Assembly (NCBI RefSeq): GCF_025717065.2
Contig: NZ_JAOVZO020000014.1
Location: 124,001 to 188,000 of the forward strand
Direction: 5' to 3'
Source of the DNA: Tahibacter soli
GTDB lineage: Bacteria; Pseudomonadota; Gammaproteobacteria; Xanthomonadales; Rhodanobacteraceae
DNA length: 64,000 nt
Position numbers and translations under genes: made by a program. The notes beneath the pieces are model-generated. The model did no database searches. It was not told where the DNA came from and saw only the letters and a program-made list of their open reading frames with translations. Every line of letters starts with the position of its first letter. The stretch's first letter is position 1. Positions 1 to 64,000 of the stretch are shown in pieces.

Positions 1-473
1 AGACGCGCCTCGTCGAGCTGCACCAGGACGCCGTGATCCTGCTCGACAGCGGCCGTCCGCAGCCGGCGCTGGCGCTGCTCGAACAGGCGCGCGCGCAGTC
101 GCCGCGCAACGAGGGCGTGCTGCGCCTGGTGTCGCGCGCGCAGCTCGCGCTCGGCAAGATCGACGACGCCGAGGCGACGCTCAAGGCGATTCTCGCGATT
201 CGGCCGAACGCCGACAGCCTCGTGCTGCTCGCGCAGATCGTGGTGCTGCGCCAGCACTTCGCGGACGCCGAGGCGTTGCTCGCACAGGCCGAAGCGCTCG
301 AGCCGAAGCACGGCGGCATCGCCGTGGCGCGCGGCGATATCGCGTTGAGGCAGGGCGATCCGGAGGGCGCGCGAGCGCAATACCGGCAGGCCGAGTCGAT
401 CGATCCGGCGCGCGTCGGGGACATCGCGCGGCAGCGCATGGCGGCCTTGCCGGCGGGCGCGACCGATAAATAG
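1..473 (+). CDS. TPR-repeat protein, C-terminal part (partial)
   Basis: This is the 3' end of a longer gene: the frame is open to the first base of the window, with Thr-Arg-Leu-Val-Glu-Leu-His-Gln-Asp upstream of the first possible GTG at 33. The visible part is a run of helical pairs with the alanine- and leucine-rich spacing of tetratricopeptide repeats, for example the segments beginning LLEQARAQSP, AEATLKAILAIRP and AEALLAQAEALEP. TPR scaffolds mediate protein-protein contacts, and the partner cannot be told from this fragment. Nothing downstream of the repeats suggests a further domain. It ends at TAG, followed by an AT-rich leader that belongs to the next gene. Confidence 0.8.
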   Translation, partial: TRLVELHQDAVILLDSGRPQPALALLEQARAQSPRNEGVLRLVSRAQLALGKIDDAEATLKAILAIRPNADSLVLLAQIVVLRQHFADAEALLAQAEALEPKHGGIAVARGDIALRQGDPEGARAQYRQAESIDPARVGDIARQRMAALPAGATDK

Positions 474-511
474 GTTGCGACGCCGCATACTTATAGGTAC
501 TGTCAATCAAG

Positions 512-517
512 TATACT
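512..517 (+). promoter_or_regulatory. Possible -10 element of the secreted-protein gene
   Basis: TATACT lies in a short AT-rich island (about 484-520) that stands out in this GC-rich sequence. It sits inside a 10-bp palindrome AAGTATACTT (509-518). No good -35 box is visible at the right distance. It lies about 90 nt upstream of the start at 607. Confidence 0.35.
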
Positions 518-606
518 TCAGGGGCTTGACCAGGGTAGACACCGTAAATCCGCAACTTCGCAATCGGAACCGTCATCAACGACACATCCTCGGGGGAGGA
601 TTACCG

Positions 607-1377
607 ATGAAATTGAATCGTTTGGCTTTGGTGTTAGGGGTAGCTGTACTTGGAGTTTGCGCGGCCGCGAACGCGGCCGAAGGTTGGGAGCAGTACCGTT
701 CCCAGGTGCACGTGAAGAAGGCGTTGCGTGACCAGATGACGCCGGAACAGTACGCGGCGCACGTCGATGTGATGGCGCAGCAGATCGCCAATCGTCTGGC
801 CGCCGCCAAGGCGGCACCGGCCCCGAATGCAGTCCGGGCGCCGGGCGACACGTGCGGTGCGGCCACGCCGGAAGTCGGCGCGCTGACGTACAACACGACC
901 GGATCGACCGCCGGCCTCGTCGACGACTACGATCTTCCGCCGGACACGACCAATCCGACCTGCGCGGCCGGCACGTCGTGCACGGGTACCGGTCCTGCCG
1001 GCTCGCTGCCGTTCGGTGCGATCTACACCGGCACCGGCACGGGTCCGGACCAGGCGTTCTCGATCCGCACCAGCGCGAACTGCTCGCTGACGCTGACGAT
1101 GACGCCGACCGGCGGTCAGGATCTGGCGCTGTTCCTGTATCAGAACCAGTGCTCCAGCGCGCTGGCGGACTGCGGCTGCTCGTCGGACGTCGGCGTTGCC
1201 AACGGCGCCGAAACGATCACGCTGAACGCGGTGGCCGGCACGCAGTACTTCGTCGTCGTCGACGGCTACTCGGCCGGTGCGACGCCGCCGGGCCCGTCGG
1301 GTCCGTTCAACCTCTCGATCGCCGGTTCGGGCTGCACGCTCACGCCGGTGCAGTTGCAGAGCTTCGGCATCGACTGA
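607..1377 (+). CDS. Secreted protein with PPC-like beta domain and LQSFGID tail
   Basis: A 256-residue exported protein. The ATG at 607 is preferred because GGGGGAGGA lies just upstream and it begins a classic signal peptide (MKLNRLALVLGVAVLGVC, cleaved near ANA-AEG). In-frame starts further upstream lack a ribosome site. The N-terminal third is charged and helical. The rest is Thr/Gly-rich beta sequence with eight or more cysteines. The segment AGTQYFVVVDGYSAG resembles the bacterial pre-peptidase C-terminal (PPC) fold seen at the ends of secreted enzymes, but no catalytic domain is present. It ends in PVQLQSFGID, nearly the same tail as the nuclease at 45309. The function is unknown; a surface or binding role is inference. 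It is monocistronic, with a terminator directly behind it. Confidence 0.8.
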   Translation: MKLNRLALVLGVAVLGVCAAANAAEGWEQYRSQVHVKKALRDQMTPEQYAAHVDVMAQQIANRLAAAKAAPAPNAVRAPGDTCGAATPEVGALTYNTTGSTAGLVDDYDLPPDTTNPTCAAGTSCTGTGPAGSLPFGAIYTGTGTGPDQAFSIRTSANCSLTLTMTPTGGQDLALFLYQNQCSSALADCGCSSDVGVANGAETITLNAVAGTQYFVVVDGYSAGATPPGPSGPFNLSIAGSGCTLTPVQLQSFGID

Positions 1378-1404
1378 TCGTTCAGGTTTTCAACAATGCG
1401 CCCA

Positions 1405-1434
1405 CGCCCGGCCTCGTGCCGGGCGTTTTGTTTT
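1405..1434 (+). terminator. Rho-independent terminator
   Basis: A perfect 8-bp stem (CGCCCGGC at 1405-1412 and GCCGGGCG at 1418-1425) with a 5-nt loop is followed by TTTTGTTTT. It lies 28 bases after the stop of the secreted protein and also separates it from the convergent sulfatase gene. Confidence 0.85.
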
Positions 1435-1454
1435 AGGGACGTGTCGCGTGCGCG

Positions 1455-3467
1455 TCAGGGTTGCGCGAGCAGCGCGGCAAGCTCCGCGTCGGCTTCGACC
1501 GACGCGCGCAGCGCCGGTTGCGCCGCGAGCGCCGCCCGCAGATGTTCGGCGGCGCGCGGCCCGTCGCTCTTCGCCAGCCTGATCGCGAGCGCGAGATGCG
1601 CTTCGGGATAGGCCTCCTGCGCCGCCGTCGCCCGAGCGATCCAGCCTTCGGCTTCCGGCAGTTTGCCGGCCTCGGCCAGATGCAGCGCGAGCAGCGCGCC
1701 GAGCGCGAAGCGCTGCGGATCGATGCGTGCCTGCGCCTCGAGCGCGGCGATCGCATCGTTCGGGCGGCCCGCGCGCAACAGCGCGCGCGCGAGGTTTTCG
1801 CGCAGGTTCGCCGCATCGGGCGCGACGGCGACCGCCTCTTCGTACGCGCCGATCGCGGCGTCCTGCCGACCGCTCAACAGCAGCGCCGAACCGAGGTTCG
1901 ACCATGCCGCCGCGCGCTTGGGCTGGCGCGCGACGACGTCGGACCACACGTCCGCCGCTTCGGCATAGCGGCGCGCGCGCAGCAGCGCGTCGCCGAGCTG
2001 GTAGCGCGCCTCGGGATTTTCCGGATCGACTTCCACCGCGCGGCGCAGCGCCGCGATGCCGTCGTCGTAGACGCGCTGCGCGACCTTGAGCGTGCCCAGG
2101 CGCAGCCACGCGACGCGGTTGTCGGGGCTGGTTTCGAGGATCGCGCGCAGGCGGCTTTCGGCATCGGCCCAGCGGCGCTGGTCGAGCGCTTCCTGCGCCC
2201 GGAGCACGTCGGCGTGTTCGGCGAGACGGTCGCGCGGGTCGACGTCGTTGCGCCAGCGCGCGGCGGTGACCGGCGCGCCGGCGCCGAGATAGCCGAGGCT
2301 GCGCAGTCGCGCGACGGCCGCGGCCGACGGCGCGTCGCCGGCCGCGGGCGGCGGCGGTTCGGGCAGGGTCGCGAGCAGGCTTTCCAGGCGCGCGCCGCGC
2401 GCGGCGTCGGCGAGCGGTGCGTCTTCGTGCGGATCGGCGGCGAGGTCGAACGTTTCGGCGCGCGCGCCTTCGATGCGCTTCGTCGCGCCGTCGCGCATCG
2501 CCTTGAGCGGCGCCCAGCCGTACGTCACGGCGGCGAAGTACGACTCGCTGTACGCGGGCGGCGGCGACGGCGCCGCGCCGCGTCGCAGGTCCGGTGCGAG
2601 ATCGACGCCGTCGAGGTTCGGCTGCGACGGCGCGCCGGCGAGGTCGAGCAGCGTCGGCGCGATGTCGGCCGTGCGCACCGGCGCGTCCGCGCGCTGCGGC
2701 GGCAGCCGGCCCGGCGCGCTCACGATGAGCGGCACGCGCAGCGTCGACTGGTACAGCATCAGGCCGTGATCGTATTCGCCGTGATCGCCGAGGCCCTCGC
2801 CGTGATCGGACGTGACGACGACGATCGCGTCGGGATGGCGCTTGCGCACCGACGCCACGAGTTCGCCGATCCAGTGGTCGGTGTAGGCGATCTCGGCGTA
2901 GTAGCCGCCGAACGGTCCGTCCTGCCTGAACGCCTCGGGCGCCGTGTACGGCGTATGCGGATCGAACAGATGCACCCAGGCGAACCACGGCGACGCGTCG
3001 TTCGTTTCGATCCAGCGCTGCGCCGCCTGTACGGTGTCTTCGGCGCGGCGCTCGCGCAGCGCGAACGGATTGCCCTCGGCACCGGCGAACGCGTCGTCGT
3101 AGTGGTCGAAGCCGTGGTCGAAGCCGAACTGGCGATGCAGCGGAAAGCCGCTGACGAAGCCGCCGGTGCGATAGCCCGCGGCGTGCAGCCAGGCCGGCAG
3201 GCCAGGCTGGTCCGGCGCGAGCGACTGGCCGTTGTCGCGGATGCCGTGGCGATACGGAAAGCGCCCGGACAGGATCGTCGCGTGGCTCGGTCCGGTCAGC
3301 GGCACGGCGGTCTGCGCCTGGCCGAACAGCGCGCCTTCGGCGGCGAGCCGGTCGAGATTCGGCGTCGGCGCGGCGCCGCCGAGCGCGGAAATCGCGTCGG
3401 CGCGCAACGTGTCGATCGTGATCAGAAGGATCGGCGCGCCGCCGCGCGCGCGCGCGCGAACCACCAC
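1455..3467 (-). CDS. Sulfatase-family hydrolase with C-terminal TPR repeats (5' end out of frame)
   Basis: The first 400 or so residues form an alkaline phosphatase/sulfatase-superfamily domain. Metal-site motifs are visible: LLITIDTLRADA near the N-terminus and VTSDHGEGLGDHGEYDHG around residues 210-230. The usual sulfatase Cys/Ser-x-Pro-Ser-Arg is replaced by LTGPSHATILSG, so formylglycine chemistry is not expected. A phosphodiester- or phosphate-directed activity is more likely. Residues 420-670 are TPR repeats. The frame opens at a GTG (3467) without a ribosome site. The natural start is probably the ATG at 3526, which encodes a membrane anchor but is shifted relative to this frame at a CG run (see 3422-3526). 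The gene is the last of a coupled operon with the phosphodiesterase upstream. The function is likely periplasmic; the substrate is unknown. Confidence 0.8.
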   Translation of the reverse strand: MVVRARARGGAPILLITIDTLRADAISALGGAAPTPNLDRLAAEGALFGQAQTAVPLTGPSHATILSGRFPYRHGIRDNGQSLAPDQPGLPAWLHAAGYRTGGFVSGFPLHRQFGFDHGFDHYDDAFAGAEGNPFALRERRAEDTVQAAQRWIETNDASPWFAWVHLFDPHTPYTAPEAFRQDGPFGGYYAEIAYTDHWIGELVASVRKRHPDAIVVVTSDHGEGLGDHGEYDHGLMLYQSTLRVPLIVSAPGRLPPQRADAPVRTADIAPTLLDLAGAPSQPNLDGVDLAPDLRRGAAPSPPPAYSESYFAAVTYGWAPLKAMRDGATKRIEGARAETFDLAADPHEDAPLADAARGARLESLLATLPEPPPPAAGDAPSAAAVARLRSLGYLGAGAPVTAARWRNDVDPRDRLAEHADVLRAQEALDQRRWADAESRLRAILETSPDNRVAWLRLGTLKVAQRVYDDGIAALRRAVEVDPENPEARYQLGDALLRARRYAEAADVWSDVVARQPKRAAAWSNLGSALLLSGRQDAAIGAYEEAVAVAPDAANLRENLARALLRAGRPNDAIAALEAQARIDPQRFALGALLALHLAEAGKLPEAEGWIARATAAQEAYPEAHLALAIRLAKSDGPRAAEHLRAALAAQPALRASVEADAELAALLAQP

Positions 3468-3526
3468 GCGCCGCCCGCGACGAGCGCGAGCGCGACACCG
3501 GCGACGAGGAGCGTTCTGCGCGTCAT
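3422..3526 (-). pseudogene. Detached N-terminal anchor of the sulfatase gene (frameshift)
   Basis: An ATG at 3526 overlaps the stop of the phosphodiesterase gene (ATGA) and has GGAG in front of it. It encodes MTRRTLLVAGVALALVAGG followed by WWFARARA, a textbook signal anchor, then stops after 34 residues. The sulfatase domain continues in another frame. Removing one CG dinucleotide from the 15-base alternating run at 3444-3458, or adding two, would join anchor and enzyme into one protein of about 690 residues. Either the sequence carries an error or the gene is switched by slippage. Confidence 0.7.
3444..3458. repeat. Alternating CG dinucleotide run
   Basis: Fifteen bases of strictly alternating G and C at the junction of the anchor and sulfatase frames. 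Such runs slip in replication and are hard to sequence. This is the site where the reading frame changes. Confidence 0.9.
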
Positions 3527-5910
3527 TGCAATCTCCACAAACGGCGGCACACGAGCGAGACGACGATCACCGCGGCGACGAACGGCGCCTCCCACCCGGC
3601 GAGCCAGTTCGGCAGGAAGTTCGCGAAGCGCAGCGCGTCGTAGCGTTGCGCGAGACCCGGCCACGCGAGCACGATCGGCAGGCTCGCGAGCACCGACGGG
3701 CCGAGCGCGAGGCCGAGCTGGCGGAACGCCAGGCCGAGCTGCCGGCCCATCAGCGGCCACAGGCCCGCGAGCGGACCGTCGTAGGCCGACAGCGCGCGCT
3801 GCGCCTCGGACAGATCGCGGCGCACGACGACGAGTCGCGACTGCGGCGACGTCCACCCGTAGATCGCCATGCTGACGATGCCGCCGAGCGCGCCCCACAG
3901 CAGAAGCCGCAGCAGATCGGGCACCACGCCGGACACGGCGGCGTCGATCGCCGCGACGCCGGCGCCGGGCAGGTCGAGGATGCCGGGCGCGGGTTTCGGC
4001 CGGGGCTCGCCGGCCGGTCTTTCGCTCGCGATCAGCGCCGCGAGGTCGGCGATGCCGTCGACCGGCCGCTGCGGTTTGAACGATGCGAACAGCACGCCGG
4101 GCACGGCGTCCGGCGCGATGCAGTGATCGCCGCTCCACGGCTGCCGATTGTCGACGACGAGTTCGACCGGCGCGGCGCCGAGCGAGGTCTGCCACGACGC
4201 GCGATAGCCCGGCGCGTAGCCGACGACGAGATCGGGCGCCTCGTCGCGGTGCTCGGCCGAGTACAGCGTGTCGGCGTCGTAGACGGCATGCACCATCGCC
4301 GCGTCGTCGGCCGGATCGCGCAGTTGCGCGAGGCCCTGGCTCAGTTCCCGTTTCAGCGCGGCGACGTCGGCGTCGGCCACGATGCCTTGCGGTTCGCGCC
4401 CGCGGCGATTGACGTAGACGCCGTTGAGGCCGAGCGCGTAGGCGCGCGTGCGCGAGAAGTCGACGGCGGCGAACAGCGGCCGGTTCGGATCGGCGCCAGC
4501 GGCGAGCGCGAGATAGCCGCGGTCGATCAGCCAGCGGTTGAGGTTCACCGCACGCCGGAACGACGAGAAGCCGTGGTCCGACAGCACGATCAGCTTGTCG
4601 TCGGGCCCGAGGCGCCGCACGACCTCGCCGAGCACGCGGTCGGCCTCGCGGTAGCTGTGTTCGATCGCGCCGCGCGCGAGCGGGCTCGATTCGGCGTGCA
4701 GCGGATGCCGCTCGTCGAGGCCGCGCCAGAACATGTGGCTCACGCGATCGGTCTGCACGAACACCGACACGACGAGCTCGCTGTCGCGGCGGTCGAGCGC
4801 GTCGTACGTCATCGCTTCGCCTTCGCGCAGCGTCGTCGCGACCGTGTCGAGCCACGCCTCCTCGGACAGATGCCCCTGGTTCAGCGCCCACGTTTCCTCG
4901 GGCATGCCGAGCGTGTGGTAGTCGCCGATGCGCCGCGCGAGTTCGGCCGCATAGCCGGGCGGCGAGGTGATCGGCAGCGCCGGGTCGAGCGGGTCCGCCT
5001 GTACCGGCGCGAGATACAGCAGCGGCCTTGGAAACCCCTCGCTCAGATAGGCGCGCGTCATGCCGGCGGCCGAGCCCAGCAGGCCGGCGCGGTAGCGAAG
5101 GCGCAGCCAGCCGGACCATTGCCCGGTCGCGAGCGTCGTCGCGGTGCCGTCGAGCGTCAGCCTGGCGCCGCCGGGCGCCGGTTCGAGCACGAGCGGCACG
5201 CGCAGCGGGCGGCCGTCAATACGGATCGGATCGGGCGGACCTTCCAGTTCCGTGCGCACCGCGCCGTCCTCGCCGATCGGCGCGAGCAGCACGCGACCGC
5301 CGTTGTCGGCATCGGGTATCGGCCGCGTCGCGAGCAGCGTGTAGGTGCCTTGCGTGCCGTTGAGGTCCGGTACGCCCATGCCGGCCAGCATGCGATGGAC
5401 CGGGTCGGGCGGATACGTCACCGGCACGCGCAGTACGGTCGCGCGTTCGCCGGCTTCCTCGGCGGCGACCCACAGCGGCTTGCCGTGCCGGCGCGTGCGC
5501 AGCTCGCCGCCGTCGAACGCGAGCCGGTAGCCGAAGACGTCGAGCGTGTGCTGCGGCGGCGTCTGCTCGGCGATGCCGAAGTCCGGCGCGTAGCTGCCCG
5601 GCGTGCGCCGCAGGAAATCGAAGATGCCGTGGCGGCCGGGGTCGGTGCCGGTCGCGAAACTCGCCCACGCGACCGGCGACTGCGGCGGATTCGTCGTCGC
5701 GAGGCGCTGATAGTGGCCGCGCGCGCGCAGCGCCGCGAACTGCGGCATCGCGCCCGCGTCCATCCAGCGCTCGGCGAGCGCCGGGTCCATGCCGTCGAAA
5801 CCGATGACGACCATGCGCGCGGCGGCGGGCGGCGAGGGCGCCTCGCTGCCGCAGCCGGCCGTCAGCGCCGCGCAGGCCGCGAGGCCCAGCGCGAAGGCGC
5901 GGCGCCTCAT
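3523..5910 (-). CDS. Type I phosphodiesterase/nucleotide pyrophosphatase-family lipoprotein with C-terminal membrane segments
   Basis: A 795-residue protein starting at the ATG that overlaps the previous stop (ATGA). The signal peptide ends in a lipobox, LTAGC (Cys20). Alkaline phosphatase-superfamily motifs follow: VVIGFDGMDP (metal Asp39), PPQSPVAWASFATG (nucleophile region near residue 79) and LSDHGFSSF near residue 445. Families with these motifs hydrolyse phosphodiester or phosphonate bonds. The catalytic part should lie outside the cytoplasm. From about residue 660 there are hydrophobic stretches (LLRLLLWGALGGIVSMAIYGW, VLASLPIVLAW, FVAAVIVVSLVC) separated by a charged helix. This appended membrane module faintly recalls Oxa1/DUF106-type proteins, but that is a guess. 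It is flanked by coupled genes on both sides, so the three products probably act together at the envelope. Confidence 0.8.
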   Translation of the reverse strand: MRRRAFALGLAACAALTAGCGSEAPSPPAAARMVVIGFDGMDPALAERWMDAGAMPQFAALRARGHYQRLATTNPPQSPVAWASFATGTDPGRHGIFDFLRRTPGSYAPDFGIAEQTPPQHTLDVFGYRLAFDGGELRTRRHGKPLWVAAEEAGERATVLRVPVTYPPDPVHRMLAGMGVPDLNGTQGTYTLLATRPIPDADNGGRVLLAPIGEDGAVRTELEGPPDPIRIDGRPLRVPLVLEPAPGGARLTLDGTATTLATGQWSGWLRLRYRAGLLGSAAGMTRAYLSEGFPRPLLYLAPVQADPLDPALPITSPPGYAAELARRIGDYHTLGMPEETWALNQGHLSEEAWLDTVATTLREGEAMTYDALDRRDSELVVSVFVQTDRVSHMFWRGLDERHPLHAESSPLARGAIEHSYREADRVLGEVVRRLGPDDKLIVLSDHGFSSFRRAVNLNRWLIDRGYLALAAGADPNRPLFAAVDFSRTRAYALGLNGVYVNRRGREPQGIVADADVAALKRELSQGLAQLRDPADDAAMVHAVYDADTLYSAEHRDEAPDLVVGYAPGYRASWQTSLGAAPVELVVDNRQPWSGDHCIAPDAVPGVLFASFKPQRPVDGIADLAALIASERPAGEPRPKPAPGILDLPGAGVAAIDAAVSGVVPDLLRLLLWGALGGIVSMAIYGWTSPQSRLVVVRRDLSEAQRALSAYDGPLAGLWPLMGRQLGLAFRQLGLALGPSVLASLPIVLAWPGLAQRYDALRFANFLPNWLAGWEAPFVAAVIVVSLVCRRLWRLQ

Positions 5911-6149
5911 GCGCCGCTGTCGGGCGTCGTCGGTGTCGTCGTGTCGCGCCGCGCGTGGCCGGTCAGACGGCGCAGCCGGCGCCAGGCCCAGCGGATCGGC
6001 CAGGCGAGCACCGCCGCGAGCGCGACGAACACGCCGACCAGGATCGCCCAGAGCGATCCGAAAATACTCGCGCCGGCCCCCGGGCCGATATACGCCTCGG
6101 CTGCCGTCGCCAACAGCAACAGTCCCGTCAACACCCCAAACCGTACCAT
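5907..6149 (-). CDS. Small membrane protein with AYIGPGAG motif
   Basis: An 80-residue protein with a signal peptide (MVRFGVLTGLLLLATAAEA). The processed end begins YIGPGAGASIFGS, followed by one long membrane helix (LWAILVGVFVALAAVLAWPI) and a basic cytoplasmic tail (RWAWRRLRRLTGHARR). I know of similar YIGPGAG proteins beside phosphatase-superfamily genes, but no function is established to my knowledge. Its stop overlaps the ATG of the phosphodiesterase, so the two are translated together. It is the first gene of the operon, and its promoter must lie in the short interval before the divergent sulfotransferase. Confidence 0.75.
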   Translation of the reverse strand: MVRFGVLTGLLLLATAAEAYIGPGAGASIFGSLWAILVGVFVALAAVLAWPIRWAWRRLRRLTGHARRDTTTPTTPDSGA

Positions 6150-6233
6150 CCGGCATCCCCGTACCCGAAATCACGGAGGAGTCTAGCAGGCATGCGCCGC
6201 TCGCTGCGGTGTATCCAAAGCTACACTTGCCGG

Positions 6234-7385
6234 ATGTCCGATCGAAACTCCATGAGCGACGGGTTTCCGCCGCCGCCGACGCGCGCCGACCGCTGGGGCG
6301 GCGCGCTCGCGACGCGCTGGCCGGGCCTGATGCGGCGGCTTGCGCGGCTCGAAACGGCGAGCGTGCGCGACGATATCGCCGATGTGGCGATCGACCGGCC
6401 GGTCTACGTCTGCGGCATGGCGCGATCCGGCTCGACGGTGCTGCTCGAAATGCTCGCCGGCGCGCCGGGATTCGTGTCGCTGCGCTACAGCGACTATCCG
6501 TGCCACTGGTTGCCGTACTGGTGGAACGCGCTGCGCGCGCGCCTGCCGCGCGCGGCGCCGGCGCGCATCGAGCGCGCGCACCGCGACCGCCTCGCGGTCG
6601 GACCCGACAGCCCGGAAGCGTTCGAGGAAAACTGGTGGCAGGCGTTCTTCCCGCATCGCCACGACGAATCGGTCGACCAGACGCTCGGTGCCGATGCGGC
6701 GTCGGCGCCATTCGCGGCGTTCTACCGCGACCAGCTGCGCAAGCTCCTCGCCGTGCGCGGCGGCCGGCGCTACCTGTGCAAGGGCAACTACCATCTCGCG
6801 CGCATCGAATGCCTGCTCGCGCTGTTCCCCGACGCGCGTTTCGTCGTGCCGGTGCGCGCGCCGCGCGCTCAGGTCGCCTCGCTGTGCAAGCAGGATCGCT
6901 GGTTCGTGCGCTGGTCGCGGCACGACGCGCGCGTCGGCGCGCATCTCGCCCGGCTCGGCCACTACGAATTCGGACCCGAAAAGCGCGTGCAGCACTGCGG
7001 CGACGCCGCCGCCGCCGCGGCGATCCGCGACGCGTGGAACGGCGGCGACACCGCTTTCGGCTATGCGCTGCAGTGGCGCGAAATCTACGGCGCCTTCGTG
7101 CGCCGGCTCGAGGCCGACGAGCGCCTGCGGCGCGCCTGTCTCGTCGTGAGCTACGAGGCGCTGTGCACGGCGCCCGAACGCGAAATCCGCCGCATCGCCG
7201 CGCATGCGGGCCTGGATGCGCCGGCGGCCGACGCGCTCGCGAGCGACTGGACCGGCCGCCTGTCGCTGCCCGACTACTACACCGACGATGCCGATGCGGC
7301 GCAGCGCGCGCGCATCGAAGCCGTTACCGGGGACGTCGCCGCGTCGCTCGCGCGTTACGTCGAGTTAACGGTTACAGGCCGCTAG
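6234..7385 (+). CDS. Sulfotransferase-family protein
   Basis: A 383-residue protein of the bacterial sulfotransferase (Sulfotransfer_3-like) group. The PAPS-binding P-loop is clear: YVCGMARSGSTVLLEML at residues 58-74. A second nucleotide-binding segment (RFVVPVRAPRAQVAS), with the usual Arg and Ser, follows about 160 residues later. Such enzymes move a sulfuryl group from PAPS to a carbohydrate, lipid or peptide; the acceptor cannot be deduced. There is no signal peptide. The start is uncertain: ATG at 6192 has GGAGGA at a long spacing, ATG 6234 follows a TACACT by six bases and could be leaderless, and ATG 6252 is also possible. The stop shares the bases CTAG with the stop of the convergent next gene. 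Confidence 0.75.
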   Translation: MSDRNSMSDGFPPPPTRADRWGGALATRWPGLMRRLARLETASVRDDIADVAIDRPVYVCGMARSGSTVLLEMLAGAPGFVSLRYSDYPCHWLPYWWNALRARLPRAAPARIERAHRDRLAVGPDSPEAFEENWWQAFFPHRHDESVDQTLGADAASAPFAAFYRDQLRKLLAVRGGRRYLCKGNYHLARIECLLALFPDARFVVPVRAPRAQVASLCKQDRWFVRWSRHDARVGAHLARLGHYEFGPEKRVQHCGDAAAAAAIRDAWNGGDTAFGYALQWREIYGAFVRRLEADERLRRACLVVSYEALCTAPEREIRRIAAHAGLDAPAADALASDWTGRLSLPDYYTDDADAAQRARIEAVTGDVAASLARYVELTVTGR

Positions 7386-7660
7386 CGCTCGTACAGCCGC
7401 GCAAACGCGAAATTGCCCGCATCGTCGTAGACCATCAGGCGCGCGATACGGCCTTCGGCGACCATCTTGCTGCACAGGCGCCGCGCGTCGGCGACGGCGG
7501 CATCCCGCGTCGAATACGCCGCGAGCACCTTGATGTCGCCGTCGGTCGCGATCTTGCGCAGCACCCATTCGCCGGTCGCCGCGTCGTAGACGATGCGGTA
7601 CGCAAGGGCGAGCGGCATGCCCGCGCCGCGAGGCAGGTTGATCGGCACGTTCATCGGCAC
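7382..7660 (-). CDS. DUF2188-like small protein
   Basis: A 92-residue protein. The sequence pattern YDAATGEWVLRK, then AAYSTRDAAVADARRL, then RLMVYDDAGNFAFARLYER matches the compact beta-alpha-beta layout of DUF2188-type proteins, whose function is not established. GTG at 7660 is chosen because CGGAG lies seven bases upstream; an ATG two codons later is the alternative. It stands alone, convergent with the sulfotransferase. Confidence 0.65.
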   Translation of the reverse strand: MPMNVPINLPRGAGMPLALAYRIVYDAATGEWVLRKIATDGDIKVLAAYSTRDAAVADARRLCSKMVAEGRIARLMVYDDAGNFAFARLYER

Positions 7661-8127
7661 GCGAGACTCCGTTCGGCGTATTCCAAACGTTCCTGCCGGC
7701 GTCGAACGCCGGGCTCGCCGACCGTTTTACCGGGTCCGCGATGCCGATATCGCACCGCGCCACGACCTTTTACAGTTCAGGCCGACGCGGGCGAGGCGCG
7801 GTCTGCGCGGGTGCGTCGCGATTCGTTGAAACCGCCTCGATTGGTTCAGCGCAGGGACGAATGGCCGGGCGACGCGCGACTTCGGGGTCTGGAACGCGCG
7901 CCGCCGGCCCGGAGCGCGTGCGGCGGTGCAAAGTCCGGCGGCGAGCGATGCGGGGATGTGCTCGCCCGCCGCCGGGTCCCGCTAAACGGCGAGGACCTGT
8001 CCGGATCGCGGAAGCGGCGCCGGCGTGGGTAGGCGCGGGTGCTGCGATGTCGATGTCATGGAAGGTCCCCGATGGAGAAGCCGCGACGGCTCCATCCAGG
8101 TCTTACGCTTTTCGTGCGGCGAAACTG
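7661..8127. other. Intergenic region without a recognisable gene
   Basis: About 470 bases between two leftward genes. The open frames crossing it have the Arg/Pro-rich composition of high-GC shadow frames and no ribosome sites. A 25-codon frame on the minus strand (ATG at about 8058) is too short to support. The interval should contain the promoter of the DUF2188-like gene; the only AT-richer patches are near 7681 and 7765-7777. Confidence 0.5.
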
Positions 8128-8907
8128 TCAGCGGCCGAGCGAACGGCGCGCGTCGTCGCACTCGGCGCACAGGCCGGGCGCATGCAGGAACACGGTGTCG
8201 TCGACGTGCAGCCGCGCGACGACGACGCGCACGATGTCGCGCGAACGCGCGAGCCGCGCGCGCGCGTGGCCGACGTAGCCGCGGCGCTGCAGGCCCGGCT
8301 CGTCGAGCCAGTCGTCGACGAGTGCGAAGTTTTCGCAGCAGTGATCGAGCTCGGCGTAGTCGATGCGGCGCGGCGCGCCGCCTTCCAGAACCGTCGCGTG
8401 CTTGGGCCGGAAGTAGCGCGCGCCGGCGAGGTTCTCGGCCAGGTGCACGGTGGTGTCGGCATCGTGGCCGACGCCGACCAGCAGCACCTGGCCGTCGCGT
8501 TCGTACACGCGTCCGACGGGGCTGTCGAGACCGTGCGGCACGGCGACCGGATGCGGCGCGACGATCGCCGCGGCGTGCGGTCCGCGCGCGGCGAACGCGT
8601 GCGGGCTGTCGCTGCGGCGCACGCCGTCGCGGCGGCGGAACGTCTCGGCGACGATGCCGAGCGACGCGCACGGCGTCGTCGCGGCGTCGAACGGCGTGTC
8701 GTCGTCGTCGGTCATGCTCGGCATGACGAGCGTGCCGTCCGGGCCGAGAACGTCGATCAGCGCGTCGATCAGCCCGTCGGGACCGCCGTCGACCGGCCGC
8801 GCCTTCGAAAACGCCGTGTGCACGACGAGCACGCCGCCGGGTTCGACGCCGAGCGCGGCGAGCTGCCGCGTCACGTCGCCGACGCCGTAGCTCGGCCCGG
8901 TTCTCAT
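8128..8907 (-). CDS. AAC(3)-family (YokD-like) N-acetyltransferase
   Basis: A 259-residue protein starting [20 protein letters not shown]. The antibiotic N-acetyltransferase fold is recognised from [35 protein letters not shown] and [17 protein letters not shown], the last containing the conserved catalytic His region. Family members acetylate the 3-amino group of aminoglycosides using acetyl-CoA, but many chromosomal relatives act on unknown amines, and resistance cannot be inferred here. Length is normal for the family. Its ATG overlaps the stop of the TMEM175-like gene (ATGA), so the two are co-translated. There are no mobile elements nearby. Confidence 0.8.
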
Positions 8908-9638
8908 GCGGCGACCGCGGCGAGCTTCACGCGCTGGCGACGCCGCAGATACGTCGTCGCGCCGTGCAGCAGGAAATAGACGAGGCCGGGCAGGCCGGTC
9001 TGCCAGTCGGCGGGCCTGTCCGACAGCGACCAGGCGAGCGCCGCCGACAGCAGCGCGAACGCCGGCGCGAGCGCCCAGCGCACGATTTCGCCGCGCGTCA
9101 CTTCGCGTTCGTGCGCCGAGAGCGCGAGCGCGTCGCGCTGCCGCCACGCGTGCCAGTAGAGCAGCGCCATCGTGCCGCCGAGCGTGCCGAACGCGATCGC
9201 GTACGTGTAGAACATCGCGCGCAGTTCGGCGACGCCGTTGATCGGAAACTTCGCCGGCAGCGCGCCCGCGCTGATCCACGCGAAGAACGAGCCGAACAGC
9301 ATCTTGAGCGGATACACGTACACGAGCATCAGAAAAATCAGCAGAAACCCGAGCGCGCGCGAACGGCGGTCGTCGAGCCCGTAGCGGCGCGACCAGGTGT
9401 CGTGGCCGGCCCAGAACAGCGCGATGAGAAGAAAGCTCGCGGCGAACGTCGGCAACGATTTGAGCGCGTTGACGAGCTTGGCGATGCTGTCGGGCACCTC
9501 GCTGCCGGCGATGACGAGGAGCGTGATCGTGAACGCGAACGAGGCGTCGAGAAACGACTCGAAACGCGTGACTTCGGCGCCGCGGTCGGCAAAGCCGTCG
9601 TCGCGGACGCGGGCGGTGGCGAGCGGTTTCGGGTGCAT
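8904..9638 (-). CDS. TMEM175-family membrane protein
   Basis: A 244-residue protein with about six membrane segments. The first, [19 protein letters not shown], matches the signature helix of the TMEM175 potassium-channel family (RxxxFSD...), though with Leu in place of the usual Ser of FSD. Bacterial members form tetrameric potassium-permeable channels. Later hydrophobic segments include [15 protein letters not shown] and [17 protein letters not shown]. The ATG at 9638 gives an N-terminus of normal length; starts at 9674 and 9683 exist but none has a good ribosome site. It is divergent from the two-component system and coupled to the acetyltransferase. Confidence 0.7.
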
Positions 9639-9731
9639 CGTCGGCGTTCGGTTTGCGTGCGCCGAGCCTAGCATGCGGGCCATTGCGGCGGCGGCGCGTA
9701 CCGGCCGCGCCGCACCGGCATTCGTCGTGCT

Positions 9732-9748
9732 TTTAAGAAATCTTTAAA
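9732..9748 (+). promoter_or_regulatory. PmrA/QseB-type box upstream of the response regulator
   Basis: TTTAAG-AAATC-TTTAAA is a direct repeat of YTTAAK-like hexamers with a 5-bp spacer. This is the arrangement known for PmrA boxes and close to QseB sites. It lies 46 bases upstream of a response regulator of that very family, which suggests autoregulation; it could also affect the divergent TMEM175-like gene. The surrounding DNA is GC-rich, so the site stands out. Confidence 0.6.
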
Positions 9749-9793
9749 CTGCGCGGCGTTACCGTCGCGGCCGGGCGACGGCGGGAACGGGGC

Positions 9794-10465
9794 ATGGGTT
9801 TGTCGAGTATTTTGCTGGTCGAGGACGATCGCATGCTGTCCGATGCGATGGCCGCGGCGTTGCGCCAGGACGGCTGGCAGGTGGACACCGCGTACGACGC
9901 GGCCGCCGCGCGCGTGGCGCTCGTCGATCACGCGTATGCGGCCGTGCTGCTCGATCTGGGCCTGCCGCGCGGGTCCGGCCTCGACGTGCTCGAGTCGCTG
10001 CGCGCGCGCTACGACGCCACGCCCACCTTGATCATCACCGCCCGCGACCAGCTCGGCGACCGCATCCGCGGCCTCGACGCCGGCGCCGACGACTATGTCG
10101 TCAAACCCTTCCAGATCGACGAACTGCTCGCGCGCCTGCGCGCCGTGGTGCGCCGCACCCGCGGCATGGTCGCCCCGGTGCTGCGCTACGGCGACGTCGC
10201 GGTCGACCCCGCCCGGCGCAGCGTCACGCGCGGCGAGGCGCGCGTGCGCCTGTCGACGCACGAATTCCGCACGCTCGTCGCGCTGATGGAACGCCAGGGC
10301 CGCGCGGTCGCGCGCTCGCACCTGGAAGATCTCGTCTACGGCGGCGCCGGCGCGATCGAGAGCAATACGATCGCCGTCTACGTGCACCAGCTGCGGCGCA
10401 AGCTCGGCGACGAGCTGATCACGACGGTGCACGGCTACGGCTACCGGCTCGGGGAAGAGCGCTGA
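9794..10465 (+). CDS. OmpR-family response regulator, QseB/PmrA type
   Basis: A 223-residue two-domain regulator. Receiver domain at residues 3-115: acidic pocket E10-D11-D12, phospho-acceptor Asp54 in LLDLGLPRG, and Lys in DDYVVKPF near residue 103. The C-terminal winged helix (about 130-220) ends with the typical YVHQLRRKLG...TTVHGYGYRLG. It binds DNA when phosphorylated by the partner kinase encoded next. GGAACGGGG lies just before the ATG. The stop and the kinase ATG share one base (TGATG), so the two are co-translated. The PmrA-like box at 9732 suggests control of its own operon. Confidence 0.92.
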   Translation: MGLSSILLVEDDRMLSDAMAAALRQDGWQVDTAYDAAAARVALVDHAYAAVLLDLGLPRGSGLDVLESLRARYDATPTLIITARDQLGDRIRGLDAGADDYVVKPFQIDELLARLRAVVRRTRGMVAPVLRYGDVAVDPARRSVTRGEARVRLSTHEFRTLVALMERQGRAVARSHLEDLVYGGAGAIESNTIAVYVHQLRRKLGDELITTVHGYGYRLGEER

Positions 10466-11913
10466 TGAGACATTGTCCGCGCGAGCATCACGGACCGTCG
10501 CTGCGCAAGCGACTGTTCGTCGCGATGCTGCTGACGTTCGCGGCGCTGTGGGTCTGCGCGGGCTGGTACGTGTCGACGACGCTCGCGCGCGAGCGCGGCG
10601 GCGCGTGGGACCGCGAACTGGCGTCGGTCGCGCAGGACATCGTCATGTCGATGCCGGCGAACATCTCGCAGCTGTCGTCGTCGTCGAATCTGAAGCTCGC
10701 GCAGGAAATGCCGCGGCTGTCGAGCAAGTTCGACCGCTTCGGATTTCAGGTGTGGGCCAAGACGCGCCGCGAACTCGTGGTGCGCTCGCCGACGTCGCCC
10801 GCGACGCCGTTCCTGGCGCGCTTCGAAGACGGTTTCTCGACGTTCGTGATCGACGGCGAGGAATGGCGCGGCTACGCGATTTCGGACGCGCTGAACCAGG
10901 TGCAGGTGCAGGTCGCCAAGCCGACCGCCGAATTCGTCGCCGAGATGCGCAAGTGGCTGCGCGTCGGGCTGGGACTTTCGTTCGTCGTGCTCGTCGTGCT
11001 GATCGTCGCGATGAAGCTCGTGATCCGCTGGTCGCTGCGCGCGGTGGTCGCGGTGCAGGAGACCATCCTGTCGCGCGACGCGCTCGATCTGAAACCGCTG
11101 CCAAGCGCCGACCTGCCCGAGGAAATCCGTCCGCTCGTCGACGCGTTCAACCGGCTGCTCGACAAGCTCGACCGCAACGTGCAGAGCGAGCGGCAATTCC
11201 TCGCCGAAGCGGCGCACGAGCTGCGCACGCCGCTCGCGGTGCTGCTCACGCACGCGCAGGTCGCGCTGCGCTCGCGCGATCCGGCGCAGGCGCGCGCGTC
11301 GCTCGAGCAGCTCGTGCAGGGCGTCGAACGCAGCGCGCGCCTGTCGCAGCAGCTGCTCGACTCGGCGCGGCTCGACGTCGAATCGCGCGCGGGCGCGCAG
11401 GCGCCGCTCGAACTCGCCGACGTCGTCGGCGTCGTCGTCGACGAGTTCGCGATCATGGCCGCGCGCAAAGGGCAGGCGATCGCGCTCGACGCCGAGAGCG
11501 CGACGATCGTCGGCAATCTCGACGAGCTCGGCATTCTGATCGGCAACCTCGTCGACAACGCGGTGCGCTATACGCCGGCCGGCGGACGCGTCGCCGTGCG
11601 CTGCCAGCGTGCCGGCGACGTCGCGCAGCTGCAGGTGCTCGACGACGGTCCCGGCGTCGCGGCGGCCGACCGCGAGCGCATCTTCGACCGGTTCTATCGC
11701 GTGGCCGGCAGCAACGAACGCGGCAGCGGCATCGGCCTGTCGCTCGTCGCGCGCATCGCGCAGTCGCACGGCGCCACGGTCGCGACCGGCCCGGGGCTCG
11801 ACGGCCGCGGCTTCGGCGTCACGCTGACGTTCGCGCTGTGGCGCGCGCCGGTCGTCGACGACGCGCCCGCGCCGAAGGCCGTCGCGCTGCGGCCCGACGC
11901 GATCGAGGCCTGA
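10465..11913 (+). CDS. Sensor histidine kinase, QseC/PmrB type
   Basis: A 482-residue membrane kinase. TM1 at about residues 14-38, a periplasmic sensor of about 125 residues, TM2 at about 165-188, a HAMP-like linker, the H-box AEAAHELRTPLAVL with phospho-accepting His251, and an ATPase domain with N-box (LVDNAVRYTP), G1 (DDGPGVA) and G2 (GSGIGLSLV). QseC/PmrB relatives sense metals, pH or small signals; the ligand here is unknown. It is co-transcribed with its regulator. It is followed by about 130 bases of non-coding sequence before the next gene. Confidence 0.92.
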   Translation: MRHCPREHHGPSLRKRLFVAMLLTFAALWVCAGWYVSTTLARERGGAWDRELASVAQDIVMSMPANISQLSSSSNLKLAQEMPRLSSKFDRFGFQVWAKTRRELVVRSPTSPATPFLARFEDGFSTFVIDGEEWRGYAISDALNQVQVQVAKPTAEFVAEMRKWLRVGLGLSFVVLVVLIVAMKLVIRWSLRAVVAVQETILSRDALDLKPLPSADLPEEIRPLVDAFNRLLDKLDRNVQSERQFLAEAAHELRTPLAVLLTHAQVALRSRDPAQARASLEQLVQGVERSARLSQQLLDSARLDVESRAGAQAPLELADVVGVVVDEFAIMAARKGQAIALDAESATIVGNLDELGILIGNLVDNAVRYTPAGGRVAVRCQRAGDVAQLQVLDDGPGVAAADRERIFDRFYRVAGSNERGSGIGLSLVARIAQSHGATVATGPGLDGRGFGVTLTFALWRAPVVDDAPAPKAVALRPDAIEA

Positions 11914-11970
11914 CCCGCGCGCAACGCCGATGAAATACCCCTAAGCGCGATCCGGCACGTCCGGCCATCA

Positions 11971-11996
11971 CGCTTTGTCTGCTTTTTCACAAAGCG
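11971..11996. promoter_or_regulatory. Inverted repeat before the hexaheme cytochrome gene
   Basis: CGCTTTGT (11971-11978) and ACAAAGCG (11989-11996) are perfect 8-bp arms separated by ten T/C-rich bases. It lies 50-75 bases upstream of the cytochrome start and 58 bases after the kinase stop. It could be an operator or a weak terminator hairpin of the two-component operon; the sequence alone does not decide. Confidence 0.5.
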
Positions 11997-12047
11997 AATC
12001 TTCATGTTCTAATGGCGCGAGCCACGGTCGCCCGAGGGGAAGGGGAC

Positions 12048-15000
12048 ATGAAGCCGATGCAGTATGCGGGTCTTGCGACCCTGTCGCTGGCGAGCGCCGT
12101 CGCGTTCGCGCAATCCGCTCCCGTGCAGGCGCTGCCGCCGTTTCCGCCCGACGCGCCGGCCGAATGGGTCTGCGCCGAATCGCCGCCGGAGCCCTCGCCG
12201 CAGGACATCGCCGCGTGGTGCAAGGCCCATCCGAACCGCGGGCAGCGCGCGTCGTTCCCGGATCTGCCGGCCGAAATCTCCGATCTGTCGGCGAAGAACC
12301 GCTTCGATTTCGCGCTGCGCAGCTTCCTGCGCGACCGCACCTACCGCAAATACGGCTGGATCGCCGACCGCGACTGGCGCCTGACCGGTCCCTATGCCGG
12401 CGACTTTCCCGACGGCAAGAGATACGGCGTGCATCCGGCGGTGCGCGTGTGGTATTCGCCCGAGGTGACCGACTGGCTGTGCGGCGGACGTGCCGGCGAG
12501 CTGCCGACCGGCGCGATGATCATCAAGGAGATGCGGTCGATCGACCCGCAGGCGTTGAATATCGACACGAATGCGCAATGCATGGTGATCCGCAAGCCGG
12601 CCGAGCAGATCGAGCCGGGTTCGTGGACGGTGATGGTCAAACGCAAGGGCGCCACGCACGACGGCTGGTACTGGGCCAACCCGACGGCGAGCGGCGACGG
12701 CAACCCGCCGATCCTGACGTCGAGCGCCGTGACCGATCCCAAGTTCTTCGGCGCGAACCCCGACCGGCCGGCGAACAACCCGTGCTGGTATCCGACCGGC
12801 GATCTCTTCACCAATACGGCCTGCGAGCAGCCGGGCAAGCCGCCGAGCCAGAAGCTCGCCGACGTGGTCACGCCGTACAGCCTGTTCGGCGCGTACTGCA
12901 TGAACTGCCACGCGTCGGCCGAGAAAGAACTCACTTTTGCCGCTTTGGACAATGTGCTGACGTCGGGCCTCTTGTACCGGCATTTCGGCGAGCCGGCCGC
13001 GCCGAAGACGGCGACGGGCCTCGTCGGCATGCTCAACGTGACGGACCCGGGCTTCGACGATCGCGGCGGCGCCGAGCACGGCGACGCGCACAACACCGAA
13101 GCCGGCGAGGCGAAGCTGCGCGCGGCGCAGCGCCAGGCGTGGGCCTTCAGCCAGCCGCAGCCGCAGCCGGCGCCGCAGTTCGCGGCGTCGTTCGGCACGC
13201 TGGGGCCGACCGATTTCGCGTCCGCGTGGCGCTTCCACCTGCCGGCCGAGAGCTTCGACCACCGCACGGCGGGCGCCCTCAAGCCGGGGTTGTTCCTGAC
13301 GTCGGACCAGTGCCAGGGCTGCCACGACGCGACCGTGTCGAACGACGCGACGCCGAACATGCTGATCGACGATCCGGAAACCGGCAACGCGATCAACGTG
13401 TCGATGTACGGCGAATGGCGCGCCTCGCCGATGGGCCTCGCCGGACGCGATCCGGTGTTCTTCTCGCAGCTGCAGAGCGAGACCAATCGCCTGCCGGGTC
13501 TCACCGAGTGCATCGAGAACACGTGCCTGCACTGCCATGGCGTGATGGGCCAGCGGCAGCTGGCGATGGATACGCGCAAGGCCGACGCGAAGTGCAGAAA
13601 CCTGTTCGCGGTCGCGCCGCCGCCGCAGGTGCCGTTCGGCGATCCGTTCCGGCTCGGCCTCGTCACGCGCTATCAGTCGTCCGACGATCCGAACGGCTAC
13701 GGCAATCTCGCGCGCGACGGTATTTCGTGCGCGGTCTGCCATCGCATCGACAAGGCCGCGCTCGGCACCGAGGCGAGCTTCACCGGCAACTGGGTCGCGG
13801 GTACCGACGACAGGATCTTCGGTCCGTTCGACGACGTGATCGTCGACCCGATGAAGAACGCGCTCGGCATCACGCCCGAGCACGGCGAGCAGATCAAGAG
13901 TTCGGACCTGTGCGGCAGCTGCCACAACATCCTGCTGCCGGTGCTCGACAACGACGGGCGACCGCATCCGGTGCACGTGCCGGGCGGCGGCACGGTCACG
14001 AGCACGTACGAGCAGACGACGCACCTGGAATGGACCAACAGCGTGTTCGCGCGCGGCGCGACGTTCCAGTCGTGCCAGGACTGCCACATGCCGAACCGCT
14101 ACAAGTCGCTGAGCCTCGCCGGCACGAAGATCGCGAACATCGAATCGGAAGACTTCGCGCCGACGACGCACCGGCTGCCGGACGAGAAGATCACGCTGAC
14201 CCCGCGCGACGGCTATGCGCGTCATTCGCTGCACGGCCTCAACGTGTTTCTCAACGAGATGTTCCAGCAGTTTCCGCTGCTGCTCGGCGTGCGCCAGATC
14301 GACTACATGGGCGCGAGCACGACGCAGCCGGGCCTCATCACCGCCGCCGAATCGATGGTGCGCATGGCCAGGCACGAAACCGCCGACATCGCGATCAAGG
14401 ACGTGATTCGCGCCGGCGACACGTTCTCCGCGACCGTGCGCGTGACGAACAAGACGGGCCACTTCCTGCCGTCGGGCGTGGGTTTCCGCCGCGCGTTCAT
14501 CGAATTCGTCGCCGAAGATTCAAGCGGCCGAGCGATCTGGGCGTCGGGCCGCACCGATGCGCTCGGCTTCCTGCTCGACGGGTTGAGCGACCGCCGGCTG
14601 CCGACCGAAAACGGCGTCGCGCAGCGCGAGTTCCAGCCGCACTACCAGCGCATCACGAACAGCGGCCAGGTGCAGATCTACCAGGAGCTGATCAAGGATT
14701 CGTCCGGTTATCTCACGACCTCGTTCCTGCGTCGCGTGCAGCCGGTCAAGGACAACCGCCTGCGTCCGCGCGGTTTCGATCCGAAGCTGTTCCTGGCCAA
14801 CGCGTCGCCTTACATCCGCATCCTCGGCGAAGTGGAAGGCGAGGCCGCGAACGACCCGTACTACACCGACCCCGCGCTGACCGGCGCCGACGAGGTGCGC
14901 TACGACATCCGCCTGCCGCCCGGCGACATCGCGCGCATCGCACGCGTGCGGGCGACGCTGTACAACCAGAGCATCCCGCCGTTCTACCTGCAGCAGCGCT

Positions 15001-15143
15001 TCGCCGACGCGAAGGCCGGCCCGGCGCAGAGCGGCGAGATCCAGCGGCTGTACTACCTCACGAGCCATCTCAACACGGGGCCGGGTTCGCGGATCGAAAA
15101 CTGGAAGCTGCCGCTGGTGACGGCTGCGGCACCGGTGCGGTGA
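12048..15143 (+). CDS. Secreted hexaheme cytochrome c-like protein
   Basis: A 1031-residue exported protein. The ATG at 12048 follows GAGGGGAAGGGGAC and begins a signal peptide (MKPMQYAGLATLSLASAVAFA). Six CXXCH haem c sites are visible: YCMNCH, QCQGCH, TCLHCH, SCAVCH, LCGSCH and SCQDCH, at roughly residues 284, 421, 494, 561, 621 and 675. The N-terminal 280 residues carry no haem site. The C-terminal 350 residues, with VTNKTGHFLPSG, look like a beta-sandwich. The fold recalls large multihaem cytochromes of periplasmic or surface electron transfer, but I cannot assign a named family or substrate. No haem-lyase or reductase partner is adjacent; it appears to be a single-gene unit downstream of the two-component system. 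Confidence 0.8.
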   Translation: MKPMQYAGLATLSLASAVAFAQSAPVQALPPFPPDAPAEWVCAESPPEPSPQDIAAWCKAHPNRGQRASFPDLPAEISDLSAKNRFDFALRSFLRDRTYRKYGWIADRDWRLTGPYAGDFPDGKRYGVHPAVRVWYSPEVTDWLCGGRAGELPTGAMIIKEMRSIDPQALNIDTNAQCMVIRKPAEQIEPGSWTVMVKRKGATHDGWYWANPTASGDGNPPILTSSAVTDPKFFGANPDRPANNPCWYPTGDLFTNTACEQPGKPPSQKLADVVTPYSLFGAYCMNCHASAEKELTFAALDNVLTSGLLYRHFGEPAAPKTATGLVGMLNVTDPGFDDRGGAEHGDAHNTEAGEAKLRAAQRQAWAFSQPQPQPAPQFAASFGTLGPTDFASAWRFHLPAESFDHRTAGALKPGLFLTSDQCQGCHDATVSNDATPNMLIDDPETGNAINVSMYGEWRASPMGLAGRDPVFFSQLQSETNRLPGLTECIENTCLHCHGVMGQRQLAMDTRKADAKCRNLFAVAPPPQVPFGDPFRLGLVTRYQSSDDPNGYGNLARDGISCAVCHRIDKAALGTEASFTGNWVAGTDDRIFGPFDDVIVDPMKNALGITPEHGEQIKSSDLCGSCHNILLPVLDNDGRPHPVHVPGGGTVTSTYEQTTHLEWTNSVFARGATFQSCQDCHMPNRYKSLSLAGTKIANIESEDFAPTTHRLPDEKITLTPRDGYARHSLHGLNVFLNEMFQQFPLLLGVRQIDYMGASTTQPGLITAAESMVRMARHETADIAIKDVIRAGDTFSATVRVTNKTGHFLPSGVGFRRAFIEFVAEDSSGRAIWASGRTDALGFLLDGLSDRRLPTENGVAQREFQPHYQRITNSGQVQIYQELIKDSSGYLTTSFLRRVQPVKDNRLRPRGFDPKLFLANASPYIRILGEVEGEAANDPYYTDPALTGADEVRYDIRLPPGDIARIARVRATLYNQSIPPFYLQQRFADAKAGPAQSGEIQRLYYLTSHLNTGPGSRIENWKLPLVTAAAPVR

Positions 15144-15150
15144 GGGCTTT

Positions 15151-15603
15151 TCAGTCGCGGACCATGTACCGATGCGCCGGCGGCAAGGCTTCCGGATAGG
15201 CCGCGTCGACGAAACCCAGGCGGCGGTACAAGCGATACGCCGCCTGGTTGTGTTCGAGCACGAACAGCGAATCGCCGGCGACGCCGAGCGTCCGGCGGCC
15301 GATGGCGGCGAGTTCGCGGATCAGCGCCGTGCCGCAGCCTTGGCCGCGCGCGTCCGGCGCGATCGCCAGCCGCGCGAGGTGGCAGCGGTCGAGCCGGCGG
15401 TAGTACTGGCCGAAGCCCAGGAGCGCGCCGTCGTCGCCGACGAGCGCGTACGACGGCAGTTCGAGGTGCGTGTCCTCGCGAAACGTCAGCGCGTCGAACG
15501 GATAGCGAAACGGCGCGCCGCCCCAGACGAGCGTCGCGTCGGCGTCGGGAAACCACGTCATCATCTGCGCAAGGTGCGCGTCTTCGATCGGGATCAGGCG
15601 CAT
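15151..15603 (-). CDS. GNAT-family N-acetyltransferase
   Basis: A 150-residue protein with the GNAT acetyl-CoA motif A: ARLAIAPDARGQGCGTALI (about residues 76-94), containing the pyrophosphate-binding Gln/Gly-x-Gly/Ala signature. Motif B follows (LFVLEHNQAAYRLYRRLGF), where the Tyr and the RLYRRLGF helix are typical. The substrate is unknown. It is convergent with the cytochrome gene (7 bases between stops) and in the same direction as, but not clearly coupled to, the Hsp70 gene upstream of it. Confidence 0.85.
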   Translation of the reverse strand: MRLIPIEDAHLAQMMTWFPDADATLVWGGAPFRYPFDALTFREDTHLELPSYALVGDDGALLGFGQYYRRLDRCHLARLAIAPDARGQGCGTALIRELAAIGRRTLGVAGDSLFVLEHNQAAYRLYRRLGFVDAAYPEALPPAHRYMVRD

Positions 15604-15653
15604 CGTCGTTCCTTCGCGGCGTCGGTCCGGCGATCAGACCACAGCACCGCCGT

Positions 15654-17099
15654 TCAATCGAGAGCCGCTGCCGCCGCGAGCCCCGATACCACGCCGAGCG
15701 ACGGATCGCCGACGACGAGCCGCACGTCCGGAAACTGCGTGCGGATCGCGTTCTGGATCGCCGGCGCGCGCGACGAGCCGCCGGTCAGGAAGATCGACTC
15801 GGGCGTCTCGCCGATGTCGCCGCGCGCGCGCTGCAGCAGCGCGCGCAGGCGGTCGAGAAAATCGGCGTACGCGGCGTCGAGGTGCGAGCGGTCGAGATCG
15901 ACCGCGAGATCGTGCTCGACGAAGCCGAGGTCGACGCGGCCGTGCGCGTGTTCGCCCAGATGGATCTTCATGCGCTCGGCCTGCCGGTTGAGCTGCGACG
16001 TCGCGCCGAAGCGCTGCAGCGCGGTCAGCCGCTGGCGGAACGGCGGCGGCGCGTTGCGGTATTCGTGTCCGCGAAATTCGCGCTGCTGCGGCGGGCTGTG
16101 CACGCTCGCCGCCTCGCGGAAGTGGTGCACCGGTATGCCCGGCTCGCCGCGGCCGAACAGCGGCATGAACGCGTGCAGCGACAGTTCGATGTCGATGTCG
16201 GTGCCGCCCTTGGGCAGGCCCCAGCTGCCGAAGATGCGCGGTGCGCGTTCCGGGCCGCCGACCAGCGCATACGCGACGTCGGTCGTACCGCCGCCGACGT
16301 CGACGATCAGGCTGCGCTCGGGCGTCGCGCGCTGCGTGTGGTAGTGCATCGCCGCCGCGGCCGGCTCTTCCATGAACGACACGTCCTCGAAGCCGGCGGC
16401 GTTCGCCGCTTCGGTCAGCATCTCCAGCGCCTGCTGCGTGCCCTGCGGCCCGAGCGCGCTCTTGAACTCGACCGGCCGGCCGAGGATCGCGGCGCGCACC
16501 GGCGTTTCGAGCTGTCGCGTCGCCGACAGCCGGATGTGTTCGAGCACGTGCGTGGCGATGTGCAGAATGATCTTTTTCGCATTCGGCAGAAGATTGTAGC
16601 CGAGCATCGATTTCGGCGATTCGACGAGATGGCCGTAGCCGTCGCTGATGTAGGCCTCGATCGCGTCGTCGCCGAATACCGCGTCGTTGACGCTGACCGC
16701 GGCGCCGCGCGATTCGCGCACGCGCCGGTCCATCCAGCCGGCGCGCACGCTGCGCAGCGCGGCGGCGCGCAGCTGGTCTTCGCTGCGCTGCACGGGTTCG
16801 GATGCGAGCGCGAGCGCCTCGACGCGGCGTTCGGCCGGCAGCGCGTTCGCTTCGGCGACGCGCCGGCGCCACGCGTCGAGCGCGTTGCGGTGCGCGGCGC
16901 GTGCCGAGCGCATGTGGGCGTCGACCTGGGCGTCGAGTTCGTCGGTCAGCACGAAGTCGTTCGGGTCGGGCACCGCGGCCGGAAAGAACACGGCCGTGCG
17001 AAACTGCTTCTCGTCGCCGAAGCGGATGCCGTGCAGGCGCCCGCCGATCGACGCGGCAGCGGCCGAATAGCTGGTTCCGAAGTCGATTCCGATCTGCAT
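15654..17099 (-). CDS. Hsp70-family chaperone, YegD-like
   Basis: A 481-residue actin/Hsp70-fold ATPase without the C-terminal substrate-binding domain of DnaK. Phosphate-1 motif at the N-terminus (IGIDFGTSYSAAA), a central FMEEPAAAAMHYH, phosphate-2 LIVDVGGGTTDVAYAL, and the adenosine motif IFLTGGSSRAPAIQ near the C-terminus are all present. Length is close to that of E. coli YegD (about 450), whose role is poorly defined. The insert between residues 50 and 130 is Arg/Ala-rich and helical. No co-chaperone (DnaJ, GrpE) is adjacent. ATG at 17099 opens directly on the phosphate-1 strand. Confidence 0.85.
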   Translation of the reverse strand: MQIGIDFGTSYSAAAASIGGRLHGIRFGDEKQFRTAVFFPAAVPDPNDFVLTDELDAQVDAHMRSARAAHRNALDAWRRRVAEANALPAERRVEALALASEPVQRSEDQLRAAALRSVRAGWMDRRVRESRGAAVSVNDAVFGDDAIEAYISDGYGHLVESPKSMLGYNLLPNAKKIILHIATHVLEHIRLSATRQLETPVRAAILGRPVEFKSALGPQGTQQALEMLTEAANAAGFEDVSFMEEPAAAAMHYHTQRATPERSLIVDVGGGTTDVAYALVGGPERAPRIFGSWGLPKGGTDIDIELSLHAFMPLFGRGEPGIPVHHFREAASVHSPPQQREFRGHEYRNAPPPFRQRLTALQRFGATSQLNRQAERMKIHLGEHAHGRVDLGFVEHDLAVDLDRSHLDAAYADFLDRLRALLQRARGDIGETPESIFLTGGSSRAPAIQNAIRTQFPDVRLVVGDPSLGVVSGLAAAAALD

Positions 17100-17150
17100 G
17101 TCGCGCGCCCGGGGTAGCGAGGGCGCGCGAGTGTAGTGGCGGATGCGCCG

Positions 17151-17648
17151 CTAGGCGAGTGCCGGGCGGCGTTCGCGGCGGATGCGCAGCACCTGCCACG
17201 CGCCGAAGATCAGAAAAACGACGAACACCGCGCCGATCGCGGCCTTGAGGTTCGGATCTTCCGGTCCCGTCGCGAGCGGCGCGCCTTCGGGCACGCGCGT
17301 CGCCGTTTCGGTGAATGCCGGAATGAAGTGGAAGAACACCGTCGTCGTATAGCCGACGACCGCGACGATGCGCGCGAACGAACCCGGCTGCGCGCGTCGT
17401 TCGGCGAGCCAGGCGACGAGCAGCGCGACGAGCGTCAGGATCGACAGCGCATGCGGCGGCCCGAACGTGCCGTGGCGGAAGATGAACAGGCCGGTCACGC
17501 AGGTCGCGATCGTAAATAGCACGTAGACCTTGCCGGTGCGGCCGGCCCATGCGATTTCGCGGTACTTCGCCAGGAGATACAGGCCCGAGAACAGCGAGAC
17601 GAGACTGATCGCGGTGTGGACCATGCCGAACGGGGTGATGCCGAACAT
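17151..17648 (-). CDS. DUF2306-like membrane protein
   Basis: A 165-residue protein with five hydrophobic helices. The order MVHTAISLVSLFSGLYLL, then GRTGKVYVLFTIATCVTGLFIF, then PPHALSILTLVALLVAWL matches DUF2306-type integral membrane proteins, where an H..R..G.VY motif follows the first helix. The ATG at 17648, with GAGG upstream, is preferred over a longer frame from 17747 that adds an Arg-rich, unlikely leader. The function is unknown. Two relatives occur at 30380 and 33244. Confidence 0.65.
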   Translation of the reverse strand: MFGITPFGMVHTAISLVSLFSGLYLLAKYREIAWAGRTGKVYVLFTIATCVTGLFIFRHGTFGPPHALSILTLVALLVAWLAERRAQPGSFARIVAVVGYTTTVFFHFIPAFTETATRVPEGAPLATGPEDPNLKAAIGAVFVVFLIFGAWQVLRIRRERRPALA

Positions 17649-17825
17649 CGGGGTGACCTCGCAGCCGGAACGACCGCGACGGTAAAACGAAGACGCGTTC
17701 GCCGCCACACCCGTTCGGGTGAGTCGCGGAGGGCGCGAGCCCTGCAAAGTCCGCGCGCCGGCCGGTGCGGATCGACCGGCGTGATGCCCGGACGGGCCGC
17801 GCGATTCGAACGGCGATGGCGCTCT

Positions 17826-18041
17826 TCAGGCGCCGGGGCGGGGGGACAACGCGGTTTCGACGTCGCCGAACGACGGACGCAGCGCGTCGAAGCTGTCCCA
17901 GAATCGCCGCGCGTACCTGCCGGCAGTCGCTTCGAACGCGTCGACGTCGGAAAGCTGGTCCATCGGCACGATGCGCGAACTTTGCACCGAAACCGCCTCG
18001 TCGCCGTTGACGACCTGAAAAATGATGCGAATGCCTTTCAC
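17826..18041 (-). CDS. Small hypothetical protein
   Basis: A possible 71-residue cytoplasmic protein read from GTG at 18041: VKGIRIIFQVVNGDEAVSV, followed by an acidic helical end rich in Phe/Ala. Composition is protein-like rather than the Arg/Pro pattern of shadow frames, and a TATACT lies 34 bases upstream. No family is recognised and the ribosome site is weak. The frame also continues upstream to 18185, so the start is uncertain. Confidence 0.45.
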   Translation of the reverse strand: MKGIRIIFQVVNGDEAVSVQSSRIVPMDQLSDVDAFEATAGRYARRFWDSFDALRPSFGDVETALSPRPGA

Positions 18042-18074
18042 AGCCAGTAAGCCCGCGCCCGTAACGTGCTCGAA

Positions 18075-18080
18075 AGTATA
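18075..18080 (-). promoter_or_regulatory. Possible -10 element of the small hypothetical gene
   Basis: TATACT on the minus strand would place transcription start near 18068, giving a leader of about 27 bases to the GTG at 18041. No convincing -35 is visible. Confidence 0.35.
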
Positions 18081-18115
18081 GATGGCGTGAAACGCGCCGG
18101 CGCGCCCGGCACAAC

Positions 18116-19669
18116 ATGTTGCGGTTGTACAGATTTGTTTCGCGCGCGGTGACGGGTTTTTCCGGCCCGTTGCGTACTTGGTCACGACCTCGACACCGGA
18201 GCCAGACGCGTGACCCCCTTCGATCGATCCGACCCGTCTTTGCCGCGGCGCTCGCCGCCGCGATGCCCGCGGCCTACGCCGTCAACGTCAGTCCGCACGG
18301 CGACGGCCAGGTGCTGATCTGGCCGTACTACACGGCGAACGCCGGCAACAGCACGCTGTTGTCGATCGTCAACGACAGCGCGCAGACGAAGGCGCTGAAG
18401 CTGCGCTTTCACGAGGGCGTGAACGGGCGCGTCGTATTCGCGGCCAACCTGTATCTCGGCGCGGGCGACATGTGGACGGCCGGCGTGTTCGCGTCGCCGG
18501 ACGGCACGGCCGCGCTCGTCACCGACGATCCGAGCTGCGCGGTACCCGACCTGCGGGGCGACCCGGCGCTCCCGTCGCTGCCCGACGGACGCCGCTACAC
18601 GCCGTTCTCGACGGCCGACTTCACCGGCGCGCGCGCCGACGGCGGCCCGGCGACGGTCGCGCGCACGCGCGAAGGGCATATCGAGATCATCGAGATGGGC
18701 AAGCTGTCGGGCGCGTCGGCGCAAGCCGCGCAGATGCGCTACGACGCGACGCCGCGGCCGCACGACTGCGCGCGGCTCGTCGATGCGTGGAAGCCCGGCG
18801 GCTACTGGTCGGCGAACCCGGCCGCCGACGTCGCCGCGCCGGCCGGCGGACTCGTCGGCAACGCGACGATCGTCAACGCCGCGCGCGGTTCGGTGCTCGG
18901 CATCGCCGCGACCGCGCTCGACGGGTTCAGCGTGCGCTCGCGGCACACGGGCCCCGGCGATGCGCATCCGAATCTCGCCGACGCGGTGACCGACGAGAAC
19001 ACCGGCGTCGCCTCGGCGTTCGTCTCGTTCGGTACGCGCACCGTGCGCGCCGACTATCCGGCCTCGCGCGCGATCGACGCGGTCAGCGCGGTGCTCGCGA
19101 CGCCCTACACGATGGGCGAAACGATCGACGCGAGCGACGGATCGGCCGCGACAGAATGGGTGATGACCGCGCCGACGAAGCGCTTCTATGTCGATCCCGC
19201 GCTCGGAAGCCCGGTGCTCGGCCAGGCCCCGTTCAACCAGCGCTTCGGCGAACCGCGGCCGGGGCAGGCGTGCCGCGTCAACGGCACGGGCTACGTACCC
19301 GCGGCGTACGATCGCGACGCGCAGCCGCTCGGCGGCTTTCCCGAGCCGCCGCCGACGCCGATGCTGTGCTTCGATACCACGGTGCTCACGACGACGTCGC
19401 CGGCGCCGGTGCCGACGCCCGTGCTCGGCGCGTCGAACGCGAACGGCGAGGCCGCGTTCGACGAGGGCTATCTGCGGCTGCTGTGGCGCGGCGCCGCGCT
19501 CGCGCCGGCGATCGGCGGGCAGGTATTCGCCGGCCTGCCGGTGATTGGCGTGCAGGCCACGAACTGGTTCAACGGCAACATCGTGCCGGGCGTGCGGGCG
19601 AACTACGCCCTGGCGCTGCCGCTGCGCGGCACGAGCGAATGCATCGACGGCGACCCCGGCTGCTGGTGA
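18116..19669 (+). CDS. Large secreted protein of unknown function (start uncertain)
   Basis: About 480 mature residues of a family of exported proteins of unknown function in proteobacteria, recognised by VNVSPHGDGQVLIWPYYTAN and the following STLLSIVND...ALKLRFHEG. The rest is beta-rich with four or more cysteines near the C-terminus (SECIDGDPGCW). The signal peptide RSIRPVFAAALAAAMPAAYA is clear, but the in-frame ATG at 18116 would precede it with an odd 33-residue Arg-rich leader. A GTG at 18210 has GGAG at good spacing, but is in the wrong frame by a one-base difference in a run of five C at 18214-18218. One extra C would give MTPLRSIRPVF, a perfect export signal. The start or the sequence is therefore suspect. 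Confidence 0.65.
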   Translation: MLRLYRFVSRAVTGFSGPLRTWSRPRHRSQTRDPLRSIRPVFAAALAAAMPAAYAVNVSPHGDGQVLIWPYYTANAGNSTLLSIVNDSAQTKALKLRFHEGVNGRVVFAANLYLGAGDMWTAGVFASPDGTAALVTDDPSCAVPDLRGDPALPSLPDGRRYTPFSTADFTGARADGGPATVARTREGHIEIIEMGKLSGASAQAAQMRYDATPRPHDCARLVDAWKPGGYWSANPAADVAAPAGGLVGNATIVNAARGSVLGIAATALDGFSVRSRHTGPGDAHPNLADAVTDENTGVASAFVSFGTRTVRADYPASRAIDAVSAVLATPYTMGETIDASDGSAATEWVMTAPTKRFYVDPALGSPVLGQAPFNQRFGEPRPGQACRVNGTGYVPAAYDRDAQPLGGFPEPPPTPMLCFDTTVLTTTSPAPVPTPVLGASNANGEAAFDEGYLRLLWRGAALAPAIGGQVFAGLPVIGVQATNWFNGNIVPGVRANYALALPLRGTSECIDGDPGCW

Positions 19670-19832
19670 CGTCCGCCGGACCGACGCCCCGTCCCCGACG
19701 AAAAGTTGTTGCTGTCGCGCTCGACAGGCCGCGGGATCCTTGCGCTAGTATCCGCCGTTCATTCACGTACGGTCAGCGGGCTGCCGTCGAGCCCGCCGGC
19801 CCGTGTGGTTCGGGAAAAGATACAAGGCGCCA

Positions 19833-23245
<3,413 letters not shown>

Positions 23246-23249
<4 letters not shown>

Positions 23250-24085
23250 CGGCGAGCGTGGACGCCCGGACGACCGACATCGAGCTGAAACTCTTGATCG
23301 ACGCGATCTTTCATCGCTTCCACTACGATTTCCGCGGCTACGCGCAGGCGTCGCTCAAGCGGCGGCTGACGGCCGCGTGCGAGCGCTTCGACTGCGCGAC
23401 GCTGTCGCAGCTGCAGGACAAGGTGCTGCACGATCCCGAGACGTTTCCGGGGCTGCTCGACTATCTCACCGTGCAGGTCAGCGACATGTTTCGCGACCCG
23501 GCGTATTTTCGCGCGCTGCGCGAACGCGTCGTGCCGCATCTGCGCACGTATCCGTCGCTGAAAGTCTGGGTGGCCGGTTGCAGCAGCGGCGAGGAGGTGT
23601 ACTCGCTCGCGATCCTCCTGCGCGAGGAAGACCTGCTCGACCGCACGCTGATCTACGCGACCGACATCAACACCGGCGCGCTGCGCCGCGCCGAAGCCGG
23701 CGTCTATCCGATCGACCGCATTGCCGGTTTCACCGAAAACCACCGGCGCTCCGGCGCGCGCACGTCGCTGTCGGACTACTACACCGCCGCCTACGGCCGC
23801 GCCGTCTTCGACAAATCGCTGAAGAAGAACGTGGTGTTTTCGGATCACAGCCTCGCGACCGACAGCGCGTTCGCCGAGGTGCATCTCGTGTCGTGCCGAA
23901 ACGTGCTGATCTATTTCAACCGCGCGCTGCAGGATCGTGCGCTCGGACTCTTCCGCGAGGCGATCTGCCGGAAGGGCTTCCTGGGCATCGGCACGAAGGA
24001 ATCGCTGAACTTTTCGGCGCACGCGCAGGCGTTCGAGGAACTCGATCGCGAACAGCGGCTGTACCGCAAGCGGGGTGACGCATGA
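23246..24085 (+). CDS. cheR: CheR-type protein-glutamate O-methyltransferase
   Basis: A 279-residue SAM-dependent methyltransferase. The N-terminal helical CheR_N part (IFHRFHYDFRGYAQASLKRR) is followed by the catalytic domain: VWVAGCSSGEEVYSLAI binds SAM, IYATDINTGAL holds the acidic ribose ligand, and HLVSCRNVLIYFN is the CheR signature. In chemotaxis the enzyme methylates receptor glutamates; here no MCP is encoded nearby, so the target is probably the coiled coil of the upstream hybrid kinase (inference). Translation starts at a GTG that overlaps the kinase stop. It also overlaps cheB at its end. Confidence 0.92.
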
Positions 24086-24690
24086 GCGCGCAGCCGTCGC
24101 GGCCCGGCGTATCGGCGGTCGCCGTCGGCGCGTCCGCCGGCGGGGTCGAGGCGCTGATTCGCCTGTTGTCGGCGCTGCCGGCCGACTGGCCGGCGGCGCT
24201 GCTCGTCGTGCTGCATCTGCCGCGCGACCGCCCGAGCCTGCTCGTCGACCTGTTCGCGCCGCGCTGCGCGCTGCGCGTCGTCGAGGCGATCGACAAGGAG
24301 CCGATCGTGCCGGGCACGGCGTACATCGCGCCGCCGGACTACCACTTCCTCGTCGAAGCGGGCGAGGCCGGCGAACCGCCGCACGCCGCGCTTTCCGTCG
24401 ACGATTTCGTGCAGTACTCGCGCCCGTCGATCGACGTCCTGTTCGAATCGGCGGCCGACGTGTTCGGCCCGCGCCTCGCCGGCGTGATTCTTACCGGCGC
24501 GAACGACGACGGCGCCGCGGGCCTGCGCGCGGTGCGCCGCGCCGGCGGCGTCGGGCTCGTACAGGATCCCGACGAGGCGCACGCGTCCGCGATGCCGATC
24601 GCATCGCGCGACGCCGGCGCCGATTTCGTCCTGCCGCTCGCCGGCATCGTCCATTGGTTGCAATCGCAGCATGAGGCCGTTTCGCCATGA
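24082..24690 (+). CDS. CheB-type methylesterase without receiver domain
   Basis: A 202-residue stand-alone CheB catalytic domain. The triad is visible: Ser18 in VGASAGG, His45 in VVLHLPRD, and Asp143 in LTGANDDGAAG. The regulatory receiver domain of classic CheB is absent, so its activity may instead be controlled by the receivers of the neighbouring proteins. It removes methyl groups from, or deamidates, glutamyl residues set by CheR. ATGA overlaps link it to cheR upstream and to the receiver-kinase downstream. Confidence 0.9.
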   Translation: MSAQPSRPGVSAVAVGASAGGVEALIRLLSALPADWPAALLVVLHLPRDRPSLLVDLFAPRCALRVVEAIDKEPIVPGTAYIAPPDYHFLVEAGEAGEPPHAALSVDDFVQYSRPSIDVLFESAADVFGPRLAGVILTGANDDGAAGLRAVRRAGGVGLVQDPDEAHASAMPIASRDAGADFVLPLAGIVHWLQSQHEAVSP

Positions 24691-25814
24691 CCGTCCGTCC
24701 GTCCGACTTCGCCGAGCTGCCGCCGGTGACGTGTCTCATCGTCGACGACCTCGAAGAAAACCTGATCGCGCTGTCGGCGCTGCTCCGGCGCGACGGCGTG
24801 ACGCTCGTCACCGCCAGATCCGGCGCCGAAGCGCTCGAACACCTGCTCGTGCACGACGTGGCGCTCGCGCTCGTCGACGTGCAGATGCCCGACATGGACG
24901 GCTTCGAGCTCGCCGAGCTCATGCGCGGCACCGAGCGCACGCGGCAGGTGCCGATCATTTTCGTGACGGCCGGCGCGCGCGACGAGCACCGCCTGTTCCG
25001 CGGCTACGAAAGCGGCGCGGTCGACTTCCTGTACAAGCCGATCGAGCCGCACCTCGTGCGCAGCAAGGCCGACGTCTTCTTCCAGCTGTACCGCCAGAAA
25101 CGGCGCCTGGCGCAGGAACTGAAGGAGCGCACCGAAACGCTGCGCCTGTCGGAGATGTTCAGCGCGATGCTCGGGCACGACCTGCGCAATCCGCTCGCGA
25201 CGATCATCGGCTCGGCGCAGCTCCTGCCGCGCATGACCCGCGATCCGGAAATCCTGCGCGTGGCCGAACGCATGGAAGCGAGCGGCATGCGCATGAACCG
25301 CATGATCGGCGACATGCTCGATCTCGCGCGCGCGCGCCTCGCCGGCGGCATTCCGGTACACGCCGAGCCCGCGGACCTGCGCGTCATCGTCGACAAGGTG
25401 GTGCAGGAATACGCCGCGACCTGGCCGCACCGGCGCATCGACCTGCACGCGTCGGGCGACCTCGCGGGCGAATGGGACGCCGACCGCATCGCGCAGATCG
25501 CGGGCAACCTCGTCGGCAACGCGTTGCAGCACGGCGACGCCGAGGCGCCGGTGGACGTTTTCCTCGACGGCCGCGAGCGCGCGACGGTCGAACTGACGGT
25601 CGCCAATGCCGGCACGATTCCGGACGACGTGCTGCCGTACGTCTTCGATCCGTTCCGACGCGCGCGCCAGCACGGACGCAGCGACGGGCTCGGGCTCGGT
25701 CTGTACATCGCGCGGCAGCTCGCGCAGTCGCATCGCGGCACGATCGAGGTGGACGCGGCCGGCAACCGCATCGCGCTGCGCGTGCGGCTGCCGCGCCGCG
25801 CGGGCGAGGCGTAG
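24687..25814 (+). CDS. Receiver-histidine kinase hybrid (REC-HisKA-HATPase)
   Basis: A 375-residue soluble protein. An N-terminal receiver (residues 14-130) has acceptor Asp64 in LVDVQMPDMDG and Lys117 in FLYKPIE. A short coiled linker leads to a degenerate-looking H-box MLGHDLRNPLATI with His164, then an ATPase domain with GNALQHG and GLGLGLYIARQLA. A receiver in front of a kinase lets the protein be switched by phosphate from the upstream hybrid kinase. It is the last gene of the operon, convergent with the antiporter gene (8 bases apart). Confidence 0.9.
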   Translation: MTVRPSDFAELPPVTCLIVDDLEENLIALSALLRRDGVTLVTARSGAEALEHLLVHDVALALVDVQMPDMDGFELAELMRGTERTRQVPIIFVTAGARDEHRLFRGYESGAVDFLYKPIEPHLVRSKADVFFQLYRQKRRLAQELKERTETLRLSEMFSAMLGHDLRNPLATIIGSAQLLPRMTRDPEILRVAERMEASGMRMNRMIGDMLDLARARLAGGIPVHAEPADLRVIVDKVVQEYAATWPHRRIDLHASGDLAGEWDADRIAQIAGNLVGNALQHGDAEAPVDVFLDGRERATVELTVANAGTIPDDVLPYVFDPFRRARQHGRSDGLGLGLYIARQLAQSHRGTIEVDAAGNRIALRVRLPRRAGEA

Positions 25815-25822
25815 GCTGCGCC

Positions 25823-27616
25823 TCAGCCGGCGTCGGTGCCCGGCGGATTTTGCGGCGCCTGCGTCGTCCGTGCCGCCGCCGGGCCGAACAGCGCGCTGCC
25901 GGCACGGAAGCCGCCTTCGAGTTCGAGTTCGAGACGCTTGCGGTCGCGTTCGCGAATGCGCGTGCGGATATCGGCGATCTCGGCCTGCGACGCGCCGAGC
26001 GTTTCGAGCGCCGCGGCGCCGAGCACGATCGCCGATTCGAACGTCTCGCGCACCTGCAGCCCGACGCCGGCGCGGATGAGGTCGAGGCTGTGGCGGCGGT
26101 CCGACGCGCGCGCGATCACCGGCACGCCGGGAAACTCCGACTGCATCAGTCGCGCGATCGCGGTGCCGTCCTCGGCCTTGTCCACGCAGATCATCACGAC
26201 GCGCGCGCGGCCGGCGCCGGCCGCGTGCAGGATGTCCAGTCGCGTGCCGTCGCCGTACAGCACGCGGAAATCGAACTCGCGCGCGGTGTCGATCATTTCC
26301 ACGTCGGTGTCGATGATCGTGATGTCGTAGCCGCGCGCGAACAGGAACTGGCTCGCGATCTGGCCGACGCGGCCGAAGCCGATGACGAGCGCGGTGCCGG
26401 TCTGCTCGACCGGCCGCTCGTAGCCGTCGGCCGACGGACCCGAGCGGCGGCGCACCGCGTTGAGCGCGACGATCGCGAGCGGCGTGAGCACCATCGACAG
26501 GATGATGATGGCCGTGAGAATCGCGTTCTGTTCGCCGTCGATGATGCCGGCCGCCGCGGCCGCGCCGTACAGCACGAAGGCGAATTCGCCGCCTTGCGCC
26601 ATGAACACCGCGCGGTCGGCCGCCTCGCGATGCGCCGAGCGGAACAGCCGCGCGACCGCGTAGATCACGAGCGCCTTCACGACCATGTACGCGGCGACGT
26701 ACGACAGGATCATGCGCCAGTTCGCCGCGACGACGGCGAGATCGAGGGACATGCCGACCGCGAGAAAGAACAGCCCGAGCAGCACGCCGCGGAACGGTTC
26801 GACGTCCACTTCCAGCTGATGCCGATAGGTCGATTCGGACAGCAGCACGCCGGCGACGAACGCGCCCATCGCCATCGACAGGCCGCCCAGTTCCATCGCG
26901 TAGGCCGAGCCGAGCACGACGAGCAGCGCGGCGGCCGTCATCACCTCGCGGGCGCGCGCGTTCGCGAGCACGCCGAACAGCGGATTGAGCAGATAGCGGC
27001 CCGCGAGGACGAGCGCGACGATCGATCCGGCGCCGATGCCGATCGCCTTCCAGTCGATGCCTTGATGCTGCGCGGCGGCGCCCGGCGCGATAGGCGCGAG
27101 AAACGCGACGAGCGCGAGCAGCGGCACGATCGCGAGGTCTTCGAGCAGCAGGATCGCGACGATGCGCTGGCCGCCGTCGGACGCGAGCTCGCCGCGTTCC
27201 TCCAGCAGCTGCATCACGATGGCCGTCGACGTCAGCACGAAACCGGCGCCGGCGACGAACGACGGCGCGATCGGAAAGCCGCCGGCGATGCCGACCGCGG
27301 TCAGCAGCAGCGCGCAGCCGATCACCTGGACGAGGCCGAGGCCGAAGATCTGCTTGCGCAGGCCCCACAGGCGCGACGGCTGCATTTCGAGGCCGATGAT
27401 GAAGAGGAACATCACGACGCCGAGTTCGGCCATCTGCAGGATCGACGCGGGCTCGGTGAACACGCGCAGGCCGAACGGCCCGATCGCCACGCCGCCGGCG
27501 AGATAGCCGAGCACCGATCCGAGGCCGAGCCGCTTGAACAGCGGCGCGGCGACGACGGCCGCGCCGAGCAGCGTGATGACCGGGAGCAGGTCGATACCGT
27601 GATGTTCGACTGACAT
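25823..27616 (-). CDS. CPA2 cation:proton antiporter with TrkA-N domain (KefB/KefC type)
   Basis: A 597-residue integral membrane transporter. About twelve helices fill residues 8-385, including GYLAGGVAIGPFGL, LFIIGLEMQPSRLW and the conserved GFVLTSTAIVMQLLEE and LLLEDLAIVPLLAL, the latter carrying the ion-binding Asp region of the CPA2 family. From about residue 400 a Rossmann TrkA-N domain follows (ALVIGFGRVGQIASQFL...IIDTD), which binds NAD(H) and gates the transporter. It ends in a charged helix. KefB/KefC relatives exchange potassium for protons and are gated by glutathione adducts; no KefG/KefF partner is adjacent. ATG 27616 is chosen; a GTG two codons earlier is possible. Confidence 0.88.
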   Translation of the reverse strand: MSVEHHGIDLLPVITLLGAAVVAAPLFKRLGLGSVLGYLAGGVAIGPFGLRVFTEPASILQMAELGVVMFLFIIGLEMQPSRLWGLRKQIFGLGLVQVIGCALLLTAVGIAGGFPIAPSFVAGAGFVLTSTAIVMQLLEERGELASDGGQRIVAILLLEDLAIVPLLALVAFLAPIAPGAAAQHQGIDWKAIGIGAGSIVALVLAGRYLLNPLFGVLANARAREVMTAAALLVVLGSAYAMELGGLSMAMGAFVAGVLLSESTYRHQLEVDVEPFRGVLLGLFFLAVGMSLDLAVVAANWRMILSYVAAYMVVKALVIYAVARLFRSAHREAADRAVFMAQGGEFAFVLYGAAAAAGIIDGEQNAILTAIIILSMVLTPLAIVALNAVRRRSGPSADGYERPVEQTGTALVIGFGRVGQIASQFLFARGYDITIIDTDVEMIDTAREFDFRVLYGDGTRLDILHAAGAGRARVVMICVDKAEDGTAIARLMQSEFPGVPVIARASDRRHSLDLIRAGVGLQVRETFESAIVLGAAALETLGASQAEIADIRTRIRERDRKRLELELEGGFRAGSALFGPAAARTTQAPQNPPGTDAG

Positions 27617-27679
27617 GGACACTCGCTTCGTAGCCTCATCGGACGGGCGCGAGCATAGCGGTTCCGGCGCTCCGGGCGA

Positions 27680-30253
<2,574 letters not shown>

Positions 30254-30379
30254 TCAGATCGGCATTCGCGGCGCGCGCGGCGTCGTTCGATCGCGCGAGG
30301 CCGTCGTTCGTCGCGCGGCGCTGGTTCCGCCGCGGTCGCGTTCGCAAGATCGGCGCATTCTTCAACACGGGGACTGCCG

Positions 30380-31219
30380 ATGAGTTCGATCGATCTTGCG
30401 GTCGCACGCGGCGCGCACACGGCGCGACGCGAACGCGCCGCCGCTGCGACGCTGCACGCGACCGCCGCCGCCTGGACCTGCGTCGCGGTGTTTGGCCAGC
30501 TACTGTTCGCGGCCTACGTCGCCGGCTTCTACGGCCGCGCCGCGCTCGCCGGCGACTACGCGGCATGGAACCGCGTGCTGCCGCACGGCTACGTCGCGGG
30601 CGACGCGGCCGGCAACACGGTCGTCGCGCTGCACCTGGCGTTCGCGGTCGCGATCCTCGTCGGCGGCGCGTTGCAGCTCGTGCCGGTCATTCGCCGCCGC
30701 TGGCCGCGCGCGCATCGCTGGAACGGCCGCGTCTATCTCACGTCGGCCGCGATCATGAGCGTCGGCGGGCTCGTCATGGTGTGGACGCGCGGTGCGGTCG
30801 GCGACGTGTCGCAGCACGTCGCGATCAGCGTCAACGCGCTGCTGATTCTCGGCTGCGGCGCGATGGCGTGGCGTCACGCCGTCGCGCGCCGGATCGACGC
30901 GCACCGGCGCTGGGCGCTGCGGCTGTATCTCGTCGTCGGCGGCGTGTGGTTCTTCCGCATCTCGCTGATGCTCTGGATCGTCGCGAACCAGGGGCCGGCC
31001 GGCTTCGATCCGAAGACGTTCACGGGGCCGGCGCTGACGATCCTCGCGTTCGCGCAGTACGCCGTGCCGCTCACGGTGCTGGAGCTGTACCTGCGTGCGC
31101 AGCGCTGCGGCTCCGCGGCGAGCCGCTACGCGGTCGCCGCGCTCGTCGGCGCAGCGACGCTCGCGACGGTCGCGGGCGTCGGCGCCGCGGCCGTCGTCCT
31201 GTGGCTGCCGCGGCTGTAG
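30380..31219 (+). CDS. DUF2306 integral membrane protein
   Basis: A 279-residue protein with about eight hydrophobic helices. The DUF2306 signature is clear: HLAFAVAILVGGALQLVPVIRRRWPRAHRW, then NGRVYLTSAAIMSVGGLVMVW, then RRIDAHRRWALRLYLVVGGVWFFR. His and Arg residues in the loops (RAHRWNGRVY, DAHRRW) are conserved in the family, whose function is unknown. CGGGGAC lies upstream of the ATG. It is followed after 33 bases by the LytS-type kinase gene, so they may share regulation. Confidence 0.85.
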   Translation: MSSIDLAVARGAHTARRERAAAATLHATAAAWTCVAVFGQLLFAAYVAGFYGRAALAGDYAAWNRVLPHGYVAGDAAGNTVVALHLAFAVAILVGGALQLVPVIRRRWPRAHRWNGRVYLTSAAIMSVGGLVMVWTRGAVGDVSQHVAISVNALLILGCGAMAWRHAVARRIDAHRRWALRLYLVVGGVWFFRISLMLWIVANQGPAGFDPKTFTGPALTILAFAQYAVPLTVLELYLRAQRCGSAASRYAVAALVGAATLATVAGVGAAAVVLWLPRL

Positions 31220-31252
31220 CGCCGCGCGCGCGACAGCGCCTATTCTCCCGAC

Positions 31253-32332
31253 ATGCCGGCACCTTCCACTCCTGCAAAACCGCGCGGCCTCGCGCTGATG
31301 TTCGGCTGGCGGCGTGTGCGCTTCGTGCTGATCGCGTCGACCGCCGTCGGCGTGCTGTTCGGCTTCGGCTGGCAGCCGAACATGCTGTCCTTGATCCAGC
31401 GCACCGTCACGATCGGCCTCGTCGCGATGATCGCGTTCGGCATCTTCGAGCAGTGGCCGAAACGGCTGCCGCGCTGGTGCCTGCGCTGGGTGCTGCAGGT
31501 GGTGTTCGTCGCGCTGTCGATACCGCCGACGGTCGTTGCGATCTACGTCGCGTCGACGCCGAAGGGCTCGGTGCCGTTCTACAAGGAAGGCAAGCGCCTG
31601 GAAGGCTTCGGCATGCTGATGACGCTCGGCATGTTTCTCGCGCCGTGGGCCGCGCTCGGCGCGCTCGTGCGGCAGAAGGAGGCGCTGGCGCGCAGCCAGG
31701 CGCTCGCGTTCGACCTCGAACGCAGCGAGCTCGAACGCCAGGCGCTCGACGCGCGGCTGCGCCTCTTGCAGGCGCAGGTCGCGCCGCACTTTCTGTTCAA
31801 CACGCTCGCCAACGTGCAGGCGCTCGTCGACGCCGGCTCGCCGCAGGCGGCAGCCGTGCTGCGCAGCCTGATCGCTTACCTGCGCGCCGCGGTGCCGCGG
31901 CTGCACGAAGCGGCGACGACGCTCGCGCAGGAGATCGATCTCGTGCAGGCGTATCTCGAACTCATGCACATGCGCATGCCCGACCGGCTGCAGTTCGCGC
32001 TGTGCGTCGACGAATCGGCGCGCGCGCTGCGCTGCCCGCCGATGACGCTGCTCACGCTCGTCGAGAACGCGGTGCGCCACGGCATCGATCCGAGCGAGGA
32101 GGGTGGCCGCATCGACATCACGGTGGAGCGGCGCGGCGAGCGCTGCCTGATCCGCGTCGCCGACACCGGCGTGGGCTTCGCGCAGTCGCACGGGCTCGGC
32201 ACGGGCTTGTCGACGCTGCGCGAACGGCTCGCGCTGATCTTCGGCGACGCGGCGCAGCTGCGCGTGACGGTGCGGGAGCCGCACGGCGTCTGCGCCGAAG
32301 TGGAAATCCCCGCGCGCGAGGCCGCGGCATGA
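31253..32332 (+). CDS. LytS-type sensor histidine kinase
   Basis: A 359-residue membrane kinase of the His_kinase (LytS/AlgZ) class. Four membrane helices (about residues 22-135) have almost no extracellular loops. They are followed by a coiled linker and the family H-box QAQVAPHFLFNTLANVQ with His179, then an ATPase domain (LVENAVRHGI, ADTGVGF, GTGLSTLRERL). It shows no extracytoplasmic sensor, so it probably senses a membrane event or a partner membrane protein. TATTCT ends seven bases before the ATG, leaving no room for a ribosome site; the transcript may be leaderless. The stop overlaps the regulator ATG (ATGA). Confidence 0.9.
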   Translation: MPAPSTPAKPRGLALMFGWRRVRFVLIASTAVGVLFGFGWQPNMLSLIQRTVTIGLVAMIAFGIFEQWPKRLPRWCLRWVLQVVFVALSIPPTVVAIYVASTPKGSVPFYKEGKRLEGFGMLMTLGMFLAPWAALGALVRQKEALARSQALAFDLERSELERQALDARLRLLQAQVAPHFLFNTLANVQALVDAGSPQAAAVLRSLIAYLRAAVPRLHEAATTLAQEIDLVQAYLELMHMRMPDRLQFALCVDESARALRCPPMTLLTLVENAVRHGIDPSEEGGRIDITVERRGERCLIRVADTGVGFAQSHGLGTGLSTLRERLALIFGDAAQLRVTVREPHGVCAEVEIPAREAAA

Positions 32333-33120
32333 CCCGACCGACCGCCCTGATCGCCGACGACGAACCGCTGCTGCGCGACGCGCTCGCGCGCCAGCTCGCG
32401 CAGGCGTGGCCCGAACTCGACGTCGTCGCGCAGGCACGCAACGGACGCGAGGCGGTGAAGCTGTTCGAGGCGAAGCGCCCGGACGTGTGCTTTCTCGACG
32501 TGCACATGCCGGGGCTCTCCGGCGTCGAGGCCGCGCGCGAGATCGGCCGGCGCGCGCATCTCGTCTTCGTCACCGCCTACGACCACTACGCGGTGCAGGC
32601 GTTCGCGCACGGCGTGCTCGACTATCTCGTCAAGCCGGTGGAGCCCGCGCGCCTCGCCGACACGGTCGCGCGCCTGAAGGAGCGGCTCGGCGGCGCGCAG
32701 CCCGCGTTGAATACCGAGGCGCTGCTGCAACAGCTGTCGGCGCAGCTCGCGCAGCTCAAGGGCGGTTCGGCGGTGCCGGCGCCGCTGCGCTGGCTGCGCG
32801 CGCAGGTCGGCCAGACGCTGCGCATGATCGCGGTCGAGGAGATCGACTATCTGCGCTCGGACACGAAGTACACGCTGATCGCGTGGCGCGGCGACGGCGG
32901 CCAGCCCGGCGAGGCGCTCGTGCGGCTGCCGCTCAGGGAACTCGCCGCGCAGCTCGATCCCGAACAGTTCGCGCAGGTGCACCGTTCGGTCGTGGTCAAT
33001 CTGCGCGCGATCAGCCATGTCACGCGTGGCGACAACGAAACGGCCGACATCCACCTGCGCGGCCGGCGCGAAGTGCTGCCGGTCAGTCGCAGCTATCTGC
33101 ATCTGTTCCGGCAGATGTAG
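32329..33120 (+). CDS. LytTR-family response regulator
   Basis: A 263-residue regulator of the AlgR/LytR class. Receiver at residues 5-120: Asp10-Asp11 pocket, acceptor Asp57 in CFLDVHMPGLSG, and Lys in DYLVKPVEP. The C-terminal LytTR DNA-binding domain (about 155-260) shows IAVEEIDYLRSDTKYTLI and FAQVHRSVVVNLRAIS, ending in PVSRSYLHLFRQM. It binds direct repeats near target promoters when phosphorylated by the coupled LytS-type kinase. The neighbouring DUF2306-like genes are plausible targets (inference from position only). Confidence 0.92.
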   Translation: MTRPTALIADDEPLLRDALARQLAQAWPELDVVAQARNGREAVKLFEAKRPDVCFLDVHMPGLSGVEAAREIGRRAHLVFVTAYDHYAVQAFAHGVLDYLVKPVEPARLADTVARLKERLGGAQPALNTEALLQQLSAQLAQLKGGSAVPAPLRWLRAQVGQTLRMIAVEEIDYLRSDTKYTLIAWRGDGGQPGEALVRLPLRELAAQLDPEQFAQVHRSVVVNLRAISHVTRGDNETADIHLRGRREVLPVSRSYLHLFRQM

Positions 33121-33243
33121 CGCGGCCCGTCGGCCGCCGCCGCGGCCGGGTCGCCCGATTCCGTCGTTTGTCGCGCATGGCCTTCGCAGCGGCTCGCCCC
33201 GGATTCAGCCTGCGATGCGTGCACTGTCGCTCGGGGGAATGTC

Positions 33244-33888
33244 ATGCGCTTCATCCATATCGCCGCCGGTCTGTCGTCGCTCGTGTTCGGCGCCGTCGCG
33301 TTGTACGCCGCGAAAGGTTCGACCCTGCATCGCCGCGCGGGCCTGCTGTTCGTCGCGGCGATGCTGACGATGACGTCGAGCGCGTTCGTCATGGCCGTGT
33401 TTCTGCGGCCCAATCGCCTGAACGCCGTCGCCGCGACGCTCACCGCGTATCTCGTCGTCACGGCGCTCGTCACCGTCAGGCGCCGCGTCGACGAGGCGCG
33501 CACGCTGATCGCCGGGTGCATGGCGGTGGCCCTGATCGCCGCCGTCTACGCGTTCGGCGTCGCCTCGAGCGGCGCGCCGGGCAGGGAAGAGCCGGGCGTG
33601 GCGCTGGCGATTTTCGGCGCCGTCGCGCTGCTGGCTGCGTTCGGCGACTGGCGCCTGCTGCGCGCCGGCCGCATCGAAGGGCCGCGCCGCCTCGCGCGGC
33701 ACCTGTGGCGCATGACGCTCGCGATGTGGATCGCCACCGCGTCGTTCTTTCTCGGCCAGGCGAAATTCTTTCCGGCGGCCGTGCGCCAGTCTGGCGCGCT
33801 CGCGGTGCCGGTGCTCGTCGTGCTCGGTGTTCTGATCTACGGGTTCGTGCGCACGCGCTTTGCGCGCAGGCGCGCGGCGTCGACGTGA
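33244..33888 (+). CDS. DUF2306-like membrane protein
   Basis: A 214-residue protein of seven or so hydrophobic helices. HIAAGLSSLVFGAVALYAAKGSTLHRRAGLLFVAAM repeats the helix-H-R-G layout of DUF2306 proteins, and LARHLWRMTLAMWIATASFFLGQ matches their C-terminal part. GGGGGAA lies before the ATG. It is 123 bases downstream of the LytTR gene and in the same direction. The function is unknown. Confidence 0.7.
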   Translation: MRFIHIAAGLSSLVFGAVALYAAKGSTLHRRAGLLFVAAMLTMTSSAFVMAVFLRPNRLNAVAATLTAYLVVTALVTVRRRVDEARTLIAGCMAVALIAAVYAFGVASSGAPGREEPGVALAIFGAVALLAAFGDWRLLRAGRIEGPRRLARHLWRMTLAMWIATASFFLGQAKFFPAAVRQSGALAVPVLVVLGVLIYGFVRTRFARRRAAST

Positions 33889-33907
33889 CGCCGCGCGCCT
33901 GCCGCTC

Positions 33908-35566
33908 TTACGGGTGCGTCGGCTTCGAGATCGACTTCGCCTTCTGTGTGAACAGCCACGAGAAATCGCCTTTCAACTGGCCGCTTTGCGTACCTTTCTG
34001 CGTGGCTTGGTTCCACGACGTGTACAGGCCCGCGGACGAATGGCACCCCATGCAGCTTTCGGTGCCGAAGATCGGCGTCGTGTCGTCGACCTGGCCGGCC
34101 TTCTGGTTCGCGGTCAGCCACGAGGCGGCCGGGCAGTTCGACTGGTTCTCTTCCTGCTGGCACGCCGGCTGCTTGCCGACCTGGAAATAGGTTTCCATCG
34201 TGATGTTGGTCAGGAACACCGGCGTCGGATTGCCGCCGGGCTTGTTCTCGACCGCGTTCGGCAGGCCGCCGGCCGGGTTCGCCGGCGGCGTCGAAGGCGA
34301 GGTGGGCCATTGCGTGTCGATGAGCTGGTAGTGGCGCATCGCCGAACCGGCCTTCGTCAGCGCGGCCTGCGCCTCGATGTTCAGCGCGACCTTGTCGGCC
34401 GGAATCGGGATCGCGCGCCACGCCTGCGTCGGCGGCGACGTCGCCCAGCTGCCGTCGCTGTTCTGCACGGGCGGCACGTTCGGCACGCAGATCTCGCAGT
34501 TCGGATCGAAGAACGACGGTTTCAGCGCCGGATGCGCGACGTTGTTGACGGCGAGATTGTCCACTTGTTCGAACGTGGACCAGATCCACTGCGGCGAGCT
34601 GTCGGACTTGTGCGCGATGTGCATGCCGACCATGCCGACGACGACCGGGCACTGGTCGGTCGACGCCGTGCCGTCGGGGCACTTGCCGTTCGTCGGCGGC
34701 ACGATCGCCTCGCTCGTCAGGAAGCGCGATGCGTCGTCGCCCTTGGTCAGGATGCGCCACGCGAGCTTGAGCTCCCACGAGCCGCTGCCGTCTTTGGCGT
34801 CGTTGCCGCGCGGCAGGTCGGCGGCCTTGGCGGAACTGCCGCCGGTGAACGCGACCTGGCCTTCGATGTTGTACAGCTTGTACGTGCAGATGTAGCCGAC
34901 CTCGTTCGGGTCGAGCATGATTTCGTAGAACGCGTAATTGCCGTTCTGGTCGATCAGCGGCGCGGTGAACGCCTGCGTGATTTCTTCGAGTTCCTGGTCG
35001 TCGCGCCGCGTCGCAGGGCTGATGTCGCCGACGGCCGAGATGTTGCCGAGGAGGCGCGTCTTGCGCTTGTCGAACGCCTGCGGCAGCGCGAACGCCTTGA
35101 GATCGCGCGCGACCGGCAGGTTCGTCTCGCGCGTGAGCGACACGAGCGCCGCGACCGGGCCGGTGCCGCACGCGGCCGGCACGCCGCCGTCCTGCCGGAA
35201 GATGTCCGGGCTTTCGTACCACGTCGTCCACTTCGGCGGACCGAAGCTCGTGTCGGTGACTTTCGGCGCGAACTTGCCCTGGTTGTTCACCGGCCAGTTC
35301 AGCGTGATGAAGGCCTGCCACGACCACAGGTCGAACAGGCGCTGCACCTTCGCGAACTCCTGCTTGTTCTCCAGCTGCTTCTTGAGCGCGGTGTCGACGT
35401 CGCCGGGCAGGGCGGTCGACAGCGTCGGGTTGAAGTACGGGAACTTCGCAAGGTACGTCGGCGTGCCGTACGAGGCGGCGACAGCGGACGGTTCGAGCGA
35501 CAGCGCGGCGACGGCGGCGATCGCCGCGGCGATCGGGACGAGCGAAAGTCGAGCGTTGAAGATCAT
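33908..35566 (-). CDS. Secreted one-haem cytochrome-like protein
   Basis: A 552-residue exported protein. The ATG at 35566 follows GGGGGAA and begins a signal peptide (MIFNARLSLVPIAAAIAAVAAL, cut near AVA-AS). A single CXXCH (SCMGCHSSAG) lies close to the C-terminus; other cysteines are paired (CEIC, CQQEENQSNC). The body contains RLFDLWSWQAFITLNWPVN, which I do not link to a named family. Covalent haem c attachment in the periplasm is expected. It may be an oxidase or electron carrier. It is monocistronic, with a palindrome about 95 bases upstream. Confidence 0.7.
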   Translation of the reverse strand: MIFNARLSLVPIAAAIAAVAALSLEPSAVAASYGTPTYLAKFPYFNPTLSTALPGDVDTALKKQLENKQEFAKVQRLFDLWSWQAFITLNWPVNNQGKFAPKVTDTSFGPPKWTTWYESPDIFRQDGGVPAACGTGPVAALVSLTRETNLPVARDLKAFALPQAFDKRKTRLLGNISAVGDISPATRRDDQELEEITQAFTAPLIDQNGNYAFYEIMLDPNEVGYICTYKLYNIEGQVAFTGGSSAKAADLPRGNDAKDGSGSWELKLAWRILTKGDDASRFLTSEAIVPPTNGKCPDGTASTDQCPVVVGMVGMHIAHKSDSSPQWIWSTFEQVDNLAVNNVAHPALKPSFFDPNCEICVPNVPPVQNSDGSWATSPPTQAWRAIPIPADKVALNIEAQAALTKAGSAMRHYQLIDTQWPTSPSTPPANPAGGLPNAVENKPGGNPTPVFLTNITMETYFQVGKQPACQQEENQSNCPAASWLTANQKAGQVDDTTPIFGTESCMGCHSSAGLYTSWNQATQKGTQSGQLKGDFSWLFTQKAKSISKPTHP

Positions 35567-35660
35567 GGTTTCCCCCGGCACGGTGTGGAGAGACGACGCG
35601 GACAACGCACAGCACCGCACCGCGATGCGTCCTTCGGGACGACGCGATGCTGACTTGGCT

Positions 35661-35675
35661 ACAGTGCTGCACTGT
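35661..35675. promoter_or_regulatory. Palindrome upstream of the one-haem protein gene
   Basis: ACAGTGC-T-GCACTGT is a perfect 7-1-7 inverted repeat, 95 bases upstream of the leftward start at 35566. Size and position suit a dimeric repressor or activator; the cognate protein is not known. The rest of the 35567-35853 interval holds no gene. Confidence 0.5.
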
Positions 35676-35853
35676 GGACGAGGCTAGCAGTGTCGGCGGA
35701 CGCGACCGTCCTGTAACGAGTGACAGGGTCCGCTATGCCGCCGCTCGTGCTAGCGACCCGGGCACCGCCGCTCGTGCACGCGCCGACGGTCCGACGCCGC
35801 CGGACGCCGGGATACGACCCGGAGAATTTTGCGGCGAACTGAGAGGCGGAAGA

Positions 35854-38259
35854 TTAGTGTCGTGACGTCGCCGTCGGCGGACTCAGGTCGAAATTCTCCG
35901 GCGGCGTCGCGCCCAGCAGGTGCTCGACGAAGTGGTCCCACAGCCGGCGCATGTAGTAGCGGTCGGTGCGGAAGAAGTCGTGCGTGCGGTTCGGCAGGTA
36001 GACGAGGTCGAACGACTTGTTCGCCTTGATCAGCGCGTCGGCGAGCTGCAGGGTCACCGACGGCAGGGCGTTTTCGTCCATCTCGCCGTAGGCGAGCATC
36101 AGATGTCCGCGCAGGTTCTTCGCGAGCGTCGCGTTGTCCATCGCGGCGAAGTTGTGCGGTACGCTCGCGGGTGTCGGCCGCACGCGCGCGCCGTCGCCGT
36201 AGTCGGGTACGCCGAGCAGGCCTTCGAGACCGTCGTAGAAACCCTGGTAGTTGTGCGGTCCGGCCGACGAAGCGGCCACCTTGTAGAACTCGGGACGCGC
36301 GAGGATCGCGCGCGCCGACGTGTAGCCGCCGAACGAATGGCCGTAGACGCCGACGCGGTCGAGATCGAGGCCGCCGTAGCGTTCGGCGAGCTGGCGGATC
36401 GCCGCGACGTGGTCGTCGATCTGCGGATCGGCGAAATTGCCGTAGCCGATGTCGGCGAACGCCTTGGACCGTCCGCGCGTGCCGCGCGCGTCGATCGTCG
36501 CGACGACGAAGCCGAGTTCGGCGAGCGCGGCGCGCGACACCGGGTTGAACGTCTTCACCGCCTCGGCATAGCTGCGCGGCGCGTTCATCATCTGCGGTCC
36601 GCCGTAGAACGCGTCGATGACGGGGTACTTCCGCTCGCGCGAGAAACCCGGCGGAAAGTATACGGTTGCATAAAGATCGGACCTGCCGTCGACCGACTTC
36701 ACCGCGACGCGCTCGGGCGCTCGCCAGCCGGCCGCCGCGACGGCCGACACGTCGGCGTCTTCGAGCTTCATCGCGACGCGGCCGTCGTCGGCGCTGCGCA
36801 GCACGGTGACGGGCGGCGAGGCGACCGTCGAATACGTGTCGACGAACCAGCGGCCGTCCGGCGAGAACGCGACGCCGTCGGGCGCCGGCCCGATCATCGT
36901 CGGCTGCGCCGGGTCGATCTCGTGTTCGGCGTTTTCGGGCGTCAGCAGCTTCGGCCTGCCGCCGTCGAGCGATACGCGATACAGATGCCGGTAGTACGGA
37001 TCGCGTCCGGGTTCGCGACCGCTCGCGGTGAACCAGACGACGCGGCGCTTCGCGTCGACGTGGACCACGTCGCGCACGAGCCAGTCGCCGTCGGTGAGCC
37101 GGCGTTTCTGCCTGCCCGTCGCCAGATCGTACAAGTACAGATGTCCCCAGCCGCTGCGCTCGGAGAACCAGATCGCCTCGCGCGAGGCGACGAGCACGCG
37201 CGCGTTCGGCGCGCTGTACAACAGATTGTTCGGCATGACCGAGGTCTTGCCGTGCTCGTCGACGATCAGGCGCACCTTGCCGCGCGCGAGATCGAGTTCG
37301 GCGAGCGCGAGGCTCCGCGCGTCTTTTCCGCCGACGAGCGTGTATGCGGTGCCGCCGTCGGCCGACCAGGCGAGCGTCGCGCCCGCGTCGAACGATGCGC
37401 CGTCGCCGAGATCGAGCGCGCGCGCTTCGCCGCTGCCGGCGTCGACGACGAAGGCCGTCCGTCGCGGCTGCTTCGCGTCGCCGAGCAGCGGCAGGCGCAG
37501 GTCGTACACGATCGGGCGGAAGCTGCCGTCCTGCGGCACCGATTCGACGAACGGATACGCCGCGACCTCGCGCTCGTCGACGCGCTCGCCGAACAAGTAG
37601 CGGCCGTTCGCCGACCACGCCACGCCGATCGGCGGCAGCGGCGTTTTCGCGCGACGCTGCGGCACCGCGGCCAGCGAGGTGTCGGGCAGCTTGCCGTACG
37701 CGTAGTTCGCCGTGCCGTCGCGCGTGAGCGCGCGTTCGCCGCCGCCGTCGCGCGTGCGCACCCACAGATTGGCGTCGCGCACGAACGCTTCGCTGCGGCC
37801 GTCCGGCGCGACGAGCGTGTCGGTTGCGGCGGCCGGCGTCGGCGCGCTCGTGCACGTATAGCGTTCGAGATCGCAGGTGGCGACGTTGCCGTCGCGCGGT
37901 TTGAGCGTCGCGCGCAGGCGGCCGTCGACGCGTTCGACACGGTCGATCTCCATCGTGTCGGCCGACGCGAGCGCCTGCGTCAGTCGTGCGCGATCGAACA
38001 GTGCGGCGCGTGCGGCGCGGCGCGCGTCGATCAGCACGAACTCGGCGCCGTGCAGGCCTTCGCGGCGATACCAGAACGTGTCGCCGTCGATCCAGTGCGC
38101 CGCGACGCGCCCGTTTTTGATCGCGCCGGCGAGCGACGAGTCGAGCACCTTTTCGGCGCGCGCGTAGTCGGCGGCGGTGACGGCGGGCGTCGCGTGCGCG
38201 GCGGTGCAGACGAGGGCGAGGGCGGCGGCGAGCGCGCGCGGCGCGAACGGGTAGTGCAT
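35854..38259 (-). CDS. Secreted S9 dipeptidyl peptidase IV-like protease
   Basis: An 801-residue exported serine peptidase. It starts at an ATG with AAGGAA six bases upstream and a signal peptide (MHYPFAPRALAAALALVCTAAHA). An eight-bladed propeller part (about residues 40-480) with repeated SxNGRYL and SPDGRWFVDTY segments precedes the alpha/beta-hydrolase domain. There the triad is visible: Ser in VYGHSFGGYTSA (near 643), Asp in AYGEMDENALPS, and His in LPNRTHDFFRTD (near 761). S9B enzymes release dipeptides, often Xaa-Pro, from peptide N-termini in the periplasm. Length is typical. The frame is open upstream into the TetR gene without any stop, so a fused product is also possible. Confidence 0.9.
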   Translation of the reverse strand: MHYPFAPRALAAALALVCTAAHATPAVTAADYARAEKVLDSSLAGAIKNGRVAAHWIDGDTFWYRREGLHGAEFVLIDARRAARAALFDRARLTQALASADTMEIDRVERVDGRLRATLKPRDGNVATCDLERYTCTSAPTPAAATDTLVAPDGRSEAFVRDANLWVRTRDGGGERALTRDGTANYAYGKLPDTSLAAVPQRRAKTPLPPIGVAWSANGRYLFGERVDEREVAAYPFVESVPQDGSFRPIVYDLRLPLLGDAKQPRRTAFVVDAGSGEARALDLGDGASFDAGATLAWSADGGTAYTLVGGKDARSLALAELDLARGKVRLIVDEHGKTSVMPNNLLYSAPNARVLVASREAIWFSERSGWGHLYLYDLATGRQKRRLTDGDWLVRDVVHVDAKRRVVWFTASGREPGRDPYYRHLYRVSLDGGRPKLLTPENAEHEIDPAQPTMIGPAPDGVAFSPDGRWFVDTYSTVASPPVTVLRSADDGRVAMKLEDADVSAVAAAGWRAPERVAVKSVDGRSDLYATVYFPPGFSRERKYPVIDAFYGGPQMMNAPRSYAEAVKTFNPVSRAALAELGFVVATIDARGTRGRSKAFADIGYGNFADPQIDDHVAAIRQLAERYGGLDLDRVGVYGHSFGGYTSARAILARPEFYKVAASSAGPHNYQGFYDGLEGLLGVPDYGDGARVRPTPASVPHNFAAMDNATLAKNLRGHLMLAYGEMDENALPSVTLQLADALIKANKSFDLVYLPNRTHDFFRTDRYYMRRLWDHFVEHLLGATPPENFDLSPPTATSRH

Positions 38260-38928
38260 GACGGGTTCCTTACGGGCGGGGGCGCGCCGGCTCGGCGCGG
38301 GCGGTTCGTTCGCGGCGGGCAGCTTCGGGGCGTAGCGGCGCATCACGTCGGCGCCGAGGAGGCCTTCGTAGTAGAGCGGTTTGAGGCGCCGCCGCTCGGC
38401 GCGGGACTCGACGATGCGCAGCGCGTAGTAGCCCACCTGGTGGAAATAGGCGATGCGCGCACGCACGAACGCCGCCTCGTCGGCGTAGCCGAAGCGGCGG
38501 AAGATGTCGGCGAGGAGCGCGATGCGGCGCCGGTCCGCATCGCGCACCGCCGCTTCGACGGCGCTCGACGTGCGCGCCCAGTCGCGCACCGCCGAGTCGT
38601 ACGCGGCGCTGAAACCGGTTTCGTCGATCCACAGCGCGACGATCGCCTCGAACTGCGCATAGGGGTCGTTGCCGGCATCGGCCGCCGCGGCGAACCACGG
38701 CTCGTTGTTGGCGGCGCGCCAGTGCGAGAGCAGCGCGTCGAGCAGGTCGGCGCGATCGCGAAAGTGCCAGTAGAAGCTGCCGCCGGTGACGCCGAGCGCG
38801 CGGGCCAGCGCGTCGACCTTGATCGAATCGACGCCGCCGCCGATCAGCGCCGCGCGTGCGGCCGTCAGCCATTCGTCGCGGCCGAGAGCGCTGCCGCCGC
38901 GCGGTACGCGCGATTTCTTCGTTGCCAT
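38260..38928 (-). CDS. TetR-family regulator without stop codon, fused in frame to the peptidase
   Basis: 223 codons starting MATKKSRVPRGG. The N-terminal TetR helix-turn-helix (about residues 18-65: IKVDALARALGVTGGSFYWHFRDRADLL) is followed by an alpha-helical ligand domain of normal size, ending RRYAPKLPAANEPPAPSRR. There is no stop: the frame runs straight into the signal peptide of the peptidase at 38259. Two 18-bp palindromes sit 21-61 bases upstream, fitting autorepression. The peptidase has its own ribosome site, so the natural products may be TetR with a long tail (a fusion of about 1024 residues) plus free peptidase, or the stop codon may have been lost or misread. Ligand unknown; a peptide is plausible given the partner. 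Confidence 0.75.
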
Positions 38929-38948
38929 GGGCGTCGCCGCGAACGGGT

Positions 38949-38966
38949 CCGTAGAGAACTCTACGG
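38949..38966. promoter_or_regulatory. Operator 1 (18-bp palindrome) before TetR
   Basis: CCGTAGAGAACTCTACGG has perfect 8-bp arms around two bases. It lies 21 bases upstream of the TetR start. A near copy is 23 bp away centre to centre, about two helical turns, which would suit cooperative binding of two TetR dimers. Confidence 0.75.
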
Positions 38967-38971
38967 ATGTG

Positions 38972-38989
38972 CCGTAGAGATGTCTACGG
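38972..38989. promoter_or_regulatory. Operator 2 (18-bp palindrome) before TetR
   Basis: CCGTAGAGATGTCTACGG has perfect 7-bp arms around four bases and matches operator 1 at 15 of 18 positions. It lies 121 bases upstream of the divergent winged-helix kinase gene, so TetR might control both directions. Confidence 0.75.
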
Positions 38990-39109
38990 AACGGACGTTG
39001 CGGATTGTGCGCGTTAACGGGAAACATACTTTTTGCGCGCCGCCGTTGCAGATGCGGCGAACAATTCAATCGTGATAGGTTTCGCCGCGCCGCAGCAGGA
39101 TGCAGGGCC

Positions 39110-41824
39110 ATGAGCCAGGATCACGACACGAAAGAACGCACTTCCTACAGCTACCGCCTGGGTACCGCCGAGTTCGACGAAGCGCGATTCGAGCTGCGTG
39201 TCGCGGGCCTTCCCGTCGACGTCGAGCGCCGCGCGCTGGAAGTGTTCGCGTACCTCCTGCGCCACGCCGGCGAGGTGGTGACGAAGGAGGAACTGCTGCG
39301 CGAGGTGTGGGCCGGGCGCATCACCGTCGAGAAGGTGCTGCCCAACGCCGTGAACAAGCTGCGCCGTGCGCTCGGCGAAACGAACGCCGAGCGCCTCGCG
39401 ACGATCGCGCGCGTCGGCTATCGCATCGACGGCACCGTCGAGCGCACCGCGGTCGGCCGCCAGCCGGCGAGCCAGCTCGAACTCGCGGCCGACGCGCCAG
39501 TACCGGGTCGCGAAAACTTCCGGCTGCAGCGCCAGCTCGGCAGCAACCGCGGCAGCGAGGTGTGGCTCGCCGAGCACGCCAAGACGCACGAGCGGCGCGT
39601 GTACAAGTTCGCCGCGGACGGCGAGCGCCTGCGCGCGCTCAAGCGCGAGGCGACGTTGTCGCGGGTGCTGCACGAAAGCCTCGACGATCGCCGGCACCTC
39701 GTCGAAATCATCGACTGGAACTTCGAGAACGCGCCGTTCTTTCTCGAGTGCGAGTTCGGCGGACAGAGCCTGCTGGAATGGTCCGACGCGCATCTCGCCG
39801 CGACCGGCGTGACCGAGCGCCTGGGCCTGTTCCTGCAGATCGCCGACACGGTGGCGGCGGCGCACGGGGTCGGCGTGCTGCACAAGGACCTCAAACCCGC
39901 GAACGTGCTGATCGAGCCCGACGGCGACGGCTGGCGCATACGCCTGACCGACTTCGGCAGCGCGCGCCTGCTCGATCCCGAACGGCTCGAAATGCTCGGC
40001 ATCACGCGCCTGGGCCTGACGCTGACGCAGAACCTCGCGACCGATCCGTCGTCCGGCACGCCGCTGTACGTGGCGCCGGAAATCTTCGAGGGCCACACGC
40101 CGACCGTGCGCAGCGACGTGTTCGCGCTCGGCATCATGCTCTATCAGATGCTCGCCGGACATCTGACCAAACCGATGGCGTCGGGCTGGGAAGCCGACGT
40201 TGCCGACGAACTGCTGCGCGAGGACATTCGCCTGGCGACCGACGGCAATCCGGAGCGGCGCCTGGCGAGCGCCGCCGAGTTCGCCGCGCGGCTGCGCCGG
40301 CTGGGCGAGCGCCGTGCATTGGCCGCGGCCGAGGCGAAGGCCGACGCGCAGGCGAAGGCCGCGCGCGACGCGCTCGCGAAAAGCCGCGCGCGCAAGCCGT
40401 ACCTGATCGCGCTCGTCGCCGCGCTCGGCGCCGGCGTCGTCGTGGTGCTCGGCCTGTACCAGATGGCGCTCAAGGCACGCAATGCCGCGCGGCAGGAACT
40501 CGACCGCGCGACGGCGATCAACCGCTTCTTGAACGAGGACCTGATCGGCCGTTCGAACCCGCTCGTCGTTGCGAAAGGGCAGAGCGCGTCGCTCAAGGAC
40601 GTGCTGCTCAACGCGCGCGAGCGCGTCGCGAAGCGCTTCGCGGCACAGCCGGCGACCGAGGCGTCGATACGCCTGAGCCTTGCGACGCTGCTCAACACGA
40701 TCGAACTCTTGCCCGAGGCCGACGTCGAGGCGCGCCGCGCGCTCGAACTGTACGAAACCGTCGAAGGCGCGAGCGACCGCGACGCGTTGAACGCGCGCGC
40801 ACTGGTCGTGCGCCTGCTCACGCGCACCGCGAAATTCGACGAGGCGAAGCGGGAGCTGACGAAGCTCGACGAACTCGCCGCGGCGGCGCCGAGCGAGCAC
40901 GCGCGGTATCTGACGGCGTCGACGTGGGCGATGTACTACATGAACCAACGCGAATTCCCGAAGGCGCTCGAACGGCTGCGCGTCGCGATACCCGCGCTGC
41001 GGCAGAGCGACCCCGGCAACGTTCCGGCGCTCGACGCGTTGCGCGTCGATCTCGTTCTCGCGCTGACGCAGACCGCCGACATCGCCGGCGCGCAGCGCGA
41101 AGGGCAGAGCCTCGTCGACGACATCGCGGCACGCGCGGACGGCAGCGAACTGCAGCTCGCGCTCGCGCAGTCGGCGCTCGCCAAGGCGTATGCGCTCGAC
41201 AACCAGCTCGACCGCGCCGAGCCGCCGATGCGCGCCGCGTACGACACGATCTCGCGGCTGCTCGGCACCGACCACACGCGCGCGCTGATGGTGCTGGCCG
41301 ACCTGTTCGACGTGGCGGCGCGCCGGCGCGATTTTCCGAAGGCGATCGACTACGCGCAGCGCGTGTACGAGACCGCGCGCGCGAAGTTCGGCGCCGAGCA
41401 CAATTCGACGAGCGTGATGCTCGGCAACTGGGCGCTGATCCTGTACGAAAGCGGCGATTCGAAGGCCGCGCTGCCGCGCATCCGCGAGGCGTACGAGCGA
41501 TTGTCGACGGCGCTGGGCGCCAAGAGCCCGCACGGACAGATGATGGGGTTCTGGCTCGCCGCGATCGAACTCGAACTCGGCAATCTTCCCCGTGCCGACG
41601 AACTGCTGCGCACGCTCGACGCGCCCACGCTCGAAACGGCGGGCAGCGACGGCATGTGGCAGGCGCGCCTGGACGCGCTCGGCGGCGTCCTGCTCGACAA
41701 GCGCGGCGACCATGCCGCCGCCGTCCCGCTGCTGCAGCGCGCATTGGCCGGCATCCAGCCGGGCGCCGCGCAGGAAAGTCTCGTCTATACGAACGCGAAA
41801 AAGGCGCTCGAGTCGCCGCCCTGA
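39110..41824 (+). CDS. Winged-helix DNA-binding / Ser-Thr kinase / membrane / TPR protein
   Basis: A 904-residue fusion. Residues 15-110 form an OmpR/CadC-type winged helix (DVERRALEVFAYLLRHAGEVVTKEELLREVWAG, then NAVNKLRRALGE and IARVGYRI). Residues 137-400 are a Hanks-type kinase: glycine loop LGSNRGSEVWLA, Lys166 in RVYKFA, catalytic Asp260 in VLHKDLKPANVLIE (HKD in place of HRD), Asp281 in LTDFGSARLLD, and the APE motif in YVAPEIFEG. An Ala/Lys helix leads to one membrane segment (430-452) and a periplasmic TPR region (about 520-900). It could sense through TPRs, phosphorylate in the cytoplasm and bind DNA from the membrane, as CadC does. The kinase residues look intact. It is divergent from TetR with about 180 bases between. 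Its exact role is unknown. Confidence 0.9.
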   Translation: MSQDHDTKERTSYSYRLGTAEFDEARFELRVAGLPVDVERRALEVFAYLLRHAGEVVTKEELLREVWAGRITVEKVLPNAVNKLRRALGETNAERLATIARVGYRIDGTVERTAVGRQPASQLELAADAPVPGRENFRLQRQLGSNRGSEVWLAEHAKTHERRVYKFAADGERLRALKREATLSRVLHESLDDRRHLVEIIDWNFENAPFFLECEFGGQSLLEWSDAHLAATGVTERLGLFLQIADTVAAAHGVGVLHKDLKPANVLIEPDGDGWRIRLTDFGSARLLDPERLEMLGITRLGLTLTQNLATDPSSGTPLYVAPEIFEGHTPTVRSDVFALGIMLYQMLAGHLTKPMASGWEADVADELLREDIRLATDGNPERRLASAAEFAARLRRLGERRALAAAEAKADAQAKAARDALAKSRARKPYLIALVAALGAGVVVVLGLYQMALKARNAARQELDRATAINRFLNEDLIGRSNPLVVAKGQSASLKDVLLNARERVAKRFAAQPATEASIRLSLATLLNTIELLPEADVEARRALELYETVEGASDRDALNARALVVRLLTRTAKFDEAKRELTKLDELAAAAPSEHARYLTASTWAMYYMNQREFPKALERLRVAIPALRQSDPGNVPALDALRVDLVLALTQTADIAGAQREGQSLVDDIAARADGSELQLALAQSALAKAYALDNQLDRAEPPMRAAYDTISRLLGTDHTRALMVLADLFDVAARRRDFPKAIDYAQRVYETARAKFGAEHNSTSVMLGNWALILYESGDSKAALPRIREAYERLSTALGAKSPHGQMMGFWLAAIELELGNLPRADELLRTLDAPTLETAGSDGMWQARLDALGGVLLDKRGDHAAAVPLLQRALAGIQPGAAQESLVYTNAKKALESPP

Positions 41825-41942
41825 CGCGCCGCGACGCGGCGTTACCCATCCGTTACCCCGCCGTTATCGGTCCGTGCCGACACGGCCCGTCTCCCGCGAC
41901 TAGAACGATCGCCAGCGATTCGATCGGTCAGGGGAGCGGAAC

Positions 41943-42323
41943 ATGCAACAACGGATTGCCGTCTTCATCGCGGGAGCGGCTCTGCTGTCTGCCGCGCCGC
42001 TCGTCTACGAACAGGTTCTCGTGTGGCGCAACGTCGCCGTCGACGGCGGATCGGGAGGCTTGCCGACCCGGCCGCCCGGTGTCGGCCGTACGCTCACCGA
42101 TATCACGCTCGGCGACGTCGGCGCCGACCTCGTCGGCCTGCGCATCGCGAACCGCCATACGTTCGACGTCCGGCCGGGATCGACAGGGACTCAACGCCTC
42201 CGTGCGTTCACGAATGTCCATGACGATCGGTACGGTGTGTGGCCGGACGAACAGCGCGCCTTCGTCGCGCAGGTCGGATCGCCGGCGTTGCCGATGGCGG
42301 CGACCGACGGCGCCTGGCGCTAG
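41943..42323 (+). CDS. Small membrane-anchored hypothetical protein
   Basis: A 126-residue protein with an N-terminal hydrophobic helix (MQQRIAVFIAGAALLSAAPLVY) and a polar extracytoplasmic part of about 95 residues without cysteines. GGGAGCGGAAC precedes the ATG. No family is recognised. Codon usage is normal for the region. It follows the kinase gene by about 120 bases in the same direction, with no overlap. Confidence 0.6.
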   Translation: MQQRIAVFIAGAALLSAAPLVYEQVLVWRNVAVDGGSGGLPTRPPGVGRTLTDITLGDVGADLVGLRIANRHTFDVRPGSTGTQRLRAFTNVHDDRYGVWPDEQRAFVAQVGSPALPMAATDGAWR

Positions 42324-42398
42324 CGCGGCGCGTGACGCCGCAACGACACGGCCGCGCGGCGGCGCGCGCGGATTCACGGCCTCTTGATGCACTTTTTT

Positions 42399-42404
42399 TA
42401 TAAT
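42399..42404 (+). promoter_or_regulatory. Consensus -10 element before the cysteine-rich protein
   Basis: A perfect TATAAT lies inside an AT island (about 42390-42410), which is very rare in this GC-rich sequence. It is 77 bases upstream of the ATG at 42481. A matching -35 is not clear (TTCACG at 20-bp spacing is the best). Confidence 0.5.
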
Positions 42405-42480
42405 TAAAAAGGGGGATTCGTAGAGGATGCCCGAACGCGGTCGCGCGGCAAACGGCATGCCGGCCGCCAGGAGATTCGCC

Positions 42481-42981
42481 ATGACCCGATCGTTCGTTCG
42501 TTGCTGCCTCGTGATCGTGCTGACATTGTTCGCGGCCGGCGCGTCGGCCAAGAAAGAGGTCGTCCGCCAGCTCGGCGGCGCGTGCGGCGAGGACGCCGAC
42601 ATCATCGCGCGCTGCGACGTCGGCCTCGAATGCAAGAACGGCAACTGCGCGATGCGCAGCTTCCTGTCGTCCGCGACCGTCGGCTGCAAGGGCGAGATGG
42701 CGAAGGTCGGCGTCGGTTCGAAGGAACTCGTCGCCGTGCACGACGGCTTCTGCTACATGGACGGCAAATGCGGCGGTCTGTACAACGCGGTGATGGACGC
42801 AACGCCGGTGACCGAGCGTCTGCTGGCGAAGGCGTCGGCGGGATCGGAGGCGTTCGGCGCGGAGCTGGCGAGCCTGTCCGATGCCGACAAGGCCAAGTTC
42901 AAGCGCGCCGAAGACATCTGCAATTCGTGCGCGCCGTATTGCGTGATCGGCTCGGGCTTTCTCGGCCGCGGCGGCTACTGA
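42481..42981 (+). CDS. Secreted cysteine-rich protein
   Basis: A 166-residue exported protein: signal peptide MTRSFVRCCLVIVLTLFAAGASA and ten cysteines in the mature part, spaced CGED...CDVGLECKNGNC...C...CYMDGKC...CNSCAPYC. This suggests up to five disulfides or a metal site. The CxxC pair in ICNSCAPYC is near the C-terminus, which ends GSGFLGRGGY. AGGAGA lies before the ATG, which is preferred over an ATG at 42427 lacking both a ribosome site and a good signal. No family is recognised. A strong hairpin follows the stop. Confidence 0.75.
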   Translation: MTRSFVRCCLVIVLTLFAAGASAKKEVVRQLGGACGEDADIIARCDVGLECKNGNCAMRSFLSSATVGCKGEMAKVGVGSKELVAVHDGFCYMDGKCGGLYNAVMDATPVTERLLAKASAGSEAFGAELASLSDADKAKFKRAEDICNSCAPYCVIGSGFLGRGGY

Positions 42982-42991
42982 GCGAACCTTG

Positions 42992-43019
42992 CGCGCGCAC
43001 CGGGCGGCCGGTGCGCGCG
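42992..43019. terminator. GC-rich hairpin after the cysteine-rich protein
   Basis: Twelve-base arms (CGCGCGCACCGG and CCGGTGCGCGCG) pair perfectly around a 4-base loop, 10 bases after the stop codon. There is no T-run, so it would be a Rho-aided terminator or a 3'-end stabiliser. Confidence 0.55.
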
Positions 43020-43123
43020 TGGCACGGACAGGTAGCGATACCGCGCGCAAGCGGAAGATCTGACAGGTAGGCACGCAGGCCGCGCGACCTAAGCTGGTTC
43101 CGTCTCATCAGGGGAGAACCGCC

Positions 43124-44500
43124 TTGTCCACGCCTATGCCCACGCCCGCCGCGCTGGCCGCGGCGCTGTCCGCCGTTGCGCCGCGCGCGCCGTCCGTGCT
43201 CGCCGCCGCGCCGGTGAACGCGTTTCCGCAGATACCGATACCGCCGTCGCTCGTCGCGATCGATCTTCCGGCCGACCAGTACCGGCACACCGGCGCGCCG
43301 ACCGAGTGGTGGTGGCACATCGGCACGCTCAGGGCCGGCGACCGCACGTTCGGCTTCGAGATCAACGCGGCGTCGTTCGAGGGCAATCTCGGCATCGGAT
43401 TCACGCAGATCATGCTGACCGATGTGGCCAACAAGGCGCACTACCAGCGCACGACGCCGTTCGCGCCGCCGCTGATGTTCAACAGCCTGTGGGCCGAAAA
43501 CGACCCGGTGCGCGACTGGTACGCGCAGCTCGGCACCGTCGACAACGTGCTGTCGGCCATCGCGCTGACGTCGCCGGGCAGCGGCTACGAGCCGGCCCCG
43601 AAAACCGCGCCGGCGGTGACGATCGAGGGCGGCGGCGGCGCCGGAGCGCTCGCTGCGGCGGTGGTCGCGGCCGACGGTTCGATCGCGCAGGTCGTGCTGC
43701 TCAGCCCCGGCGCCGGCTACACGGCTACGCCGACGGTGACGATCGCGCCGCCCGCGTCGGGCAACGACGCGACGGCGCAGGCGATCCACACTTATGTGAC
43801 GATGTCGGCGCCGTGGGGACAGGTGCTGTCGAACATGTCGGTCAAGGCGCTGCTGAACGATCAGAAGACCGGCACGCCGGTGAAGTTCGACCTCAAGCTG
43901 TCGCAGCTCGGTCCGCCGTTCTACGTGTGGGGTACCGGCGTCGCGCCGTCGGGCAAACCGGGGCCGCACCTGGAAGTGAACAATTACTATTATTCGCTGA
44001 CCCGGCTGCGCGCGCAGGGCACGATCACGCTCGGGGACGAGGTGTTCGACGTGACCGGCGTGACGTGGATGGATCACGAGTACGGCGCGTTCGGCAGCGG
44101 CGCCGGCCCGAAGTGGATCCTGCAGGACATGCAGCTCGACAACGGCGTGTGCATTTCCAATTCCGTGAGTCTCGCGCCCGGCGTCGACTTCGCGCTGAAC
44201 CAGGCGACGCCGAGCCACGCGACCGTGCAGTTCGCCGACGGCACGACCTACATCGTCGATTCGACGATCACGCCGCAGGGCGATACCTGGACGAGCTGCG
44301 ACAGCGGCAGGACGTACTACCTGACCTTGCTCGTGACAATCCCGCAGTTCGACGCGTGCCTCACCGTGACGAGCCTCGTCGACGCGCAGGAGTTTCCGGT
44401 GCCCGGCAATCCCGTGTACGAAGGCGTCGCGAGCGCCAGCGGCACGTTTCAGGGCTATGCTGTGACCGGTACCGCCTGGAACGAGCAGGCGCTGAGCTGA
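43124..44500 (+). CDS. CrtC/AttH-like lipocalin-fold protein with inserted GxGY repeats
   Basis: A 458-residue protein. Lipocalin-like hydrolase features of the CrtC/AttH group are present: PTEWWWHIGTL near the N-terminus, GVTWMDHEYG in the middle and GTAWNEQA at the end. CrtC hydrates carotenoids; AttH relatives have unknown substrates. Between the first and second halves sit two copies of a GxGY...P.VTI...A module (TSPGSGYEPAP and LSPGAGYTATP), normally seen in surface and phage structural proteins. The start is a TTG, chosen because GGGGAGA lies seven bases before it; the next ATG (43136) is badly spaced. No obvious signal peptide follows, though residues 8-30 are Ala-rich. The amidase gene follows 7 bases later, probably in one operon. 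Confidence 0.75.
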   Translation: MSTPMPTPAALAAALSAVAPRAPSVLAAAPVNAFPQIPIPPSLVAIDLPADQYRHTGAPTEWWWHIGTLRAGDRTFGFEINAASFEGNLGIGFTQIMLTDVANKAHYQRTTPFAPPLMFNSLWAENDPVRDWYAQLGTVDNVLSAIALTSPGSGYEPAPKTAPAVTIEGGGGAGALAAAVVAADGSIAQVVLLSPGAGYTATPTVTIAPPASGNDATAQAIHTYVTMSAPWGQVLSNMSVKALLNDQKTGTPVKFDLKLSQLGPPFYVWGTGVAPSGKPGPHLEVNNYYYSLTRLRAQGTITLGDEVFDVTGVTWMDHEYGAFGSGAGPKWILQDMQLDNGVCISNSVSLAPGVDFALNQATPSHATVQFADGTTYIVDSTITPQGDTWTSCDSGRTYYLTLLVTIPQFDACLTVTSLVDAQEFPVPGNPVYEGVASASGTFQGYAVTGTAWNEQALS

Positions 44501-44507
44501 GCGACGC

Positions 44508-45272
44508 GTGCTTGAAGATCGACGCCGCAACGCGGCCATCCTCGCCGGTGTCGCGCTGGTCGCCGCCGTCGTCGCGTTCGCGTGGCGACGGTCCGGCGGC
44601 GATGCGCCGCTGATCGCCGTCGACGTCGGGCACTCCGCGACGATCGGCGGCGCGGTCAGCGCGTCGGGCGTCGCCGAGTTCGCGTTCAACCGCGAGCTGG
44701 CGCAGACGATCGGCGACGCGTTCGCGCGCGACGGCATCGCGTTCGTGCCCGTGGGGCTCGACGGGTCGATGACCGACGTGAAGATGCGCCCGCCGTACGC
44801 GGCGTCCAAGCGCGCGACGTTCCTGCTGTCGATCCATCACGACTCGGTGCAGCCGCAGTACCTCGAAACGTGGGAGCGCAACGGCGGGCAGGGGCTGTAC
44901 TCCGATCGCTACTCGGGTTTTTCGCTGTTCGTCTCGCGCGGCAACGCGCACCTCGCAGAGAGCCTGGCGTGCGCGCGGTCGATCGGCGCCGCGCTGATCG
45001 CGGCCGGTTTCGCGCCGACGGCGCACCATGCCGAAGACATCGACGGCGAGCGCCGGACGTGGGCCGACGAGCGCAACGGCGTCTACTACTACGACAACCT
45101 GCACGTGCTGCGCGTGTCGGCGATGCCGGCCGTGCTGCTCGAGGCCGGCGTCATCGTCAACCGGCGCGACGAGGCCGTCCTGCGTACCGTTGAAACGCGA
45201 CAGAAAATCGCAATAGCGGCCGGTGCGGGTCTGCGGGCGTGCGGTCAGGTTCGGTCGAATCCGGACCGCTGA
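44508..45272 (+). CDS. N-acetylmuramoyl-L-alanine amidase (Amidase_3)
   Basis: A 254-residue zinc amidase that cleaves the bond between MurNAc and the peptide stem. An N-terminal membrane anchor (NAAILAGVALVAAVVAFAW) places the enzyme in the periplasm. Zinc and catalytic residues are in the expected places: His in VDVGHSATIGG, Glu in EFAFNRELA, His in LSIHHDSVQ, and the catalytic Glu in VLLEAGVIVN. There is no cell-wall-binding domain. It starts at GTG 44508. Its stop lies at the foot of a long hairpin. Confidence 0.88.
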   Translation: MLEDRRRNAAILAGVALVAAVVAFAWRRSGGDAPLIAVDVGHSATIGGAVSASGVAEFAFNRELAQTIGDAFARDGIAFVPVGLDGSMTDVKMRPPYAASKRATFLLSIHHDSVQPQYLETWERNGGQGLYSDRYSGFSLFVSRGNAHLAESLACARSIGAALIAAGFAPTAHHAEDIDGERRTWADERNGVYYYDNLHVLRVSAMPAVLLEAGVIVNRRDEAVLRTVETRQKIAIAAGAGLRACGQVRSNPDR

Positions 45273-45300
45273 CCCGCGCGGACGAACGTCCGCGCGGGTC
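45271..45300. terminator. Bidirectional hairpin between convergent genes
   Basis: A 30-base perfect palindrome with 14-base arms (GACCCGCGCGGACG and CGTCCGCGCGGGTC) separated by AA. It begins in the amidase stop codon and ends 8 bases before the nuclease stop. There is no T-run; it probably ends transcription from both sides. Confidence 0.65.
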
Positions 45301-45308
45301 GCAAGGCG

Positions 45309-48300
45309 CTACTCGATGTCGAACGACTGCAGCGACACCGGCGTCGACGTCGTCGCGGTCGCCGATTCGTTGCCCGGGGTGGGATCGGTCGTCGACGACG
45401 AGATCTGCGCGGTGTCGACGATCATCGTCGGCGGCAGGCCGATGTCGACGGTCACGGTCAGGCCGAACGTCGCGCTGCCCGGCGTGAACGCCGCGATCGT
45501 GCACGTGACCGTGCCGGTCGCGCCGACCGCCGGCGTCGTGCAGCTCCAGCCGCCCGGCGAGGTCAGTGACGTGAACGTCGTGCCGGTCGGTATCACGTTC
45601 GTCAGCGTCACCGCGTCGGCGCTGCTCGGCCCGTTGTTCGTCGCGACGATCGTGTAGGTGATCGGCTGGCCGTTGATCGCGGTCGGCGTCGACGCCGCGT
45701 TCGTGATCGACAGGTCCGCCGACGCGCCGACCGTCGTCGTCGCGGTTGCGCTGTTGTCCGCCGGCACCGGGTCGTTCGTGGCCGACGCCACGGTCGCGGT
45801 GTTCGACAGCACCGTGCCGGCCGCGGTCGCGGCGTCTACGGCGACGACGAGCGTGAACGCGGCGCTGCCGACGGCGAACGCCGGATTCGAACACGAGACG
45901 GTGCCGCCGCTGCCGACGGCCGGCGTCGTGCAGCTCCAGCCCGCCGCGCTCGACAGCGACACGAACGTCGTGCCGGCCGGCAGCGTGTCGCCGAGCGACG
46001 CGTTCGCCGCGACGCTCGGTCCGGCGCTCGTCGCGGTGATCGTGTACGTGAGGTTCGTGCCGGCGACGACCGGATCGGGCGTGTCGGTCTTCGTGACCGA
46101 AAGATCGGCCGAGGTCGATACCGTCGTCGTCGCGGTCGCGCTGTTGTTGCCCGGGGTCGGATCGGCCGTCGTCGACGTCGCGGTCGCGGTGTTCGACAGC
46201 ACGGTGCCGGCCGCGGTCGCCGCGTCGACGCCGACGACGAGCGTGAAGACGCTGCTGCCCACGGCGAAGTTCGCGTTCGTGCACGAGATCGCGCCGCCCG
46301 CGCCGACGGCCGGCGTGGTGCAGCTCCAGCCCGCCGCGCTCGACAACGACACGAACGCCGTACCCGGCGGCAGCGTGTCGCTCCACGCCGTGCCCGCCGC
46401 CGGATCGGGACCGGCGTTCGACACCGTCACCGTGTAGGTGAGGTTGTTGCCGGCCAGCACCGGATCGGGCGAGTCGGTCTTGGTGATCGCGACGTCGGCG
46501 ACCGTGAAGCCCGTCGGCTGGAAGTACGCGACGACCGGGTCGTGGTCGGAGACGCGCAGGCCGGTCGTGTTCGTATTGCGCTCGGTTTCGGGATAGTCCG
46601 CGCCGATGCGCGGATGCTCGATGCGGCGCGCGACGGTGTCGGTGACGAGGCCGGCGCTGACGAGCGCATGGTCGATGTTCTGCGCGTTGCCGTCGTGCAC
46701 GTACGAATAGCGCTCGGCGGCCGGCGGCGTGTTGACGAGGTTGGTCAGGTCCGGATTGAGCTGGTCGGTGCCGTCGCCGGTGTTCGGTGCGATCGGACAG
46801 ACCGCGCAGACGGCCGTCTGGTTGTCCGGCGACGGCGTGCCCGCGATCGTGCCGATCGTGTCGGCGAGGCCGTCGTTGAACTCGAACGCGTTCATGTCGC
46901 CGACGACGACGAGGTGCTCGCCCGGCGTCGCGGTGAGGCGCCCCTGCAAATAGGCGGCGAGGAAGTCGGCCTGCGTCTGGCGCTTGCGGCGCACGCGGTC
47001 GCCGGCGGTGGTCGGGCCGGCCGCGGCGGGGTCCTCGATGCCGATCAGCGAACGCAGGTGGTTGTTGACGACGACGACCGGGAACGACACGCCCGGCAGA
47101 CGGCTGACGGTCGCTTCGAGCACGAGCGGCGGACGGTCGTTGAAGAGGTCGCTCGCGCCGGTCGACGGATCGATCCAGGTCGCGTTGAGGCCGACCTGCG
47201 TCACCGCGGTGACCGCGACGCGCGGCGTGCCGCCGCCGACGTCGGCGGTCTTGACGAGGAAGCCGACGTCGATGCCGCCGACGTCGTTGCCTTCGAACAG
47301 ATACGCCACGTAGTTCGGATTCGGCTGCGACGCGGCTACCGCGTCGGCGTTGATCTGCGCGGCGAGCGCCTGCAGCGTCGAGAGGTTTTCCACTTCCTGC
47401 ACGCCGACGATGTCGGGCGCCAGCAGATGATTGCGGATCGCGATCGACGCCTTCTGCAGGCGGTTGGCGTAGGCCGCCGCCGTGAGCACCGGCTCGCTGA
47501 TCGCCGGATCGTTGACGTCGTCGAAGAAGCGCTGCAGGTTGTACGAGGCGACCGTGAACTCGCCCGGTGTCGCCGCGGCGACCGTGGTCGCGAGCGCGGG
47601 ACCGGGCGTGAGAACCAGCGTCTGCGTGCCGTCCGGATAGATCGCGTAGCCGCGGAAGCCGTAGTCGAGCGGACCGACCACCGGACCGACGACATCGCCG
47701 GTCTTCACGGTCAGCGACGGCTGCGCGTTGATCGTCGCGCTTTCGACGCGCACGCGCTCGGGGTTCGAATCCCAGCGCGGAATCGGCGGCACCGTGCCGA
47801 CCGGCGGCGGATTCGGCGCCTCGATGCCCGGTTCGCGGAACGGGCGCGGCACGCCGGTGACGACCGCGTGGAAGCGGCCGTTGCTCGTGCCGGTCGCGTT
47901 CGGCTCGTTGACGGTGCCGTCGCTCGGGCCGGTCACGGTCATCGACGCGGTGCTGACGCGCATGCCTTCGACGCGCTCGAGCTGGTCGTACGGGCCCGAC
48001 GGGCTCGGGAACGCCGCGGTCAGCGGCACCGCGGTCGGCAGCGTCTGGCCGGCCGGCAGGAGCTGGGCGACGGTCGGCGACGTCAGCTCGGTCACCGGCG
48101 GCTGCAGCACGTCGCTCGTCGGCACGAATTCGGCGACCGTGCCGGTCACCTGCACGTAGGCCGTGAAGGCCGCGGCGGCCGGCGGCGCGGCGCTCGTGAA
48201 CACGAAGATGCCTTCGGACGTCGCCGGGTCGGCGTCGACGTTGGCGTCGGGCTCCTGCACGAAGAAGCCGTTGGATTTCACGCCGGTGACGACGCCGCGC

Positions 48301-49451
48301 ACGGTCACGCTGCTGCCGACGACCGGCGACGAGGCGCCCGGACCCTGCACGTCGTGGATCGGCGTGATCGTCACGTCGTCGTTGTTGATCGTGCCCTGGC
48401 CCTGCGAATCGCCGGCGTTCGCGCCGGTGATGTTGGTGACATTGACGAAGAACGTCTCGTTCGGCTCGACCGCGGTATCGCCGAGGACGAACACGGTGAA
48501 CGCGTAGGTCGAGCTGCCGGCCGGAATCGTCTGGCCGGTGAGGCTGACCGGGACGTAGTCGTTGTCCTCGGTCGGCGGATTGTCGTCCTGCGCGGTGCCG
48601 TCGGCGGTCGCGATGTCGAACGTCACGCCGCCGGGGCCGGCCGGCGCGCTCAGCGACACGGTGAAGACGAAGTTGGTCGTGCCGCCGTTGCCTTCGGCGA
48701 GCGACACGTCGTTGATGCTCAGCGACGGCGTCGGTATGCCGCCGTTCGGGGTCAGCGAGAAGTCGTCGGTCGCGAGGCCGTCGTCGGCACCGGACGCGTC
48801 GATGTCGGTGTAGCGCACCCAGAACGTCGCCCCGTTCGCGATACCGAGGCCGCCGACCGTCGTCGAGAGCGCCGTGCGCGCCGATGCGGCGTTGCCGTTC
48901 TTCGCCCCGGTCGTCGCGGTATCCGGGGTCACGAACGCAAGTGCCGGGATGTTGGTCCACGTGCCGGTCGTCAGGTCCGTCGCGTTGGTGCTGTACTCGA
49001 CGTTCATCTGATCGGTGCGGGCGGCCGTGCCGAGGCGCCATTCTTCGCCGGTGTAGGCGATCGCGAGACTGACGATCGTGGCGCCGGTATTGTTCGTGAA
49101 GCACGCGCCGTAGTTGGGGATCAGCGTGCCGCTGCGCAGCTGGCCGAGCGCGCGGTCGGTCGCCGCGGCCGCGCCGTAGCTGTAGGTGTCGCCGGTCGTG
49201 CTGGCGCCGGTGTCGACCGCGTACTGTTCGTTGTCGCGCGCGCCGCCGCCGGTTTCGGTCATGAACCAGCCGGGGATCGTCAGGTTGTTCGTCGTCGATC
49301 CGGCCGTGTTCGACAGCGTGTCGAAGTTTTGCGTGTAGGCCGAACCCAGCGTGGTCAGGCTGACGCATTGCCCGAACACGGCCGATGCCGCAAACAGCCC
49401 GGACAGGGCGACGGCGGCACGAAAGACGTGCCGGAAGACGGAACGCGGCAT
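45309..49451 (-). CDS. ExeM/NucH-type extracellular nuclease with Calx-beta and DUF11 repeats
   Basis: A 1380-residue exported protein. GAGGGGG precedes the ATG and a signal peptide follows. Order: a lamin-tail/beta-sandwich N-terminus; a Calx-beta domain (SLSINDVSLAEGNGGTTNFVFTVSLS, about residues 240-350); an OB-like region; an endonuclease/exonuclease/phosphatase domain (about 590-970) with Asn in VASYNLQRFFDD, Glu in IVGVQEVEN, the VNNHLRS His, DMNAF and the final SDHDPVVAYF; then three DUF11 repeats (982 to about 1370). It ends in PVSLQSFDIE. ExeM relatives degrade extracellular DNA and shape biofilms. The EEP residues look complete. It is monocistronic, with a hairpin behind it. Confidence 0.9.
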   Translation of the reverse strand: MPRSVFRHVFRAAVALSGLFAASAVFGQCVSLTTLGSAYTQNFDTLSNTAGSTTNNLTIPGWFMTETGGGARDNEQYAVDTGASTTGDTYSYGAAAATDRALGQLRSGTLIPNYGACFTNNTGATIVSLAIAYTGEEWRLGTAARTDQMNVEYSTNATDLTTGTWTNIPALAFVTPDTATTGAKNGNAASARTALSTTVGGLGIANGATFWVRYTDIDASGADDGLATDDFSLTPNGGIPTPSLSINDVSLAEGNGGTTNFVFTVSLSAPAGPGGVTFDIATADGTAQDDNPPTEDNDYVPVSLTGQTIPAGSSTYAFTVFVLGDTAVEPNETFFVNVTNITGANAGDSQGQGTINNDDVTITPIHDVQGPGASSPVVGSSVTVRGVVTGVKSNGFFVQEPDANVDADPATSEGIFVFTSAAPPAAAAFTAYVQVTGTVAEFVPTSDVLQPPVTELTSPTVAQLLPAGQTLPTAVPLTAAFPSPSGPYDQLERVEGMRVSTASMTVTGPSDGTVNEPNATGTSNGRFHAVVTGVPRPFREPGIEAPNPPPVGTVPPIPRWDSNPERVRVESATINAQPSLTVKTGDVVGPVVGPLDYGFRGYAIYPDGTQTLVLTPGPALATTVAAATPGEFTVASYNLQRFFDDVNDPAISEPVLTAAAYANRLQKASIAIRNHLLAPDIVGVQEVENLSTLQALAAQINADAVAASQPNPNYVAYLFEGNDVGGIDVGFLVKTADVGGGTPRVAVTAVTQVGLNATWIDPSTGASDLFNDRPPLVLEATVSRLPGVSFPVVVVNNHLRSLIGIEDPAAAGPTTAGDRVRRKRQTQADFLAAYLQGRLTATPGEHLVVVGDMNAFEFNDGLADTIGTIAGTPSPDNQTAVCAVCPIAPNTGDGTDQLNPDLTNLVNTPPAAERYSYVHDGNAQNIDHALVSAGLVTDTVARRIEHPRIGADYPETERNTNTTGLRVSDHDPVVAYFQPTGFTVADVAITKTDSPDPVLAGNNLTYTVTVSNAGPDPAAGTAWSDTLPPGTAFVSLSSAAGWSCTTPAVGAGGAISCTNANFAVGSSVFTLVVGVDAATAAGTVLSNTATATSTTADPTPGNNSATATTTVSTSADLSVTKTDTPDPVVAGTNLTYTITATSAGPSVAANASLGDTLPAGTTFVSLSSAAGWSCTTPAVGSGGTVSCSNPAFAVGSAAFTLVVAVDAATAAGTVLSNTATVASATNDPVPADNSATATTTVGASADLSITNAASTPTAINGQPITYTIVATNNGPSSADAVTLTNVIPTGTTFTSLTSPGGWSCTTPAVGATGTVTCTIAAFTPGSATFGLTVTVDIGLPPTMIVDTAQISSSTTDPTPGNESATATTSTPVSLQSFDIE
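45340..46505 (-). repeat. Three tandem DUF11 units within the nuclease gene
   Basis: Units start at about 46505 (VAITKTDSPDPVLAG), 46117 (ADLSVTKTDTPDPVVAG) and 45725 (ADLSITNAASTPTAING). They are about 390 bases each. The first two share long near-identical stretches such as FVSLSSAAGWSCTTPAVG, which could recombine. Each unit ends in an NSATATTT-like strand. The module is a surface beta-sandwich, commonly repeated in secreted proteins. Confidence 0.8.
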
Positions 49452-49495
49452 GACGACCCCCTCGGTTCTATGCGATTGCGTACGTTTGACGCGCG

Positions 49496-49501
49496 ACTAT
49501 A
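49496..49501 (-). promoter_or_regulatory. Possible -10 element of the nuclease gene
   Basis: TATAGT on the minus strand lies 45 bases before the nuclease ATG, with TTGAGC about 15 bases further upstream as a weak -35. The interval (49452-49619) is shared with the divergent lysozyme gene and contains a short inverted repeat TGACG/CGTCA (49513-49527). Confidence 0.4.
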
Positions 49502-49619
49502 GCAAACGCGATTGACGCTCAACGTCACGGTATGGGGTGGAAAAAATCCGTACCCGGTAGGCTGCCGTAACCGCCGGGTTCGCTGTACATTCGCGCCTCT
49601 TGCACAATGGAGCGTGGCC

Positions 49620-50267
49620 GTGCTCAACGCCGTCGTCGACATTTCGCACTACACCACGATCACGAGCTGGGCCGCCGTCGGGCAGGCCGGCATCCTCGGC
49701 GTGATTGCCAAGGCGACGCAGGGCGCCTCGTACGTCGACCCGACGTTCGCGCAGCACAAGGCGCAGTGCGAGGCGGCCGGCCTTGCGTTCGGCGCGTACC
49801 ATTTCGGGACGGCCGGCGATCCGGTCGCGCAGGCCGACCGGTTTCTCGCGACGGCCGGCGATACACAGCTCCTCGTGCTCGACTTTGAAAGCAACCCGCA
49901 AGGGCAGTCGATGAGCCTGATCGAAGCCGAGCAGTTCGTGCACGAGATCTACGTGCGTACCGGTCGGTACCCTGGCCTCTATTCCGGCAACGACGTGCGC
50001 CAGGCGTTTTCGTCGGCCGGCATCACGCAGCCGGGCCAGACCGAACTGTCGAAATGCTGGCTGTGGATCGCGCAGTACGCGACCGCGCCGCTCGTGCCGC
50101 CGGTGTGGCCGGCGTGGACCCTTTGGCAGTACACCGACGGCGCCGCCGGGCAGGGGCCGTACACGGTCGACGGCATCGGCCGCTGCGACCGCAGCCAGTT
50201 CAACGGGACGGCCGACCAGCTGGCGGCGTTCTGGAACGGGCCGCCGCCGGTGTCGACGCGCGCGTAG
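49620..50267 (+). CDS. GH25-type muramidase (lysozyme)
   Basis: A 215-residue single-domain glycoside hydrolase. The GTG at 49620 is chosen because GGAG lies seven bases upstream and the protein then opens MLNAVVDISHY, the family's first strand with its Asp. Other GH25 strands follow: GVIAKATQG, GAYHFG, and LVLDFESNP carrying the catalytic Asp and Glu, then WLWIAQY and LWQYTDG. It hydrolyses the beta-1,4 link between MurNAc and GlcNAc. No signal peptide is visible, so it needs lysis or a dedicated route to reach peptidoglycan, as phage lysins do; no phage genes are nearby. Confidence 0.85.
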   Translation: MLNAVVDISHYTTITSWAAVGQAGILGVIAKATQGASYVDPTFAQHKAQCEAAGLAFGAYHFGTAGDPVAQADRFLATAGDTQLLVLDFESNPQGQSMSLIEAEQFVHEIYVRTGRYPGLYSGNDVRQAFSSAGITQPGQTELSKCWLWIAQYATAPLVPPVWPAWTLWQYTDGAAGQGPYTVDGIGRCDRSQFNGTADQLAAFWNGPPPVSTRA

Positions 50268-50271
50268 CGCG

Positions 50272-50688
50272 TCAGCGCCTGCCGGCGTGGCGGCGCAGCA
50301 GCACGTACGGCCACAGCCCGCAGAATGCCGTCAGTACGACGAACGCGCCGGCCACGCCCGCGAATTCGGCGATCGTATCGATCGTGCGCCAATGGCCGGT
50401 ATTGAAAAACTGGAAAACGTGAAACAGCCAGTAGGCGATCGCCGGAACGGCAAGAAACAGCCATGCCGCGACGATGACGGGTTTCTTGATTTGCGGGTTC
50501 GACAGTCCCGCGGCCATGTCGGCGGCGTAGTGCTGCGACTGGAACGGATCGGTGGTGTTGTAAGGCAGGCGGAAGGGTTCGCCCTTCGCGCCTTCGATCG
50601 CCGGCTGCGGCAGTTCGGGATCGATCGGCGCGGGGCGCACCAGCTCGTCGATGTTCGTGTGCTTGAGCAGGTCGTTCGGCGTCGTCAT
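50272..50688 (-). CDS. Small two-helix membrane protein
   Basis: A 138-residue protein. The first 65 residues are polar and Pro-rich (NIDELVRPAPIDPELPQP), followed by two membrane helices (PVIVAAWLFLAVPAIAYWLFHVF and EFAGVAGAFVVLTAFCGLWPYVLL) and a short basic tail. No family is recognised. Stops of this and the lysozyme gene are 4 bases apart. It is downstream of, and in the same direction as, the AraC gene, but not overlapping. Confidence 0.65.
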   Translation of the reverse strand: MTTPNDLLKHTNIDELVRPAPIDPELPQPAIEGAKGEPFRLPYNTTDPFQSQHYAADMAAGLSNPQIKKPVIVAAWLFLAVPAIAYWLFHVFQFFNTGHWRTIDTIAEFAGVAGAFVVLTAFCGLWPYVLLRRHAGRR

Positions 50689-50721
50689 CGTTGTCGTTCC
50701 GGCCTCGGGTGTCGTGGATGA

Positions 50722-51597
50722 CTAGCGCGATCGGGCGATCTGTGCCGGGCTCGCGCCCAGCACGCGCCGCATCGCCCGCGCCATATGGCTCGCATGCGCG
50801 AAGCCCGCTTCGAGCGCGACGTCGGTCATGCGCCGGCCGCCGGCCGCGAGCAGCGACCGCGCGCGTTCGACGCGCCGCTCGAGCACGAACCGGTGCGCCG
50901 GCATGCCGACCGCCTGCCGGAACAGCGGCTTGAAATGCGACACGCTGAAACCCGCGACGGCCGCGAGTTCGGCGAGCGTCAGGTTCTCGTCGAGATGCGC
51001 TTCGATGTACTCGACGACGTGCCGCAGCCGCCACGCCGGCAGCGCGCGCTGCGGCGGCTCGACCCTGGCGCGGCGCGAGTGCAGCGCGACGAGCCGCGCC
51101 GCGAGCGCGGTCGCGAGGCTGTCGGCGAACAGGCGGCCGCCCGGATACGCGTCGCGGTCTTCCGCCTGCATCATCCAGCCGATGCGTTCGATCTGCGCGT
51201 CGCGCACGTGGATCGCCGAGGCGAGCCCGTCGTCGCGCGCGGCCATCGCGTCGGCCGTTTCGCGCACGAGCGACGGCGACAGCCGCAGCAGCAGCGAGGT
51301 CGCCGGCCGCGACACGATCCAGCGCGTGCTGGAACCGGCCGGCACGACGCAGAACTGGCCGTGCAGGCGCACGCCGCTGCGTTCGTGTCCGTCGGCGCGA
51401 TACGACACCGGCACCGGGTCGCCCAGGTGCAGGCACAGCACGTGACGGCCGTCGACCGGCGAGTCGAACACGCCGGTCGGCACCGGCGACGTCAGCACGT
51501 CGAGCAGCGGCAACCGCGGCGGCGCGGCGCTGGCGAGCGATGCCGGCGGCGGGGCGGGATAGCATCCGGGTCTGTCGCTCGCGGGTCTGTCGCTCAT
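50722..51597 (-). CDS. AraC-family transcriptional regulator
   Basis: A 291-residue regulator. The N-terminal part is a cupin-like ligand domain (CVVPAGSSTRWIVSRPA), and the C-terminal part (about residues 190-288) holds two helix-turn-helix units: LTLAELAAVAGFSVSHFKPLFRQAVG and MTDVALEAGFAHASHMARAMRRVLGASP. It is divergent from the Tat-exported hydrolase with 139 bases between them, so that gene is the likely target. The effector is unknown. Confidence 0.88.
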   Translation of the reverse strand: MSDRPASDRPGCYPAPPPASLASAAPPRLPLLDVLTSPVPTGVFDSPVDGRHVLCLHLGDPVPVSYRADGHERSGVRLHGQFCVVPAGSSTRWIVSRPATSLLLRLSPSLVRETADAMAARDDGLASAIHVRDAQIERIGWMMQAEDRDAYPGGRLFADSLATALAARLVALHSRRARVEPPQRALPAWRLRHVVEYIEAHLDENLTLAELAAVAGFSVSHFKPLFRQAVGMPAHRFVLERRVERARSLLAAGGRRMTDVALEAGFAHASHMARAMRRVLGASPAQIARSR

Positions 51598-51736
51598 CGG
51601 GCGATCGTTGTGCCGGCCGGCGCGCGATGCAAGTGACGAAGATCATCCGCCGGTGTCCGGCATCGTCCGTTCGTGCGCGACGCGGCGGGCCGCGCATTGC
51701 GACGATCGCCGCACGACATTCGTGCTGGAGATTCGC

Positions 51737-52705
51737 ATGCAACGCAGAACCTTTCTGGAACTGACCGCCGCGGCGCTGGCGGCCGGCGCCGTCGCCGCGC
51801 ACGCGCCGCGGGCGGACGCCGCCGAGCGCGAGACGCTCGACGCCGCTGCCTACCGCAGGACACGCCGCTACGCGGACCTGCCGTTCGGCAGGATCGCCTA
51901 CGTCGAGCGCGGCACGGGCCCCGCGGCGTTGTTCCTGCACGGCGCGCCGCTGAACGGATTCCAGTGGCGCGGCGCGATCGAACGGCTCGCGCCGCACCGG
52001 CGCTGCATCGCGCCGGATTTCATGGGGCTGGGCTATTCGCAGATTCCCGAAGGCCAGTCGCTGGCCGCCGATGCGCAGGCCGCCATGCTCGCCGCATTGC
52101 TCGACGCGCTGAAGGTCGACGCGGTCGACATCGTCGCGAGCGACAGCGGCGGCGCGGTCGCGCAGCTGCTGCTCGCCGGGCATCCCGGCCGCGTGCGTTC
52201 GATGCTGCTGACGAACTGCGACGTCGAACCCGACAGTCCGCCCGCGAAAGTGATGCCGGTGATCGAACTCGCGCGCGCCGGCAAGCTCGCCGACGACACC
52301 GCGAAGTGGCTCACCGACAAGGCGCTCGCGCGGTCGACGTTCGGCGCGGCGGTGTTTGCCGATCCGGCGCGCTTCGCCGACGAGACGATCGACTATTACG
52401 TGACGCCGCTGGTATCGACGCCGCTGCGACGCCGGCAGTACGAGGCGTTCCACGTCGCGCTCGCGCCCAATCCGCTCGCCGGCATCGAAGCGACGCTCAA
52501 GCGCAGCGCGGTGCCGGTGCGCATCGTCTGGGGCGCGGCCGACGATCTGTTTCTGCAGACCGACGCCGACTATCTCGACCGCACGTTTGCCGGGTCGCGC
52601 GGCGTGCGTCGCGTGCCGGGCGCGAAGCTGTTCTTCCCCGAGGAATTCCCGGACGTGATCGCCGAGGAAGCGCTGCGGCTCTGGGGCGTGCGCGCCGGTC
52701 GCTGA
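51737..52705 (+). CDS. Tat-exported alpha/beta hydrolase with Asp nucleophile position and no catalytic His
   Basis: A 322-residue alpha/beta-hydrolase of the haloalkane/fluoroacetate dehalogenase-like branch. The N-terminus MQRRTFLELTAAALAAGAVA is a twin-arginine signal. The oxyanion loop FLHGAPLNG is normal. At the nucleophile elbow the sequence is IVASDSGGAVAQ: aligned with GHSMGGAVAQ-type proteins, Asp136 occupies the nucleophile site, as in dehalogenases. The acid is probably Asp in VWGAADDLF. At the His site, where families have GGHFF or GAGHF, this protein reads GAKLFFPEEFP, with Leu in place of His. It may be inactive or use other chemistry. GGAG precedes the ATG. It is controlled perhaps by the divergent AraC protein. 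Confidence 0.75.
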   Translation: MQRRTFLELTAAALAAGAVAAHAPRADAAERETLDAAAYRRTRRYADLPFGRIAYVERGTGPAALFLHGAPLNGFQWRGAIERLAPHRRCIAPDFMGLGYSQIPEGQSLAADAQAAMLAALLDALKVDAVDIVASDSGGAVAQLLLAGHPGRVRSMLLTNCDVEPDSPPAKVMPVIELARAGKLADDTAKWLTDKALARSTFGAAVFADPARFADETIDYYVTPLVSTPLRRRQYEAFHVALAPNPLAGIEATLKRSAVPVRIVWGAADDLFLQTDADYLDRTFAGSRGVRRVPGAKLFFPEEFPDVIAEEALRLWGVRAGR

Positions 52706-52720
52706 GAACGCGGGATTGCG

Positions 52721-52750
52721 CCACGGCGCCGGTGCATGCCGGCGCCGTGG
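52721..52750. terminator. Bidirectional hairpin between convergent genes
   Basis: Arms CCACGGCGCCGG (52721-52732) and CCGGCGCCGTGG (52739-52750) pair perfectly around TGCATG. It lies 15 bases after the hydrolase stop and 7 bases before the stop of the collagen-like gene, so it can serve both. Confidence 0.65.
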
Positions 52751-52757
52751 CTGCTGG

Positions 52758-54518
52758 CTACCGGAAAAGCAGATTTTCCGGCGCCGGCGTGACGGTCTGG
52801 AAGATCCAGCCCGCGCCGCCGGCCGTGGCGTTCACCACGGTGCCGGGAATGTTGTTGCCGCCGTTGCCGCCATTGCCGCCCGACGCGCCGCCGCCGCCGC
52901 CGCTCAGGAACGCGCCGGTGGACGGGATGTCGGTGCCGGCGAGGCCGCCGTTGGTCTGCAACGTGCCGGTATTGCTGACCGACGCCGTGGAGATCAGATG
53001 CACGATACCGCCGCCGCCACCGCCGCCGCCGCCGGGGCCGGTCGAATTGGTGGTGTTGCCGTTGACGCCGTTCGCGCCGTTGCCGCCGTTCGCACGGATC
53101 GTGCCGCCGACCGCGAGCGAGCCCTTGGCGGCCACGATCACCACGCCGCCCGCGCCGCCGCCGCCGCCGGCCGCATCGGTCGTCGTCGTCGCATTGACGC
53201 CGTTGGTGCCGCTCGCGCTGATCAGTCCACCGCTGGGCAGCGAGAAATTGCCGTTCGCGGCGATGAGGAGGCTGCCGCCGCCGTCGCCGCCGCTGTGGGT
53301 CGCCGACGCGGTATTCGCCAGGCGTTCGCCGGCGCCGCCGGCCGCGAACGGCGCGCCGCGCAGTTGCAGCGCCTGCGCGCGCGCAAGACCCACGCCGCCG
53401 GTCGGCTGGCCCGGCGCCCCGAGCGAAATGCCGGGATTGGGCATGCCGGCGCCGCTGTCGGTCGCGCCCGGCAGCACCGAGATCGTGCCCGTGATCGTGA
53501 CGTTGCCGGTGGCGCGCAGCACGGTGCCGCTCGGCACGATCAGCGTGCCGCCGATCGTGATCGACGTGAACTGCATCGTGGTCTGACCTGCGCTCACGAG
53601 CGCGTTCCAGCCCGTGGTCGAAGTGATGTCGAGCGTCGAGCCGTTCGCGACGTTCAGCGCGCCGCTGCTGCCGTCGCCGTAGGCGCCCGCCGCGCCGGCG
53701 GGGCCTTGCGGTCCGGTTGCGCCCGTCGCACCGGTCGTCCCCGTCCCCGTGGCGCCGGTGGGACCCGTGGCGCCGGTCGGACCCGCCGCACCGGTCGGTC
53801 CCGTTGCGCCGGTGTTTCCCTGCGTACCGGTCGCGCCGTTGTTGCCCTGCGCGCCGGCGGGACCCGTGGGGCCCGTCGCGCCCAGGCCGCCGGTCGGGCC
53901 GGTGGCGCCGGTCGCGCCGCTCGGTCCGGTCGCGCCCGTAGCGCCCGTGGCACCGGTCGGTCCCGTCGGGCCGGTAGCGCCCGTGGCACCGGTCGGTCCC
54001 GTCGCGCCGGTCGGTCCTGCGACGCCGGCATCGCCCTGGGCGCCGGTCGCGCCCGTCGGCCCCGTCGCACCGGTCGGCCCGATGGCGCCGGTCGGTCCGG
54101 CTGCGCCGGCGGGTCCGGTCGCGCCGGTGGCGCCCGTCGCGCCCGGATTGCCGCTCAACGCGTACTGCGCGACCGGTGCCGCGGCGACCGGCTGGCGCGG
54201 GGCCAGCACCTGGCCGTTGACGGTGATTTCCAGCCAGCGCTGCTGGCCGTTGAACGCGCCCGCGAACGGCAGGTCGATCGTGAACAGGCCGTCGAGTACC
54301 GGATACGCGTTCGCGTCGTACGCGCTGCCGATCTGCAGTCCGCCGGTCGCGGCGTCGAACAGCGCGAAGTGCAGATTGCGCGTACCGGTGACCGGCTCTC
54401 CGTCGTGCTTCAACTGGCCCTGGTACGTGAAGTTCTGCGACTGCGGCGCGGCATGCGCATTGGCGACGGCAAGCGCGCCGCAGACGAGTACGGACAACAG
54501 GCGGCGGCGTGCCGTCAT
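52758..54518 (-). CDS. Secreted collagen-like protein
   Basis: A 586-residue exported protein. The ATG overlaps the stop of the upstream small gene (ATGA). After the signal peptide ([23 protein letters not shown]) comes a beta domain of about 95 residues ([18 protein letters not shown], as in collagen-like phage and bacterial proteins). About 45 uninterrupted Gly-X-Y triplets follow, mostly GAT and GPT, then a two-residue break and about seven more. The C-terminal half is Ser/Thr/Gly-rich, repetitive beta-helix-like sequence with Gly runs (GGGGGAGG and GGNGGNGGNN). A triple-helical stalk with a globular or beta-helical tip at the cell surface is inferred. There is no anchor or sortase motif. 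Confidence 0.82.
53685..54157 (-). repeat. Gly-X-Y coding repeat tract
   Basis: Nine-base and eighteen-base near repeats coding for GATGPT-type triplets. The DNA copies are diverged at third positions but similar enough for slippage or recombination to change length between strains. Confidence 0.8.
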
Positions 54519-54820
54519 GGCGTTTCCCCTTCGAAACCGTTGCGGAAGATCGTGTCGGAGACGAGCGGCGCGGCCACCCAGAATCCCGACACCAGTTGGT
54601 AGTCGGCGCTGCCCGAATAGCCGGGCGCCGGCTGGCCGATCGTGCCGTCGAGCCGCGTCGCGCCGGCTTGCGACGTGCCGCCGCCGCCGTGGACGGCGTA
54701 CCAGTCGATCGCGTAGTCGGCCGTCGCGTTCGACGCGGCGCCGAGCGTCAGCAGCGCGCCGAGCACGCGCAGGCGCGCGCTCGCGGCGACGCTGCGCCGT
54801 GGTGGCGTGTGGATGTGCAC
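54515..54820 (-). CDS. Small exported protein with IFRNGFE tail
   Basis: A 101-residue protein beginning at GTG 54820 after GGGGGGAC. A basic N-terminus and [18 protein letters not shown] form a signal peptide. The mature part ([33 protein letters not shown], then [14 protein letters not shown]) matches the short conserved segment often found at the start of larger exported proteins of this group. It ends [13 protein letters not shown]. It is translated together with the collagen-like protein. It may be a stand-alone carrier of the tail signal or a companion of the collagen-like protein. Confidence 0.75.
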
Positions 54821-55368
54821 GGATTGTCCCCCCTGATGGGTTGCCGCCGTTGCGCCTCATGCGCACGTCGGCGTATCGAAGGGTAGCGCAAAACAGCGGC
54901 GGTTCCTGTCGCATTCCGTGCCGGATATGGCCGTGAGCGAACCTGCGTTACGGGCAACGACCGGCGCGGGGCCGGTGCATTCACGTAGTACGGGGTCGCA
55001 AAGCGCAGGCCTTGCGCGAGGGGCGACGCGATGCCGGTCGAACGCGAAAGCGGTGCGCGTGTGCCTGAACGGCACGACGGGCTCGCGTACCGCGCGAGCG
55101 CGCGCAACGTGCGGTTCCGCGGCTGGGCCGCCGGTCGGATAGACCGCGGCGCCGCCCGGCCCGGCGGTCAGACGCCGGGCTCCTGTTGCCTTCAACGACG
55201 CGGATCGCACGGCCGCCGACGGCCGTGCCGTCGCGTGCGCGTTTGTCGTGTCGAAATCCGAGTAGTTTCCACAGACGGTGCGCGTTTGTTCGAAAAGTGC
55301 GAACTGCGCAACGTTTCAAGGTGCAACACGAGAATAATTCCAATATCCCAAAACCGCTCGGGGGTTTC
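54821..55368. other. Intergenic region between divergent genes
   Basis: About 550 bases with no supportable gene; the open frames are Arg/Ala/Pro-rich shadows. It must contain the promoters of the small tail protein and of the TonB receptor. A hairpin (55207-55228) and an AT-richer stretch before the receptor (about 55328-55352) are the only notable features. Confidence 0.55.
55207..55228. promoter_or_regulatory. Hairpin in the leader region of the TonB receptor
   Basis: GCACGGCCG and CGGCCGTGC pair perfectly around CCGA, about 140 bases upstream of the receptor start. There is no T-run. It could be an operator, an attenuating structure or chance in GC-rich DNA. Confidence 0.35.
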
Positions 55369-57744
55369 ATGATCCGCATACGCCGCCTGACCGTCGCCAT
55401 TGCCGCTTCTTTGGCGGCATTGCCCGCCGCCGCCCAATCCCCAAAGGACGCCGATTCGCTCGAAACCGTGATCGTCACCGGCACGCGCGTCGTCGATCGC
55501 ACGGTGTCCGAGTCGACGTCGCCGATCGACATCATCACGCCGGCCGCGCTCGAAGCGACCGGCACGATCGAGCTCGCCACCGCGCTCGCGCGCGTGCTGC
55601 CGTCGCTGAATTTTCCGCGCCCGGCCATTTCCGACGGTACCGACGCGGTGAAGCCGGCGCAGTTGCGCGGCCTCGCGCCCGACCAGGTGCTGGTGCTCGT
55701 CAACGGCAAGCGCCGCCACACCACCGCGCTGATCAACCTCAACGACAGCCAGGGCCGCGGTTCGTCGCCGGTCGATCTCAACGCGATACCGATCGCCGCG
55801 ATCGAGCGCGTCGAGGTGCTGCGCGACGGCGCGTCGGCGCAATACGGCTCGGACGCGATCGCCGGCGTCGTCAACATCGTCCTCAAGGGCAGCGACAAGG
55901 GCGGCGGGCTGTCGGCGCGCTACGGCCAGTTCTCCGCCGGCGACGGCGAGCAGTACCAGCTGGCCGGCGACGCCGGGTTCGCGCTCGGCGAGCGCGGGTT
56001 TCTGCACGTGGCGGGGCAGGCCGGCCACAACGACCAGACCGATCGCGCGCGGCCGTACATCGGCGCGCCGGGTCCGGCCGCGCCGCCGTACGACAAGGTC
56101 GTACAGCGCTACGGCGATCCGGAAATCGACCAGGGCGCGGTGTCGTACAACGGCGAATTCGGCGTCGGCGAGCGCGCGTCGCTGTATTCGTTCGGCATGG
56201 CGAGCAACCGCGACGTGCTGTCGAACGGCTTCTTCCGGCCGGCCGGCGATTCGCGCAACATTCCGGCCATTTATCCGAACGGATTTCTGCCGAATATCCA
56301 CAACGTCTCGAAAGACCGCTCGATCGTCGCCGGCCTGCGCGGCGTGCTCGGCGCCGACTGGAACTACGACGTCAGCTACAATTACGGCTACAACAAGCTG
56401 AGTTTCGATATCGAAAACACATTGAACCGCAGCCTCGGGCCGACGTCGCCGACCGCGTTCTATGCGGGCAGTCTCGAAGTGACCCAGAACGTCGCGAACG
56501 TCGATTTCACGAAGCCGATCGCGGTGGGCTGGCTCGAATATCCGATCACGTTCGCGTTCGGCGCCGAGCGGCGCGACGAGAAGTTCAACCAGAGCCCCGG
56601 CGAGCTCGGCTCGTACGTCGACGGCGACGGGCCCGTCAACACGCCGCCCGGCGCGCAGGTGTTTCCGGGCTTCAAGCCCGAGGATGCCGGTCATCGCGAC
56701 CGCAGCAGCTGGTCGGTCTACGCCGACTTCGAGGCCGATCTGACCGACAAGCTGTCGGCCGGCGTCGCGGGACGGTACGAGGACTACAGCGATTTCGGCA
56801 CGACGACGTCGGGCAAGTTCTCGGCGCGCTACGCGTTCACCGACGCCGTCGCGCTGCGCGGCACCGTGTCGAGCGGTTTTCGCGCACCGTCGCTGCAGCA
56901 GCAGTTCTTCCAGTCGACCGCGACGAACTTCATCGGCGGCGTGCCGTTCGACGTGCGCACGTTCGCGGTCGACAATCCGACCGCGATCGCGCTCGGCGCC
57001 GAACCGCTCAAGGCCGAGGAGTCGACGAACTACGGACTCGGCCTCGTGCTGTCGCCGGCCGAAGGCCTCTACGTGACGATCGACGCGTACCGCATCGACA
57101 TCGACGATCGCATCATCCTGTCGGAAAACCTGATCGGTCCCGCGGTGACGGCGTTCCTCGAAACGCGCGGCATCTTCGGCGTCACCGGCGGCCGCTATTT
57201 CACGAACGCGGTCGACACGAAGACGACCGGCGTCGACGTCATCGGCACGTACAAGTGGACGTTCGCGTCGGGCGAAGTCGACTGGACCGTCGGCTACAAT
57301 TATTCCAAGACGAAGATCGAGCGCATCGCGCCGAATCCGCCGGAACTGACGGCCGGCGGCCTCAACCTGCAGCGCATCGGCCGCGTGGAGCAGGGGCGCA
57401 TCACGATCGGCGCGCCGCGCGACAAGGTGCTGCTCGGCGGCGTGTGGAAAACCGGCGACTGGACCTTCTCCGGCACGGCGACGCGCTACGGCGAGTTCAG
57501 CGCGCTGAACGCGAGTCCGGCGCTCGACCAGACGTTCGGCGCGAAATGGACGGTCGACGTCTCGGCGTCGTACCAGCTCGACCGGTGGAGCTTCACGCTC
57601 GGCGGCGACAACATCTTCGACGCGTATCCCGACGAGTTCGTCTTCGCGACGTCGAACGGTGGCCAGCTGCCGTATCCGCGCAACGCGCCGTTCGGATTCA
57701 ACGGCGCGTTCGTGTACGGGAAGGTCGGTTACGCCTGGGAATGA
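55369..57744 (+). CDS. TonB-dependent outer-membrane receptor
   Basis: A 791-residue receptor. CGGGGG precedes the ATG and a signal peptide follows (MIRIRRLTVAIAASLAALPAAAQ). The TonB box is DSLETVIVTGTR. The plug domain (about residues 35-165) contains LRGLAPDQVLVLVNGKRRH and IERVEVLRDGASAQYGSDAIAGVVNIVLK, all typical. The 22-strand barrel fills the rest, with FRAPSLQQQFFQS and the penultimate strand FTLGGDNIFDAYPDE. Receptors of this class bring in siderophores, cobalamin, sugars or plant compounds; the substrate is unknown. The end GYAWE lacks the usual final Phe. It stands alone, convergent with the citrate synthase gene. Confidence 0.92.
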   Translation: MIRIRRLTVAIAASLAALPAAAQSPKDADSLETVIVTGTRVVDRTVSESTSPIDIITPAALEATGTIELATALARVLPSLNFPRPAISDGTDAVKPAQLRGLAPDQVLVLVNGKRRHTTALINLNDSQGRGSSPVDLNAIPIAAIERVEVLRDGASAQYGSDAIAGVVNIVLKGSDKGGGLSARYGQFSAGDGEQYQLAGDAGFALGERGFLHVAGQAGHNDQTDRARPYIGAPGPAAPPYDKVVQRYGDPEIDQGAVSYNGEFGVGERASLYSFGMASNRDVLSNGFFRPAGDSRNIPAIYPNGFLPNIHNVSKDRSIVAGLRGVLGADWNYDVSYNYGYNKLSFDIENTLNRSLGPTSPTAFYAGSLEVTQNVANVDFTKPIAVGWLEYPITFAFGAERRDEKFNQSPGELGSYVDGDGPVNTPPGAQVFPGFKPEDAGHRDRSSWSVYADFEADLTDKLSAGVAGRYEDYSDFGTTTSGKFSARYAFTDAVALRGTVSSGFRAPSLQQQFFQSTATNFIGGVPFDVRTFAVDNPTAIALGAEPLKAEESTNYGLGLVLSPAEGLYVTIDAYRIDIDDRIILSENLIGPAVTAFLETRGIFGVTGGRYFTNAVDTKTTGVDVIGTYKWTFASGEVDWTVGYNYSKTKIERIAPNPPELTAGGLNLQRIGRVEQGRITIGAPRDKVLLGGVWKTGDWTFSGTATRYGEFSALNASPALDQTFGAKWTVDVSASYQLDRWSFTLGGDNIFDAYPDEFVFATSNGGQLPYPRNAPFGFNGAFVYGKVGYAWE

Positions 57745-57762
57745 ACCGGCGAATTCGCCGGG

Positions 57763-58962
57763 TCAGACCCCGTCGCCCGGCGGCGCCCCGGCATACCGCG
57801 CGCGCGGCCGGATCAGCCGGCCCTGTTCCTGCTGCTCGAGCGCGTGCGCGAGCCAGCCGGCGAGGCGGCCCGCGGCGAACAGCACGAGTGCCGCGCCGGC
57901 GGACAGCGCATACAGGCGGCCGATCGCGCCGAGCGCGAGGTCGAGATTCGGCTTGAGCCCGCTGGCCGCCTCGGCGCGTGCGATCAGCGCGTCGAGATCG
58001 CGCAGCGCCGCCGAGCCCGCGTGCCGCTCGCGCAGCATCGCGAGCAGTTCCGCGGCGCGGGGGTCGCCGTGCGGATACAACGCGTGGCCGAAGCCGGGCA
58101 GGTCGTCGCCGCGGTCCCAGCGCGCGGCGACGTCGTCCGCGCCGGCACCGATCAGCGCGTACGTACGCGCCGTGGCGCCGCCGTGGCGCGGGCCGGTCAT
58201 CGCCGCGAGGCCGGTCGCGACCGTCGCGTGCAGATGCGCGCCGGTCGACGCGACCACGCGCGCGGCGAACGCCGACACGTTGAGTTCGTGCTCGGCCGAC
58301 AGCACGAGCGCGGCGCGCACGACGTCGGCGAAACCGGCGTCGCCGGGACGCCACGCATCGGCGATCTGACGATGCACCGGCGCGACGCCGGGCAGGCCGC
58401 TGGTCAGCAGCGCCGCGTTCTGGCGCACGAGCCGCGCGGCGATCTCGCGCCGCACGTGCGGCGACAGGTTGAACGAGTGGCGCTCGGCCACGCCGAGCAG
58501 CGGTATCGCCGCGAGCGCGCGTTCGAGCGGCGGCAGCGTCGCGTCGGCCGCGACCGCCGCCACCGCCGCGGGCCACGCACTCGGCGGCGGCGTAGCGAAC
58601 GGGTCGGCCTCGGCGCATTCCCACAATCGGCGCGCGACGTCTTCGAGCGTTGCGCCGGCCCGCGCCGCCTCGACCGCCGAGGCGCCGCGATAGTACGGAC
58701 CGTCCGGCAGGATCTGCGAGATCCGCGTTTCGAGTACCGGCAGGCCGCGATCGAGGCTTTGCGCCGCGCCGCGCGCGGCGCCGCGGCCGACACGGCGGTT
58801 CTGCGCGAGCCGTTCGATGTCGGCGCGCCGATAGCCGCGCGTGCGCCGGTCCGGACCCGGCCGCGATTCGACGAGTCCGCGGCTGACGTAGGCGTACAGC
58901 GTCTGCAGATTGACGCCGAGAATGCGGCACGCCTCGGCGGCCGGGATCAGGTCGGGATCCAT
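57763..58962 (-). CDS. Citrate synthase-family protein fused to a MerR-like DNA-binding domain
   Basis: A 399-residue fusion. Residues 1-55 (LIPAAEACRILGVNLQTLYAYVSRGLVESR, then RGYRRADIERLAQ) form a MerR/excisionase-type winged helix. The rest is a complete citrate/2-methylcitrate synthase fold: SAEHELNVSAFAARVVAST, His260 in GPRHGGA, His293 in GFGHALYPHGDPRA, Asp341 in KPNLDLALGAIG and the end AGWLAHALEQ...RPRARY. The catalytic His-His-Asp set is kept, so it may condense acyl-CoA with oxaloacetate, bind these ligands as a sensor, or both. The ATG at 58962 lies 10 bases from a palindromic site. It is divergent from acnD-prpF, taking the place where prpR or prpC is expected. A dual enzyme-regulator is inferred. 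Confidence 0.85.
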   Translation of the reverse strand: MDPDLIPAAEACRILGVNLQTLYAYVSRGLVESRPGPDRRTRGYRRADIERLAQNRRVGRGAARGAAQSLDRGLPVLETRISQILPDGPYYRGASAVEAARAGATLEDVARRLWECAEADPFATPPPSAWPAAVAAVAADATLPPLERALAAIPLLGVAERHSFNLSPHVRREIAARLVRQNAALLTSGLPGVAPVHRQIADAWRPGDAGFADVVRAALVLSAEHELNVSAFAARVVASTGAHLHATVATGLAAMTGPRHGGATARTYALIGAGADDVAARWDRGDDLPGFGHALYPHGDPRAAELLAMLRERHAGSAALRDLDALIARAEAASGLKPNLDLALGAIGRLYALSAGAALVLFAAGRLAGWLAHALEQQEQGRLIRPRARYAGAPPGDGV

Positions 58963-58971
58963 GCCGATATG

Positions 58972-58998
58972 TTGATCGAGTCGATCAAGATTGATCAA
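58972..58998. promoter_or_regulatory. Operator with nested TTGATC palindromes between citrate synthase-HTH and acnD
   Basis: TTGATCGA-G-TCGATCAA (58972-58988) is a perfect 8-1-8 palindrome, followed two bases on by a second palindrome TTGATCAA (58991-58998). The site lies 10 bases before the leftward start and 93 bases before acnD. The adjacent DNA-binding citrate synthase is the obvious candidate to bind it. Confidence 0.7.
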
Positions 58999-59090
58999 TG
59001 CGTTCGAGGATGCCAGATTGCGCGCCAGAACGCGCGGCCGGATGCTTCCCGTGCCGCCGTGGCCCGCCACCTCGCACAATCGAGCCAGCC

Positions 59091-61685
59091 ATGAATACCG
59101 CCCATCGCAAGCCGCTGCCCGGAACCTCCCTCGACTGGTTCGACGCGCGCGCCGCCGTCGACGCGATCAAGCCCGGCGCCTACGCCGGCCTGCCGTACAC
59201 CTCGCGCGTGCACGCCGAAAACCTCGTGCGCCGTTGCGATCCGGCGCTCTTGACCGACGCGCTCGTGCAATTGATCGAGCGCCGCCGCGATCTCGACTTT
59301 CCGTGGTTTCCGGCGCGCGTGGTGTGCCACGACATTCTCGGCCAGACCGCGCTGGTCGATCTCGCCGGACTGCGCGACGCGATCGCCGACAAGGGCGGCG
59401 ATCCGGCGCTGATCAACCCGGTGGTGCCGACGCAGCTGATCGTCGACCACTCGCTCGCCGTCGAATACGGCGGCTACGACAAGAACGCGTTCGCGAAGAA
59501 CCGCGCGGTCGAGGACCGCCGCAACGAAGACCGCTTCCACTTCATCGACTGGACGAAGAAGGCGTTCAAGAACGTCGACGTGATTCCGCCGGGCAACGGC
59601 ATCATGCATCAGATCAATCTCGAGCGGATGTCGCCGGTCGTGCACGCGCAGGACGGCGTGGCGTTTCCCGACACGCTCGTCGGCACCGACAGCCATACGC
59701 CGCACGTCGACGCGCTCGGCGTCATCGCGATCGGCGTCGGCGGCCTCGAAGCCGAAAGCGTGATGCTCGGCCGCGCGTCGTGGATGCGCCTGCCGGACAT
59801 CATCGGCGTCGAACTCACCGGCCGGCCGCAGCCGGGCATCACCGCGACCGACGTCGTGCTCGCGCTGACCGAATTCCTGCGCAAGGAAAAAGTGGTCGGC
59901 GCCTACGTCGAGTTCTACGGCGAAGGCGCGTCCGCGCTGACGCTCGGCGATCGCGCGACGATCTCGAACATGACGCCGGAATTCGGCGCGACCGCCGCGA
60001 TGTTCTACATCGACGGTCAGACCATCGACTACCTGCGCCTGACCGGCCGCGAAGACGCGCAGGTGAAGCTCGTGGAAACCTATGCGAAGGCGGCGGGCCT
60101 GTGGGCCGACGATCTCGCCGCCGCGCAGTACGAGCGCACGCTGTCGTTCGATCTGTCGAGCGTCGTGCGCAACATGGCCGGCCCGTCGAACCCGCACAAG
60201 CGGCTGCCGACGAGCGCGCTCGCCGAGCGCGGCATCGCCGGTGCGTGGGAAGACGTCCCGGGGCAGATGCCCGACGGCGCCGTCATCATCGCCGCGATCA
60301 CGAGCTGCACGAACACGTCGAACCCGCGCAACGTCATCGCCGCGGGCCTGATCGCGCGCAACGCGAACGCGCGCGGCCTGACGCGCCGGCCGTGGGTGAA
60401 ATCGTCGCTCGCGCCGGGCTCCAAGGCCGTGCAGTTGTACCTCGAAGAAGCCGGCCTGCTGCCGGAACTCGAGAAGCTCGGCTTCGGCATCGTCGCGTTC
60501 GCGTGCACGACGTGCAACGGCATGAGCGGCGCGCTCGATCCCGCGATCCAGCAGGAAATCATCGATCGCGACCTCTACGCCACCGCGGTACTGTCGGGCA
60601 ATCGCAATTTCGACGGCCGCATCCATCCGTACGCGAAGCAGGCGTTTCTCGCGTCGCCGCCGCTCGTCGTTGCGTACGCGATCGCCGGCACGGTGCGTTT
60701 CGACATCGAGAAAGACGCACTCGGCCACGACGCCGACGGCAAGCCGGTGACGCTGAAGGACATCTGGCCGAGCGACGCGGAGATCGACGCGATCGTCGCG
60801 AGCAGCGTCAAGCCGGAACATTTCCGCAAAGTGTACGAGCCGATGTTCCGTTTCGCGGCCAGCGGCGGCGGGAAGATCAGCCCCCTGTACGACTGGCGCG
60901 CGCAGAGCACGTATATCCGCCGGCCGCCGTACTGGGAAGGCGCGCTCGCCGGCGAACGCACGCTGACCGGCATGCGTCCGCTCGCGGTGCTCGGCGACAA
61001 CATCACGACCGATCACCTGTCGCCGTCGAACGCGATCCTGCTCGACAGCGCGGCCGGCGAATATCTCGCGCGCATGGGGCTGCCGGAAGAAGACTTCAAC
61101 TCGTACGCGACGCATCGCGGCGACCATCTCACCGCGCAGCGCGCGACGTTCGCGAACCCGAAGCTCGTCAACGAAATGGCCGTCGTCGACGGCCAGGTGA
61201 AGCAGGGCTCGCTCGCGCGCCTGGAACCCGACGGCACCGTCATGCGCATGTGGGAGACGATCGAAACCTACATGGAACGCAAGCAGCCGCTGATCATCGT
61301 CGCCGGCGCCGACTACGGGCAGGGCTCGTCGCGCGACTGGGCGGCCAAGGGCGTGCGGCTCGCCGGCGTGGAGGCGATCGCCGCCGAAGGTTTCGAGCGC
61401 ATCCACCGCACGAACCTCATCGGCATGGGCGTACTGCCGCTCGAGTTCAAGCCGGGCACGAACCGCAAGACGCTCGCGATCGACGGCACCGAAACGTTCG
61501 ATGTGATCGGCACGCGCACGCCGCGCGCCGATCTGACGCTCGTGATCCATCGCCGCGACGGCGAGCGCGTCGAAGTGCCCGTGACGTGCCGGCTCGACAC
61601 CGCCGAGGAAGTGTCGATCTACGAGGCCGGCGGCGTGCTGCAGCGCTTCGCGCAGGATTTTCTCGAGTCGTCGCAGGCGGCCTGA
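59091..61685 (+). CDS. acnD: 2-methylisocitrate dehydratase, Fe/S-dependent (AcnD)
   Basis: An 864-residue aconitase-family enzyme that, with PrpF, dehydrates 2-methylcitrate in the methylcitrate cycle of propionate breakdown. Cluster cysteines lie in ITSCTNTSNP and ACTTCNGMSG. Substrate motifs VGTDSHTPHVDALGV and GADYGQGSSRDWAAKGVRLAG (swivelling domain) are intact. Length matches AcnD (about 865). Neighbour prpF and the absence of AcnA-specific context support AcnD over aconitase. The ATG at 59091 lacks a strong ribosome site; CACAAT a few bases upstream could be a -10 for a near-leaderless transcript. prpB and prpC are not in the window. Confidence 0.9.
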   Translation: MNTAHRKPLPGTSLDWFDARAAVDAIKPGAYAGLPYTSRVHAENLVRRCDPALLTDALVQLIERRRDLDFPWFPARVVCHDILGQTALVDLAGLRDAIADKGGDPALINPVVPTQLIVDHSLAVEYGGYDKNAFAKNRAVEDRRNEDRFHFIDWTKKAFKNVDVIPPGNGIMHQINLERMSPVVHAQDGVAFPDTLVGTDSHTPHVDALGVIAIGVGGLEAESVMLGRASWMRLPDIIGVELTGRPQPGITATDVVLALTEFLRKEKVVGAYVEFYGEGASALTLGDRATISNMTPEFGATAAMFYIDGQTIDYLRLTGREDAQVKLVETYAKAAGLWADDLAAAQYERTLSFDLSSVVRNMAGPSNPHKRLPTSALAERGIAGAWEDVPGQMPDGAVIIAAITSCTNTSNPRNVIAAGLIARNANARGLTRRPWVKSSLAPGSKAVQLYLEEAGLLPELEKLGFGIVAFACTTCNGMSGALDPAIQQEIIDRDLYATAVLSGNRNFDGRIHPYAKQAFLASPPLVVAYAIAGTVRFDIEKDALGHDADGKPVTLKDIWPSDAEIDAIVASSVKPEHFRKVYEPMFRFAASGGGKISPLYDWRAQSTYIRRPPYWEGALAGERTLTGMRPLAVLGDNITTDHLSPSNAILLDSAAGEYLARMGLPEEDFNSYATHRGDHLTAQRATFANPKLVNEMAVVDGQVKQGSLARLEPDGTVMRMWETIETYMERKQPLIIVAGADYGQGSSRDWAAKGVRLAGVEAIAAEGFERIHRTNLIGMGVLPLEFKPGTNRKTLAIDGTETFDVIGTRTPRADLTLVIHRRDGERVEVPVTCRLDTAEEVSIYEAGGVLQRFAQDFLESSQAA

Positions 61686-61728
61686 GCCGCGCGACGCCGC
61701 ACCGCATTACAGAATGGAATAGTTACGT

Positions 61729-62928
61729 ATGCCGCATCTGCCGCAAATCCGCATTCCCGCCACGTATATGCGCGGCGGCACCAGCAAGGGCGTATTCTTT
61801 TGCCTCGCCGACCTGCCCGAAGCGGCGCAGGTACCCGGCGCCGCGCGCGACCGGCTGCTGCTGCGCGTGATCGGCAGCCCCGATCCGTACGGCAAGCAGA
61901 CCGACGGCATGGGCGGCGGGACGTCGAGCACGAGCAAGGTCGTGATTCTGTCCGCGAGCACGCGGCCCGGTCACGACGTCGACTACCTGTTCGGCCAGGT
62001 GGCGATCGACCGCGCGTTCGTCGACTGGAGCGGCAACTGCGGCAATCTGACGGCGGCGGTCGGTTCGTTCGCGATCTCGAACGGCCTCGTCGACGCCGCG
62101 CGCATTCCGCGCGACGGCCTCTGCACGGTACGGATCTGGCAGGCGCAGATCGGCAAGACGATCGTCGCGCACGTGCCGATGACGGACGGGCAGGTGCAGG
62201 AAACCGGCGACTTCGAACTCGACGGCGTGACGTTTCCGGCGGCCGAGGTCGCGATCGAATTTCTCGATCCGGCCGACGTGGGCGAGGACGGCGGCGCGAT
62301 GTTTCCGACCGGCAACCTCGTCGACGACCTCGACGTGCCCGGCGTCGGCACGCTGAAGGCCACGCTGATCAACGCCGGCATTCCGACGATCTTCGTCGAC
62401 GCCGCCGCGGTCGGCTACACCGGCACCGAGCTGCAGGGCGCGATCAACGAAGACGCGAAAGCGCTCGCGATGTTCGAGACGATTCGCGCGCACGGCGCGG
62501 TGCGCATGGGGCTGATCCGCGACGTCGCGGAAGCGGCCAGCCGGCAGCACACGCCGAAGGTGGCGTTCGTCGCGAAACCGGCGACGTATACCGCGTCGAG
62601 CGGCAAGGTCGTCGATGCCGGCGAGATCGATCTCGTCGTGCGCGCGCTGTCGATGGGCAAGCTGCACCACGCGATGATGGGTACGGCCGCCGTCGCGATC
62701 GGCACGGCCGCGGCGGTGCCCGGCACGCTCGTCAATCTCGCGGCCGGCGGCGGCGAGCGCAGCGCGGTGCGCTTCGGTCACCCGTCCGGCACCTTGCGCG
62801 TCGGCGCCGAGGCGAAGCAGGTGGACGGGCAGTGGACCGTCACGCGCGCGCTGATGAGCCGCAGCGCGCGCGTGCTGATGGAAGGCCACGTGCGCGTGCC
62901 GGGCGGCGTGCTCGAAGCCGACGCGTAG
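61729..62928 (+). CDS. prpF: 2-methylaconitate isomerase PrpF
   Basis: A 399-residue isomerase of the diaminopimelate-epimerase-like fold. It converts the trans-2-methylaconitate made by AcnD to the cis isomer, allowing the methylcitrate cycle to continue. Active-site segments STSKVVIL (Lys70) and GNCGNLTAAVG (Cys104) are present, as is the start IPATYMRGGTSKGVFF. It lies 43 bases downstream of acnD in the same direction, forming an operon typical of bacteria that use AcnD in place of PrpD. Confidence 0.92.
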   Translation: MPHLPQIRIPATYMRGGTSKGVFFCLADLPEAAQVPGAARDRLLLRVIGSPDPYGKQTDGMGGGTSSTSKVVILSASTRPGHDVDYLFGQVAIDRAFVDWSGNCGNLTAAVGSFAISNGLVDAARIPRDGLCTVRIWQAQIGKTIVAHVPMTDGQVQETGDFELDGVTFPAAEVAIEFLDPADVGEDGGAMFPTGNLVDDLDVPGVGTLKATLINAGIPTIFVDAAAVGYTGTELQGAINEDAKALAMFETIRAHGAVRMGLIRDVAEAASRQHTPKVAFVAKPATYTASSGKVVDAGEIDLVVRALSMGKLHHAMMGTAAVAIGTAAAVPGTLVNLAAGGGERSAVRFGHPSGTLRVGAEAKQVDGQWTVTRALMSRSARVLMEGHVRVPGGVLEADA

Positions 62929-62959
62929 CGCGTACGCGTCGCCCTCCGCGCAGTGAAGT

Positions 62960-64000
62960 TCAGTGGTTGCCGCCCGGATCGGGCCGGCAGCCGGTCTGGT
63001 TCTGGAACGTGCGGGTCGCGCTCTGTCCGTCGGCCGAACCGACGACGAGCGTCGCCGTCGCGCCGCTCGCGACCTGCGCCGACAGGCCGTTCGGCGCCTG
63101 CGACAGCACGTTCGTCCACGTGAGCGTATACGGCAGGCTGCCGCCGCTGACGGTCGCGGTCGCGGTTTTCGTCGCGCCGCAGCCGCGCACGGACGACGGC
63201 ATCGCGACGTTCAACCCGTCGACGTTCACGCGATCGTCGTAGACCTGCGCCCAGCGGCCGTCGTAGCCGCCGTTCTGCGGCAGGTGCCAGCCGGCCGGGA
63301 GCCACACGCCGGCCTCGTAGTGCTCGCGCGTGTCGATCGCGCCGGAGTGCACGAGAAAATCGTGCTGGCGCCAGTAGGCGCCGAGCGACGCGTAGTCGCC
63401 GCTCGCGTCGGCGCGGTTGCGGTTGTAGCTGTCGCGGCCCGCGCCGCCGTAGCCGTCGAGCTTGTCCGAGCCCGAGATCGTGTCGGCGTTCGTCTCGGCC
63501 GAATAGCCGCCCCAGAACCAGGCCTTCGCGAGCACGCCTTCGCGGCCGTCGGTGAGGTTCGAACTCTGCGTATCGCGCGAGCCGAGATAGAAGCGCTGCA
63601 GGCCGGACGGCACCTGCGTCGTTCCGCTCTCGTCGACGATCGGACTGTCGAGCAGGATGTCGGCCGTCACGTCGCTCGTCCAGTTGAGCGACCAGTTCGC
63701 GCCGGACCACTGGCTCGCGAACACGTCGGCGAGATCCTGCAGTTCGTAGGTGATGCGGTTGACCGCGAACCAGCTGACCGTGCCGTCGACGCCCGCGGCG
63801 AGCGGCGCCGCATACGCATAGCTGATCGCGCGCGCGTTCCAGGCCGCGACGGCGGCCTGCGACGTTTCCGGTACCCAGACGTAGTGCACCGACTTGTCGT
63901 CGTCGTTGGTCACTTCGACTTCCGCCGACGCGCTGGCCGCGACGCGCGCGGCGATCGTGGCGTAGGAATCCTGCACGAAATGCAGCTCGTGGCCGTGCGT
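62960..64000 (-). CDS. Large secreted or surface protein, C-terminal part (partial)
   Basis: The frame is open to the end of the window (upstream residues THGHELHFVQDSYATI precede the first possible GTG at 63976), so this is the 3' part of a longer gene. About 345 residues are visible: a segment with VHYVWVPETSQAAVAAWNARA, a Tyr/Trp-rich central part (GVLAKAWFWGGYSAETNAD) and a C-terminal beta domain with two cysteines (VRGCGATKTATATV and NQTGCRPDPGGNH). No family is recognised. It is convergent with prpF, 31 bases apart. Confidence 0.6.
   Translation of the reverse strand, partial: THGHELHFVQDSYATIAARVAASASAEVEVTNDDDKSVHYVWVPETSQAAVAAWNARAISYAYAAPLAAGVDGTVSWFAVNRITYELQDLADVFASQWSGANWSLNWTSDVTADILLDSPIVDESGTTQVPSGLQRFYLGSRDTQSSNLTDGREGVLAKAWFWGGYSAETNADTISGSDKLDGYGGAGRDSYNRNRADASGDYASLGAYWRQHDFLVHSGAIDTREHYEAGVWLPAGWHLPQNGGYDGRWAQVYDDRVNVDGLNVAMPSSVRGCGATKTATATVSGGSLPYTLTWTNVLSQAPNGLSAQVASGATATLVVGSADGQSATRTFQNQTGCRPDPGGNH

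Follow-up and report, generated by a model that had tools for sequence, protein, structure and literature searches.

A citrate synthase-like protein with a MerR-type helix-turn-helix as a candidate regulator of methylcitrate-cycle genes

Introduction

Is a citrate synthase that carries a DNA-binding domain an enzyme, a regulator, or both? The question is raised by a gene located in the window, which is the whole stretch of 64 kb of DNA that was analysed. The encoded protein, referred to here as HTH-CS (HTH-citrate synthase), combines an N-terminal helix-turn-helix (HTH) with a citrate synthase (CS) domain, and its gene lies opposite the methylcitrate-cycle genes acnD and prpF (Table 1). Two kinds of known regulators are relevant to this arrangement: the propionate regulators PrpR, which are of the Fis/sigma-54 type, and DNA-binding trigger enzymes with demonstrated catalysis, such as PutA and BirA. 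The initial annotation suggested that HTH-CS is a trigger enzyme, in which the metabolic enzyme is itself the transcription factor. Here, we examine this proposal by comparing the protein, its DNA site and its neighbours across genomes.

Table 1 Features of the HTH-CS/acnD-prpF locus, in window coordinates
Feature	Position	Strand	Basis or assignment
HTH-CS gene, 399 aa from ATG	57763..58962	-	proposed autoregulated transcription factor
Winged HTH, residues 1-59 of HTH-CS	58786..58962	-	Pfam and AF2 model
Citrate synthase domain, residues ~72-387 of HTH-CS	57802..58749	-	Pfam, conserved residues, Foldseek
Putative operator TTGAT-N7-ATCAAGATTGATCAA, inverted repeat and third half-site	58972..58998	.	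comparative conservation, shuffles
Putative -35 of acnD promoter, TTGATC, within third half-site	58991..58996	+	inferred
Putative -10, CAGATT, 17 bp past -35	59014..59019	+	inferred
acnD, Fe/S-dependent 2-methylisocitrate dehydratase	59091..61685	+	TIGR02333
prpF, 2-methylaconitate cis-trans isomerase	61729..62928	+	TIGR02334

Results

Domain structure of HTH-CS

The likely start of HTH-CS is the ATG at position 58962; with the TTG at 59079 given by the ORF tool, the frame would cross the operator. Numbered from the ATG, the protein contains a complete CS domain (Citrate_synt, PF00285; 7.5e-54, 183.5 bits against a cut-off of 27) with His260, His293 and Asp341 in place, in agreement with the initial annotation. 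The MerR-like HTH that had been recognized at the N-terminus was recovered as well: MerR_1 scored 22.8 bits, above its cut-off of 21.6, and the AlphaFold2 (AF2) model contains a winged HTH, so that the domain qualifies as a MerR-type winged HTH. Two related profiles remained below their cut-offs, namely PF00376 (18.2 bits, cut-off 28.2) and, marginally, HTH_17 (26.6 bits, cut-off 27). The model, which was built on an alignment of 43 sequences and has a mean pLDDT of 88.2, places helices at residues 8-15 and 19-27, wing strands at 33-35 and 42-45 and a further helix at 46-59, and joins this domain to a CS fold; residues 58-75 have a pLDDT below 50. According to Foldseek, the closest PDB structures are methylcitrate and citrate synthases, with 3hwk in first place (E 1.2e-14) and 3tqg and 3o8j among the other top matches.

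HTH-CS thus has the fold and the catalytic triad of PrpC and GltA (PF00285), but differs from them by its additional winged HTH and by failing every curated synthase cut-off. None of the 22 NCBIfam models listed for the protein reached its threshold, the top scores being those of NF009005 (124.3 bits, cut-off 332) and PRK12351 (102.7 bits, cut-off 550). NCBI annotates homologues as "citrate synthase" or "citrate synthase family protein". In the protein search, the HTH segment TLYAYVSRG was unchanged in all 16 sequences, i.e. HTH-CS itself and 15 relatives. As the same peptide served to search for the named loci described below (the best 80 of 580 confirmed matches), its invariance among those is partly a result of selection.

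A putative operator between HTH-CS and acnD

The 128 bp that separate HTH-CS from acnD contain the palindrome TTGAT-N7-ATCAA, whose presence had been pointed out at the outset and was confirmed: it is found once in the 64 kb and in none of 100 dinucleotide-preserving shuffles. The same is true of the longer putative operator, TTGAT-N7-ATCAAGATTGATCAA (once in the window; 0/100 shuffles). A chance palindrome was rejected on the basis of these shuffles and of the co-occurrence statistics given below. One full site was seen in the host genome, so the HTH-CS regulon would be very small there. A wider host regulon was also considered and rejected, the four further sites with up to two mismatches being set aside as all of them lack the first half-site.

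The third half-site contains the hexamer TTGATC, and in most clade A sequences (see below) a hexamer resembling CAGATT lies 17 bp further on. These hexamers might be the -35 and -10 elements of acnD, in which case the operator would cover the -35, but the assignment is weak because a strict sigma-70 scan of 58900-59130 returned 0 promoters. Operators of the MerR family are located within a lengthened promoter spacer of 19-20 bp; the putative acnD promoter has a 17-bp spacer and a -35 that the operator overlaps. As the operator covers this putative -35, repression appears likelier than activation, and we lean towards HTH-CS being a repressor.

Methylcitrate-cycle genes in the host genome

Both genes facing HTH-CS exceed their equivalog cut-offs (acnD, 1800.8 bits against 1419.85 for TIGR02333; prpF, 753.5 bits against 440.55 for TIGR02334) and lie on the opposite strand, and the divergent arrangement initially described therefore stands. 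Three citrate synthase matches were found in the host genome: GltA, HTH-CS and a bona fide PrpC, which scored 689 bits against an equivalog cut-off of 550. PrpC and GltA share 33-37% identity with HTH-CS in the second half of the protein. The prpC gene belongs to a prpE-prpB-x-x-prpC cluster on a separate contig, C3. At L004 (8831-9960), two proteins of 188 aa separate prpB from prpC, the first of which has no Pfam match.

The initial annotation had also described prpR, prpB and prpC as absent. This holds for the surroundings of HTH-CS but not for the genome as a whole with regard to prpB and prpC, and it follows that HTH-CS is not needed to make methylcitrate. A prpR gene elsewhere in the host genome was rejected, as the profile search for PrpR_N was empty. 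Beside the prpE-prpB-prpC cluster, no regulator gene was recognized when the ORFs were read by eye, and contig C3 does not contain the operator core with up to two mismatches. Since the prp locus has no such copy, only acnD-prpF and the HTH-CS gene itself look controlled in the host.

Gene neighbourhood in other genomes

The surroundings of HTH-CS were examined in 17 relatives, i.e. the 18 genomes that encode HTH-CS minus the host. Methylcitrate genes were found beside it in 16 of the 17: acnD is divergent in all five relatives of the same genus that possess HTH-CS, and prpB is divergent in 11 relatives from other genera or families, in one of which (L038) the two genes are about 1.2 kb apart. 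In G054, a further CS-like gene lies in the divergent position.

Beyond these relatives, the best 80 of 580 confirmed matches were treated as named loci, and these comprise 40 loci of clade A and 40 of clade B. Among them, clade A is mostly made up of Lysobacterales, together with Panacagrimonas, Sinimarinibacterium and one record labelled Eremiobacteraeota. All 40 of these clade A loci have a divergent prpB with a PrpC-like gene behind it, followed in part of them by acnD-prpF. Some entries overlap: L036 is identical to L128, and L040/L133 and L042/L132 seemingly represent the same genomes. In a tree of an 83-row subsample, clade A forms a single branch (100/100 support) in which the acnD-linked HTH-CS genes of the host genus are nested. 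Because acnD-linked genes nest inside a prpB-linked clade, the acnD gene beside the operator is probably what is left of a prpB-prpC-acnD-prpF operon. At L043 (8754-9955; G016), the HTH-CS frame is seemingly broken, and the operator and the divergent prpB are still there.

Clade B, again among the best 80 of 580, consists of alphaproteobacterial sequences and two from Pandoraea, and its divergent gene is another CS-like gene at 35 of 40 loci. A CoA-transferase III gene takes this position at one Pandoraea locus (L142). In the CS-like partners of clade B (L138-L177, within the best 80 of 580), the catalytic Asp is replaced by Glu in 24 of 24 readable sequences; the alignment comprised the 25 of 39 extracted ORFs that have a recognizable motif, 24 of which were readable at the Asp column. 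One partner (L148:6810-7904, minus strand) is located 72 bp from HTH-CS, with the operator in between, and exceeds the PRK12350 cut-off. A different setting is seen in G166 (L196:4368-10073), where an HTH-CS whose catalytic site is broken lies, together with its operator, divergent from genes for a TctC-type receptor, a ThDP enzyme and an aldehyde dehydrogenase.

Co-occurrence of the operator and HTH-CS

Among 61 genomes, the host and 60 relatives, 18 encode HTH-CS. The exact 15-mer core ATCAAGATTGATCAA is found in the same 18, in one copy each, at the HTH-CS gene, and in none of the 43 genomes without HTH-CS; a reversed control pattern was found in none of the 61. The probability of such a match by chance is 8e-16 with genomes taken as independent and 1e-10 by genus, both values being uncorrected for relatedness. 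The near-invariant operator thus accompanies HTH-CS in other genomes, and the adjacency to methylcitrate genes recurs there too, two points that the initial annotation had proposed to check. Together, linkage and operator conservation exclude a random association for the host's group.

Of 369 genomes sampled from the class, 10 contained the 15-mer. Five genomes gave a strong HTH-CS match and all five carry the 15-mer at the gene; four of them were already among the 61, G166 being the only new one, and its first half-site is present with a gap of 6 bp in place of 7. The five 15-mer genomes without HTH-CS all lack the first half-site, and two genomes of this sample with weak HTH-CS matches (G229 and G419, E ~1e-4) have no 15-mer. 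Within the host genus, G001 (95% complete) possesses acnD-prpF, but shows neither an HTH-CS match nor the exact 15-mer, and the 19 kb surrounding its acnD contain no core with up to three mismatches. G007 lacks HTH-CS and prpF alike.

At the named loci (best 80 of 580), the exact core is present at 39/40 loci of clade A and 21/40 of clade B, and the strict form TCAAT[AC]TTGAT-N6..8-ATCAA lies upstream at 38/40 and 37/40, respectively. A relaxed form is found at 78 of these 80 loci, both exceptions being from Pseudovibrio. In the order to which G166 belongs, 11 of 27 loci have the strict form upstream.

A different regulator could in principle bind the palindrome, HTH-CS being a mere neighbour, and the 16 of 27 loci in the order of G166 at which the strict form is missing would be consistent with this. 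Nevertheless, the site stays with HTH-CS while the neighbour changes between acnD, prpB, a CS-like gene, a CoA-transferase and a TctC-type receptor, and neither the relatives without HTH-CS nor the displaced prp locus contain the exact core, which makes this explanation very improbable. The absence of the core from the host prp locus and from G001, and its presence with HTH-CS, indicate that the site follows HTH-CS rather than the prp genes.

Conservation and loss of the catalytic residues

All 94 full-length clade A and B proteins that were compared (the named loci being the best 80 of 580) retain His260, His293 and Asp341, as well as Arg302, Arg366 and Arg385, which presumably have substrate-binding roles. 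These are 94 of 98 proteins, the others being omitted owing to broken frames (L043, L045), a contig end (L044) or a short sequence (L144). Such invariance is not obviously needed by a pure sensor. Together with the methylcitrate synthase that ranks first among the PDB matches, it is what would be expected if HTH-CS were a true trigger enzyme, active as a (methyl)citrate synthase and regulator at once, with turnover as the signal. We nevertheless consider this rather unlikely. Another host gene encodes a PrpC that exceeds the equivalog cut-off, the PrpC-like gene behind prpB is a constant feature of the clade A loci, and HTH-CS stays under the cut-off of all the NCBIfam models listed for it.

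The order of G166 provides further evidence. This order is probably Burkholderiales, as Pandoraea falls among its sequences in the tree. A search of 399 genomes gave HTH-CS in 22 of them, at 27 loci, 26 of which were aligned (L218, short and with E 3e-4, was left out); the query was the broken-site protein of G166, so that the sample leans towards the broken branch and is no fair census. His260 is lost in 11 of the 26 proteins and the Asp in 10, whereas the arginines are mostly kept. The strict operator is retained in spite of the broken site at L197 and L200, which have lost both His260 and Asp341, and at L221, which has lost His260. In the tree of the 83-row subsample, two changes to a broken site are needed, with 10 of the 11 sequences on one branch and L221 on another, although branches are long and the placement is unsure; this too speaks against a trigger enzyme.

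That homologues with broken catalytic sites retain both HTH and operator also bears on a simpler explanation, according to which HTH-CS is no more than a synthase isozyme that clusters with its pathway genes and whose HTH is vestigial. The intact CS domain and catalytic residues and the NCBI labels would agree with it. However, few parts of the protein vary as little as TLYAYVSRG, the operator is conserved, and we regard an ordinary isozyme as extremely unlikely.

With regard to sequence conservation, HTH-CS of L038-L042 is 52-57% identical to that of the host, compared with ~80-82% for PrpC and 63-65% for PrpB. The corresponding values for L033-L037 are 63-67%, 70-73% and 64-68%. HTH-CS is therefore less conserved than PrpC, clearly in the first set and slightly in the second, in which it is about as conserved as PrpB. 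Taken together, conservation and the lost catalytic residues lean towards a sensor domain for which catalysis may be optional. The regulatory half of the trigger enzyme proposal is thus backed by comparison, whereas the enzymatic half is less certain in view of the separate PrpC and of the homologues that lack His260 and keep a strict operator. As homologues without His260 or the Asp retain this operator, "enzyme-derived sensor" seems to describe HTH-CS better than "trigger enzyme".

Discussion

HTH-CS is most likely a transcription factor that uses its CS fold as a sensor and acts at the HTH-CS/acnD operator, putatively by repression that a ligand releases. The comparisons lend good support to its role in controlling both the divergent genes and its own gene; domain make-up, catalytic residues, divergent linkage, conservation and co-occurrence of the operator and the separate prpC, all evident from the sequences, contribute to this picture. 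In the mechanism that we propose, HTH-CS would bind the operator between its own gene and acnD (prpB in relatives) and block RNA polymerase at the divergent promoter and at its own. With propionyl-CoA chemistry under way, a ligand from the methylcitrate cycle, either 2-methylcitrate or oxaloacetate plus propionyl-CoA, would enter the CS pocket and cause a conformational change that releases the promoters, presumably leading to induction. Methylcitrate-cycle metabolites are the obvious candidate ligands for HTH-CS of clade A. Citrate synthases are dimers that close upon substrate binding, and closing dimers would be suited to switching at an inverted repeat in response to a ligand.

More generally, HTH-CS likely represents an unrecognized, widespread family of proteobacterial transcription factors annotated as "citrate synthase". 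The family would combine a CS-fold sensor with one operator from alpha- to gammaproteobacteria, redeployed to methylcitrate, CS-like, CoA-transferase and TctC-type transport operons, with one branch devoid of the catalytic residues. If so, many "citrate synthase" genes would encode regulators and the annotation of central carbon metabolism would have to be corrected. A candidate propionate regulator would be available for Lysobacterales without PrpR, as would a testable case of an enzyme turning into a sensor, in which intact and broken catalytic versions share one DNA site.

A parallel is found in the MocR/PdxR regulators, in which a GntR-type HTH is fused to a whole aminotransferase fold and whose genes are often divergent from a pathway gene. 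HTH-CS resembles them in joining an HTH to a whole enzyme fold, the probable sensor, and in being divergent from a pathway operon, but both its HTH and its enzyme fold are different and it is not a member of that family. Like PutA and BirA, it unites an enzyme part and a DNA-binding part in a single polypeptide, its catalysis being putative. The literature searched contained no description of a regulator of the HTH-citrate synthase type. Suvorova et al. 2012 (J Bacteriol 194:3234) reportedly described new propionate regulators, perhaps including one called PrpQ, and HTH-CS may be among them.

HTH-CS occupies a position where PrpR can sit, although the two architectures are unrelated. Within one genus, the regulators appear to have been swapped: G057 has a PrpR_N protein beside prpB (L195, C84), and G048 has HTH-CS divergent from prpB (L035). 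G011 encodes HTH-CS and a PrpR_N protein together. In the passages of PMC9765439 that concern us here, a GntR-type propionate regulator is reported in Pseudomonas, and all the Xanthomonadales analysed there are said to use a Fis-type PrpR. PrpR_N was found in 2 of 61 genomes (host and 60 relatives), and this statement, as worded in those passages, therefore does not describe the host's group.

In Caulobacter, the citrate synthase CitA acts on CtrA and has a regulatory function that does not depend on its enzymatic activity (PMC7083601, in the passages relevant here). According to the same passages, this organism also has citB and citC (CCNA_03757, CCNA_03758), and CitC failed to complement E. 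coli gltA. CitA and HTH-CS would have in common a CS fold that regulates without a need for catalysis; they differ in that CitA acts on CtrA and that these passages of PMC7083601 describe no DNA-binding domain for it.

Elsewhere in the window, a long reading frame on the minus strand (52758-54914) contains collagen-like Gly-x-y repeats (GATGPTG).
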